A program made the position numbers and the translations under genes. A stretch of DNA of 34,214 bases from a virus, in IMG/VR virus record IMGVR_UViG_3300006920_000029, positions 1 to 34,214 of that record; one strand, 5' to 3'. Every line of letters starts with the position of its first letter. Positions within the stretch are counted from its first letter, which is position 1. Below the pieces are notes generated by a model, which was not told the DNA's origin, searched no databases, and saw only the letters and a list, made by a program, of their open reading frames with translations. Of this stretch, positions 1 through 34,214 are shown piece by piece.

Positions 1-123
1 GGAAAAACTATGACAACTGCAACTAACAATAGTTTTTTTGGATATCAATCAGGGCATCTTGCTACTGGTAGTGGAAACGCAGGGTTTGGTGGTTCTGCAC
101 TTTATGTTTTAGCAGGTGGTACA
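1..123. repeat. Terminal direct repeat, left copy
   Basis: These 123 bases are identical to 34092-34214. The tail-fibre reading frame is in the same phase in both copies, so joining them gives one uninterrupted protein. This is what an assembler leaves at the ends of a circular or circularly permuted genome. Unique length is then 34,091 bases. Confidence 0.95.
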
Positions 124-2166
124 AATAATTCTGCTTTTGGTTCACAATCACATCAAAATTTGACAAGTGGTGGAAATAATACTGCGGTAGGACATGCATC
201 AGGCTATGGAGTTACAACTGGTTCTGATAATGTTAATATTGGAAAGTATACTAGTTTTTATAACCAAGCTGGTTCAGATAATATTGCTATTGGCACAAGT
301 TCAATGCAAGGTTCTTCAAATTATAATAGTTCAAGTTGTGTAGCTATTGGCTATCATACTTTAATTAATTTTACTGGACAGGGAACTGGTACTATAGCTG
401 TTGGATTTAAAGCTCTTACTGCTCTTACAAGTGGTCTTTACAATACAGCAGTTGGATATGAAGCTGGTAAAGCCATGACTGCAAATGCCTCAAATACTAT
501 TATGGGATATGGAGCTTTTAAATTAGCTGATGGCAATGAAGATAAAAATGTAGTCATTGGAGCTGGTGCTGGTGACCAAATGAACTCAGACCAAATAGAT
601 AATAATGTTATTATTGGAAAAGAAGCGTGGAGAGGTGGTACAGGTCTTTTATCAGCCTCTGTTGTAATCGGTTCTGAAGCTGGTAAAACTCCCCATGTAA
701 GAAATGTTTATGATTCTGTTTTTATAGGTCACAAAGTAGCGTTTCAAGAATTTGGCGGTGCGTGTAATTACAATATAGGCATTGGTACTTTAGCAATGTC
801 TGCTGGTAATTTAAATGATGCTCATGGAAATGTTGCAGTTGGCTGGAAATCTATGGAAGCATTGACTCAAAGTGATAATAATGTAGCTATCGGAAGAGAA
901 TCTTTAAAATCAATTACTTCAGGAGCTGGTGGAAATGTTGCACTAGGTTATCTTAGTGGTCGTGATGCAACTGGAACTAAAAATGTTTACATCGGATACC
1001 AAGCTGGAATGCAACAGACATCGGGTAGCGGTAGTATTAATATCGGTAATCTCGCTGGTCAGATAGATTCATCAAGCCCTAATATTATAATAGGTGCAGG
1101 AGCATTCGCCTCATCTAATAATTCAAGTTCAGGTAGTAATGTAATTGTTGGATATGAAGCAGGTGGCAGTATTAATAGTGCAAATTCAACTGATAATGTT
1201 ATACTTGGGCGTGGGGCTGGAGGTGGCGGTACTGGAGAATTTACAGAAAATATTGCGATTGGTTCTTATGCTTTGGATTCAACTACAGACCAAGCTAAAA
1301 CAGGAACGATAGCAATAGGACACCAATCTCTTACTAATCTTAATGCGGGTGATAATAACACAGCCATTGGATATAAATCATTAACAGAGCATCAAGACCA
1401 AGATAATAATACTGTTTTAGGTTATAATGTAGCATCTAATACAAATGGTTCACATTGTGCGGATAATACTTTTATTGGAACTAATACAGCTAATGGAAGT
1501 TGGGCTGGAACTGCTAGATATAATACCGCAGTCGGCATGGAAAGTATGTATGGCGATATGGACGGAGCAGAATATAATACTGCTTTAGGTAAATCAGCTT
1601 TAAGAGCTCTTGTTTCAGGAGACAATAATCTTGCTTTAGGAAATAACGCTGGAGAGGCAATAACAACTGGTAGCAATAATGTTTTAGTTGGTTATGATTC
1701 TGAGGCAAGTGCCGTTGGAGCATCTAATCAGATTGTAATTGGGGCATCTACAACTGGATTAGGTGATAATTATGCAGTTATTGGCAATGCAAATATAACT
1801 CGATTATATGTTGCTAGTGATGGGGCTGGTGTCTTATACGCTAACGGCACAATTCAAACTTCTGATGAACGACTAAAAGAAAACATTGAAGATAGTGATT
1901 TAGGCTTAGAGTTTATAAATAAAATAAGACCAGTTAGCTATAACTATATCAATGATAAACAAGACGGAAAAACAAAGTATGGTATTATCGCTCAAGAAGT
2001 ACAAGAAGTATTAAAAGAAAGTAGTAACGAAGATTTTGCTGGTATTAAAGATAGCGATGAGTATTTAGGTGCTGATTACAATCAGTTTGTAGCACCATTA
2101 ATTAAAGCAGTTCAAGAGTTATCTGCTGAAGTAAAACAACTCAAACAACAATTAGAGGACAAGTAA
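1..2166 (+). CDS. Giant tail fibre, C-terminal part (continues from 32265-34214)
   Basis: This is the C-terminal 721 codons of a tail fibre whose N-terminal half lies at the other end of the window; joined, the protein is about 1330 residues. The part seen here has dozens of degenerate repeats of the N-T-A-[VI]-G-Y-x-[AS] type, like the beta-roll head repeats of YadA-type adhesins. Then comes a C-terminal Peptidase S74 (endosialidase-type intramolecular chaperone) domain from about base 1855. Its SDERLKENI motif has the Ser and the Lys five residues on that form the self-cleaving dyad in this family, followed by KYGIIAQEVQEVL. Known S74 domains trimerise the fibre and then cut themselves off. 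The last 20 residues look like a coiled coil. The ATG at 10 is internal, not the true start. Role: host-receptor binding, inferred. Confidence 0.93.
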   Translation, partial: GKTMTTATNNSFFGYQSGHLATGSGNAGFGGSALYVLAGGTNNSAFGSQSHQNLTSGGNNTAVGHASGYGVTTGSDNVNIGKYTSFYNQAGSDNIAIGTSSMQGSSNYNSSSCVAIGYHTLINFTGQGTGTIAVGFKALTALTSGLYNTAVGYEAGKAMTANASNTIMGYGAFKLADGNEDKNVVIGAGAGDQMNSDQIDNNVIIGKEAWRGGTGLLSASVVIGSEAGKTPHVRNVYDSVFIGHKVAFQEFGGACNYNIGIGTLAMSAGNLNDAHGNVAVGWKSMEALTQSDNNVAIGRESLKSITSGAGGNVALGYLSGRDATGTKNVYIGYQAGMQQTSGSGSINIGNLAGQIDSSSPNIIIGAGAFASSNNSSSGSNVIVGYEAGGSINSANSTDNVILGRGAGGGGTGEFTENIAIGSYALDSTTDQAKTGTIAIGHQSLTNLNAGDNNTAIGYKSLTEHQDQDNNTVLGYNVASNTNGSHCADNTFIGTNTANGSWAGTARYNTAVGMESMYGDMDGAEYNTALGKSALRALVSGDNNLALGNNAGEAITTGSNNVLVGYDSEASAVGASNQIVIGASTTGLGDNYAVIGNANITRLYVASDGAGVLYANGTIQTSDERLKENIEDSDLGLEFINKIRPVSYNYINDKQDGKTKYGIIAQEVQEVLKESSNEDFAGIKDSDEYLGADYNQFVAPLIKAVQELSAEVKQLKQQLEDK

Positions 2167-2490
2167 ATGAAAAACTATAAAGCAATGAAGTCTGCTAAAA
2201 GTTGGTCTGTAAAAAAGACTAAAGTTGTGGATTCTAAAGCAGTTTCTGAAGTCAAAGATGACGATGGAAATGTTGTTAGACAAGCACAAGCAGAACAATC
2301 ACATGATGAATTACAACTAGTTAGAAAGCAATGGGATGCTAGTAGTGGTAAAGCACTAGATGACTCAGTTCAATCTTATAGCTTAGAACAAGTTGCTATT
2401 GAAATCCAACGCTGTAAAGATAGGGCATCTGAAGCTCAGTCTGAACAAGCTGATTGGGAAGAACTAGAAAAAGATTTAAAAGCACTTTAA
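2167..2490 (+). CDS. Hypothetical protein downstream of tail fibre
   Basis: A 107-residue charged protein starting at the first base after the tail-fibre stop, so it is probably translationally coupled to it. The N-terminus is basic (KNYKAMKSAKSW) and the rest is Gln/Glu/Asp-rich and predicted helical. No cysteines, membrane segment or signal peptide are visible. Its place right after the fibre gene makes a fibre-assembly or virion-accessory role possible, but no family-defining motif is recognised. Confidence 0.8.
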   Translation: MKNYKAMKSAKSWSVKKTKVVDSKAVSEVKDDDGNVVRQAQAEQSHDELQLVRKQWDASSGKALDDSVQSYSLEQVAIEIQRCKDRASEAQSEQADWEELEKDLKAL

Positions 2491-2514
2491 TCAATAACCA
2501 AATAGGAACATACA

Positions 2515-2739
2515 ATGGCTAAAAAAGAAAAAAACGAGCCTCAAAAGTTGAACCTATTCGACAAAGAATATTTGTTGGATGACTTAACGGATGAGCAAAA
2601 AGCAATGGTAAATCATATCGCAGATTTAGAGAATAAAATATCTGGAACTGCTTTTAACCTAGACCAACTTAATGTTGGAAAGGAAGCATTTATCAATCGT
2701 CTTAAAGAGTCTTTAGAAGGGGAGTCTGAAGAAGAATAA
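2515..2739 (+). CDS. Small acidic protein, DUF6447-like
   Basis: A 74-residue acidic protein preceded by AGGAA at a suitable distance. The pattern KLNLFDKEYLLDDLTDEQKA followed by a helix with an N-x-LxxLNxGKEAFINRL-type segment resembles small phage proteins grouped as DUF6447. This is recalled from family appearance and was not checked. The C-terminus is very acidic (GESEEE). It overlaps the next start as TAATG, so the two are coupled. Function unknown. Confidence 0.75.
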   Translation: MAKKEKNEPQKLNLFDKEYLLDDLTDEQKAMVNHIADLENKISGTAFNLDQLNVGKEAFINRLKESLEGESEEE

Positions 2740-3023
2740 TGCTTGTTCGAAGGTCATCAAAAGGAAAGAAAATCTACATCTTTAAACCAAGAACTAAAGA
2801 GAATGTCTCTTATAAGTTTAGCGAAGATGAGGTGGTTTCTTTTGATGCTCAGAATAAGTCTTATATTGTGACAAGTGATGGGGCGGTAGTGAAGAGAACT
2901 GATTCTTGGATTACCGCTCAATCCAGTTATGATGCAGAATGTAAAAAGCATTACGATGATACTACTGGTAAAATTAAAGTTGGAATACACACATTAATTG
3001 ATGGGATAGCTACAAAATTATAA
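2739..3023 (+). CDS. Hypothetical protein
   Basis: A 94-residue soluble protein whose ATG overlaps the previous stop (TAATG) and whose stop overlaps the next ATG in the same way. The N-terminus is basic and the middle looks like a small beta fold (YKFSEDEVVSFDAQNKSYIV). No family is recognised. It sits between the tail-fibre accessory genes and the lysis block. Confidence 0.75.
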   Translation: MLVRRSSKGKKIYIFKPRTKENVSYKFSEDEVVSFDAQNKSYIVTSDGAVVKRTDSWITAQSSYDAECKKHYDDTTGKIKVGIHTLIDGIATKL

Positions 3024-3139
3024 TGGATAAAGATTATACAGATTTAATGAAAATAATAATTTTCGTAGGGTTGTTTTTTTTGCTCTTTATGTTTATGGCT
3101 TGTGATAGTGGTTGGAGTGTAGCTGGTTATGAGGTATGA
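3023..3139 (+). CDS. Candidate small lipoprotein (o-spanin-like)
   Basis: A 38-residue protein coupled on both sides (TAATG upstream, ATGA downstream). It has a short charged N-terminus, a hydrophobic stretch from about residue 11 to 26, and a single Cys27 in a MAC context that resembles a loose lipobox. If processed, it would leave a 12-residue lipidated peptide. The next gene is a membrane-anchored coiled-coil protein and the endolysin is 1.3 kb downstream, which fits an outer-membrane spanin of Rz1 type. The lipobox has Phe instead of Leu at -3 and the mature part is very short, so this remains a candidate. Confidence 0.6.
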   Translation: MDKDYTDLMKIIIFVGLFFLLFMFMACDSGWSVAGYEV

Positions 3140-3462
3140 GTGATGGCAAACCTAAGACAGCAAGGTCGTATCGTGGAGCTATGGTCGATGACAACGCTAT
3201 TATATCTATTAATATTAAGTGGCTTATTCAAGCAGTTGTGGTTATCGCTGGACTTGTTTATTCGTACTTACAAATTGAGAACAGAATTGGAGAACTTGAG
3301 CGAAGAGTTGAACTTGCTGATACCGAAATTGAAGAGCTTGTCAATAAGCATATAGAAAACGAAGAAGCAAAAATAGCAAAAATGGAAAAAGAAATAGAAT
3401 GGTATTCAAAGGAATTAAACTTAAATCCTTTATCATGGGGAAAGAAAAAAAGAAAAAAATAG
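3136..3462 (+). CDS. Membrane-anchored coiled-coil protein (i-spanin-like candidate)
   Basis: A 108-residue protein with one transmembrane segment at about residues 27-46, a long charged coiled coil (about 47-95), and a basic tail ending in KKKRKK. This layout matches inner-membrane spanins such as Rz, whose coiled coil spans the periplasm and meets a lipoprotein partner. The gene just upstream encodes such a small lipoprotein candidate. The soluble N-terminal stretch of about 26 residues is longer than in lambda Rz, and a tail or membrane accessory role is also possible. The start overlaps the previous stop as ATGA. Confidence 0.72.
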   Translation: MSDGKPKTARSYRGAMVDDNAIISINIKWLIQAVVVIAGLVYSYLQIENRIGELERRVELADTEIEELVNKHIENEEAKIAKMEKEIEWYSKELNLNPLSWGKKKRKK

Positions 3463-3557
3463 CACCTAATAATTGGTGGGTAGAAGATACATGGGTAGAA
3501 TTAGATGACATTGAGCATAGTTATTTTATTAACAGAGAGTTGCGAAGAGTTAAGTGA
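3435..3557 (+). CDS. Small hypothetical protein
   Basis: A 40-residue reading frame starting inside the end of the previous gene (28-base overlap). It has a basic start (MGKEKKKK) and a Trp-rich, acidic middle (NNWWVEDTWVELDD). The tight packing, and a stop that overlaps the next candidate start, support it. No family is recognised. Confidence 0.5.
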   Translation: MGKEKKKKIAPNNWWVEDTWVELDDIEHSYFINRELRRVK

Positions 3558-3673
3558 AATTAATCGATTTTATTTGTATGATATGTAGTAAAAAATGTTT
3601 AAAACGCTTTAATGGCTTATGTAAAAAATGCCAAAAAGAAGAAGTAACAGGATATAAAGGTAAAGAAGAATGA
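3554..3673 (+). CDS. Small zinc-knuckle-like protein
   Basis: A 39-residue frame starting at GTG, overlapping the previous stop (GTGA) and ending over the next ATG (ATGA). Five of six cysteines sit in CMIC, KKC and CKKC groups, as expected for a tiny treble-clef or zinc-ribbon fold. An internal ATG at 3578 is an alternative start but would remove the first cysteine. Cys spacing and coupling are the evidence; function is unknown. Confidence 0.5.
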   Translation: MKLIDFICMICSKKCLKRFNGLCKKCQKEEVTGYKGKEE

Positions 3674-3963
3674 CTGAATTAGCGGAATTATATTTACAAT
3701 TAGGGAGCGCAGGTTTTATTGCGTTGCTGTTTGGATTTATGATATATAATCTTATACAAGAAAACAAAGACCAAAGTGAAGATTTAGAAGAAATAAAACA
3801 AAGTATTCATAAGATGGAGAATGTTTTAGACCAATCAATGCAAGTAAATATTAAATTAATTGATAGGTTAAATAAATCAGATGAAAAGAGAGAAGAATTT
3901 TGGAGACAACTATCCGATGACCTAGCTTATTTAAAAGGTCGAATTAATGGAAATACTAAGTGA
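3670..3963 (+). CDS. Candidate holin, one membrane segment plus coiled coil
   Basis: A 97-residue protein with one strong transmembrane segment near the N-terminus (about residues 12-29) and a long amphipathic coiled-coil tail. The layout is like BhlA/UviB-type phage holins and like other small lysis-block membrane proteins. It overlaps both neighbours (ATGA and GTGA), so it is part of a coupled string of membrane proteins ending at the endolysin. The assignment rests on topology and position only. Confidence 0.6.
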   Translation: MTELAELYLQLGSAGFIALLFGFMIYNLIQENKDQSEDLEEIKQSIHKMENVLDQSMQVNIKLIDRLNKSDEKREEFWRQLSDDLAYLKGRINGNTK

Positions 3964-4175
3964 AGTTAAATACAAATATATCAGTTGAAAATATTATAAC
4001 GATAATCGCTCTTATATGCTCCGTTACACTTGCTTTTGGGTTTATGCAATACGATATAGACCTTATTGAAGAAAAACTAGATTTAAAGGCAGATAGAGAA
4101 CTAATTGATTATAAGTTAGATATAATAATTCAAGACATTGCAGAAATTAAACAAACACTAAAGGAGAGAAAATAA
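3960..4175 (+). CDS. Small membrane protein, lysis block
   Basis: A 71-residue protein starting at GTG that overlaps the previous stop. One transmembrane helix (about residues 12-29) is followed by a helical charged tail with IEEKLDLKADRELIDYKLD-type heptads. It could be a second holin, an antiholin or a membrane adaptor. No family motif is recognised. Confidence 0.6.
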   Translation: MKLNTNISVENIITIIALICSVTLAFGFMQYDIDLIEEKLDLKADRELIDYKLDIIIQDIAEIKQTLKERK

Positions 4176-4176
4176 T

Positions 4177-4410
4177 ATGGACTGGTTAAATTGGGAAAAT
4201 GCTGCGTACTTAATCGCAATAATTTTAGGTGGACTAGCAACAATGGTTGCAACTAAATGGAGAATGCTTTTGAAGTCTTTGCAAGATGTAGCAGAGACAT
4301 ATAGAGAAGCAAAAGCTGATGGGAAAGTCACAAAAGAAGAAGAGCAAAAAATCGCAAAAGAATGTATGGATGTATTATCTGAGGCGATTAAAATGGTCTG
4401 GAGAAAATAA
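4177..4410 (+). CDS. Candidate holin directly upstream of endolysin
   Basis: A 77-residue protein with one hydrophobic segment at about residues 8-25 (NAAYLIAIILGGLATMVA), then an amphipathic charged helix. It is preceded by AAAGGAGAG and is followed after one base by the endolysin start, the classic holin-endolysin order. Of the three small membrane proteins here it is the best positional match for the holin. There is no biochemical signature to separate holin from antiholin. Confidence 0.65.
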   Translation: MDWLNWENAAYLIAIILGGLATMVATKWRMLLKSLQDVAETYREAKADGKVTKEEEQKIAKECMDVLSEAIKMVWRK

Positions 4411-4411
4411 T

Positions 4412-4846
4412 ATGCCGAAACTCGGTCGAAGAAGTATGAAAAGACTTGAGGGAGTAGACCCTAGACTTGTAGCGGTATTGCAAAAAGTTGTCAAATATTA
4501 TGACATTACAATTATTGAAGGGTTGCGTTCTCAAGAAAGACAAAATGAATTGTTGGCGCAAGGAAAATCTAAGACCAAGTTCGGCAAACATTGTAAGGGT
4601 TTAGCAGTTGATATTGCGCCATATAACTACAAAACTCGCAAAATAGATTGGGATAATAGAGATGACTGGCATTATCTAGGTGGATTTGTTCTAGGTATAT
4701 CGGCAATGATGGGCGTTAATGTTCGTTGGGGTGGAGACTGGTCATCTCCTAGTCTTGATAAAAGTGTAATGATGGGAAAAGAAGTTAGGACAACATCTGA
4801 TAACGGATTTGATGACCTTTTGCACTTTGAATTGATAGAGGAGTAA
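4412..4846 (+). CDS. Endolysin, M15-type L-alanyl-D-glutamate peptidase
   Basis: A 144-residue zinc peptidase of the M15/VanY group, the type used as endolysin by T5 and several Listeria phages, cutting the stem peptide of peptidoglycan. Visible are the substrate-pocket segment EGLRSQERQNELLAQGKS, the zinc motif KHCKGLAVD (His60 and Asp67 as ligands in the SxHxxGxAxD pattern) and the C-terminal LLHFEL with His138 as third ligand. WGGDW is also typical of the phage branch. The ATG at 4412 is chosen because it follows the upstream stop directly and gives the usual domain length; an in-frame ATG at 4319 would overlap the holin gene. There is no signal peptide, so export needs a holin. Confidence 0.92.
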   Translation: MPKLGRRSMKRLEGVDPRLVAVLQKVVKYYDITIIEGLRSQERQNELLAQGKSKTKFGKHCKGLAVDIAPYNYKTRKIDWDNRDDWHYLGGFVLGISAMMGVNVRWGGDWSSPSLDKSVMMGKEVRTTSDNGFDDLLHFELIEE

Positions 4847-4852
4847 ATAATT
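4838..4852 (+). promoter_or_regulatory. Ribosome site leading to an ATT start codon
   Basis: GAGGAGTAAATAATT here is the same as the leaders of the genes at 8638 and 15950 (GAGGAGTAAATAATG), except that the final G is T. The reading frame that follows from the ATT is clearly protein coding and has no ATG, GTG or TTG for 60 codons. ATT at 4850-4852 is therefore the likely initiation codon. Confidence 0.7.
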
Positions 4853-5932
4853 AGTAAGAAAAAACAACCTAATGGGGTTACTAAGTTACCAACAAAAGAC
4901 CCTGATGGAAATCTAGTAGCTTGTCCAAATTGTGAAAGCCAAGAAGGCTTAAGAAAAGATGGTTTTCAATATTGGAAAAATAATAGAAAAAGGCAAAGAT
5001 ATTATTGTAATGATTGTGGAAAGAAAACATTGAATCCTAAAATAGTTGAATATAATGATTTTAGTGTCCAAGATTTACCAGTTGAGGAAATGAACATTGA
5101 TGATATTATTGAATATCGTAAAAAAAGATATGTTCAAAAGTACGATGCATATAAACAAAGACAACTAATTGATATTAAAATTAATAAGACTGGGATAATT
5201 GGAATATGTCATTTTGGAGACCCTCATGTTGATGATGATGGAACTAATCTTGCGGAAATTTATTCTTTGTGCGATTTAATTAGAGAAACAGATGGGTTGT
5301 TTGCGGGTAATTTAGGTGATGTGCAAAATAATTGGGTTGGCAGATTAACTTATCTACATGGACAACAATCAACAACTGCAAAAGAATCTTGGTTAGTATC
5401 GGAGCATTTCTTAAATAGTGTAGATTGGCTATATTTGATAGCGGGAAATCATGATGTGTGGAGTGGGGATGGAGACCCTTTGGAGTTTATTATGCGTGAT
5501 AAAAAGGCATTATATAAGCAACATGGCGCAAGAATGAATCTTAGATTCCCTAATGGCAAGTGCGTTAGGGTAAATGCTAGGCATCAATTTAAAGGTAATT
5601 CTATGTGGAATACTGCTCATGCAATTAGTAGAGCGGTTCAAACTGGATGGAGAGACCATATATTAACTGCGGGTCACACTCATGTAAGTGGTTATCAAGT
5701 TTTAAAAGACCCAGCATCTGGTCTAATTAGTCACGCAATTCAAGTAGCCTCATTTAAAAATATGGATGAATACGCTAATAAACTTGGCTTAGATGATAAG
5801 AATATATTTAATGCGCCAGTTACAATCATTGACCCTAAGTATGACGATAATGACAATAGATTGATTACGATGTTTTTTAATCCTTACGAAGCTGCAGATT
5901 ATTTAAAATTTAAAAGGAAAAGAAAATCATGA
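4850..5932 (+). CDS. Zinc-ribbon calcineurin-like metallophosphoesterase (ATT start)
   Basis: A 360-residue fusion. Residues 25-56 form a transposase-type zinc ribbon (CPNC at 25-28, CNDC at 53-56). From about residue 118 a calcineurin-like phosphoesterase follows, with all metal motifs: GDPH (123-126), GD near 156, GNHD (199-202), a lone His in ARHQF, and GHTH (275-278). Such enzymes hydrolyse phosphomono- or diesters with two metal ions; the substrate here is unknown, and the ribbon suggests nucleic-acid binding. The start is ATT at 4850 by comparison with two identical leaders. A TTG at 5030 would give a 300-residue protein but would lose the zinc ribbon. The frame is the same as the endolysin's, so stop-codon readthrough is a less likely alternative. 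Confidence 0.85.
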   Translation: MSKKKQPNGVTKLPTKDPDGNLVACPNCESQEGLRKDGFQYWKNNRKRQRYYCNDCGKKTLNPKIVEYNDFSVQDLPVEEMNIDDIIEYRKKRYVQKYDAYKQRQLIDIKINKTGIIGICHFGDPHVDDDGTNLAEIYSLCDLIRETDGLFAGNLGDVQNNWVGRLTYLHGQQSTTAKESWLVSEHFLNSVDWLYLIAGNHDVWSGDGDPLEFIMRDKKALYKQHGARMNLRFPNGKCVRVNARHQFKGNSMWNTAHAISRAVQTGWRDHILTAGHTHVSGYQVLKDPASGLISHAIQVASFKNMDEYANKLGLDDKNIFNAPVTIIDPKYDDNDNRLITMFFNPYEAADYLKFKRKRKS

Positions 5933-6918
5933 GTACATACGAATCTACTTATTGCAATATTACTACAGACCTATTATTTGTAGAGCCAAATATAGGTCAA
6001 TACGATGGCAAAAGAGTTTTAGCTAGTAATTGGGTAGCTAGTGGCACAACTCATCTATTTTACTTATATAATAGTGGCGATGTAAGCGGTCAATTATATT
6101 TAGATGGGCAAGAAATGACTGCGGTAACAGATACGCCTAATGCTAATGACGAATATAAATACACCGCATCAACTGATTTATTGGAGCTATATCAAAGCGG
6201 TGGAAGTGCTAACACTTTAAACTCTAGCATGGTTGAAAGTTCTAGCGATTGGGCAACATTAAAAACCGATGCGGTAAAAAGAGCGAGTGATTTTATTCGT
6301 GGATATTTACCTTTCCCGATTTATCCAAATAAAGGAATCGGAACACAAGATGTATCTGCCTCGGATTTTCCAGAAATTATTGTAAGAAGTTGTGCAATCT
6401 TAACTTGTGAATCATTGATTAGACCTTACGATGTAGAAAAAGCAGACCAAATATTAAGCCAAGTAATAAATGAACAAGGAACTGGCTATCTTGATATGCT
6501 TAGAACTGGGCAAGTGCATATCTATTCTAGTGAAAGCGAATATAAGAAGCGTGGAATATTAAGGACTATAAGTCAAAACGCTAATTCAACTGGTGGAATC
6601 GTAGATATAAAAGGCACTCCATCTTATTCTTGGGATAAAATAAAAATTATAATAAGCAATGGTGGAACAATAACAGAGGGCGTTGCTAATAGTAGTGTAA
6701 AGTTTAATTCTTTTATAGGGAATGAAAACGGATTGAAATTAGAACAAATGGCTAGTGATGAAGTGATAGATTGTTACTGGCAATTAGTTGGGCATAATAT
6801 GTATTGCAGATTTTCCGCAGGTTTATACACAACTTCAGATGAGTTTGAGCTAGAAATTAGTGGCACAACAGACCAAATGTTCACACCTATTAAAAGAGTA
6901 CAAATGACTAGACGATAA
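5929..6918 (+). CDS. Virion protein with head-tail adaptor-like segment
   Basis: A 329-residue protein that overlaps both neighbours (ATGA, TAATG). The segment at about residues 107-185 (KTDAVKRASDFIRGYLPFP, then DFPEIIVRSCAILTCESL) is helical and looks like DUF1320/gp6-type head-tail connector proteins. Around it are beta-rich parts, including a C-terminal domain with ISNGGTITEGV. Position before a tail-terminator-like protein and the tail tube supports a connector role. The extra N- and C-terminal beta domains are unusual for a simple adaptor and may decorate the neck. Confidence 0.6.
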   Translation: MSTYESTYCNITTDLLFVEPNIGQYDGKRVLASNWVASGTTHLFYLYNSGDVSGQLYLDGQEMTAVTDTPNANDEYKYTASTDLLELYQSGGSANTLNSSMVESSSDWATLKTDAVKRASDFIRGYLPFPIYPNKGIGTQDVSASDFPEIIVRSCAILTCESLIRPYDVEKADQILSQVINEQGTGYLDMLRTGQVHIYSSESEYKKRGILRTISQNANSTGGIVDIKGTPSYSWDKIKIIISNGGTITEGVANSSVKFNSFIGNENGLKLEQMASDEVIDCYWQLVGHNMYCRFSAGLYTTSDEFELEISGTTDQMFTPIKRVQMTRR

Positions 6919-7340
6919 TGCCGATAGATTTTACAAACATATTATTTACTAAAGTTATTGAACCATTGACAAGTTTAATTAATGCAGAATTTAGTATCGG
7001 AGTACATTATGATGAGCATCGTGGAAATTCTAGCTTTTTAATTACGCCTCAATCTGATTCTTTAGTAACTCAATTATCTTATGGAACTCAAAGAGAATAT
7101 GAGATTGAAATAAATTATCAAGTAAAATTTGGTGGTAATTACAATAAGAATAGCATAAAGCAAGTAAGTGGAATAATGGAAAGATTAAAAAGGTTGGTAA
7201 GTAATAATCCAACATCAAGTAATGGTGCAGAATTTTTTGATGCTAATATTTCTAGCATTGAATACGAACAAGATGAAGATGATAAATCTTTATTAAGAGG
7301 AATCGCAATATTTAATTGTCAAAATATAGAGGCATTATAA
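6918..7340 (+). CDS. Tail terminator / tail completion candidate
   Basis: A 140-residue alpha-beta protein whose start overlaps the previous stop (TAATG). It has strands such as YEIEINYQVKFGG and a helix at ISGIMERLKRLV-like positions, the pattern of small tail-completion proteins that cap the tail tube. Its place between the connector-like gene and the tail tube is where siphoviruses carry the terminator. Call made on position and size. Confidence 0.5.
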   Translation: MPIDFTNILFTKVIEPLTSLINAEFSIGVHYDEHRGNSSFLITPQSDSLVTQLSYGTQREYEIEINYQVKFGGNYNKNSIKQVSGIMERLKRLVSNNPTSSNGAEFFDANISSIEYEQDEDDKSLLRGIAIFNCQNIEAL

Positions 7341-7531
7341 TGAAAGTAAAAGCAAAGCTAAATAAATTTCACAGAGTAAATCCTAATGGAGTTGCTTGTG
7401 ATAAATCCTCACTTAAAAAACTTCGGAATGGTGAGGTCATAGAACTATCCGAAGATGTAGCCAATGAACTTCTAAATATGGGGTTTGTTGAGTCAATAAA
7501 ACCAAATAAAAAGAAAAAGGAGAGTAAGTAA
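7340..7531 (+). CDS. Small hypothetical tail-region protein
   Basis: A 63-residue basic protein. The ATG at 7340 overlaps the previous stop as TAATG and is preferred to an in-frame TTG at 7316. The core (GEVIELSEDVANELLNMGFV) resembles the small beta-helix proteins found near connectors in many phages, and it has a Lys-rich C-terminus. It overlaps the tail-tube start at its own stop. Function unknown. Confidence 0.65.
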   Translation: MKVKAKLNKFHRVNPNGVACDKSSLKKLRNGEVIELSEDVANELLNMGFVESIKPNKKKKESK

Positions 7532-8613
7532 TGGCAGATACTCGTGTACTCCCTGTTAGTGGTGTTAAATATGGCTTAAAAGCTGAGACATCTTTCGGGG
7601 TAGCTTTAGATTCAAGTGGTGCAGATGGAACTGCGTATTATACGCAACCAGTTGTCCAAGCAGAAAAACCAACATTTAATATTTCAAGAGAATCGAGATT
7701 ATTAAGTGGTCGTGGTAGTATTAAAAACGCAGCTGATACAATAACAAATACAAGAGGTGGAACAGTTACAATGCCTTTTGATATGTTAGCAACACCAAGA
7801 ACATTAGCTCAACATCTATTATTAGTAGGACAAGAGAGTGGATATTCTAGTGGTGTTCATGAAACAGAGTTTGATGGTTCAAGCAATGCAAATTCTATAG
7901 GTGGTGCAATATCAAGTGGTATGCCTCATAGTGCTAATTTAGCTTATTATCCCGCTGCTAGTGAGGGTATTAAAGTTTGTGGCGTAGTGTGTTCAGACCT
8001 TTCAATATCTGGCGATGTAGGTGCTAATAATGGATTGATTTCTATGAGTGGTAATTACTTTAGTGGATTTTCTAATCCAGTATCTACATCAACAAAGTTA
8101 GAAGAGGACTTCACAATCGGTAATTGGGCTGCAGGAGAAACTCAACATTTTAATGTTATGGATGCAGATGTAAGAACATTAGATGTTGAGGGTAATGCAA
8201 CTCAAACATTTATCATGAAATCATTCTCATTTAATATCGCTAATGGTATTAATAGAGTTGGGTTTGATACAAATGGAAACGCAGAAGTATATGCTTTTCC
8301 TGAGTACGCAATAACTGGTAGTCTAGTAATTAAGTACGATGATGAATTTGATTATGGTGCTGATAATAATGTTATTCAAGATTTTCTTGATGGTAATACT
8401 ATGAGCCTAGCAATCAAAATTGGCGATGGAACTATAGATAATGCTGAGGGCGAGTTAAATATCTTAGCAGAGATACAATATACTGGAGACCCAAGCCAAG
8501 ATTTAAGTGAGAGCGGTGTATTTCACTCACTTGAATTTGAGTGTGTTCAAAATGGTGATGTTGAAGCGTTAAAAATATCGACATACAAAAACGAAGCACC
8601 AGATGCTTTTTAA
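7531..8613 (+). CDS. Major tail (tube) protein
   Basis: A 360-residue protein with a strong AAGGAGAG ribosome site. The N-terminus (VSGVKYGLKAETSFGVALD) and the alternating strands with GGTVTMPFDMLATPRTLAQHLL resemble siphoviral major tail proteins that polymerise into the tube. Position agrees: after connectors and before two frameshift-linked tail chaperones and the tape measure. The length is larger than lambda V, and a C-terminal Ig-like or decoration part may be included. No sheath gene is present, so the tail is non-contractile. Confidence 0.75.
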   Translation: MADTRVLPVSGVKYGLKAETSFGVALDSSGADGTAYYTQPVVQAEKPTFNISRESRLLSGRGSIKNAADTITNTRGGTVTMPFDMLATPRTLAQHLLLVGQESGYSSGVHETEFDGSSNANSIGGAISSGMPHSANLAYYPAASEGIKVCGVVCSDLSISGDVGANNGLISMSGNYFSGFSNPVSTSTKLEEDFTIGNWAAGETQHFNVMDADVRTLDVEGNATQTFIMKSFSFNIANGINRVGFDTNGNAEVYAFPEYAITGSLVIKYDDEFDYGADNNVIQDFLDGNTMSLAIKIGDGTIDNAEGELNILAEIQYTGDPSQDLSESGVFHSLEFECVQNGDVEALKISTYKNEAPDAF

Positions 8614-8637
8614 TTAATAGTAAAAGAGGAGTAAATA

Positions 8638-8913
8638 ATGATAGTTGATACTAAATATGGTCAATATGAATGTAAAGACATAACTAGAAAACAAAGAAGA
8701 GCCTTATATAAGAAAGTAAAGCACATAAGTTCTGGTGGAGATATTGAAAAACTTCATGACCTAGCAGATGAGTTTGCAATTCTTGCTTTTGGGGATGAGA
8801 AAAAAGCAGAAGAGCAATTAGGGAACTTAAGTGCTGTGCAAGAAGATGAAGTCTTAAACGAAATCATTAGTTCTTATATGGGGTTTGACTTGGGAAACGA
8901 TACTGGCGATTGA
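8638..8913 (+). CDS. Tail assembly chaperone, gpG-like
   Basis: A 91-residue helical protein between tail tube and tape measure, where siphoviruses encode the chaperone that coats the tape measure during tail assembly. The ribosome site is GAGGAGTAAATA before ATG. Near its end the frame contains GGGAAAC (8892-8898), which matches the lambda G-T -1 slippery pattern X XXY YYZ in the right phase. Most ribosomes should end at 8913 and give this short form; a minority would shift into the next frame to give a longer G-T fusion. Confidence 0.8.
   Translation: MIVDTKYGQYECKDITRKQRRALYKKVKHISSGGDIEKLHDLADEFAILAFGDEKKAEEQLGNLSAVQEDEVLNEIISSYMGFDLGNDTGD
8892..8898 (+). promoter_or_regulatory. Programmed -1 ribosomal frameshift site GGGAAAC
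   Basis: In the gpG-like frame the codons are TTG GGA AAC, so the heptamer reads G GGA AAC. This is the canonical simultaneous-slippage pattern and differs from the lambda site (GGGAAAG) only in the last base. After slipping, codons CGA TAC TGG CGA TTG AGA lead without a stop into the 131-residue frame that overlaps this gene. The frame change is exactly -1. Confidence 0.8.
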
Positions 8914-9305
8914 GAACTGCACTATGGTTTTCCTCTTTTGGAATCCCTAGAACTGGTTTACTCCTCCCATATACCGCTCAATCGCCAACTCTTTTCAAGC
9001 GGATTAAGTTTAAAAATGAAAAGGATATTGATGACGAAATTCAAAGAATTTTATCTGAACCAAACATTGCAAAACATGGAATCGGTCAGAGTCTTTATTT
9101 TCAATTACCTTTTTTTTGTGATGTTGAAAAACAAATTCCTGAATGGTGTTGGCAGATGATAGATGACTATTATATAACTACTGAATACAATATTCCATTA
9201 GCTAAAACATTAAACAAAGCTAATGCTTGGGTTTTAGATTGTTTTAATGTTATTAGAGATGAGGTAAATAAAATAAATATATATAGGTCGAAAAATGGCA
9301 ATTAA
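8898..9305 (+). CDS. Tail assembly chaperone, T part of G-T frameshift fusion
   Basis: The -1 frame is open from the slippery site at 8892-8898 to the stop at 9303-9305 and adds 135 residues to the first 87 of the gpG-like protein, for a fusion of about 222 residues. The earliest conventional start in this frame is a TTG at 8910 with no good ribosome site, so expression by frameshifting is more likely. In lambda the T segment recruits the tail-tube protein to the chaperone-coated tape measure. Visible features include a Pro/Phe-rich start and Trp-rich middle (EWCWQMIDDYY). The end overlaps the tape-measure start. Confidence 0.75.
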   Translation, partial: RYWRLRTALWFSSFGIPRTGLLLPYTAQSPTLFKRIKFKNEKDIDDEIQRILSEPNIAKHGIGQSLYFQLPFFCDVEKQIPEWCWQMIDDYYITTEYNIPLAKTLNKANAWVLDCFNVIRDEVNKINIYRSKNGN

Positions 9306-11202
9306 AAATTTATTAATAAAATTAGGTGTTATTGGCGATAAAAAAGCTAAAGCCAAAATTAAAGGCGTTGAAAGCGGTTTAGGAAGTTTAGGTAAATCTG
9401 CTATAAAAGCGGGAGCTGCATTTTTTGGTGCTAGAGCATTAATAAATGGAATGAAGCAAAGTGTTGAATTAGCGGGATTTCAAGAACAAGCAGAAAAAAG
9501 ATTAGAAGTTGCATTAGGTAGGCGTTCAAGCGCATTAATAGAACAAGCTAAAGCACTTCAACAACAAACTACTTTTGGAGATGAATCTATATTAGGAGTT
9601 CAAGCATCTATTGGAGCGTTTGTAAAATCAGAAGAACAAATTAAAAAAGCGACAAAAGCTACTTTAGATATGGCGGTAGCTATGGGCATGGATTTAAAAA
9701 GCTCTGGTGATTTAATTGCTAAAACATTAGGGTCATCTACAAATGCCTTATCAAGATATGGAATACAAGTTGAAGGTGCAGTTGGCAGTCAAGAAAGACT
9801 AGAATCTTTAACAAATAACATTGCAAAACTTTTTGGTGGACAAGCAACCGCTCAAGCAGATACTTTTGCAGGTTCTATTGAACAAATGCAGAACGCTATT
9901 GGAGATACTGGAGAAGTATTAGGTAGAATATTTCAACCAGCAATTCAAGCATCAGCTAAAGGATTAAAAACTTTTTCAGAAAATTTTGGGGGAACATTAG
10001 AAGCAATAGAAAAAATAGACCTTGCAAAAACTGGTAGAAATTTTTTAAAAAGCACAGATGCATTAATGAAAGCAGTTAAAGGATTAATTAAAATTACTTT
10101 TGATTTTTTACCAGATATATTTAAATCAAGTTTAAATAAAATGCTACCTATATCTAAAAAAATATTTATGTCATTTATAGAAGGAGTAAAAGAAGTCGCA
10201 TTAATAGCTTTTGAGCCTTTTGCTATAGCTATTAGTCATGTAGGGCAAAGAATTAAACAAGGATTTACATCTATTATTAATGGATTGCTTGGGGGTGTAA
10301 ATACTTTAATTGAAAAAGTAAATTTAGTGGGAACTAAATTAGGTTTTGATGAAATCCCTGAAGTTAATTTATTAGATAGTGTTCAAGTAGACCCATTATT
10401 AGATAAATTAAAAGAAGCTAAAATATCGAAGTTTTTAGTGCCTGAAGGTGGAGACATAGATACAACTCAAGAATTTTTAGATGCTAGTAAAGAAATAATG
10501 ACAACATATCTTGATGACATTAAAGTATTAAAAGAAGAAGAAAAGGCAAAAGACTTACAAGACCATATTGACAATGAAGAAGATAAGGCAGATGCAAGTA
10601 AAAAAACATTATTTAAACTTTCTGAAGATGAAAAAGCAAAAATGTCATTATTTAAAAAACGATTTGATTTAGGAATCCAATTAGCGGATGCGCAACACGC
10701 TCATAGAAAAATGTTAAGAGATAATGAAATGAATGCTGAAATACAAGCAGTATTACAATCTCAAATGACCGAAGAACAAAAAGAATCTGCCATTGCAAAT
10801 ATTAAAGAAAAGTTTAAACAAAAAGAAATTGCAGATGCTAGAAAAATGAAAACAATAAGAAAAGCAGAAGCTATTATGAATACTGCGGTTGCGGTTACAA
10901 AAGTAATGCCTGATTTAATTTCTATGGCATTAGTAGCTGCAAAAGGAGCAGTTGAAATTGCAACGATTGAAGCTCAGCAGTTTGCTAAAGGTGGTATTGT
11001 TCAAGGCAATCCATCACAAGGCGATGTTGTTCCAGTTATGGCAACTGCGGGAGAACTTATATTAAATCAAGCTCAACAAAATAATCTTGCGGGTGGCATG
11101 GGCGGTGTTACAATAAACATTGGTGGAAATATGATAGGCGAAGAATCATTTGTAAGAGACACATTAATACCCGAAATAGAAAGAGCTAGGACACTTGCAT
11201 GA
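9295..11202 (+). CDS. Tape measure protein
   Basis: A 635-residue, mostly helical, Ala/Lys-rich protein following the chaperone pair. It sets tail length and is ejected during infection. Visible: a basic N-terminus with glycine/serine-rich LGSLGKSAIKAGAAFFGARA, an amphipathic region, hydrophobic patches around residues 255-330, a long coiled coil at about 410-530, and the C-terminal KGGIVQGNPSQGDVVPVMAT segment typical of tape measures. At roughly 0.15 nm per residue the tail would be about 95 nm; this is a general rule, not a measurement. Confidence 0.9.
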   Translation: MAIKNLLIKLGVIGDKKAKAKIKGVESGLGSLGKSAIKAGAAFFGARALINGMKQSVELAGFQEQAEKRLEVALGRRSSALIEQAKALQQQTTFGDESILGVQASIGAFVKSEEQIKKATKATLDMAVAMGMDLKSSGDLIAKTLGSSTNALSRYGIQVEGAVGSQERLESLTNNIAKLFGGQATAQADTFAGSIEQMQNAIGDTGEVLGRIFQPAIQASAKGLKTFSENFGGTLEAIEKIDLAKTGRNFLKSTDALMKAVKGLIKITFDFLPDIFKSSLNKMLPISKKIFMSFIEGVKEVALIAFEPFAIAISHVGQRIKQGFTSIINGLLGGVNTLIEKVNLVGTKLGFDEIPEVNLLDSVQVDPLLDKLKEAKISKFLVPEGGDIDTTQEFLDASKEIMTTYLDDIKVLKEEEKAKDLQDHIDNEEDKADASKKTLFKLSEDEKAKMSLFKKRFDLGIQLADAQHAHRKMLRDNEMNAEIQAVLQSQMTEEQKESAIANIKEKFKQKEIADARKMKTIRKAEAIMNTAVAVTKVMPDLISMALVAAKGAVEIATIEAQQFAKGGIVQGNPSQGDVVPVMATAGELILNQAQQNNLAGGMGGVTINIGGNMIGEESFVRDTLIPEIERARTLA

Positions 11203-14165
11203 GTTTAAGCCAATCTAGTAATTATAGCGGTGCATCTCAATTAGGCAATGTAAAAGAGAATTGGTTATTTCAATTATTTAACCAAGATTCATATTTACAA
11301 TTTGATGGTGTAGATGATTATATTGATTTAGGCACTACTACTGCATCATCAAGTATTAATGTAAAAGGCACTAGTGAATCTGGCGGAACTGGCATATCAG
11401 TAAGTTTTTTAATTAATTTTCCTGAGGTAGGTGGCAATGAGCCTATATTTGCCTCAAACTCAACTGCTACTTATTCTGGCTATTGGATTCAAAAAGGTAC
11501 AGATAATAAAATAAATTTTAATTGGGGTGATGATGAAGGTGCTACTCAACACGATAGAAGAACTATGTATGGTGATGACACAGCATTATCTGCTAACACT
11601 TGGTATCATGTAATAATTACAAGCACTTTTGCAAACGCAACAAGTGGGACAAACATATATATTAATAATGTTGCTGAAACTATTGATGTTAATGGAACCG
11701 CTACAGTCACAACACCAACCTATGTAAGTGATGGCAAAGCGTATATTGGAAGAGAAGATTTTACAAATACTGATTATGGTGGAAAACTATATATAAAAAA
11801 CCTAGCTATATGGGCAGGTATTTTAGATTCAGATAACAGAACTGCTATTTATAATAGTGGAGACTTTTTTAGTTTAGATGAAGATAGTGGTAATTATAAT
11901 CAATCATCAAACCTTAAAGCGTATTGGGAGCTTAATAATGGGGAAAATTTTGCTCAAGACCTAACTGCTAATATTGCAACTGGAACGATTAATGGTGCTA
12001 AATACAAGGGTTTTTTACCATTAGCATATAGAGACACTACAGTTGATAATGTGTTTTATCATGGCGTAATTAAGTCATCAGCATCAATTAGAAATAGCAT
12101 TGATGTTCTAAAGTCAAAATCAAAAACAAGTAACATATCATTAAGTGTTATTAATTCTAAATATCAGGGTGCTGATTTATCAAAAGAATTATTTTTAGGT
12201 TCTAATAATTATTACAATAGAACTGTAAGGGTGTTTTCTCAATTAAACTCTATGTCTACTTTAGAAGAATGTTTGCAATTATATCATGGTAGATTAGAAA
12301 CGATTAAACATAATGATAATTCAATAAACTTGTCTATTGTTAGCAAGTCTCCGTGGGATAATAAAGTTGTTCCAAATGTAAAATCACCGAATGGGAGATT
12401 ATTTCCTATTTCTTATGGCAATTATGTTAAAAATACTAGTGCTTTTGGTAGCGAATCTTATGCTGAAGCCATGAAAAAACAAGTATTCCCTGTACAAGTT
12501 GATTCATGGGGGTTCTCTTATAAATGTTTATTTCATAAGGACATAGGTTCAACTGATACGACATTACATTATTATGAAGAATCTATTGATGCTTTTTTGC
12601 CTTTAGCAGATAGTAACGATGCAGAATCTTATGGTAATGGTTACATTGTAAAAACTAAATGGGATTTGAAAAGACATTTTAAATTTAAAGCGACAGATGT
12701 TCCTATTAGGTCTAGTGGTTGGGATAGCACAAATCAAGTGTTTAATGCATTTGACGGAACAGCAGATGAAACTAGTTCAACAACTCCATCAACATTTGGA
12801 CAAATTGATTTTGACCACTCAGAAAATTCCCCAGCAGATAGGAGAATAGACGCTCAATATGACATACCAGCCTTTGATGATGAGTTTGATAGTTTTTCTT
12901 CAAGTCAAAAAAATCAATTAGAAATACAAATAAGATTTTTAGTTGATGATTTTTATACAACTAGAAGCCATTCAGGAAGCACTCACGCTACTAATTTTTT
13001 TAAAATTCATGACAATAGTAGATATGGCGGAAGCGTAAATCCTAACACATCTGACTCTATTACTGATGGTGCTGAAATATTTAGTCATTCTAATTTAAGT
13101 GCGGTGTCTCAAGCAACAGAAGCTAATGTTTCAGAGCAGACAGTTACTTATAATTTATTACCACATTTAAATTTATATAATTATGAAGATGGTTTCTGGT
13201 TAAGATTTCGCAGGGGTGCAACTAAGCCAGGTGATGTTAGTGGTGGAGATAATCTAGTGTTAAAGGGCATTCTAAAAGTTTATGATGTAAGATTTAAAAC
13301 AACTCTAAGAGTAAGAAATTTTAATTCTTCACAAGAAGGTATGGCTAGAATAAGAGATGTAAAACAATTATATAGCGGGGCAAATGGTTTAAATGCAAGT
13401 TGGGATGGAGATGCTATAGATGAAGGACATGATGCCCATAGAGATTTATTAATTAGATATGCTGGTATGCCAACAATAGAACCTGAAAATTGGTCTGTTT
13501 TAGATAGTGATAGAAGTACATGGTTTATTAAATACTGGCTTAATGAAGAAATGCCATTAATAGAGTTACTTGAAAAACTTCAATATGAGTTTGGTTTTAT
13601 ACACATGATTAATCCTAGCAATGGTAAAAGCAAATATGTTTGGATTCATGGTACTGGAACAAATAATGCTTTTAGAGCAGAGGATGTCGTGGCTACATTA
13701 AAAAATTCAGACATATCTAGCTTAAATATAAGTACAACGCCAGTAAAAGATATTGTTACAAAAAGCGTTATAAGTACATTTAAACATCCATCTAGGGGAA
13801 CTTATTTAAGAGAGGTAACTGCAATTAATTCTGAGCCTAGAAAAAAATACAATATAAAAAGTAAAGAAAATATTTCAACAATAAACTTAGATGCTCTTTT
13901 TACAATACCAAGTGGAACTATTGCAACTGATAAGCAAGATGATTTTTTTTCTTATTATAGCCAAGCTAATAGCGATGTAAAAAAGATTATTGATTGTGAG
14001 ATTGTTAATATTCAAAAAGGGTATTTATTAGAAACTGGAGATATAATTAAATTTGATGATATGGTAGTTGAACCATTTGGGAGTGATTGGAATAATTATT
14101 ATATGATTGTAAGCATTAATAGAAGTGCTGGAAAAATTAAAATTACTGCAAGAGAGGTAGGATAA
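11199..14165 (+). CDS. Large baseplate/tail-tip protein with LamG-like domain
   Basis: A 988-residue protein overlapping the tape measure by ATGA and the next gene by TAATG. Residues about 33-225 form a LamG/concanavalin-like jelly roll: QFDGVDDYIDLG at the start, ANTWYHVIITS in the middle, then INNVAE, KAYIGRE and KLYIKNLAIW, a typical glycan- or protein-binding fold. The remaining ~750 residues are beta-rich with no catalytic motif seen, as in distal tail or baseplate-hub proteins encoded after the tape measure. The LamG domain looks inserted near the N-terminus and may make first contact with the host surface. The gene could combine distal-tail and hub roles. Confidence 0.75.
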   Translation: MSLSQSSNYSGASQLGNVKENWLFQLFNQDSYLQFDGVDDYIDLGTTTASSSINVKGTSESGGTGISVSFLINFPEVGGNEPIFASNSTATYSGYWIQKGTDNKINFNWGDDEGATQHDRRTMYGDDTALSANTWYHVIITSTFANATSGTNIYINNVAETIDVNGTATVTTPTYVSDGKAYIGREDFTNTDYGGKLYIKNLAIWAGILDSDNRTAIYNSGDFFSLDEDSGNYNQSSNLKAYWELNNGENFAQDLTANIATGTINGAKYKGFLPLAYRDTTVDNVFYHGVIKSSASIRNSIDVLKSKSKTSNISLSVINSKYQGADLSKELFLGSNNYYNRTVRVFSQLNSMSTLEECLQLYHGRLETIKHNDNSINLSIVSKSPWDNKVVPNVKSPNGRLFPISYGNYVKNTSAFGSESYAEAMKKQVFPVQVDSWGFSYKCLFHKDIGSTDTTLHYYEESIDAFLPLADSNDAESYGNGYIVKTKWDLKRHFKFKATDVPIRSSGWDSTNQVFNAFDGTADETSSTTPSTFGQIDFDHSENSPADRRIDAQYDIPAFDDEFDSFSSSQKNQLEIQIRFLVDDFYTTRSHSGSTHATNFFKIHDNSRYGGSVNPNTSDSITDGAEIFSHSNLSAVSQATEANVSEQTVTYNLLPHLNLYNYEDGFWLRFRRGATKPGDVSGGDNLVLKGILKVYDVRFKTTLRVRNFNSSQEGMARIRDVKQLYSGANGLNASWDGDAIDEGHDAHRDLLIRYAGMPTIEPENWSVLDSDRSTWFIKYWLNEEMPLIELLEKLQYEFGFIHMINPSNGKSKYVWIHGTGTNNAFRAEDVVATLKNSDISSLNISTTPVKDIVTKSVISTFKHPSRGTYLREVTAINSEPRKKYNIKSKENISTINLDALFTIPSGTIATDKQDDFFSYYSQANSDVKKIIDCEIVNIQKGYLLETGDIIKFDDMVVEPFGSDWNNYYMIVSINRSAGKIKITAREVG

Positions 14166-15154
14166 TGAGTTATCAAAAAGTAGGCACACCAAAAGCGTAC
14201 CTAGATATAATACAACCACTATTAGAAAAAGGTGTAATAACTGGAACAGACCAAATTACTGGAACTGGATTATTAACAACTGCATCAAGTATCATTCAAT
14301 TATTTGACAATAAACCTAATAACACTATTACAATAGGTGGAAATGGCACGAATACGCAACAAACGATTGTAATTGATACCAACATAGACACAGACAGTAG
14401 ATTGTTGGCAGAGCCTATGTTTGTGGCTATTTTAGGACATAATTTAAAAAGTGCTGATGCTAAGTTTAAAATTGAAACAGATGATGCTAGTGATTTTGGT
14501 TCTGCTCAAACCCCAACAATGACTGAAGTTTGTAATGGTACAATTAGCTCTGCTTATTCTGTTCCCGCTAGTGATGGATGGACATTAATAACATTTACAC
14601 AGGCTACCGATAATAGATACCATAGAATTGTTATTGATTCTACTACAAGTAATTACGATGAAGATATAAAAATAGGATGCATATTATATGGAACTACTTT
14701 TCAATTTCCAAATGCTCCAGATTTAAATGTTAAAAAATCTTTTAGCTATGATGGGGTAAAAGTCAATGAATCATTAGGCGGTCAAAAATATGCTCATGCT
14801 ACACACTTAACCAATGGGAGTTGGATTTCAACTAGCTTTTGGGATGATTCCACAGAAGCATCATTAAAAAGTGGTAGAATAAAATTAGATATGTCGTTTA
14901 GTTTTTTATCTGAGGGAGATGTTTTTAGTAGTAATGTATATAGAGCGGAAAGCTCACAACAAGATGATGCGATTGTACCTAAATTATTATACTTAACAAA
15001 TGGTGGAATGTTCCCATTTTTATTACAATTAGATAAAGACGATGCAACAATTAATGATGGTTTTTTATGGTGTAGATTAGACAATGAGCCATCTTTTAGC
15101 CAAGTAGCTTTTGGTCAATACACTACTCAATTATCATTTGTAGAAGAATTTTAG
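14165..15154 (+). CDS. Tail-tip / baseplate protein
   Basis: A 329-residue beta-rich protein, last gene of the late block, with its ATG overlapping the previous stop. Its first third has Gly/Thr/Asn-rich strands (TNTQQTIVIDTNIDTDS), its middle a jelly-roll-like repeat (WTLITFTQATDNRYHRIVID), and its end resembles tail-tip proteins (MFPFLLQLDKDD). No enzymatic motif is visible. A tail-tip role is inferred from position after the baseplate-like gene. It is followed by a large stem-loop. Confidence 0.6.
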   Translation: MSYQKVGTPKAYLDIIQPLLEKGVITGTDQITGTGLLTTASSIIQLFDNKPNNTITIGGNGTNTQQTIVIDTNIDTDSRLLAEPMFVAILGHNLKSADAKFKIETDDASDFGSAQTPTMTEVCNGTISSAYSVPASDGWTLITFTQATDNRYHRIVIDSTTSNYDEDIKIGCILYGTTFQFPNAPDLNVKKSFSYDGVKVNESLGGQKYAHATHLTNGSWISTSFWDDSTEASLKSGRIKLDMSFSFLSEGDVFSSNVYRAESSQQDDAIVPKLLYLTNGGMFPFLLQLDKDDATINDGFLWCRLDNEPSFSQVAFGQYTTQLSFVEEF

Positions 15155-15203
15155 TTTTAATTATTAATATTTTAAAGTAACTTCAATATTACAAAATCTC
15201 TTT

Positions 15204-15271
15204 GAGGGGTGGTTTATCTTGCTACATCCCAGTAGCTACCTTCTTGTTGGATAATCACACTTCCACCCCTC
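15204..15271 (+). terminator. Large structured stem-loop ending the late operon
   Basis: GAGGGGTGG (15204-15212) pairs perfectly with CCACCCCTC (15263-15271), followed by the T-rich TATTCTTT. Inside, TTATC (15214-15218) pairs with GATAA (15250-15254), and GCTAC (15221-15225) with GTAGC (15232-15236) around the loop ATCCCA. Three nested helices are more than an ordinary terminator has. The position between the last tail gene and the early promoter suits a terminator, or a small structured RNA that also stops transcription. Confidence 0.65.
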
Positions 15272-15309
15272 TATTCTTTAACTCTTTACATACCCTATAA
15301 AAAAAATAC

Positions 15310-15338
15310 TTGCACCCTATTGTTAGGCTTAGTATATT
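15310..15338 (+). promoter_or_regulatory. Early promoter P1, sigma-70 type
   Basis: TTGCAC (15310-15315), a spacer of exactly 17 bases, and TATATT (15333-15338) give a near-consensus promoter right after the late stem-loop and before the first early gene. The downstream leader is repeated at the second promoter at 22051-22079, which supports both being real. Confidence 0.82.
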
Positions 15339-15342
15339 ACAT

Positions 15343-15381
15343 CGTGATTAACAATAAAAATAACAAGGAGTTAAAAGTGAA
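15343..15381 (+). repeat. Shared leader, copy 1 (promoter P1)
   Basis: The leader from the GTGATTA box to the GTG start nearly repeats that of the amidoligase operon. ACAAGGAGTTAAAAGTGAA at 15363-15381 matches 22105-22123 at 18 of 19 bases, including ribosome site and GTG start. The GTGATTAAC box lies a few bases after the -10 element, where a repressor could act. Confidence 0.75.
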
Positions 15382-15640
15382 ACTAACAAAATTAGAAAAG
15401 AAAATGTATAAAAGAGTTGGCGATGCTATGTCTGATGGCATTGACGCTGGGTTTTCAATGTTTTTAGAGCAAGGGTTATCACCAGAAGAAAAAGGTGTTT
15501 TAGGTTCTTTGGCTAAGAAAAACTTAGTTTTTAGTGAAGATTGGAGTGAACATCATATTAATCCAAACGCTCCAAAAGTTTGGTATGTAGTAACTGATAG
15601 TTATGATGAGTATAATAAATTACTTAAAGGGGGCAAGTAA
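15377..15640 (+). CDS. First early gene, hypothetical protein
   Basis: An 87-residue soluble protein starting at GTG, chosen because AAGGAG lies seven bases upstream and the duplicated leader also leads into a GTG. An in-frame start at 15320 would lie inside the promoter. The first half is helical (LTKLEKKMYKRVGDAMSDG). The end (KVWYVVTDSYDEYNKLLKGGK) could be a small alpha-beta fold. As the promoter-proximal gene it may be an early host-takeover protein; no family is recognised. Confidence 0.75.
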   Translation: MKLTKLEKKMYKRVGDAMSDGIDAGFSMFLEQGLSPEEKGVLGSLAKKNLVFSEDWSEHHINPNAPKVWYVVTDSYDEYNKLLKGGK

Positions 15641-15641
15641 G

Positions 15642-15950
15642 ATGCTATTGAAAAAAAGCGAAATTAAAAAACTTATAAGGGATGAGGGCTATAGAATTAG
15701 CCCCGATTCCTATGAGGGTATAAATAGGGCGGTAGAAAGCACGATTAAACAAATGCTAGTGCAAGTAGCCAATGACAATATGAAAACCTTAATGATGCAA
15801 CATACAGGGGCAACAACGACCACAATAGAATCTAATTCTTGCTCAAGATGTGCTAACATCAAAAGCACTTACATTAGGTGGGCGAGAAATGTCCAACAGT
15901 TTTGTGCGGATGAGGCAACCATAATGTTTAACAAATTGAGGAGTAAATAA
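15642..15950 (+). CDS. Candidate histone-fold (DUF1931-like) DNA-binding protein
   Basis: A 102-residue protein. The ATG at 15642 is chosen over an in-frame ATG at 15603 that lies inside the previous gene. Residues 1-56 follow the histone-fold layout of bacterial and archaeal histones: a first helix SEIKKLIRDEG, the loop with RIS-x-D (18-22), a long central helix (GINRAVESTIKQMLVQVAND), then MKTL-x3-H, which parallels the GRKT-x3-HD loop of bacterial histones. No third helix is obvious; instead a C-terminal part carries three cysteines and a helix. It would bind and wrap or bridge DNA. This is a pattern match by eye; an unrelated helical protein remains possible. Confidence 0.6.
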   Translation: MLLKKSEIKKLIRDEGYRISPDSYEGINRAVESTIKQMLVQVANDNMKTLMMQHTGATTTTIESNSCSRCANIKSTYIRWARNVQQFCADEATIMFNKLRSK

Positions 15951-16369
15951 TGTTAATACAAGAAGTAACACCTATTAAGAAAGAATGTAAGACTTGCGGT
16001 AAGCATAAACTACACGAAGAGTTTGCAACCGCTAGTTGGAGAACACTTAAAAATGGAGAGCGTAAACATTATCGTAGACCTCATTGTCATAAGTGTTGGT
16101 ATTTTAAAACGACTAAACCAAAAAGAGATGTGATTGTAAATTGGTATAAGGAAATCAAACTTAGCTTATCTTGTGAATGTTGCGGGTATGATAGGATTCC
16201 ACAAGCGATTGAATTTCATCATGTAGACCCATCAACAAAAGTGGCTAATGTTTCAGATATGGCTTACGATATGTTTTCTATAAAGACGATATTAAAAGAG
16301 ATTGCAAAATGTGTTGCTTTATGTGTTCTATGCCATGCAGAGGAGACCCATCGTGATAGCACCAACTAA
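15950..16369 (+). CDS. HNH endonuclease with zinc-binding motifs
   Basis: A 139-residue nuclease. The N-terminal treble-clef-like part has Cys13/Cys16 (CKTCGK) and Cys46/Cys49 (CHKC). The second half is an HNH domain: Cys75 and Cys78 (CECCGY), the FHHVDP motif with catalytic-type His90-His91, and the LCVLCHAEETH end with Cys125, Cys128 and His129. HNH enzymes nick or cut DNA with one metal ion; phage versions act in packaging, recombination or homing. Here it sits with early genes, far from the terminase, which argues against the cos-site role. The leader GAGGAGTAAATAATG is identical to that at 8638. Confidence 0.85.
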   Translation: MLIQEVTPIKKECKTCGKHKLHEEFATASWRTLKNGERKHYRRPHCHKCWYFKTTKPKRDVIVNWYKEIKLSLSCECCGYDRIPQAIEFHHVDPSTKVANVSDMAYDMFSIKTILKEIAKCVALCVLCHAEETHRDSTN

Positions 16370-16568
16370 TTTATTTGAATTACATAAACTAAAAGAATAT
16401 TGCTCTAAATTGAGTAGTTTTATCCGAAGCCTAGACAACCATCTAGGCTTTGATAAACAGAGCGATTTAAAGGATATATTGAACGAATTAGATATAATGA
16501 AAGCAAGGATTGATACTACGATAATTGAGATGGATGCTTTTGAACAAAATGAATTGGGGATGAAATAA
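16353..16568 (+). CDS. Small helical hypothetical protein
   Basis: A 71-residue protein. GTG at 16353 is chosen because GAGGAG lies at the right distance; an in-frame ATG at 16302 would overlap the HNH gene by 68 bases and has no ribosome site. Two amphipathic helices (LHKLKEYCSKLSSFIRSL, LKDILNELDIMKARI) suggest a helical hairpin or dimer. It overlaps both neighbours. Function unknown. Confidence 0.7.
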   Translation: MIAPTNLFELHKLKEYCSKLSSFIRSLDNHLGFDKQSDLKDILNELDIMKARIDTTIIEMDAFEQNELGMK

Positions 16569-16732
16569 TGATAGGAGAAACAAAACCAATGGTAACTGAT
16601 GATGACTTTACACCATTTTTAAGGTGGTTAGTAACTAAGCATAATTATAGTGAAGAAGATATAATCAATGTGGTAGAGAAACCATATAGATATACAGAAT
16701 TATATAAGGAGTTTTCTAATGAAGAAATCTAA
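16568..16732 (+). CDS. Small acidic hypothetical protein
   Basis: A 54-residue protein whose ATG overlaps the previous stop (TAATG) and whose end overlaps the next start by 14 bases. It has an acidic patch (TDDDFTPFLRWL) and NYSEEDIINVVEKPYRY, a helical segment. Strict coupling is the main support. No family recognised. Confidence 0.65.
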   Translation: MIGETKPMVTDDDFTPFLRWLVTKHNYSEEDIINVVEKPYRYTELYKEFSNEEI

Positions 16733-17036
16733 ACATCAGAAAATAAAAGAGCATTTAGAATCTGGAAAATCAATTACAAGTTGGGAAGCGATTACAGAAT
16801 ATAGAGTAACTAGATTATCTGCTATTATATTTAATCTTAAAAAAGATGGGATGCGAATAGAGTCAAAAGATTATGTTGGGAAAAATAATAATGGAGATAG
16901 TATTAGATATACTAAATACAAATGTTTAGATATTGTAAAAGATGAAAGTCAATTAGCTATGTTTAGTGATGAACCAAAAGAATTTAAGAGGTGGCTAGAC
17001 ACTCCACCTAAGCCAAAAAAAGGTGACATTAGATAA
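16719..17036 (+). CDS. Winged-helix HTH protein (HTH_39-like)
   Basis: A 105-residue protein preceded by AAGGAG. Residues about 4-50 match the phage helix-turn-helix family represented by HTH_39: KIKEHLESGKSITSWEAI, then TRLSAIIFNLKKDGMRIES, where the L-x-A-x-I-x2-L-x3-G pattern is the recognition helix and wing. The C-terminus is basic and Pro-rich. It is the only clear DNA-binding regulator candidate in the window, although many HTH_39 proteins are of unknown role. Its stop lies within a GATAATCACA box that also appears near both early promoters. A structured intergenic element follows. Confidence 0.75.
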   Translation: MKKSKHQKIKEHLESGKSITSWEAITEYRVTRLSAIIFNLKKDGMRIESKDYVGKNNNGDSIRYTKYKCLDIVKDESQLAMFSDEPKEFKRWLDTPPKPKKGDIR

Positions 17037-17041
17037 TCACA

Positions 17042-17099
17042 TGGGCATGGGGTTTTCCTCACACAACGTCATGTTTGGATTTCGCTTTCCTCATGCCCA
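17042..17099 (+). terminator. Long-loop stem in the early operon
   Basis: TGGGCATG (17042-17049) pairs perfectly with CATGCCCA (17092-17099), and two more pairs follow inward after one mismatch. The 42-base interior has no reading frame of note. The stem is followed by TCATTTAATAG, a weak T tract, so an attenuator, a processing site or a small structured RNA are all possible. It fills the only real gap between 16719-17036 and 17121. Confidence 0.5.
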
Positions 17100-17120
17100 A
17101 TCATTTAATAGGAGATAATA

Positions 17121-17207
17121 ATGAAGAAAAATCATCCACTTTATAATAGATATAAACATTTACTAGTTCTTCCAATTAGTAAGCGCAGATGGTTTATAAA
17201 ACTTTAG
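17121..17207 (+). CDS. Very small basic protein
   Basis: A 28-residue frame with a good ribosome site (AGGAGATAATA) before ATG. It is basic and aromatic (KKNHPLYNRYKHLL, ISKRRWFIKL). Support is the ribosome site and the packing of the genes after it. No family recognised. Confidence 0.45.
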   Translation: MKKNHPLYNRYKHLLVLPISKRRWFIKL

Positions 17208-17216
17208 GAAATAATA

Positions 17217-17291
17217 ATGGAAAACATAACAGTTATAAATAAAAATGGTAATATATATTATATTTATAAAACAAGTTGGGGTAAACAATGA
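17217..17291 (+). CDS. Very small hypothetical protein
   Basis: A 24-residue frame (Tyr/Ile/Asn-rich) preceded by AGGAAATAATA and overlapping the next start as ATGA. It may be a leader peptide that couples translation to the small membrane protein that follows rather than a functional protein. Confidence 0.4.
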   Translation: MENITVINKNGNIYYIYKTSWGKQ

Positions 17292-17398
17292 AAGACTTTT
17301 TTGAAAACTTTGAGATGTGGGTGTTCTTGTATATTACCGCAGCATTTACAGCTTTAGTAATACAATTTTTAATTAAACTAATATATAGGAGTATATAA
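17288..17398 (+). CDS. Single-pass membrane miniprotein
   Basis: A 36-residue protein with an acidic start (KDFFENFE) and one transmembrane helix (about residues 11-31, MWVFLYITAAFTALVIQFLI), ending KLIYRSI. It starts over the previous stop (ATGA) and its stop overlaps the next start (TAATG). Membrane miniproteins among early phage genes often act in host takeover or superinfection exclusion; this is inference only. Confidence 0.55.
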   Translation: MKDFFENFEMWVFLYITAAFTALVIQFLIKLIYRSI

Positions 17399-17916
17399 TG
17401 CAAAATAACGAGCGTAAACCTAAGATTGATTTTGAACAAGGAAAAAAATATAAGATTCAATTAATCTTTGATACTTGTAAATCTGGTAAAACAACTAAGC
17501 CTGATGGTAAATCATATAATTGGTATTTGTACCAATGCCAATATAATTCAAATGAATATACATTCTTTGCAGATTATGATTTACACGATGAGCTAAGGAA
17601 ATTTGGTCGTGGAGATATTTTGGAAATTCAAGATAACTATGAGGGCGATAATCCTTATGGACATGATTGGAGTGTTATGTCAGTTGGAGTTACAGGTTCA
17701 TTAGATAAAATTATGAAAGATAGTAAGAATAAGACTGAGGTTAAAATTGAATTATTTGCTTGTATGAAAGTGGCATCTTCATTTAGTAAATCATTAGATG
17801 AGTTAAAAGCCAACACTTATGTAGTGCAACAACTGCACAAAGAAATGGTTGATGAAGTAATTAATGAATCATCTCAAGCTCAAGCGGTTGTTGATAAAAC
17901 TGAGGAATTATTCTAA
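17398..17916 (+). CDS. Candidate single-stranded DNA-binding (OB-fold-like) protein
   Basis: A 172-residue protein. Residues about 10-105 look like an OB fold: strands around KKYKIQLIFDTCKSG, YNWYLYQCQYN and EYTFFADYD, with aromatic residues that could stack on bases, then GDILEIQDNY and HDWSVMSVG. The C-terminus is helical and ends VDKTEELF, an acidic-hydrophobic tip like the SSB tail that docks partner proteins. It is coupled (TAATG) to a PD-(D/E)XK nuclease and precedes the replication genes. The call rests on fold pattern and position, not on a recognised family. Confidence 0.5.
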   Translation: MQNNERKPKIDFEQGKKYKIQLIFDTCKSGKTTKPDGKSYNWYLYQCQYNSNEYTFFADYDLHDELRKFGRGDILEIQDNYEGDNPYGHDWSVMSVGVTGSLDKIMKDSKNKTEVKIELFACMKVASSFSKSLDELKANTYVVQQLHKEMVDEVINESSQAQAVVDKTEELF

Positions 17917-18290
17917 TGATTAATAGTCAAAAAAAAGGAAAGAGAGGAGAACTTGCAGTTGTTAAAATTATTAATAAATATCTTGGCACTAACTTTCGCA
18001 GGACTCCTAATTCTGGTGGTCTCAGTTTTAAAGGAGATATTATTGACATTGATAATACCAATCCCCTTTATGATTTCCACATTGAAATCAAGAATACTAA
18101 CACACTTCAAATCCCTAAGTGGATGGAACAAATAGATAGAGATTTGCCACTTGGAAAAACTGGTCTTTTAATAGCAAAGTTTAGAGGCGGTTGGTTTGCA
18201 TGGTTAAGTCTTGAGGACTTTTTATATCTTATATCTACAATTATGGAACTTCAAAATAAAGTGCGGACTTATGAAGAAGTCAATGATTGA
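17916..18290 (+). CDS. PD-(D/E)XK nuclease, Holliday-junction-resolvase-like
   Basis: A 124-residue nuclease-type protein with the core in order: Glu12 in KKGKRGELAVV, Asp41 in SFKGDIIDI, and Glu57-x-Lys59 in FHIEIKNT. This is the archaeal Hjc/phage resolvase layout, with the N-terminal KGxxxE motif. Such enzymes resolve branched DNA before packaging or act in recombination. RRTPNSGG before the Asp is typical of phage members, where the loop touches DNA. The WFAWLSLEDFL end fits. It is coupled to the SSB-like gene by TAATG. A replication-fork or recombination role is likely; the exact DNA substrate is not readable. Confidence 0.8.
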   Translation: MINSQKKGKRGELAVVKIINKYLGTNFRRTPNSGGLSFKGDIIDIDNTNPLYDFHIEIKNTNTLQIPKWMEQIDRDLPLGKTGLLIAKFRGGWFAWLSLEDFLYLISTIMELQNKVRTYEEVND

Positions 18291-18537
18291 ATGGATATTG
18301 GATGTAACCAATGAAGATTTATCCAATAGGAGAATCAAGAGTAAGAAAAAAGCTAGTGCATTTGAGCGATTACATCATAGGATAGATGACATATTATTTT
18401 ATTGTGAACCTTGTAATAGAGTATGGCAAAAGAATCGCAAAATGATGTCTAGGGATTGGGAATCATATCCATCTAACCACATACCGATAATCGGAAAACA
18501 AAGAAAAGAATGTCCGAATTGTAAGGAGAAAAAATGA
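18283..18537 (+). CDS. Small zinc-ribbon protein
   Basis: An 84-residue basic protein with CEPC and CPNC pairs about 33 residues apart, forming a likely zinc ribbon; the linker is Lys/Arg-rich. ATG at 18283 overlaps the previous stop by 8 bases; ATG at 18271 is an equally allowed start adding four residues. It ends over the next ATG (ATGA). A nucleic-acid-binding accessory of replication or transcription is plausible. Confidence 0.7.
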   Translation: MIEWILDVTNEDLSNRRIKSKKKASAFERLHHRIDDILFYCEPCNRVWQKNRKMMSRDWESYPSNHIPIIGKQRKECPNCKEKK

Positions 18538-18875
18538 TAGTTGATTGGGGTGCTACTAAAAAAAGAAGAAGTGAGTGTTTTGATTTAAACATTTCATATA
18601 TGTTTAATGGCGATGTAATGGAAGCAACTTTATTAGTTCATCACTATAATTATCCACCTAGAAAAACATTTTTTAATTTTACTAAACACATGAAAAATGA
18701 ACTACTAGAGCTTATAGTTGATGTACTTAAAGAAGATACAAATTATAAATTTGGTGTAACTACATATCATTATCTTGGAGCAGTTTTACCATCAACATTA
18801 GAATGGATTGTTTTCAATAACATAAAAAAAAGGAGATTAAATGATAACAGGAAAAATGAAATTACCACTTATTAG
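18534..18875 (+). CDS. Hypothetical protein
   Basis: A 113-residue protein coupled to the gene before it. It has mixed strands and helices (LNISYMFNGDVMEATLLVHH, MKNELLELIVDVLKED) and no cysteine pairs or membrane segment. The C-terminal 11 codons overlap the next gene, whose ribosome site (AAAGGAGATTAA) lies inside this frame. No family recognised. Confidence 0.65.
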   Translation: MIVDWGATKKRRSECFDLNISYMFNGDVMEATLLVHHYNYPPRKTFFNFTKHMKNELLELIVDVLKEDTNYKFGVTTYHYLGAVLPSTLEWIVFNNIKKRRLNDNRKNEITTY

Positions 18876-19065
18876 AGTTGATATTGGTAATAATCGAAAT
18901 AGATGGTTTTGGGATGAGCATGAAGCTATAATTTTTGCAAGTGGTTATTACAATACTGATACATTTGTTAAAAATCAACATCCAATATTTGAACATGGTT
19001 TTAGCGTAGACCATAAAGATATTTGCAAATTTTTAAATGAAATGGAGATTAAAAAAAATGGCTAA
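18841..19065 (+). CDS. Hypothetical protein
   Basis: A 74-residue protein with a strong AGGAG site, starting 35 bases before the previous stop. The middle is aromatic (RNRWFWDEHEAIIFASGYYN) and the end acidic and helical. It overlaps the replication initiator start by 8 bases, so it is coupled to it. No family recognised. Confidence 0.65.
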   Translation: MITGKMKLPLIRVDIGNNRNRWFWDEHEAIIFASGYYNTDTFVKNQHPIFEHGFSVDHKDICKFLNEMEIKKNG

Positions 19066-19699
19066 ACGATTTATAGATACTAAGATATGGGATAAGGCTT
19101 GGTTTAGAAAACTAACACCAGAAAATAAATTATTATGGGTTTATATATTAACTAAATGCGACCACGCAGGAATTTTAGATGGAGATTGGGAAGCTGCAAG
19201 TTTCTTTTTAGGTAATAGTATATATGAATATGAAGAAATACCTGAAGTAATAAGAAATAAAATGATTCCAATAGATGATGACCAATTTTTTATTCCATCA
19301 TTTATTGAATATCAATATGGTACTTTAAGAATTAATTCTAAACCACATTTATCTGTAATTAAAAGATTAGAGGAAAAAGGATTAAATAACTATTTACAAA
19401 GGGTTATGGTAACTCTTAAAGATAAAGATAAAGATAAGGATATAGATAAAAGACAAGATAAGTTTATAGATAAAGTAAATGCAGTAATAAAAGAGAAAAA
19501 ATATAGCAATGATGAAACTAATAATTTTGTAGGATTTTGGACAGAGCGTAATAACTCTAATACTAAGATGCGATTTGAATTACAACAGACATTTGATATT
19601 GCTAGAAGATTGGCAACATGGGTAAGAAATAATAAAGAGTGGAAAATAAACAAGAAGGAAAATAATGAGCGAGAAGAAATGCAGTTCACAGGAAGCTAG
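19058..19699 (+). CDS. Replication initiator (phage replisome-organiser-like)
   Basis: A 213-residue protein. The start at ATG 19058 is chosen over an in-frame ATG at 19037 because GGAG sits before it and the protein then begins MAKRFIDTKIWDKAWFRKL, the usual opening of phage replisome-organiser N-terminal domains. WFRKLTPENKLLWVYILTKC and HAGILDGDW are typical of this winged-helix family. The middle has a Lys/Asp linker (KDKDKDKDIDK) encoded by GATAAA-type DNA repeats, and the C-terminus is basic. As with lambda O, the protein probably binds the repeats within its own gene and recruits host replication proteins. No polymerase or helicase is encoded nearby, so host enzymes are needed. Confidence 0.78.
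   Translation: MAKRFIDTKIWDKAWFRKLTPENKLLWVYILTKCDHAGILDGDWEAASFFLGNSIYEYEEIPEVIRNKMIPIDDDQFFIPSFIEYQYGTLRINSKPHLSVIKRLEEKGLNNYLQRVMVTLKDKDKDKDIDKRQDKFIDKVNAVIKEKKYSNDETNNFVGFWTERNNSNTKMRFELQQTFDIARRLATWVRNNKEWKINKKENNEREEMQFTGS
19421..19474 (+). repeat. GATAAA-type iteron array, candidate replication origin
   Basis: Nine consecutive in-register six-base units from 19421: GATAAA, GATAAA, GATAAG, GATATA, GATAAA, AGACAA, GATAAG, TTTATA, GATAAA. Seven of nine fit GATA[AT][AG]. They lie inside the initiator gene, as the lambda iterons lie in O. The surrounding DNA is AT-rich and would melt easily. The repeats may only reflect a low-complexity protein linker. Confidence 0.55.
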
Positions 19700-20063
19700 T
19701 TTTTTTGTTAATGACTTATTTGATACATTAGACATTAAAGGAAACAACCAACTATTATTTAATCAATTTTGTAGCTTATTAATGAAGTTTGATAAGGAGA
19801 CAATTAAAAAGGCTTGGAAAGATATTGTTTATAGTTGTGAACCGCCTAATGGACAAATGGCGGGTAGACTTCCTAAGATGTTTGTTATAGAGAAAATATT
19901 GATGAGTAATAGGATTGAAAAATGGAATGTAGAACATCAAGTAAATAAAAAGAAAGAAATAGAAGCGGGAACAATATCTAAATTATTTAATTGGGGTATT
20001 GAATACCACGAAGGGAAAATAACTAAACAAGAACTAGAAAAAAGGATAGATGAAAACTTATGA
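19665..20063 (+). CDS. Hypothetical replication accessory protein
   Basis: A 132-residue, mostly helical protein that starts 35 bases before the initiator stop with an AAGGAAAATA site. Its pattern (FFVNDLFDTLDI, then FNQFCSLLMKFDKETIKKAW) and position just after the initiator are where phages keep a helicase loader or primosome partner, but it lacks an ATP-binding motif, so it would be a lambda-P-like protein at most. Its stop overlaps the next start as ATGA. Confidence 0.55.
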   Translation: MSEKKCSSQEASFFVNDLFDTLDIKGNNQLLFNQFCSLLMKFDKETIKKAWKDIVYSCEPPNGQMAGRLPKMFVIEKILMSNRIEKWNVEHQVNKKKEIEAGTISKLFNWGIEYHEGKITKQELEKRIDENL

Positions 20064-20323
20064 GTAAAAACCAAGAATCACTATTTGGAGATTTAGACAA
20101 ATATTCATGGTGGGATGAACATTGGCAAGATATGCCAGAATATAAAATGCTAGATGAAAAACCATTTCATACAATAAAAGTTCATTTTGTAACTAAACAA
20201 GATTTAAAAAGTTTTAAAGAACTAATTAATCAGACAGTTACAAGCCAAACTAAATCTATCTGGTTTCCTAAAAAAAATGAATTACCGCCAAGATATTTTT
20301 TATATGTGGATGAAGAAGAATGA
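20060..20323 (+). CDS. Conserved-looking companion of the TAGT glycosyltransferase
   Basis: An 87-residue protein between the replication accessory gene and the glycosyltransferase, linked to both by ATGA overlaps. The pattern W-x2-MPEYKMLDEKPFHTIKVHF, then VTKQDLKSF and QTVTSQTKSIWFPKKN, is one I recall from small proteins next to TAGT-type glycosyltransferases or ParB/PAPS-reductase-like genes in phages and mobile elements. This was not checked by search. It is acidic, with no cysteines or membrane segment. It could be an adaptor that delivers a modification enzyme to DNA; function unknown. Confidence 0.72.
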   Translation: MSKNQESLFGDLDKYSWWDEHWQDMPEYKMLDEKPFHTIKVHFVTKQDLKSFKELINQTVTSQTKSIWFPKKNELPPRYFLYVDEEE

Positions 20324-21168
20324 ATCCTAAATACCCAATTTATGTAATATCAAAAAATAGATGGCAATATGCTAAGACTGATATATTTACAACGACTGCC
20401 TTAGAAAAAATAAATGTTCCATATAAAATTGTCATAGAGCCACAAGAATATAATCATTATAAAAAGTATATTGATTCAAGTAAAATATTGACATTGCCAT
20501 TCTCTAATTTAAACAAGGGGAGTATTCCAGCCAGAAACTGGGTCTGGGAACATTCTATAAAAGAGGGTCATGAAAGACATTGGATTATAGATGATAATAT
20601 TCAAGATTTTTATAGATTAAATAAAAATAAAAGACTTCATGTTGCTAGTGGAACTATATTTAAATGTGCAGAAGATTTTGTGGATAGATATACAAATGTA
20701 CCAATGGCTGGATTTAATTATAATACATTTGCTATTCCTAGAAAAAACCTTGCTCCATTTTATCTTAATACTCGTGTTTATTCATGTATATTATTATCAA
20801 ATAAATTAAAACATAGATGGCGAGGAAGATATAATGAAGATACAGATTTAAGTTTAAGAGTTTTAAAAGATGGGGATTGCACTATTCTATTTAATGCGTT
20901 TTTATGTGATAAAGTAAATACGATGATAATGACAGGTGGTAATACAGATAAGTTGTATAAAGATGATGGCAGAAAAAAAATGGCAGAGTCATTAGTTGAG
21001 CAACATCCAGATGTTGTTAGAATGGCTTGGAAATGGGATAGATGGACTCACTTTGTAGATTATAAGCAGTTCAAACTTAATAACAAGCTAATTAAAAAAG
21101 ATGGGATTAGTATTAAAAAAGGTATTAATAATTATGGCATGAAATTAATTCAACTGGAGAATGTATGA
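20320..21168 (+). CDS. TET-associated-type glycosyltransferase (TAGT)
   Basis: A 282-residue glycosyltransferase with the distinctive motif series of the TAGT (GREB1-related) family: PIYVISKNRW at the start, VPYKIVIEPQEY (33-44), LPFSNLNKGSIPARNWVWEH (59-78), the metal/nucleotide-sugar motif WIIDDN (88-93), GFNYNTF, LNTRVYSCILL (149-159) and RYNEDTDLSLR (170-180), whose acidic residues are probably catalytic. The family was described by comparative genomics as acting with TET/JBP base oxygenases to glycosylate modified bases. No such oxygenase or hydroxymethylase is visible here, so acceptor and donor are open. It is coupled by ATGA to a small companion upstream and a sugar epimerase downstream. 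Confidence 0.85.
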   Translation: MNPKYPIYVISKNRWQYAKTDIFTTTALEKINVPYKIVIEPQEYNHYKKYIDSSKILTLPFSNLNKGSIPARNWVWEHSIKEGHERHWIIDDNIQDFYRLNKNKRLHVASGTIFKCAEDFVDRYTNVPMAGFNYNTFAIPRKNLAPFYLNTRVYSCILLSNKLKHRWRGRYNEDTDLSLRVLKDGDCTILFNAFLCDKVNTMIMTGGNTDKLYKDDGRKKMAESLVEQHPDVVRMAWKWDRWTHFVDYKQFKLNNKLIKKDGISIKKGINNYGMKLIQLENV

Positions 21169-22022
21169 TTTTAGTAACTGGAGGAGCAGGGTTTATTGGA
21201 ACTAATTTAATTGATAGATTAATAAAAGAGAAAGAAGATGTAATATCATTTGATAAAAAAAAATTTAAAAATAAAAATATAACTATTTTTAAAGGAGATT
21301 TATCTAAGTCTAAAGATTTAAAAATCTTTATTGAATACATTGGAAGAGTAAAATTAATAATTCATTTAGGTGCAATAGCAAGAGTTCATACATCAATAAA
21401 AGAACCTAAAAAAGTATTAATAAATAATTTAGTTAGTACGATTAATGTTCTTGATTATGCGAATGAGTTTAATATTCCAATTATTTATGCGGGGTCTAGT
21501 TCAAAATTTGCTGGTGCGAATAAAAGTCCTTATGCTTTTTCAAAATATAAAGGCGAAGAGCTATGCAAATTATATAATCAATTATATGGTTTGAGGGTTT
21601 ATGTTTGCAGATTTTATAATGTTTATGGAAATCATCAAATTGAAAAAGGTAAATATTCAACTGTAATCGGAGTATTTGAAAAGCAATTTAGAGAAAATAA
21701 ACCATTGACGATTGTAGGCGATGGAACACAAAAAAGAGATTTTACTCATATTGATGATATTGTAGCTGGGATTATAAAAGCAAAAAACATGATTATGGAT
21801 TCAAAATATTCATATTTAGAATTTGATTTTGGAACTGCAATTAGTTATTCTATAAATCAAGTTGCTAATATGTTTGGTAAGGATTATCCAAAAAAATATA
21901 TAAAAAGTAGAGATGGAGAATATAATTTTTCATTGGCTGACAATGCTTATACAAAGAACACTTTGAACTGGAAACCGAGTAGAAAACTATCAAATTACAT
22001 AAAAAATATAGTAAACCCTTAA
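21165..22022 (+). CDS. NAD-dependent sugar epimerase/dehydratase (extended SDR)
   Basis: A 285-residue enzyme of the extended SDR family. The NAD-binding motif GGAGFIG is at residues 6-12, a Ser-rich active-site region (GSSSKF) is followed by Tyr123-x3-Lys127 (the YAFSK pair), and there is RFYNVYG downstream. Such enzymes (GalE, UDP-xylose/arabinose epimerase, dTDP-glucose dehydratase types) interconvert nucleotide sugars. Coupled to the TAGT gene by ATGA, it most likely makes or adjusts the donor sugar. The subfamily cannot be read from motifs alone, although length and GSSSKF suit epimerases. A promoter follows within 30 bases of its stop. Confidence 0.85.
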   Translation: MILVTGGAGFIGTNLIDRLIKEKEDVISFDKKKFKNKNITIFKGDLSKSKDLKIFIEYIGRVKLIIHLGAIARVHTSIKEPKKVLINNLVSTINVLDYANEFNIPIIYAGSSSKFAGANKSPYAFSKYKGEELCKLYNQLYGLRVYVCRFYNVYGNHQIEKGKYSTVIGVFEKQFRENKPLTIVGDGTQKRDFTHIDDIVAGIIKAKNMIMDSKYSYLEFDFGTAISYSINQVANMFGKDYPKKYIKSRDGEYNFSLADNAYTKNTLNWKPSRKLSNYIKNIVNP

Positions 22023-22050
22023 ATAACCCTTAAAATAAATAAAAAAAGAC

Positions 22051-22079
22051 TTGCCTCGTATTATATAAAGCCCTAGTTT
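22051..22079 (+). promoter_or_regulatory. Promoter P2 before the amidoligase operon
   Basis: TTGCCT (22051-22056), a 17-base spacer and TAGTTT (22074-22079), weaker than P1 but with the same spacing and an almost identical leader. The leader begins with TGTGATTATC (22085-22094), a close relative of the box at P1. The amidoligase module is thus likely co-regulated with the early operon. Confidence 0.7.
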
Positions 22080-22084
22080 GTTAC

Positions 22085-22123
22085 TGTGATTATCAAGAAA
22101 AACGACAAGGAGTCAAAAGTGAA
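22085..22123 (+). repeat. Shared leader, copy 2 (promoter P2)
   Basis: The second copy of the leader at 15343-15381. The 19 bases at 22105-22123 match 15363-15381 except for one C/T difference. The first ten bases are the exact reverse complement of GATAATCACA at 15250-15259 and 17032-17041. Recent duplication or shared selection as a regulatory unit would explain it. Confidence 0.75.
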
Positions 22124-23120
22124 TAAAGGTAAATTTAATAATAATAGAGGTTTTGGAGTTGAAATCGAGTTTATCAGACCAAGAGGTGCTTCAAAGCAAG
22201 ATATATGTGATGCTTTAACAGTTACTTGTGAGGTAGAGGGATATAACCATATCACTAGACCACATTGGAAAATTGTTACTGATTGTTCAGTAGATGCAAA
22301 CAGTAGCCAACATGATAGAGGTTTAATTGGAGATAATGAGATTGTTTCTCCAATCCTTTATGGCGAGAATGGTTTTGAGCAGTTAAAGAATATCTTAGAC
22401 ACTCTTAATGAATTAGGATGTGAAGTTAATTATACTTGTGGCATTCATGTTCATCACGATGTAACTAATAAGATGGTTGAAGGTAAAGAGCAGAGTCAAA
22501 AATTCTTAGCTAATCTTGTAAAATTTGTTGCTAAGTATGAGCATCTAATTTATAAGTTAGTTTCTCCATCAAGATTAGATGGCAGAAATTATAGCACACC
22601 AGTTAGACAAGATTTTTTTGGATATGGTTCTACATTAAGTAAGAATGATGTTAATAGAATGGTTGCTAGAGTTAAGCGTAATTGTGAGAATAAATATCGT
22701 TATAGTAGTGATATTAACAATAACCAACCATCTCCAAGTGTTCAATATAATAGAGCTTGTGGTCTTAACTTTCGTAATGTTTGGACAAGAGGGTCTGTTG
22801 AATTTAGATACCATAATGGCTCTTTAAACTTTGATAAGATTGTTTCATGGATTGTCTTTACTCAAGCGATTGTTAATTCTGTTGAGGATGCAAGTAGTGT
22901 TAAAATGAGTTATGTTCCAAATAATGTTGATGGTCTTTTTTACTTAAGGAAGGCGATTGGTTTTGTTGGTAATACTAATAGAGATGATGTTACTGAACTA
23001 GCTACTAATTATATTGTTAAAAGATATAAAGAGCTAAGTGCTAGAGAAGATGATTACCTAAGAAATAGACAATATAGTTATGTTCAAGATGGACTAACTA
23101 CAAACCAAATAGGAGCGTAA
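22119..23120 (+). CDS. Amidoligase (Amidoligase_2, glutamine-synthetase-like fold)
   Basis: A 333-residue ATP-dependent COOH-NH2 ligase. Motifs in order: GFGVEIEF (11-18) for the metal-binding Glu residues, TDCSVD (54-59), EIVSP (74-78), GIHVHHD (108-114), and RGSVEFRYHNGS (224-235), which are hallmarks of Amidoligase_2. These enzymes form amide or peptide bonds; family members are predicted to modify peptides, proteins or cell-wall parts. The GTG start at 22119 follows AAGGAG and matches the duplicated leader; an in-frame start at 22086 lies in the promoter leader. It is followed after one base by a glutamine amidotransferase and then a gamma-glutamyl-cyclotransferase-like gene, a neighbourhood predicted earlier for this family. 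Substrate unknown. Confidence 0.88.
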   Translation: MNKGKFNNNRGFGVEIEFIRPRGASKQDICDALTVTCEVEGYNHITRPHWKIVTDCSVDANSSQHDRGLIGDNEIVSPILYGENGFEQLKNILDTLNELGCEVNYTCGIHVHHDVTNKMVEGKEQSQKFLANLVKFVAKYEHLIYKLVSPSRLDGRNYSTPVRQDFFGYGSTLSKNDVNRMVARVKRNCENKYRYSSDINNNQPSPSVQYNRACGLNFRNVWTRGSVEFRYHNGSLNFDKIVSWIVFTQAIVNSVEDASSVKMSYVPNNVDGLFYLRKAIGFVGNTNRDDVTELATNYIVKRYKELSAREDDYLRNRQYSYVQDGLTTNQIGA

Positions 23121-23121
23121 T

Positions 23122-24012
23122 ATGTGTGGTTTAGCGGGAGTTATTTTAAAACAAAAAGATAGAGACAACGAGACCCTTAATCGGGTCTCAAGGTCTTTTT
23201 CAAAAATGCTTACAGAGGCAGATATAAGAGGCGGTCATGCCACAGGATTTGCTCTAATAGATAAGTATGGAGATTATGTAATATGTAAAAAGCCAAAAGA
23301 TGCTTATGACTTTTTTAATGACAACGAGGTTCAAGATAATATTGGTTTGGTTTATGATGGCATCACTACAATGATGGGTCATACTAGATATGCGACATTA
23401 GGTTCTCCATCAATCAATAGTAACAACCATCCAATTAGGACAGGTCAAACGATAGGAACTCATAATGGTTCTATATCTAATCACAAAGAGCTATTTCATA
23501 AGTATAATATGAAACGATATGCTCAAGTAGATAGTGAGGCGATATTTAGATTGTATGAGACTTCTAATGATGTTGATGAGTTCTTAGATGATAGGTTGCC
23601 AAAAGTTCAAGGTCGTGTTGCGATTGTTTGGGCGGACTTAGAGCGACCAGATTATGTCTATATGGTAAAAGCTAATAATCCTATTCAAATGGTCTATATT
23701 CCAGAGTTTGATTGTTATGTATATGGTAGCACCGATTCAATCATAAATGCGGGTTTATGGCACTATTATGAGCGTATTACAATAGAACCTAACACGATGG
23801 TTAGAATTGATACTAGGACTCTTAAGATTGATACAAAAGATATTAAGATAAAAGAACCAAAGCCAAAACGCTTTTCATTTTACGATGATAAGATTGGAGC
23901 ATATAAAGACGAACCTCAAACAGTTGATAGATTCGTTCCGAGGTTTTCGTATAGTGACCAATTAAAAATGTTTAAAGCTAGTGATGGCTCAAAGATAAGG
24001 AAGGTAAAATAA
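23122..24012 (+). CDS. Class II glutamine amidotransferase
   Basis: A 296-residue Ntn-type glutaminase. Cys2 directly after the start Met is the catalytic nucleophile once Met is removed. GHTRYATLG (86-94, Arg for glutamine), the oxyanion-hole motif THNGSISNH (113-121) and VDSEAIF (136-142) match the GlmS/PurF glutaminase domain. Unlike those enzymes, it has no fused synthase domain, so it must hand ammonia to a partner or act as a hydrolase or acyl-transferase; the adjacent amidoligase is the obvious partner. The ribosome site is AGGAG. Stop overlaps the next start as TAATG. Some phage amidotransferases of this class serve 7-deazaguanine DNA modification, but no DpdA- or QueC-like gene is seen. 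Confidence 0.88.
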   Translation: MCGLAGVILKQKDRDNETLNRVSRSFSKMLTEADIRGGHATGFALIDKYGDYVICKKPKDAYDFFNDNEVQDNIGLVYDGITTMMGHTRYATLGSPSINSNNHPIRTGQTIGTHNGSISNHKELFHKYNMKRYAQVDSEAIFRLYETSNDVDEFLDDRLPKVQGRVAIVWADLERPDYVYMVKANNPIQMVYIPEFDCYVYGSTDSIINAGLWHYYERITIEPNTMVRIDTRTLKIDTKDIKIKEPKPKRFSFYDDKIGAYKDEPQTVDRFVPRFSYSDQLKMFKASDGSKIRKVK

Positions 24013-24632
24013 TGGATGATAAATTTATGAGTATAGAAGTATTTGTATATGGTACATTAAAAAAAGGTGGTGGCAATCATCACTTCTTAAAAGATAGTGA
24101 TTTCGTTAGACACGAGATTTTAAAAGACCATGCAATTTATGTACCAAGAGGTATGAGATTTCCAATAATGCTTAAAAGTAAAGGCGATAAAGTATATGGA
24201 GAAGTCTATCGTATAAGTAGCACAACATTAGCTAAATTAGATATGCTTGAAAGCGAGGGTCATTTATACAATCGTGTTAATGATATTGAATTAGGTTTTC
24301 AATATTATTTATATAACGAAAGTGACGCTTGGGAAATAAACAAAAGCAAAGATAAAATAGATAGTGGATATTGGAAAACCATGTTTGAAGTTGATTTAAA
24401 CTTAATAATAGATAATCGTAACTATACAGATAAGGCAGATAAGTTAGTATTTCACATGAGGTTTTTTGATGGGAAACGAGCGCCAACAAATAAAATCTAT
24501 ATGGACTTAGTAAAGAGAAGAAGTTATTTAGATTTAAACACCGAAAATGAAGAGATATTTTTAAGGGATTGTATAATTGAGGGAGTTGTAAGTGAGTTTA
24601 GAGAGCCAATACATAAGTTCTATAATATGTAA
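24012..24632 (+). CDS. Gamma-glutamyl-cyclotransferase-like (GGCT/AIG2) protein
   Basis: A 206-residue protein with the family signature VYGTLKKGGGNHHFL (12-26) and LDMLE (76-80), where the Glu is the usual catalytic acid/base, followed by the typical Y-N-R. The N-terminal ~90 residues are the GGCT core. The rest is longer than simple members and may form a second domain. Known members cyclise gamma-glutamyl amides to 5-oxoproline and release an amine or peptide; beside an amidoligase and a glutaminase it could trim or regenerate a gamma-glutamyl tag. Starts overlapping the previous stop; an in-frame ATG at 24027 is an alternative. Confidence 0.85.
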   Translation: MDDKFMSIEVFVYGTLKKGGGNHHFLKDSDFVRHEILKDHAIYVPRGMRFPIMLKSKGDKVYGEVYRISSTTLAKLDMLESEGHLYNRVNDIELGFQYYLYNESDAWEINKSKDKIDSGYWKTMFEVDLNLIIDNRNYTDKADKLVFHMRFFDGKRAPTNKIYMDLVKRRSYLDLNTENEEIFLRDCIIEGVVSEFREPIHKFYNM

Positions 24633-24738
24633 TATATGCGAAAAGAATGTAACGATTGTAAATAGGCAGGATAAAGGAAACAAATCAAGATGGGTTTGCG
24701 AAAAATGTAGCGAAAAATATCCAAGATGGAACAATTAG
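24592..24738 (+). CDS. Zinc-ribbon miniprotein overlapping the GGCT gene
   Basis: A 48-residue frame beginning at GTG with GGGAG at a suitable distance, 41 bases inside the end of the GGCT gene. CNIC and CEKC pairs 21 residues apart make a zinc ribbon likely, and the end (KYPRWNN) is basic and aromatic. Cysteine spacing is the main support. Confidence 0.6.
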   Translation: MSLESQYISSIICNICEKNVTIVNRQDKGNKSRWVCEKCSEKYPRWNN

Positions 24739-24890
24739 AACATATAGTAACAATAGTATCTTTTGAAGAGTTTAATGATTTAATTAAAAAAACTGGCGAT
24801 GATGAATTAACCATAATGGAACTAATAGATGCTATAGCAAGAATCAATGGAGAAATATATGAGCAAACAAACTCGATTGGAGAATGTTAA
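24726..24890 (+). CDS. Small acidic hypothetical protein
   Basis: A 54-residue acidic frame (MEQLEHIVTIVSFEEF start, helical DDELTIMELIDAIARI middle), overlapping the zinc-ribbon frame by 13 bases and the next gene by 32. It lacks a strong ribosome site and is supported mostly by coupling and packing. Confidence 0.5.
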   Translation: MEQLEHIVTIVSFEEFNDLIKKTGDDELTIMELIDAIARINGEIYEQTNSIGEC

Positions 24891-25131
24891 TCACGACTTT
24901 TTATATCATGCGGAGATAATGTATGAAACAAAAAATGCATTAGATTATAAAAGCGCAGTCGGAAACACTCTTAAAGACTTATTAAAAGATATAGATATAA
25001 GATTAAAACAATTAGCTAAAAGAAATCCCAAAATAGTACAAGTGTTATACAAGCCTCAAAACGAGTCTATAAATATAACGCCTAAGATACTATCCCTAAT
25101 GAAACTAAAACCTTTTTATAGCTCAAAATAG
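24859..25131 (+). CDS. Hypothetical protein, last gene of the early block
   Basis: A 90-residue protein. ATG 24859 is chosen because GGAG lies just upstream; an in-frame ATG at 24847 lies inside the ribosome site. It has two charged helices (AVGNTLKDLLKDIDIRLKQL) and a basic C-terminus. No family is recognised. The intergenic region after it carries the late promoter. Confidence 0.68.
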   Translation: MSKQTRLENVNHDFLYHAEIMYETKNALDYKSAVGNTLKDLLKDIDIRLKQLAKRNPKIVQVLYKPQNESINITPKILSLMKLKPFYSSK

Positions 25132-25141
25132 ACCCCTTTAA

Positions 25142-25161
25142 ATGCTATAATAGCCTAGCAT
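25142..25161 (+). promoter_or_regulatory. Late promoter with palindromic operator over the -10
   Basis: TGCTATAAT (25143-25151) is a perfect extended -10 element with TATAAT at 25146-25151. No good -35 lies 17 bases upstream (TCAAAA). ATGCTA (25142-25147) and TAGCAT (25156-25161) are inverted repeats eight bases apart, and GCTAT-A-ATAGC (25144-25154) is nested inside. A regulator bound to this dyad would cover the -10. It would drive the packaging, head, tail and lysis genes. Confidence 0.68.
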
Positions 25162-25238
25162 ATTTAATTAAAATAAGCACTTTCATTAATTTTAAAAGAG
25201 TTTTTAAATTTAAACCATAAAAACTAATGGAGATTGCT

Positions 25239-25343
25239 ATGCCAAAAGGCAAGGGAACTTATGGTTCAAAGCGTGGGAGACCACCTAAAAAATCTAAACC
25301 AATGAAATCAAAAAAAGCTAAGTTTGGCAAAAAGCGAAAATAA
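25239..25343 (+). CDS. Small AT-hook-like basic protein
   Basis: A 34-residue, extremely basic protein preceded by TGGAG. SKRGRPPKKSK contains the R-G-R-P core of AT-hook DNA-binding motifs, and about half of the residues are Lys or Arg. It is the first gene after the late promoter and sits before the packaging genes. It may bind DNA or coat the terminase substrate; function inferred only from composition. Confidence 0.62.
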   Translation: MPKGKGTYGSKRGRPPKKSKPMKSKKAKFGKKRK

Positions 25344-25506
25344 AACTGCTTTAAATGTTGAACTTGTAGGCATAAAGAATCTTAAACTAACTCATTCATG
25401 GCGTATTGAGTTTGATGTATATGAGATAGACAACGATAAAGTTAAAGATTTAATGGATATGTTAAACAAACCTATCTCAATGGGATTAGTACAACTAGAT
25501 GACTAA
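25324..25506 (+). CDS. Small hypothetical protein (TTG start)
   Basis: A 60-residue protein starting at TTG 25324, inside the previous gene in another frame; no other start precedes the well-formed fold (ALNVELVGIKNLKLTHSW, then IEFDVYEIDNDKVKDLMDML). Beta-strand then helix layout. It overlaps the next ATG by 8 bases. Small proteins of this kind often sit upstream of terminase in marine phages, an impression rather than a search result. Confidence 0.6.
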   Translation: MAKSENKTALNVELVGIKNLKLTHSWRIEFDVYEIDNDKVKDLMDMLNKPISMGLVQLDD

Positions 25507-25825
25507 ACACAAGGAGAACAGAAGGGAGAATGGTCAATTTAAAAAGGGTCATAAACCTAAAACAATGTGGAAAAAAGGAAAGTCTGGTAATCCTAATGGT
25601 AGGCGCAATGCTTATAGTGACTTAATAAAAGAGTTTAGTTATCAAGAAGTAAATGGCAAAGAGCGTAGAGAAATAATATTAGGTAAGTTATTTCAATTAG
25701 CAGAGCGTGGAGATTTAAGAGCAATACAATTTATAGTTGAACGCATGGAAGGGAAGGCGTTAGAGCGACAAGAACGAACAACAAAGAACGAACCAATACA
25801 AGTAATGGTTATAGGAGAAGATTAA
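25499..25825 (+). CDS. DUF5681-like protein, small-terminase candidate
   Basis: A 108-residue protein with a basic N-terminus carrying the repeated K-G-x-S-G-N-P-N-G-R motif (MWKKGKSGNPNGRRNAY) of DUF5681, then helices (ILGKLFQLAERGDLRAIQFI) and VERMEGKALE. Proteins of this type often lie just before the large terminase and may take the role of the small terminase subunit, although a HTH is not obvious. An in-frame neighbour of 44 residues separates it from the terminase. Confidence 0.7.
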   Translation: MTKHKENRRENGQFKKGHKPKTMWKKGKSGNPNGRRNAYSDLIKEFSYQEVNGKERREIILGKLFQLAERGDLRAIQFIVERMEGKALERQERTTKNEPIQVMVIGED

Positions 25826-25960
25826 ATGGCTAAAAAAGTAAGTTGGAAGTGGGGTAATAAAAGATACTCTGGAACATTAATAAGAGAAACTAAAACGCAT
25901 AAGTTTGCTAGAACTGCAAGTGGTCAAATTAAAAAGATTGTTAAAAAGAAAAAGAAATGA
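25826..25960 (+). CDS. Small basic protein before terminase
   Basis: A 44-residue protein (MAKKVSWKWGNKRYSGTL, ending IKKIVKKKKK), Lys-rich and with a possible small beta fold. It begins directly after the previous stop and overlaps the terminase start as ATGA. Function unknown; probably a DNA- or terminase-associated accessory. Confidence 0.6.
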   Translation: MAKKVSWKWGNKRYSGTLIRETKTHKFARTASGQIKKIVKKKKK

Positions 25961-27159
25961 TTCAATGGACTTTAGACAAGACGAGAAAAGATATATTAAA
26001 CGACCCAAGCAGGTTCAAAGTCTTAGTATGTGGTCGAAGATGGGGCAAAACTATTCTATCGCTTATGTATTTATTGAAAGACCCATTTCAAGCAAACGAA
26101 AGAAGATGGTTTATCACCCCTACCTACAGAATGGGTCGCAACATTGTGTTTCCTACTCTTCGCCAAATGTTTCAAGGGTTTGTTGGAGCTAAATTAAATG
26201 AGACTGAAATGTCAGTAAGATTTGAGAATGGAGCAGAGTTTGCAGTTAAAGGCGCAGACAATGAACACGCATTAAGGGGTGTGGAATTAACTAAATGCGT
26301 AATGGATGAGATGGCATACATCAAGCCTCATGTTTGGGAAGAGATTGTGTATCCTATGTTAGCAACAACACAAGGAAGCGTGTTATTTATAGGCACACCA
26401 AGCGGTTATGATGTAATGTATGATTTATATAGTCGTGGGCAAAGTGAAAAGAATTGGCGTTCATGGCAGTTCAAAACAATAGATGGTGGCTTTGTATCGG
26501 CAGATGAAATAGCTAGTGCAAAGAAAACAATGGATGCTAGTGTATTTAGGCAAGAGTTTGAAGCATCATTTGAATCAACTGGCAATAGAGCTGCATGGAA
26601 CTTTGATAGAGAGATTCATGTTAAAAGAGCTAAAGAGTTATCTAGTTATAAATGGTGGGGATGTGATTTTAATGTTGATTATATGAGCGCAGTATTATGT
26701 ACGCAATACACCGATGGCACAATTCATTACTATGATGAAATAAGATTAAAGAATAGTAACACCGAACAAATGGCTAGAAAAATGAAAGCGATTGAACCTA
26801 ATGTTGAAGTCTATCCTGACCCTGCAGGAAGTGCAAGGTCTACGACATCTAATCGTTCAGACCATCACATCTTAAGAGATTATGGATTCTTAATTAGGGC
26901 AAAGAAGTCGCATCCAAGTCACATAGATAGATTAAATGCATTGAATAGGAAGCTATTAGATGCGGATGGTAATGTAACAATGACCATTGACCCTAAATGT
27001 AAATACTTAATAAAAGATTTAGAGCAAGTGCAGAGAGATAAAAAAGGGGGGATTGAAAAATCTAACATGGAGCTTACTCATTCACTAGATGCTTGTAGCT
27101 ATGCGATTAGTTATAAGTTTCCTGTGATAAGTAAAGCAACACGAATAATGAAATGGTAA
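25957..27159 (+). CDS. terL: Terminase large subunit
   Basis: A 400-residue DNA-packaging motor. The ATPase has Walker A CGRRWGKT (25-32), followed by ITPTYRMGRN, Walker B VMDE (115-118) with catalytic Glu118, and the coupling motif FIGTPSGYD. The C-terminal nuclease (RNase-H-like) has CDFNVD (Asp ~236), YPDPAGSARS and LTHSLDACSYA, whose acidic residues bind two metals. It packages DNA into the prohead and cuts it. Length is close to the compact forms of this family. The start overlaps the previous stop (ATGA). Confidence 0.95.
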   Translation: MIQWTLDKTRKDILNDPSRFKVLVCGRRWGKTILSLMYLLKDPFQANERRWFITPTYRMGRNIVFPTLRQMFQGFVGAKLNETEMSVRFENGAEFAVKGADNEHALRGVELTKCVMDEMAYIKPHVWEEIVYPMLATTQGSVLFIGTPSGYDVMYDLYSRGQSEKNWRSWQFKTIDGGFVSADEIASAKKTMDASVFRQEFEASFESTGNRAAWNFDREIHVKRAKELSSYKWWGCDFNVDYMSAVLCTQYTDGTIHYYDEIRLKNSNTEQMARKMKAIEPNVEVYPDPAGSARSTTSNRSDHHILRDYGFLIRAKKSHPSHIDRLNALNRKLLDADGNVTMTIDPKCKYLIKDLEQVQRDKKGGIEKSNMELTHSLDACSYAISYKFPVISKATRIMKW

Positions 27160-27163
27160 TAAT

Positions 27164-28543
27164 ATGATAAACTTTGGTAGAACTGTTAATCAAGTAGTAA
27201 TCCCTGAACAATCCGAGCAAATAATATTGCAAACAGTTGCAAAAGCAGAGCAAGAGTTTAATGAAAAAGCACAAGCGGAAAGAATGACTGCATTAGACTT
27301 TTATTTTAATGTTAATATGGATAAACATATTGAGCAATATTTCTCAAGTGAATCATTGCAACAAATTCCAACTTATCCACAAAAAGTAGTGCCTAGATTT
27401 TCAAGGGCGAGAATGATGCTATATAAGAATGCTCCCAAAAGAATAATAGGTGGAGAAGAGAGTGATGATTATAAAGACATTGCTTATATGTTAGATAGTC
27501 AAACTAAATGCTTTAGTGAATTAGCTTGGTTGTTAGGTAGTTGCCATTTTAAAACTAAATTTAATGAGCGTAAGCAAAGACTTGAATATGAGATATTACC
27601 ATTTGTAAAAGAATATTATCTAAGTGGAGAATCTGAGCCTTATGGATATAGTTATGAAATAGATAAGGGTAATAACAAAGATAGACAATATGTCTTTTGG
27701 TCTGAAGATAGAGAAGGTATGCAAGGGATGCATTTTAAGTTTAATCAAAAAGGGAATAGATATGCCATAAGTGGTAATGAAGATATGGTCAATCCCTATG
27801 GGATAAATCCAATTAGTAAAGTAGTTTATCCATCATCTAGTTTTGATGTAGTTAGAAGTGCAATTCAGATTGGTATTGCAATGACAGAAATTGCATTAAG
27901 CGTTAGGAGTAGATTAGGACAACCAGTATTTACTGGAATAGATGAAGGTCAATCGGTAATTAAATCGGGTATTGATTCGGCTATAATCCTGCCAGAAGGG
28001 GCAACATTCCAATATGTATCTCCAAGTGGCGGTATCAATGAAATGATTGAAAGCGTAAAAGCATTTGCCAATCAAACCGCAGAGAATAATCATCTTAGGA
28101 TTAGATGGGGCGAATCGGGTGGCAATTCTCCAAGTGGAGAAGCCTTAAGAATATTAGAAATTGAAAATCTTGAGTCTCGTGAAAGTGACATCCCTTATTT
28201 TAAAGAATGGGAACATAGTAGATTTGAAATAGATAGAACAATATTAGAAAAGCATGGAGTCATGAATCTTAGTGAGGACTTATCTATTGACTTTGGCGAA
28301 GTATCATATCCTATGAGCGTTGAAGAAGAGATTAAGATACTTCAATGGAAATTAGATAATGGTATTATGACGAAGCGTGATTTGCTATTGTATTACAATC
28401 CTGATATGAGTGATGAAGAGCTAGAGATGAAACTAGGAGAAGTGCAAGAAGAAAGAACTGAACAAATCCAAGCAGATAGACAAGCTAATCAACCAGCAAT
28501 ATTTCAATCATTAAGACAAGAGGCTCAAGATGATAGTCAATAA
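27164..28543 (+). CDS. Portal protein
   Basis: A 459-residue portal directly after the terminase. The N-terminal part has a long helix region and YPQKVVPRFSRARMML. The centre contains typical wing and stem-like segments (FDVVRSAIQIGIAMTEIAL), and a C-terminal helical crown (PMSVEEEIKILQWKLDNGIM, then DMSDEELEMKLGEV). It forms the dodecameric ring at the head vertex through which DNA passes. Position and helical pattern are the basis; no catalytic motif is expected. Confidence 0.87.
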   Translation: MINFGRTVNQVVIPEQSEQIILQTVAKAEQEFNEKAQAERMTALDFYFNVNMDKHIEQYFSSESLQQIPTYPQKVVPRFSRARMMLYKNAPKRIIGGEESDDYKDIAYMLDSQTKCFSELAWLLGSCHFKTKFNERKQRLEYEILPFVKEYYLSGESEPYGYSYEIDKGNNKDRQYVFWSEDREGMQGMHFKFNQKGNRYAISGNEDMVNPYGINPISKVVYPSSSFDVVRSAIQIGIAMTEIALSVRSRLGQPVFTGIDEGQSVIKSGIDSAIILPEGATFQYVSPSGGINEMIESVKAFANQTAENNHLRIRWGESGGNSPSGEALRILEIENLESRESDIPYFKEWEHSRFEIDRTILEKHGVMNLSEDLSIDFGEVSYPMSVEEEIKILQWKLDNGIMTKRDLLLYYNPDMSDEELEMKLGEVQEERTEQIQADRQANQPAIFQSLRQEAQDDSQ

Positions 28544-28754
28544 TTTTTTAGATAAAATAGATATATTAAAATTAAAAGTAGGACAAGATGCCGACAATAT
28601 ATTAAAAGCTATAAACATAGATGATTTATTAAAAGACCCAGAATCTTATTTAACTGCATTAGGTGAGCAATTTATGCAAGACCATGACAAAGAAATAAAG
28701 CAAGGGTATAAAGAAGGTCAAAAGTTTGCAACTAAAATCATAGATAAATCGTGA
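28530..28754 (+). CDS. Small hypothetical head-region protein
   Basis: A 74-residue helical protein that begins 14 bases inside the end of the portal gene and overlaps the next start as GTGA. It has heptad-like hydrophobics (LDKIDILKLKVGQDADNIL). It probably cooperates in head assembly; no family recognised. Confidence 0.6.
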   Translation: MIVNNFLDKIDILKLKVGQDADNILKAINIDDLLKDPESYLTALGEQFMQDHDKEIKQGYKEGQKFATKIIDKS

Positions 28755-29206
28755 GAACTACAATAGACATATCAAAAGCATTTAATCTTAAAAAGATTAA
28801 GTTTGATTTATCAAGAGAAATAAACGAAGCTGCAAAAGCAGTTGTAAAAGACCATGATAAAAGATTGAGTTTTGGACAAGGAGTTGATGGTAAGATGATG
28901 ACTAAGTTGCAACCATCTACAATAAAAAGTAAGCGTTTAAAAGGATATGCAAAGCCTAGAGTTCCTTTATATGCTACTGGTACAATGAAAAGTATTAGAA
29001 TAGATAAAAAGGCTACAAGAACAAATCAAGAAGCTAGATTAACACCACCAAAAAGCAGAATAGAACCAGAACCAATAGGAGCATTTCATCAAGAAGGTGG
29101 TGGAAATTTACCTAAGAGAGAATGGTTTGGTGTTACAGAAAAAGTAGAAAAAGATTTATTAAGAGTAATGGCTATAAGAATTGAAAGAATATTAAAAAAT
29201 GCCTGA
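28751..29206 (+). CDS. Phage virion morphogenesis / tail completion-like protein
   Basis: A 151-residue protein starting at GTG over the previous stop. The C-terminal segment (AFHQEGGGNLPKREWFGVTE) matches the H-[QE]-x-G-G...P-x-R-x-[FW]-[FL]-G pattern of Mu gpG/HK97 gp10-type virion morphogenesis proteins, and the preceding LYATGTMKSIRI is also typical. Such proteins act in head or tail-neck assembly. It ends 8 bases within the next gene. Confidence 0.75.
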   Translation: MRTTIDISKAFNLKKIKFDLSREINEAAKAVVKDHDKRLSFGQGVDGKMMTKLQPSTIKSKRLKGYAKPRVPLYATGTMKSIRIDKKATRTNQEARLTPPKSRIEPEPIGAFHQEGGGNLPKREWFGVTEKVEKDLLRVMAIRIERILKNA

Positions 29207-29768
29207 AGAAAATATTTTATTAGAAGAACTTCAAAGATTAAAACAAATTCAAACTGCTAGTAGAGCAATTCAAGAATTAGAAATAATAATAACATCATCT
29301 ATGACAACAACAACTTCAAAAGCAATATTAGATTTACAACAAACAATAACAACGCTTAGAGCAACTGGTGCTAGTGATGAAGTTATAAGAAATACATTAT
29401 TACAAGATTTAGATGAAGGTGGAATAATATTTGGTACATATAGAAATAATATTAAAAACGCAACTGGCAATGCGGTTCAATTAATGAGTGAAGCTGCCAT
29501 AAGACAACAATATGGAGATAAAGGAATAAGAACATTTAAATGGATTACTGCGGGTGGAAATGTATGTGATGATTGCCTACCTAGACATGGAGAAATTGCA
29601 ACATGGGAAGAGTGGAATATTATTGGTATGCCTAGAAGTGGATTTAGTGTGTGTAAGCATAATTGTCAATGTCAATTAGTGCCATCTACTTATAACGATA
29701 AAGAAGTTCAAAGTGTTGTAAGAAGAAAAGAGCGTAAAAAAGAATTAAAGGAGAAATTTCGTGGCTAA
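29199..29768 (+). CDS. MuF-like minor head protein with zinc motif
   Basis: A 189-residue protein whose C-terminal part resembles the MuF C-terminal/head-morphogenesis domain: FKWITAGGNVCDDCLPRHGE, then GMPRSGFSVCKHNCQCQLVP, with four to five cysteines and histidines for a metal site as in minor capsid proteins. The N-terminal half is helical with a Thr-rich segment. It is short for a full MuF protein and may be a trimmed form. MuF-like proteins are carried in the head and sometimes ejected with the DNA. It overlaps the next GTG start by 8 bases. Confidence 0.75.
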   Translation: MPEENILLEELQRLKQIQTASRAIQELEIIITSSMTTTTSKAILDLQQTITTLRATGASDEVIRNTLLQDLDEGGIIFGTYRNNIKNATGNAVQLMSEAAIRQQYGDKGIRTFKWITAGGNVCDDCLPRHGEIATWEEWNIIGMPRSGFSVCKHNCQCQLVPSTYNDKEVQSVVRRKERKKELKEKFRG

Positions 29769-30069
29769 GAAAAAAGACCCAAGATTAAAAAGAGCGGGTG
29801 TTAGTGCTTTTAACAAACCTAAAAGAACTCCAAGTCATAGAACTAAATCTCATGTAGTTGTTGCCAAAGAGGGCAATAAAATCAAAACTATTAGGTTTGG
29901 ACAACAAGGCGTAAAGACTAATCAGACAGTTGGTCAAATGAGAGCGTTCAAATCTAGGCATCGTAAAAATATTGCGAAGGGCAAAATGTCAGCTGCCTAC
30001 TGGGCAAACAGGGTCAAATGGAGTCCAAGCAAAACAAAGTCTAAATCTACTAAATGGAAAAAAGGCTAA
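29761..30069 (+). CDS. Basic protein of the head region
   Basis: A 102-residue, very basic protein starting at GTG over the previous stop. The pattern KKDPRLKRAGVSAFNKPKRT, then FGQQGVKTNQ and KSRHRKNIAKGKMSAAYWAN, is a conserved-looking one I recall from cyanophages and marine phages. Its function is not known to me. Charge and position suggest a DNA-binding head or packaging accessory. Confidence 0.7.
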   Translation: MAKKKDPRLKRAGVSAFNKPKRTPSHRTKSHVVVAKEGNKIKTIRFGQQGVKTNQTVGQMRAFKSRHRKNIAKGKMSAAYWANRVKWSPSKTKSKSTKWKKG

Positions 30070-30099
30070 AGATTTTTAATAACAAAAACGGAGGACTAA

Positions 30100-30669
30100 A
30101 TGTCTGAAATTAAATCAGGGGTAAAGGTAGAAAAAGAAGTACCTAATCCAATGCAAGATAATGCAAAAGAGGTGGCAACTGATAGCCAAACACAAACAAC
30201 CGAACCTAGCGCAGAGGTAGGAAGTTTAATTGCAGAAAGCAAAAAGTATCGTAGTCGTGCGCAACAGGCTGAGGATTCATTAGCTAAACTTGAAAAGAAG
30301 TTACAATCTGATAAAGAGGCACAAATGGCAGAGCAAAATAAATGGCAAGAACTTGCTGAGCAACGAGGTTCTAAACTTCAAGAGCAAGAGCCAGTCATTG
30401 AAGCTGCAATGAAACAACTTGAAGGTCTTAGAGAAGAACTCCTAGCCGATATGAGTGAAGAGGATAGAGAAACATTTGGTGATTTACCACTAGATAAACT
30501 TAAAGTTCTCCACACTAAATTAAATATTGAAACTAAAGCCGAGGTTGCACCAACTGATGGAACTCCTGCTAGAAGTGCTAATCCTGATAATAAAAATTGG
30601 GTTGATTTATCTGATGATGAAAGGCGTTCTAATTGGGGTAACATATTGGATGCATATCGAAGGCGTTAA
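30100..30669 (+). CDS. Scaffolding protein
   Basis: A 189-residue acidic protein just before the major capsid gene, preceded by CGGAGG. The N-terminus is disordered and Glu/Thr/Pro-rich. Residues about 45-110 form a coiled coil (SKKYRSRAQQAEDSLAKLEK), and the basic C-terminus (NWGNILDAYRRR) is typical of the segment that contacts capsid. It directs prohead assembly and leaves later. Call from position and pattern. Confidence 0.82.
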   Translation: MSEIKSGVKVEKEVPNPMQDNAKEVATDSQTQTTEPSAEVGSLIAESKKYRSRAQQAEDSLAKLEKKLQSDKEAQMAEQNKWQELAEQRGSKLQEQEPVIEAAMKQLEGLREELLADMSEEDRETFGDLPLDKLKVLHTKLNIETKAEVAPTDGTPARSANPDNKNWVDLSDDERRSNWGNILDAYRRR

Positions 30670-30685
30670 ATAAGGAAAATGAATA

Positions 30686-31582
30686 ATGGCTAAACATTAT
30701 CAAGGTAGTCCAGTTACTACCACAACAGACCAACATTTCATCCCAGAAATTTGGATGGATGGTATTTATAAATACTTCGAAAGAAAAACTGTCTTTCGTG
30801 GTTTAATCGATGACTATAGTGCTGTATTTGGTGGTGCTGGTTTTGGAGATGTATTACATATCCCTGAGATGAGCATTGTCAGCGCAAGTGATAAGTCTGC
30901 GGGTTCGGATGTTTCTTATGATGCAACTGTAACAACTGAGACTCAACTAACAGTTAATAAACACAAATATGTTGCTAAGCTGTTTGAAGATGTGGCTCAA
31001 ATACAGTCAAACGCAGATTTAGTCGCTAAGTATTCTAAGATGATGGGCGAAGCTCTTGCTCGTCAAGTTGATACTGATATTTGGGCTGAGTTAGATGGTT
31101 TAAATCAAACTCAAGCACTATCTGCTGATGATACTTTAACCGCTGCAGTATTTGAAGCTGCTCTTGCTACTCTTGGTGAGAACGACATACCTTACATGGA
31201 TGGCGAGTGTGCAATGGTTGTTAATCCAACTTTATTTGCTGACATTCTTAATCCATCTGCGGGTATCGCTCAATACTTCATTAGAAATGATGCGGTCGGA
31301 GAAGGTAATCGTGGACTTAGGTCTGGAATGGTTGGTTCTTTATATGGTATCGATGTATATATGTCTAATACTGTAAGTACTGGTGGTACTAGCTCTACAA
31401 TCCCAGGTGCTATTTTTCACAAGACAGCTTGTGCAATAGCAGTTCAAAACGAGGTTCGTGTACAAAGCGAATACTCGATTGATGCGCTTGGAACTAAAGT
31501 CGTTTCTGACTTGCTGTATGGCGTAAAGTTGATTGATGATTCTGATAACAAAAAAGGCGTACGCTTTTTGAATGTAGATTAA
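30686..31582 (+). CDS. Major capsid protein, HK97-fold
   Basis: A 298-residue protein after scaffold, with a ribosome site AAGGAAAATGAATA. The order of segments (PEIWMDGIYKYFERKTVF, then AGFGDVLHIPEM, HKYVAKLFEDVAQIQSNADL, MGEALARQVDTDIWAEL, CAMVVNPTLFADIL, GMVGSLYGIDVYMSNTV) fits HK97-like major capsid proteins of the P22/T7-like size range. It is followed by a strong hairpin. High codon quality and gene position fit the most expressed virion gene. Confidence 0.88.
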   Translation: MAKHYQGSPVTTTTDQHFIPEIWMDGIYKYFERKTVFRGLIDDYSAVFGGAGFGDVLHIPEMSIVSASDKSAGSDVSYDATVTTETQLTVNKHKYVAKLFEDVAQIQSNADLVAKYSKMMGEALARQVDTDIWAELDGLNQTQALSADDTLTAAVFEAALATLGENDIPYMDGECAMVVNPTLFADILNPSAGIAQYFIRNDAVGEGNRGLRSGMVGSLYGIDVYMSNTVSTGGTSSTIPGAIFHKTACAIAVQNEVRVQSEYSIDALGTKVVSDLLYGVKLIDDSDNKKGVRFLNVD

Positions 31583-31602
31583 TCGTAAATCTATCTTAAT
31601 AA

Positions 31603-31628
31603 GTGGGGCATGATTCGCTCTGCCCCAC
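31603..31628 (+). terminator. Hairpin after the major capsid gene
   Basis: GTGGGGCA (31603-31610) and TGCCCCAC (31621-31628) form an 8-bp perfect stem around a 10-base loop, 20 bases after the capsid stop. No T run follows (ATTTGAAAGG), so it may be a partial terminator or an mRNA-stabilising structure that raises capsid expression relative to genes downstream. Confidence 0.6.
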
Positions 31629-31647
31629 ATTTGAAAGGAAAAATAAA

Positions 31648-31839
31648 ATGCAATATTGGAAAAATTTTAACAATGGTAAGATTGAAAGACTTGAAGATGG
31701 GGAATTGCAAAGACATCCCGAAAAACTCGAATCTTTACAAAGGCAAGGATATATTCAAATAACATCTGAAACGGATGATAAGCCATATTCTAAGCCTAAG
31801 AAACGCATATTTAAAAAGAAAAAGAAAACAAAGAAGTAA
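31648..31839 (+). CDS. Small basic head-tail region protein
   Basis: A 63-residue protein. ATG 31648 with AAAGGA upstream is preferred to an in-frame ATG at 31603 that lies in the hairpin. Features: NFNNGKIERLEDGELQRHPE, a small domain with acidic turn, then a Lys-rich tail ending KKKKKTKK. No family is recognised. Confidence 0.68.
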   Translation: MQYWKNFNNGKIERLEDGELQRHPEKLESLQRQGYIQITSETDDKPYSKPKKRIFKKKKKTKK

Positions 31840-31926
31840 CGCTTTCAAAAACTTTACTTTTATTTTTAATTTAAAATAGTAATTATAACTCATTCACGCT
31901 AACCATAGCTTAGAGAGGCAGAGAAA

Positions 31927-32271
31927 ATGGCAGATATACACACTTATTCAGTACAAGAAGCATTAAACACAACAGTCGGTGGCGAATGGACAGTTGCTAG
32001 TGCGGGAACTGCGGGTTCAAGTGCCAACGTAAACAACTCAATACATTTAGCATTAAAAGCATCTACTGGAACTATAGGAGTTTATAGTGCGGTAGAGATT
32101 TATTTTAATTTCGCAACAAGTGGAACAGATGTAAACGCATCAAACGATTTACTACTTCCAAAGAACACACTAACATTTATTACAATTCCAAGAGGATTAG
32201 GAAACACAATCTATTTTAATTACAATTCGACTTCAACAACTACTGGAGCGGTTAGGATAGTAGAATGTTAA
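31927..32271 (+). CDS. Small virion protein, head fibre or decoration candidate
   Basis: A 114-residue beta-rich protein with AGAGAGGCAGAGAAA upstream. Ala/Thr/Ser/Asn content is high (SAGTAGSSANVNNSIHLALK), it has no charged tail, and the C-terminus is VRIVEC. It overlaps the tail-fibre start by 7 bases, so the two are translationally coupled. It might be a decoration protein, fibre base or adhesin chaperone; the sequence offers no family motif. Confidence 0.65.
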   Translation: MADIHTYSVQEALNTTVGGEWTVASAGTAGSSANVNNSIHLALKASTGTIGVYSAVEIYFNFATSGTDVNASNDLLLPKNTLTFITIPRGLGNTIYFNYNSTSTTTGAVRIVEC

Positions 32272-34214
32272 AAAGCATGATAAGTAATATTAGTGCAGGA
32301 TTAGCGAGTGGTGGAACAGTAGATGGCGACCTAACAATAACTGGCGATTTTAAAGTTGAGGGTGCTGGTAGTTTTGCTTATGATGAGATAATTGAAGGCT
32401 CTATTGGTTTAGATACTTCATCTCCAGCTATAACTATGAGAAATGGTAGCACATTCTATAATGAGTTCAAAGTAACTAGCGGTAATACTATTTTAAAAAC
32501 AAGCGGTGGTAGCCAAGATTTAATATTTGGTACTGCTGATGTTGAAAAAATGCGAATTACTTCAGCAGGACTGGTCGGCATCGGCACAACATCTCCAGCA
32601 ACTACATTACATACAATAGGTTCAACTGGTTTAAGAGTTGAAGGTACTAGTGGAAATCATGGCGTTGTAGAAATAAAAGCTGGAGATGGTACTGCTTGGT
32701 CAATAGTTACAAGCGTAGCTAATGATAATTTAGATTTTTATAATTCAACTTCTGGTACTGCTATGTCCATTAAGCATAGTAATGGTCATGTCGGCATCGG
32801 CACAAACTCGCCTAGTTATAAATTAGACATTGTTCAAAGTGGAGATTACCAATTTAGAGTAGGTTCGTCAGCTAATAAATATGTATCTATTGAAGATGAT
32901 GTAATGCGATTTAAGGGAATGACTGGCAATGGAATGAGAATTTTGACGATAGATTCCAGCGATATAAACTTTGGCACAAATACCACTCTTAATAGATTGG
33001 TTATTAAAGCAGATGGAAAAATTGGCATAGGCACAGCCTCGCCTAATGGTAAAGTAGCAATTCATTCAGCTTCTGCTGGTGGTTCAAGTGCAATATATAA
33101 TAGGGCAGATGAGTTAGTAATTGAAAATAGTGACCATGCTGGAATTACTATAAAATCACCAACCGATAAAGAGACAAGTGTATTTTTTGGAGATGCAGAT
33201 GATAGTTCAAGGGGTGGCATAAGATATAATCACGATGGCGACACAATGACTTTTCAAGTTGCTAGTGCTAAATTGATTCTCGATTTAAACTCTCGCATTA
33301 GTCTTAGTAATAATGATAGTGGTTCTTCAAATACAATATTTGGAAAAAGTGCAGGAGCAAATTTAGATGCTGGTAGTAATTATAATACCTTTATAGGAGA
33401 AGGTGTTTCAGATGCCTCTATGGATGATGCGCAATGGAATACAGGAGTTGGTAATTATGCTTTAAGTGCATTAACTACTGGAGATGCAAATACAGCTGTA
33501 GGCAATAATGCTTTAAATGATGTTACAACTGGTAGCTCAAATGTTGCAGTTGGCTCAGGTGCCTCTGATGCTTTGACTACTGGAAGCAATAATGTGGCAA
33601 TCGGTTTAAATGCTTTAGGAGCTGAGACTGACGCAGGAACTACAGTTGCAGTAGGTAGAGACTCTGCAAGAATGCAAAATGCAAGTGGTTCTACTTATAG
33701 TACTTTTGTAGGAGATAGTGCAGGGTATCATAATGTAATTGGTAAAAACAATACTTATTTAGGTGCTTTGGCTGGAGCTGGTGTGTCAGGTCAAAGCAAT
33801 GATGGCAATGTTGGGGTAGGTGGTTTTTCTTTGAATGCAATAACTACTGGTAATGAAAATACAGCAGTAGGAAAACATTCACTTGATACACTTACAACAG
33901 GTAGCCACAATGTAGTTTTAGGCTCAAATGCTGGGTACACTTTGACTACTACTGCAGAAACTGTTCTTGTTGGTTATAAAGCAGGTTACGGAATAAATAG
34001 TGCAGATGCAAATGGTACAACTGCTGTAGGGCATAATGCTCTTCTTGCTCTTACAGATGGTCAATACAATACAGCTGTGGGATACCAAGCTGGAAAAACT
34101 ATGACAACTGCAACTAACAATAGTTTTTTTGGATATCAATCAGGGCATCTTGCTACTGGTAGTGGAAACGCAGGGTTTGGTGGTTCTGCACTTTATGTTT
34201 TAGCAGGTGGTACA
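32265..34214 (+). CDS. Giant tail fibre, N-terminal part (continues at 1-2166)
   Basis: The first 650 codons of the ~1330-residue fibre, counting the 41 duplicated in the terminal repeat; the frame runs off the window end and continues at base 1. The N-terminus (MLKSMISNISAGLASGGTVDG) probably attaches to the tail. Three motifs of the V-G-I-G-T-x-S-P type appear at residues about 104, 176 and 253, a known spacer in long phage fibres. From about residue 356 the N-T-A-V-G repeats begin. The ATG at 32265 overlaps the previous gene's stop by 7 bases. See the C-terminal entry for the chaperone domain. Confidence 0.9.
   Translation, partial: MLKSMISNISAGLASGGTVDGDLTITGDFKVEGAGSFAYDEIIEGSIGLDTSSPAITMRNGSTFYNEFKVTSGNTILKTSGGSQDLIFGTADVEKMRITSAGLVGIGTTSPATTLHTIGSTGLRVEGTSGNHGVVEIKAGDGTAWSIVTSVANDNLDFYNSTSGTAMSIKHSNGHVGIGTNSPSYKLDIVQSGDYQFRVGSSANKYVSIEDDVMRFKGMTGNGMRILTIDSSDINFGTNTTLNRLVIKADGKIGIGTASPNGKVAIHSASAGGSSAIYNRADELVIENSDHAGITIKSPTDKETSVFFGDADDSSRGGIRYNHDGDTMTFQVASAKLILDLNSRISLSNNDSGSSNTIFGKSAGANLDAGSNYNTFIGEGVSDASMDDAQWNTGVGNYALSALTTGDANTAVGNNALNDVTTGSSNVAVGSGASDALTTGSNNVAIGLNALGAETDAGTTVAVGRDSARMQNASGSTYSTFVGDSAGYHNVIGKNNTYLGALAGAGVSGQSNDGNVGVGGFSLNAITTGNENTAVGKHSLDTLTTGSHNVVLGSNAGYTLTTTAETVLVGYKAGYGINSADANGTTAVGHNALLALTDGQYNTAVGYQAGKTMTTATNNSFFGYQSGHLATGSGNAGFGGSALYVLAGGT
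34092..34214. repeat. Terminal direct repeat, right copy
   Basis: Identical to 1-123 and in the same reading frame of the tail fibre. It marks the overlap at which the circular genome was cut. Confidence 0.95.

Follow-up and report, generated by a model that had tools for sequence, protein, structure and literature searches.

The locus considered here raises the question of which bond is made, and on what target, by three adjacent viral genes that encode an amidoligase, a class II glutaminase and a cyclotransferase. The genes lie in IMG/VR record IMGVR_UViG_3300006920_000029, of which the whole 34,214-nucleotide stretch analysed is referred to as the window (Table 1). It is rather likely that the trio is a gamma-glutamyl (iso)peptide module, consisting of a ligase, a matching remover and an accessory glutaminase, and that it is a reduced relative of the cassette found in phiEco32-, LUZ24- and RIO-1-like phages. 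Phages of Pseudomonas, Arthrobacter, Bacillus and gut bacteria carry amidoligase sets, and a three-gene version in a probably closed 34-kb genome is small enough to be expressed whole and assayed.

Table 1. Features of the trio and its upstream neighbourhood (positions in the window)
Feature	Position	Strand	Basis or remark
Variable slot upstream of the trio	20320-22022	+	Adjacent, not part of the trio
TAGT-family (TET-associated) glycosyltransferase	20320-21168	+	PF20691, E 1e-43
Nucleotide-sugar epimerase	21165-22022	+	PF01370, E 9e-45
Conserved non-coding block upstream of the trio	22014-22095	+	Alignment of 8 relatives
Amidoligase (Amidoligase_2, GS/GCS fold)	22119-23120	+	333 aa from GTG 22119; PF12224
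Class II (N-terminal nucleophile) glutamine amidotransferase, glutaminase domain without synthase domain	23122-24012	+	296 aa; PF13522
7-bp hairpin followed by a T-rich stretch (terminator-like)	23170-23189	+	Inside the start of the glutaminase reading frame; scan
Gamma-glutamylamine cyclotransferase-type enzyme (YGTL motif)	24012-24632	+	206 aa; PF06094

Arrangement, conservation and known relatives of the trio

All three genes are matched well above the Pfam cut-offs: Amidoligase_2 at 106 bits against a cut-off of 22 (E 3e-30, with the frame begun at 22086 or 22119), GATase_6 at 57 bits against 27 (E 3e-15) and GGACT at 77 bits against 22.8 (E 2e-21). The PHROGs assignments are the same. Together with the folds described below, these matches confirm the three enzymes named in an earlier sequence-only reading (Amidoligase_2, an Ntn glutaminase and a cyclotransferase), and the motifs quoted there are all present. 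The genes are closely packed on the plus strand, with the amidoligase TAA at 23118-23120 separated by 1 base from the glutaminase ATG at 23122, and with base 24012 shared between the glutaminase stop and the cyclotransferase start. For the amidoligase, GTG 22119 seems the better choice of start, since it is preceded by AAGGAG at 22107-22112 and its place is taken by ATG in relatives, whereas the alternative GTG at 22086 has no ribosome site. A small ORF with a zinc-ribbon-like CxxC pattern (24592-24738) overlaps the end of the cyclotransferase gene; it is kept in relatives and has sub-threshold Pfam matches only.

The trio is kept together in ten IMG/VR relatives, up to the reach of each contig (in L005 it is seen as far as the contig end), and is followed in them by much the same small genes and then the terminase. 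Against five relatives, dN/dS of the trio genes is 0.07-0.37, with the glutaminase at about 0.1, which indicates purifying selection. Because synteny is preserved in ten relatives and dN/dS is this low, the arrangement is not due to chance. The reading frames and catalytic residues of all three genes are intact. The functional linkage proposed from the sequence is supported both by this co-conservation and by the recurrence of the same partners at viral loci (see below).

Bases 1-123 of the window are identical to bases 34092-34214, forming an exact 123-bp direct terminal repeat, and two relatives of 33.8 and 34.2 kb have largely the same gene content, circularly permuted. It is therefore probable that the window represents a single closed phage genome, about 34.09 kb long, which lends weight to statements about what it lacks. 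Its other genes include capsid, tail and S74-type fibre proteins, a RusA resolvase, an HNH nuclease and a terminase with about 38-41% identity to the cultured phages listed first among its matches. The trio is flanked by a DNA-modification slot and the terminase, and is not beside lysis genes.

The trio is not a new gene set but a compact copy of a known one. In the excerpts available of PMC5498523 and PMC11945000, the larger set of LUZ24-, phiEco32- and RIO-1-like phages is called a peptidoglycan modification cassette or module; it includes a second ligase and an ATP-grasp enzyme, and its gene number varies between phages (PMC11945000). Such sets are thus better known than the sequence-only reading implied. 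Its statement that they had been predicted earlier, with no substrate determined, is borne out: citing papers such as PMC5498523 trace the prediction to Iyer et al. 2009 and Hardies et al. 2013, and the excerpts searched on these sets report no substrate or activity for any phage member.

Like the trio, the cassette of LUZ24/PaP3/PaP4, phiEco32 and RIO-1/PSA-HP1 contains an amidoligase, an amidotransferase and a YGTL cyclotransferase, on one strand in PaP4. Unlike the trio, PaP4 also encodes a COOH-NH2 ligase and an annotated RimK-like ligase; its amidotransferase has 510 aa as against 296, and its amidoligase is only 18% identical to that of the trio. The Arthrobacter phages Salgado (Laroyevirus) and Ottawa have the same three genes and, like the trio, no COOH-NH2 ligase, but in the order GGCT, amidoligase, GAT; identity is about 31-32% for the ligase, 25% for the glutaminase and 21-23% for the cyclotransferase. 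The amidoligase and the AIG2-like cyclotransferase of that phage cluster are mentioned in PMC5513430. By description rather than by sequence, a further likeness is seen in the OM43-clade phages MEP401 and MEP402, small marine phages with an amidoligase (PF12224) and a GATase (PF13522) according to an excerpt of PMC10580990, in which no cyclotransferase is named.

The COOH-NH2 ligase profile (PF14395) finds its target in the PaP4 control and nothing in the window; because the window is also probably closed, the trio is not the full cassette and is at most a reduced relative of it. The two ATP-grasp profiles, PF08443 and PF13535, have no match in the window and miss the PaP4 control as well, and the PaP4 protein itself, used as a query, matches PaP4 only. 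The earlier remark that there is no standalone synthase domain besides the amidoligase to use the ammonia is supported for the apparently closed genome, where no other ligase is recognised, with the ATP-grasp part of the test being weak. If the larger cassette makes three linkages, the trio cannot do the same, since there is no recognised second ligase.

Folds, catalytic residues and a proposed mechanism

The AlphaFold2 model of the amidoligase (pLDDT 92, from a 69-sequence alignment) has as its nearest PDB folds 1tt4 (Z 13.5) and YbdK (Z 12.9 over 240 residues). Glutamine synthetases follow at Z about 12 over 226-230 residues, and other near folds include plant glutamate-cysteine ligase and the depupylase Dop (Z about 12; 5lrt, Z 11.8). 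In the numbering of the 344-aa frame, the residues invariant among the 69 sequences are G24, E26, E28, W61, D66, E85, V87, S88, P89, G119, H121, H123, S162, R163, N228, E239, K251 and W255, while R241 is present in at least 90% of them. E26-x-E28, E85, H121, H123 and E239-x-R241 are the predicted metal-ATP residues of the GS/GCS type, matched to GS by motif and strand order rather than by superposed coordinates; the metal and ATP residues on which the sequence-only reading depended are thus kept. Searches by sequence found no solved relatives, and identity to solved enzymes of the same fold is only 9-14%, so that the substrate is not readable from the fold.

The glutaminase matches the glutaminase half of GlmS (1xff, E 4e-6 by phmmer, with residues 83-189 aligned to GlmS) and lacks the synthase half. 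C2, R89, T92, N115, G116 and D137 are invariant in 9 sequences, in agreement with the Cys2 nucleophile proposed earlier, and the N-terminal Cys, Arg89, Asn115-Gly116 and Asp137 make up a putative class II (Ntn) glutamine site. The hairpin at the start of this gene is a separate matter. Its stem is kept by paired changes in kin (in L004, GAGACAC/GTGTCTC, which is synonymous), with a covariation of 0.341 compared with 0.173 for shuffles and no more than 0.15 when the position is slid, and it is broken in more distant relatives. The hairpin is possibly an attenuator or an RNA-processing site. A search of Rfam found nothing.

The cyclotransferase model (AlphaFold2, pLDDT 92) is best matched in the PDB by mouse and human GGACT (1vkb, Z 14.6; 3jub, Z 14.5; 25% identity). 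Y13 and G14 are invariant and E80 is found in at least 90% of 50 sequences, and this combination of a YGTL motif and a catalytic Glu in a GGCT fold is that of the GGACT type. The human enzyme shares the fold (Z 14.5, with an rmsd of 2.2 across 115 residues) and what we take to be the same YGTL motif, with a glutamate in the catalytic place. The phage protein differs in having about 75 extra residues at its C-terminus, a part that the PDB comparison barely probed. This extension (24400-24632) is highly conserved among kin.

From these domains, residues and folds we infer a glutamyl substrate and a direction for each step. The amidoligase would use Mg-ATP to activate a carboxylate, most likely the gamma-carboxyl of glutamate, and would join it to an amine; the cyclotransferase would take the gamma-glutamyl group off again as 5-oxoproline. 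The bond may be protecting, edited or reversible, because a cyclotransferase can remove a gamma-glutamyl group in this way. The class II glutaminase would have an accessory part, either providing ammonia (and glutamate) from glutamine or trimming gamma-amides of the product.

Partners of viral amidoligases

The ligase was the starting point for a survey of 71 distinct viral amidoligase loci, and its constancy is therefore by design. Of the 63 loci scorable for a cyclotransferase, 52 have one within 5 kb; the corresponding count for a glutaminase is 30 of 52. Loci with a cyclotransferase only are more numerous than those with a cyclotransferase and a glutaminase (33 versus 19). This does not support the earlier proposal that ammonia from the glutaminase feeds the amidoligase as the logic of the module: as the wider family can do without the glutaminase, the supply of ammonia is probably not its central principle, and the amidoligase would generally use some other amine, given that most viral ligase-cyclotransferase pairs have no glutaminase.

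The glutaminase is instead an add-on tied to one type of cyclotransferase. Where it is present, the cyclotransferase is of the YGTL type in 25 of 25 scorable loci, a count that includes a joined protein of phage C75C1; where it is absent, the YGxN type is found in 24 of 27 loci and the YGTL type in the other three, and no locus combines a glutaminase with YGxN. A Fisher test gave p 4e-9 on an earlier count that ignored kinship. On a quick tree of the ligase, in which many forks are unsupported, the states change only about 4-6 times, which leaves too few independent pairs and deprives a tree test of power. The pairing is therefore a consistent observation, not a proven correlation; together with the swapping of the upstream slot described below, it is what this analysis adds to the published descriptions of such sets.

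The YGxN type is the cyclotransferase acting on gamma-glutamyl amino acids, and the YGTL type is the gamma-glutamylamine type. It can be suggested, as a tentative and somewhat doubtful generalization, that there are two kinds of phage amidoligase module that can be told apart by sequence, one with a class II glutaminase and a YGTL cyclotransferase (as here), and one with a YGxN cyclotransferase and no glutaminase. The cyclotransferase type would then report the bond made, and modules of the first kind would attach a reversible gamma-glutamyl amide to a wall peptide, a protein or a DNA base. The pairing pattern thus offers a testable prediction of which bond the ligase makes.

Two further observations were made in the survey. 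The joined protein of phage C75C1 (L016, 7624-8520) has an N-terminal class II amidotransferase-like part (MCLIIHK...), scoring just under the GATase_4 cut-off, and a C-terminal GGACT domain. Bacterial Amidoligase_2 homologues (L097-L126, for example from Desulfovibrio, Bacteroidota and cyanobacteria) mostly have no cyclotransferase or glutaminase nearby, with a cyclotransferase found in 1 of 30, which suggests that they have another role or another partner.

Candidate targets and the variable upstream slot

Peptidoglycan is the leading published guess for the target, and protein and DNA are weaker rivals. The trio might amidate stem peptides or add gamma-glutamyl links to them and so block superinfection, which is a possibility worth entertaining although the odds are against it. 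The D-Glu and Dap of stem peptides would be natural carboxylate and amine partners for such an enzyme set. The same interpretation is published for the larger cassette (PMC5498523, PMC11945000), and the superinfection idea for phiEco32 is attributed to Iyer 2009 in PMC10580990 and PMC11318856. In the excerpts of these four papers, however, the peptidoglycan role rests on prediction, repeated from paper to paper, and no experiment was found in the literature searched. In the window, the trio is not linked to genes for lysis or for the cell wall, and cell-wall hydrolases are rare in the neighbour survey (2 Amidase_2 and 2 Hydrolase_2 among 121 neighbour clusters).

Two other explanations are unlikely, to a similar degree. 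In the first, proteins of the host or the phage would be tagged by the ligase with glutamate or a small peptide, and the cyclotransferase would take the tag off. Dop, which shares the fold with Pup ligase, is among the nearest folds of the amidoligase, and GGACT enzymes cleave gamma-glutamyl-lysine, the remnant expected of a protein isopeptide tag after proteolysis. However, GGACT acts on free gamma-glutamylamines after proteolysis and not on intact proteins; glutamine synthetases, which are small-molecule enzymes, score equally near; and neither a tag protein nor a protease can be recognised next to the trio. In the second, the trio is an auxiliary metabolic set of nitrogen or glutathione metabolism that has no modified target and recovers glutamate, ammonia and 5-oxoproline from gamma-glutamyl compounds to support phage replication. 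The products released by the glutaminase and by the cyclotransferase are usable and derive from glutamate, the near folds of the ligase include YbdK and glutamate-cysteine ligase, and an excerpt of PMC5498523 mentions the recycling of host material. This would leave unexplained why, in most of the loci collected through the ligase, that ATP-consuming enzyme is paired with a cyclotransferase whereas a glutaminase may be missing.

The gamma-glutamyl module appears to be a unit of its own and is not tied to any one modification gene, because the slot upstream of it swaps while the trio stays. This slot (20060-22022 in the window) lies between a conserved gene at 19665-20063 and the trio, and has equivalents in L004, L005, L006 and L011. 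It holds the TAGT glycosyltransferase with the epimerase in the window, L003 and L009; a C5-cytosine methylase and another methylase in L004; an N6/N4 methylase in L006, with a near-identical protein in L005; and a dUTPase with a thymidylate-synthase homologue in L011. The TAGT glycosyltransferase is found in the adjacent slot in 9 of 18 searched records. A dependence of the trio on the glycosyltransferase and epimerase was considered and rejected, as L004, L005, L006, L007, L008 and L011 keep the trio without them. The upstream neighbours thus vary in relatives while the trio does not, which agrees with the earlier view of the three genes as a set.

Hypermodification of DNA bases, with the trio attaching an amino acid, an amide or an amine to bases of the phage DNA, is decidedly improbable. 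In its favour, the slot repeatedly carries DNA-modification or nucleotide genes, and in phage Ottawa ParB-like proteins, an oxidoreductase and a kinase are encoded within about 6 kb. Against it, the trio is the same whichever modification gene adjoins it and so depends on none, and the window, probably closed, has no thymidylate-synthase-type hydroxymethylase (PF00303, for which positive controls worked) and no Tet_JBP match (PF12851, a weak absence as no control gave a match). TET-based DNA glycosylation was set aside on these same two negative searches.

A shared promoter for the three genes had also been proposed. A sigma-70 consensus scan lists none just upstream of the trio on the plus strand, and finds 29 promoter-like sites in all compared with 34 expected. 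The part of the proposal that stands is a conserved upstream region: the non-coding block in Table 1 is kept across relatives although the upstream gene slot differs, and it is possible that it is a promoter or regulatory region. Within it is a weak promoter-like match, TTGCCT (22051-22056) and TAGTTT (22074-22079) spaced by 17 nt, of which the equivalent in L004 is TTGACT-17-TATTTT.
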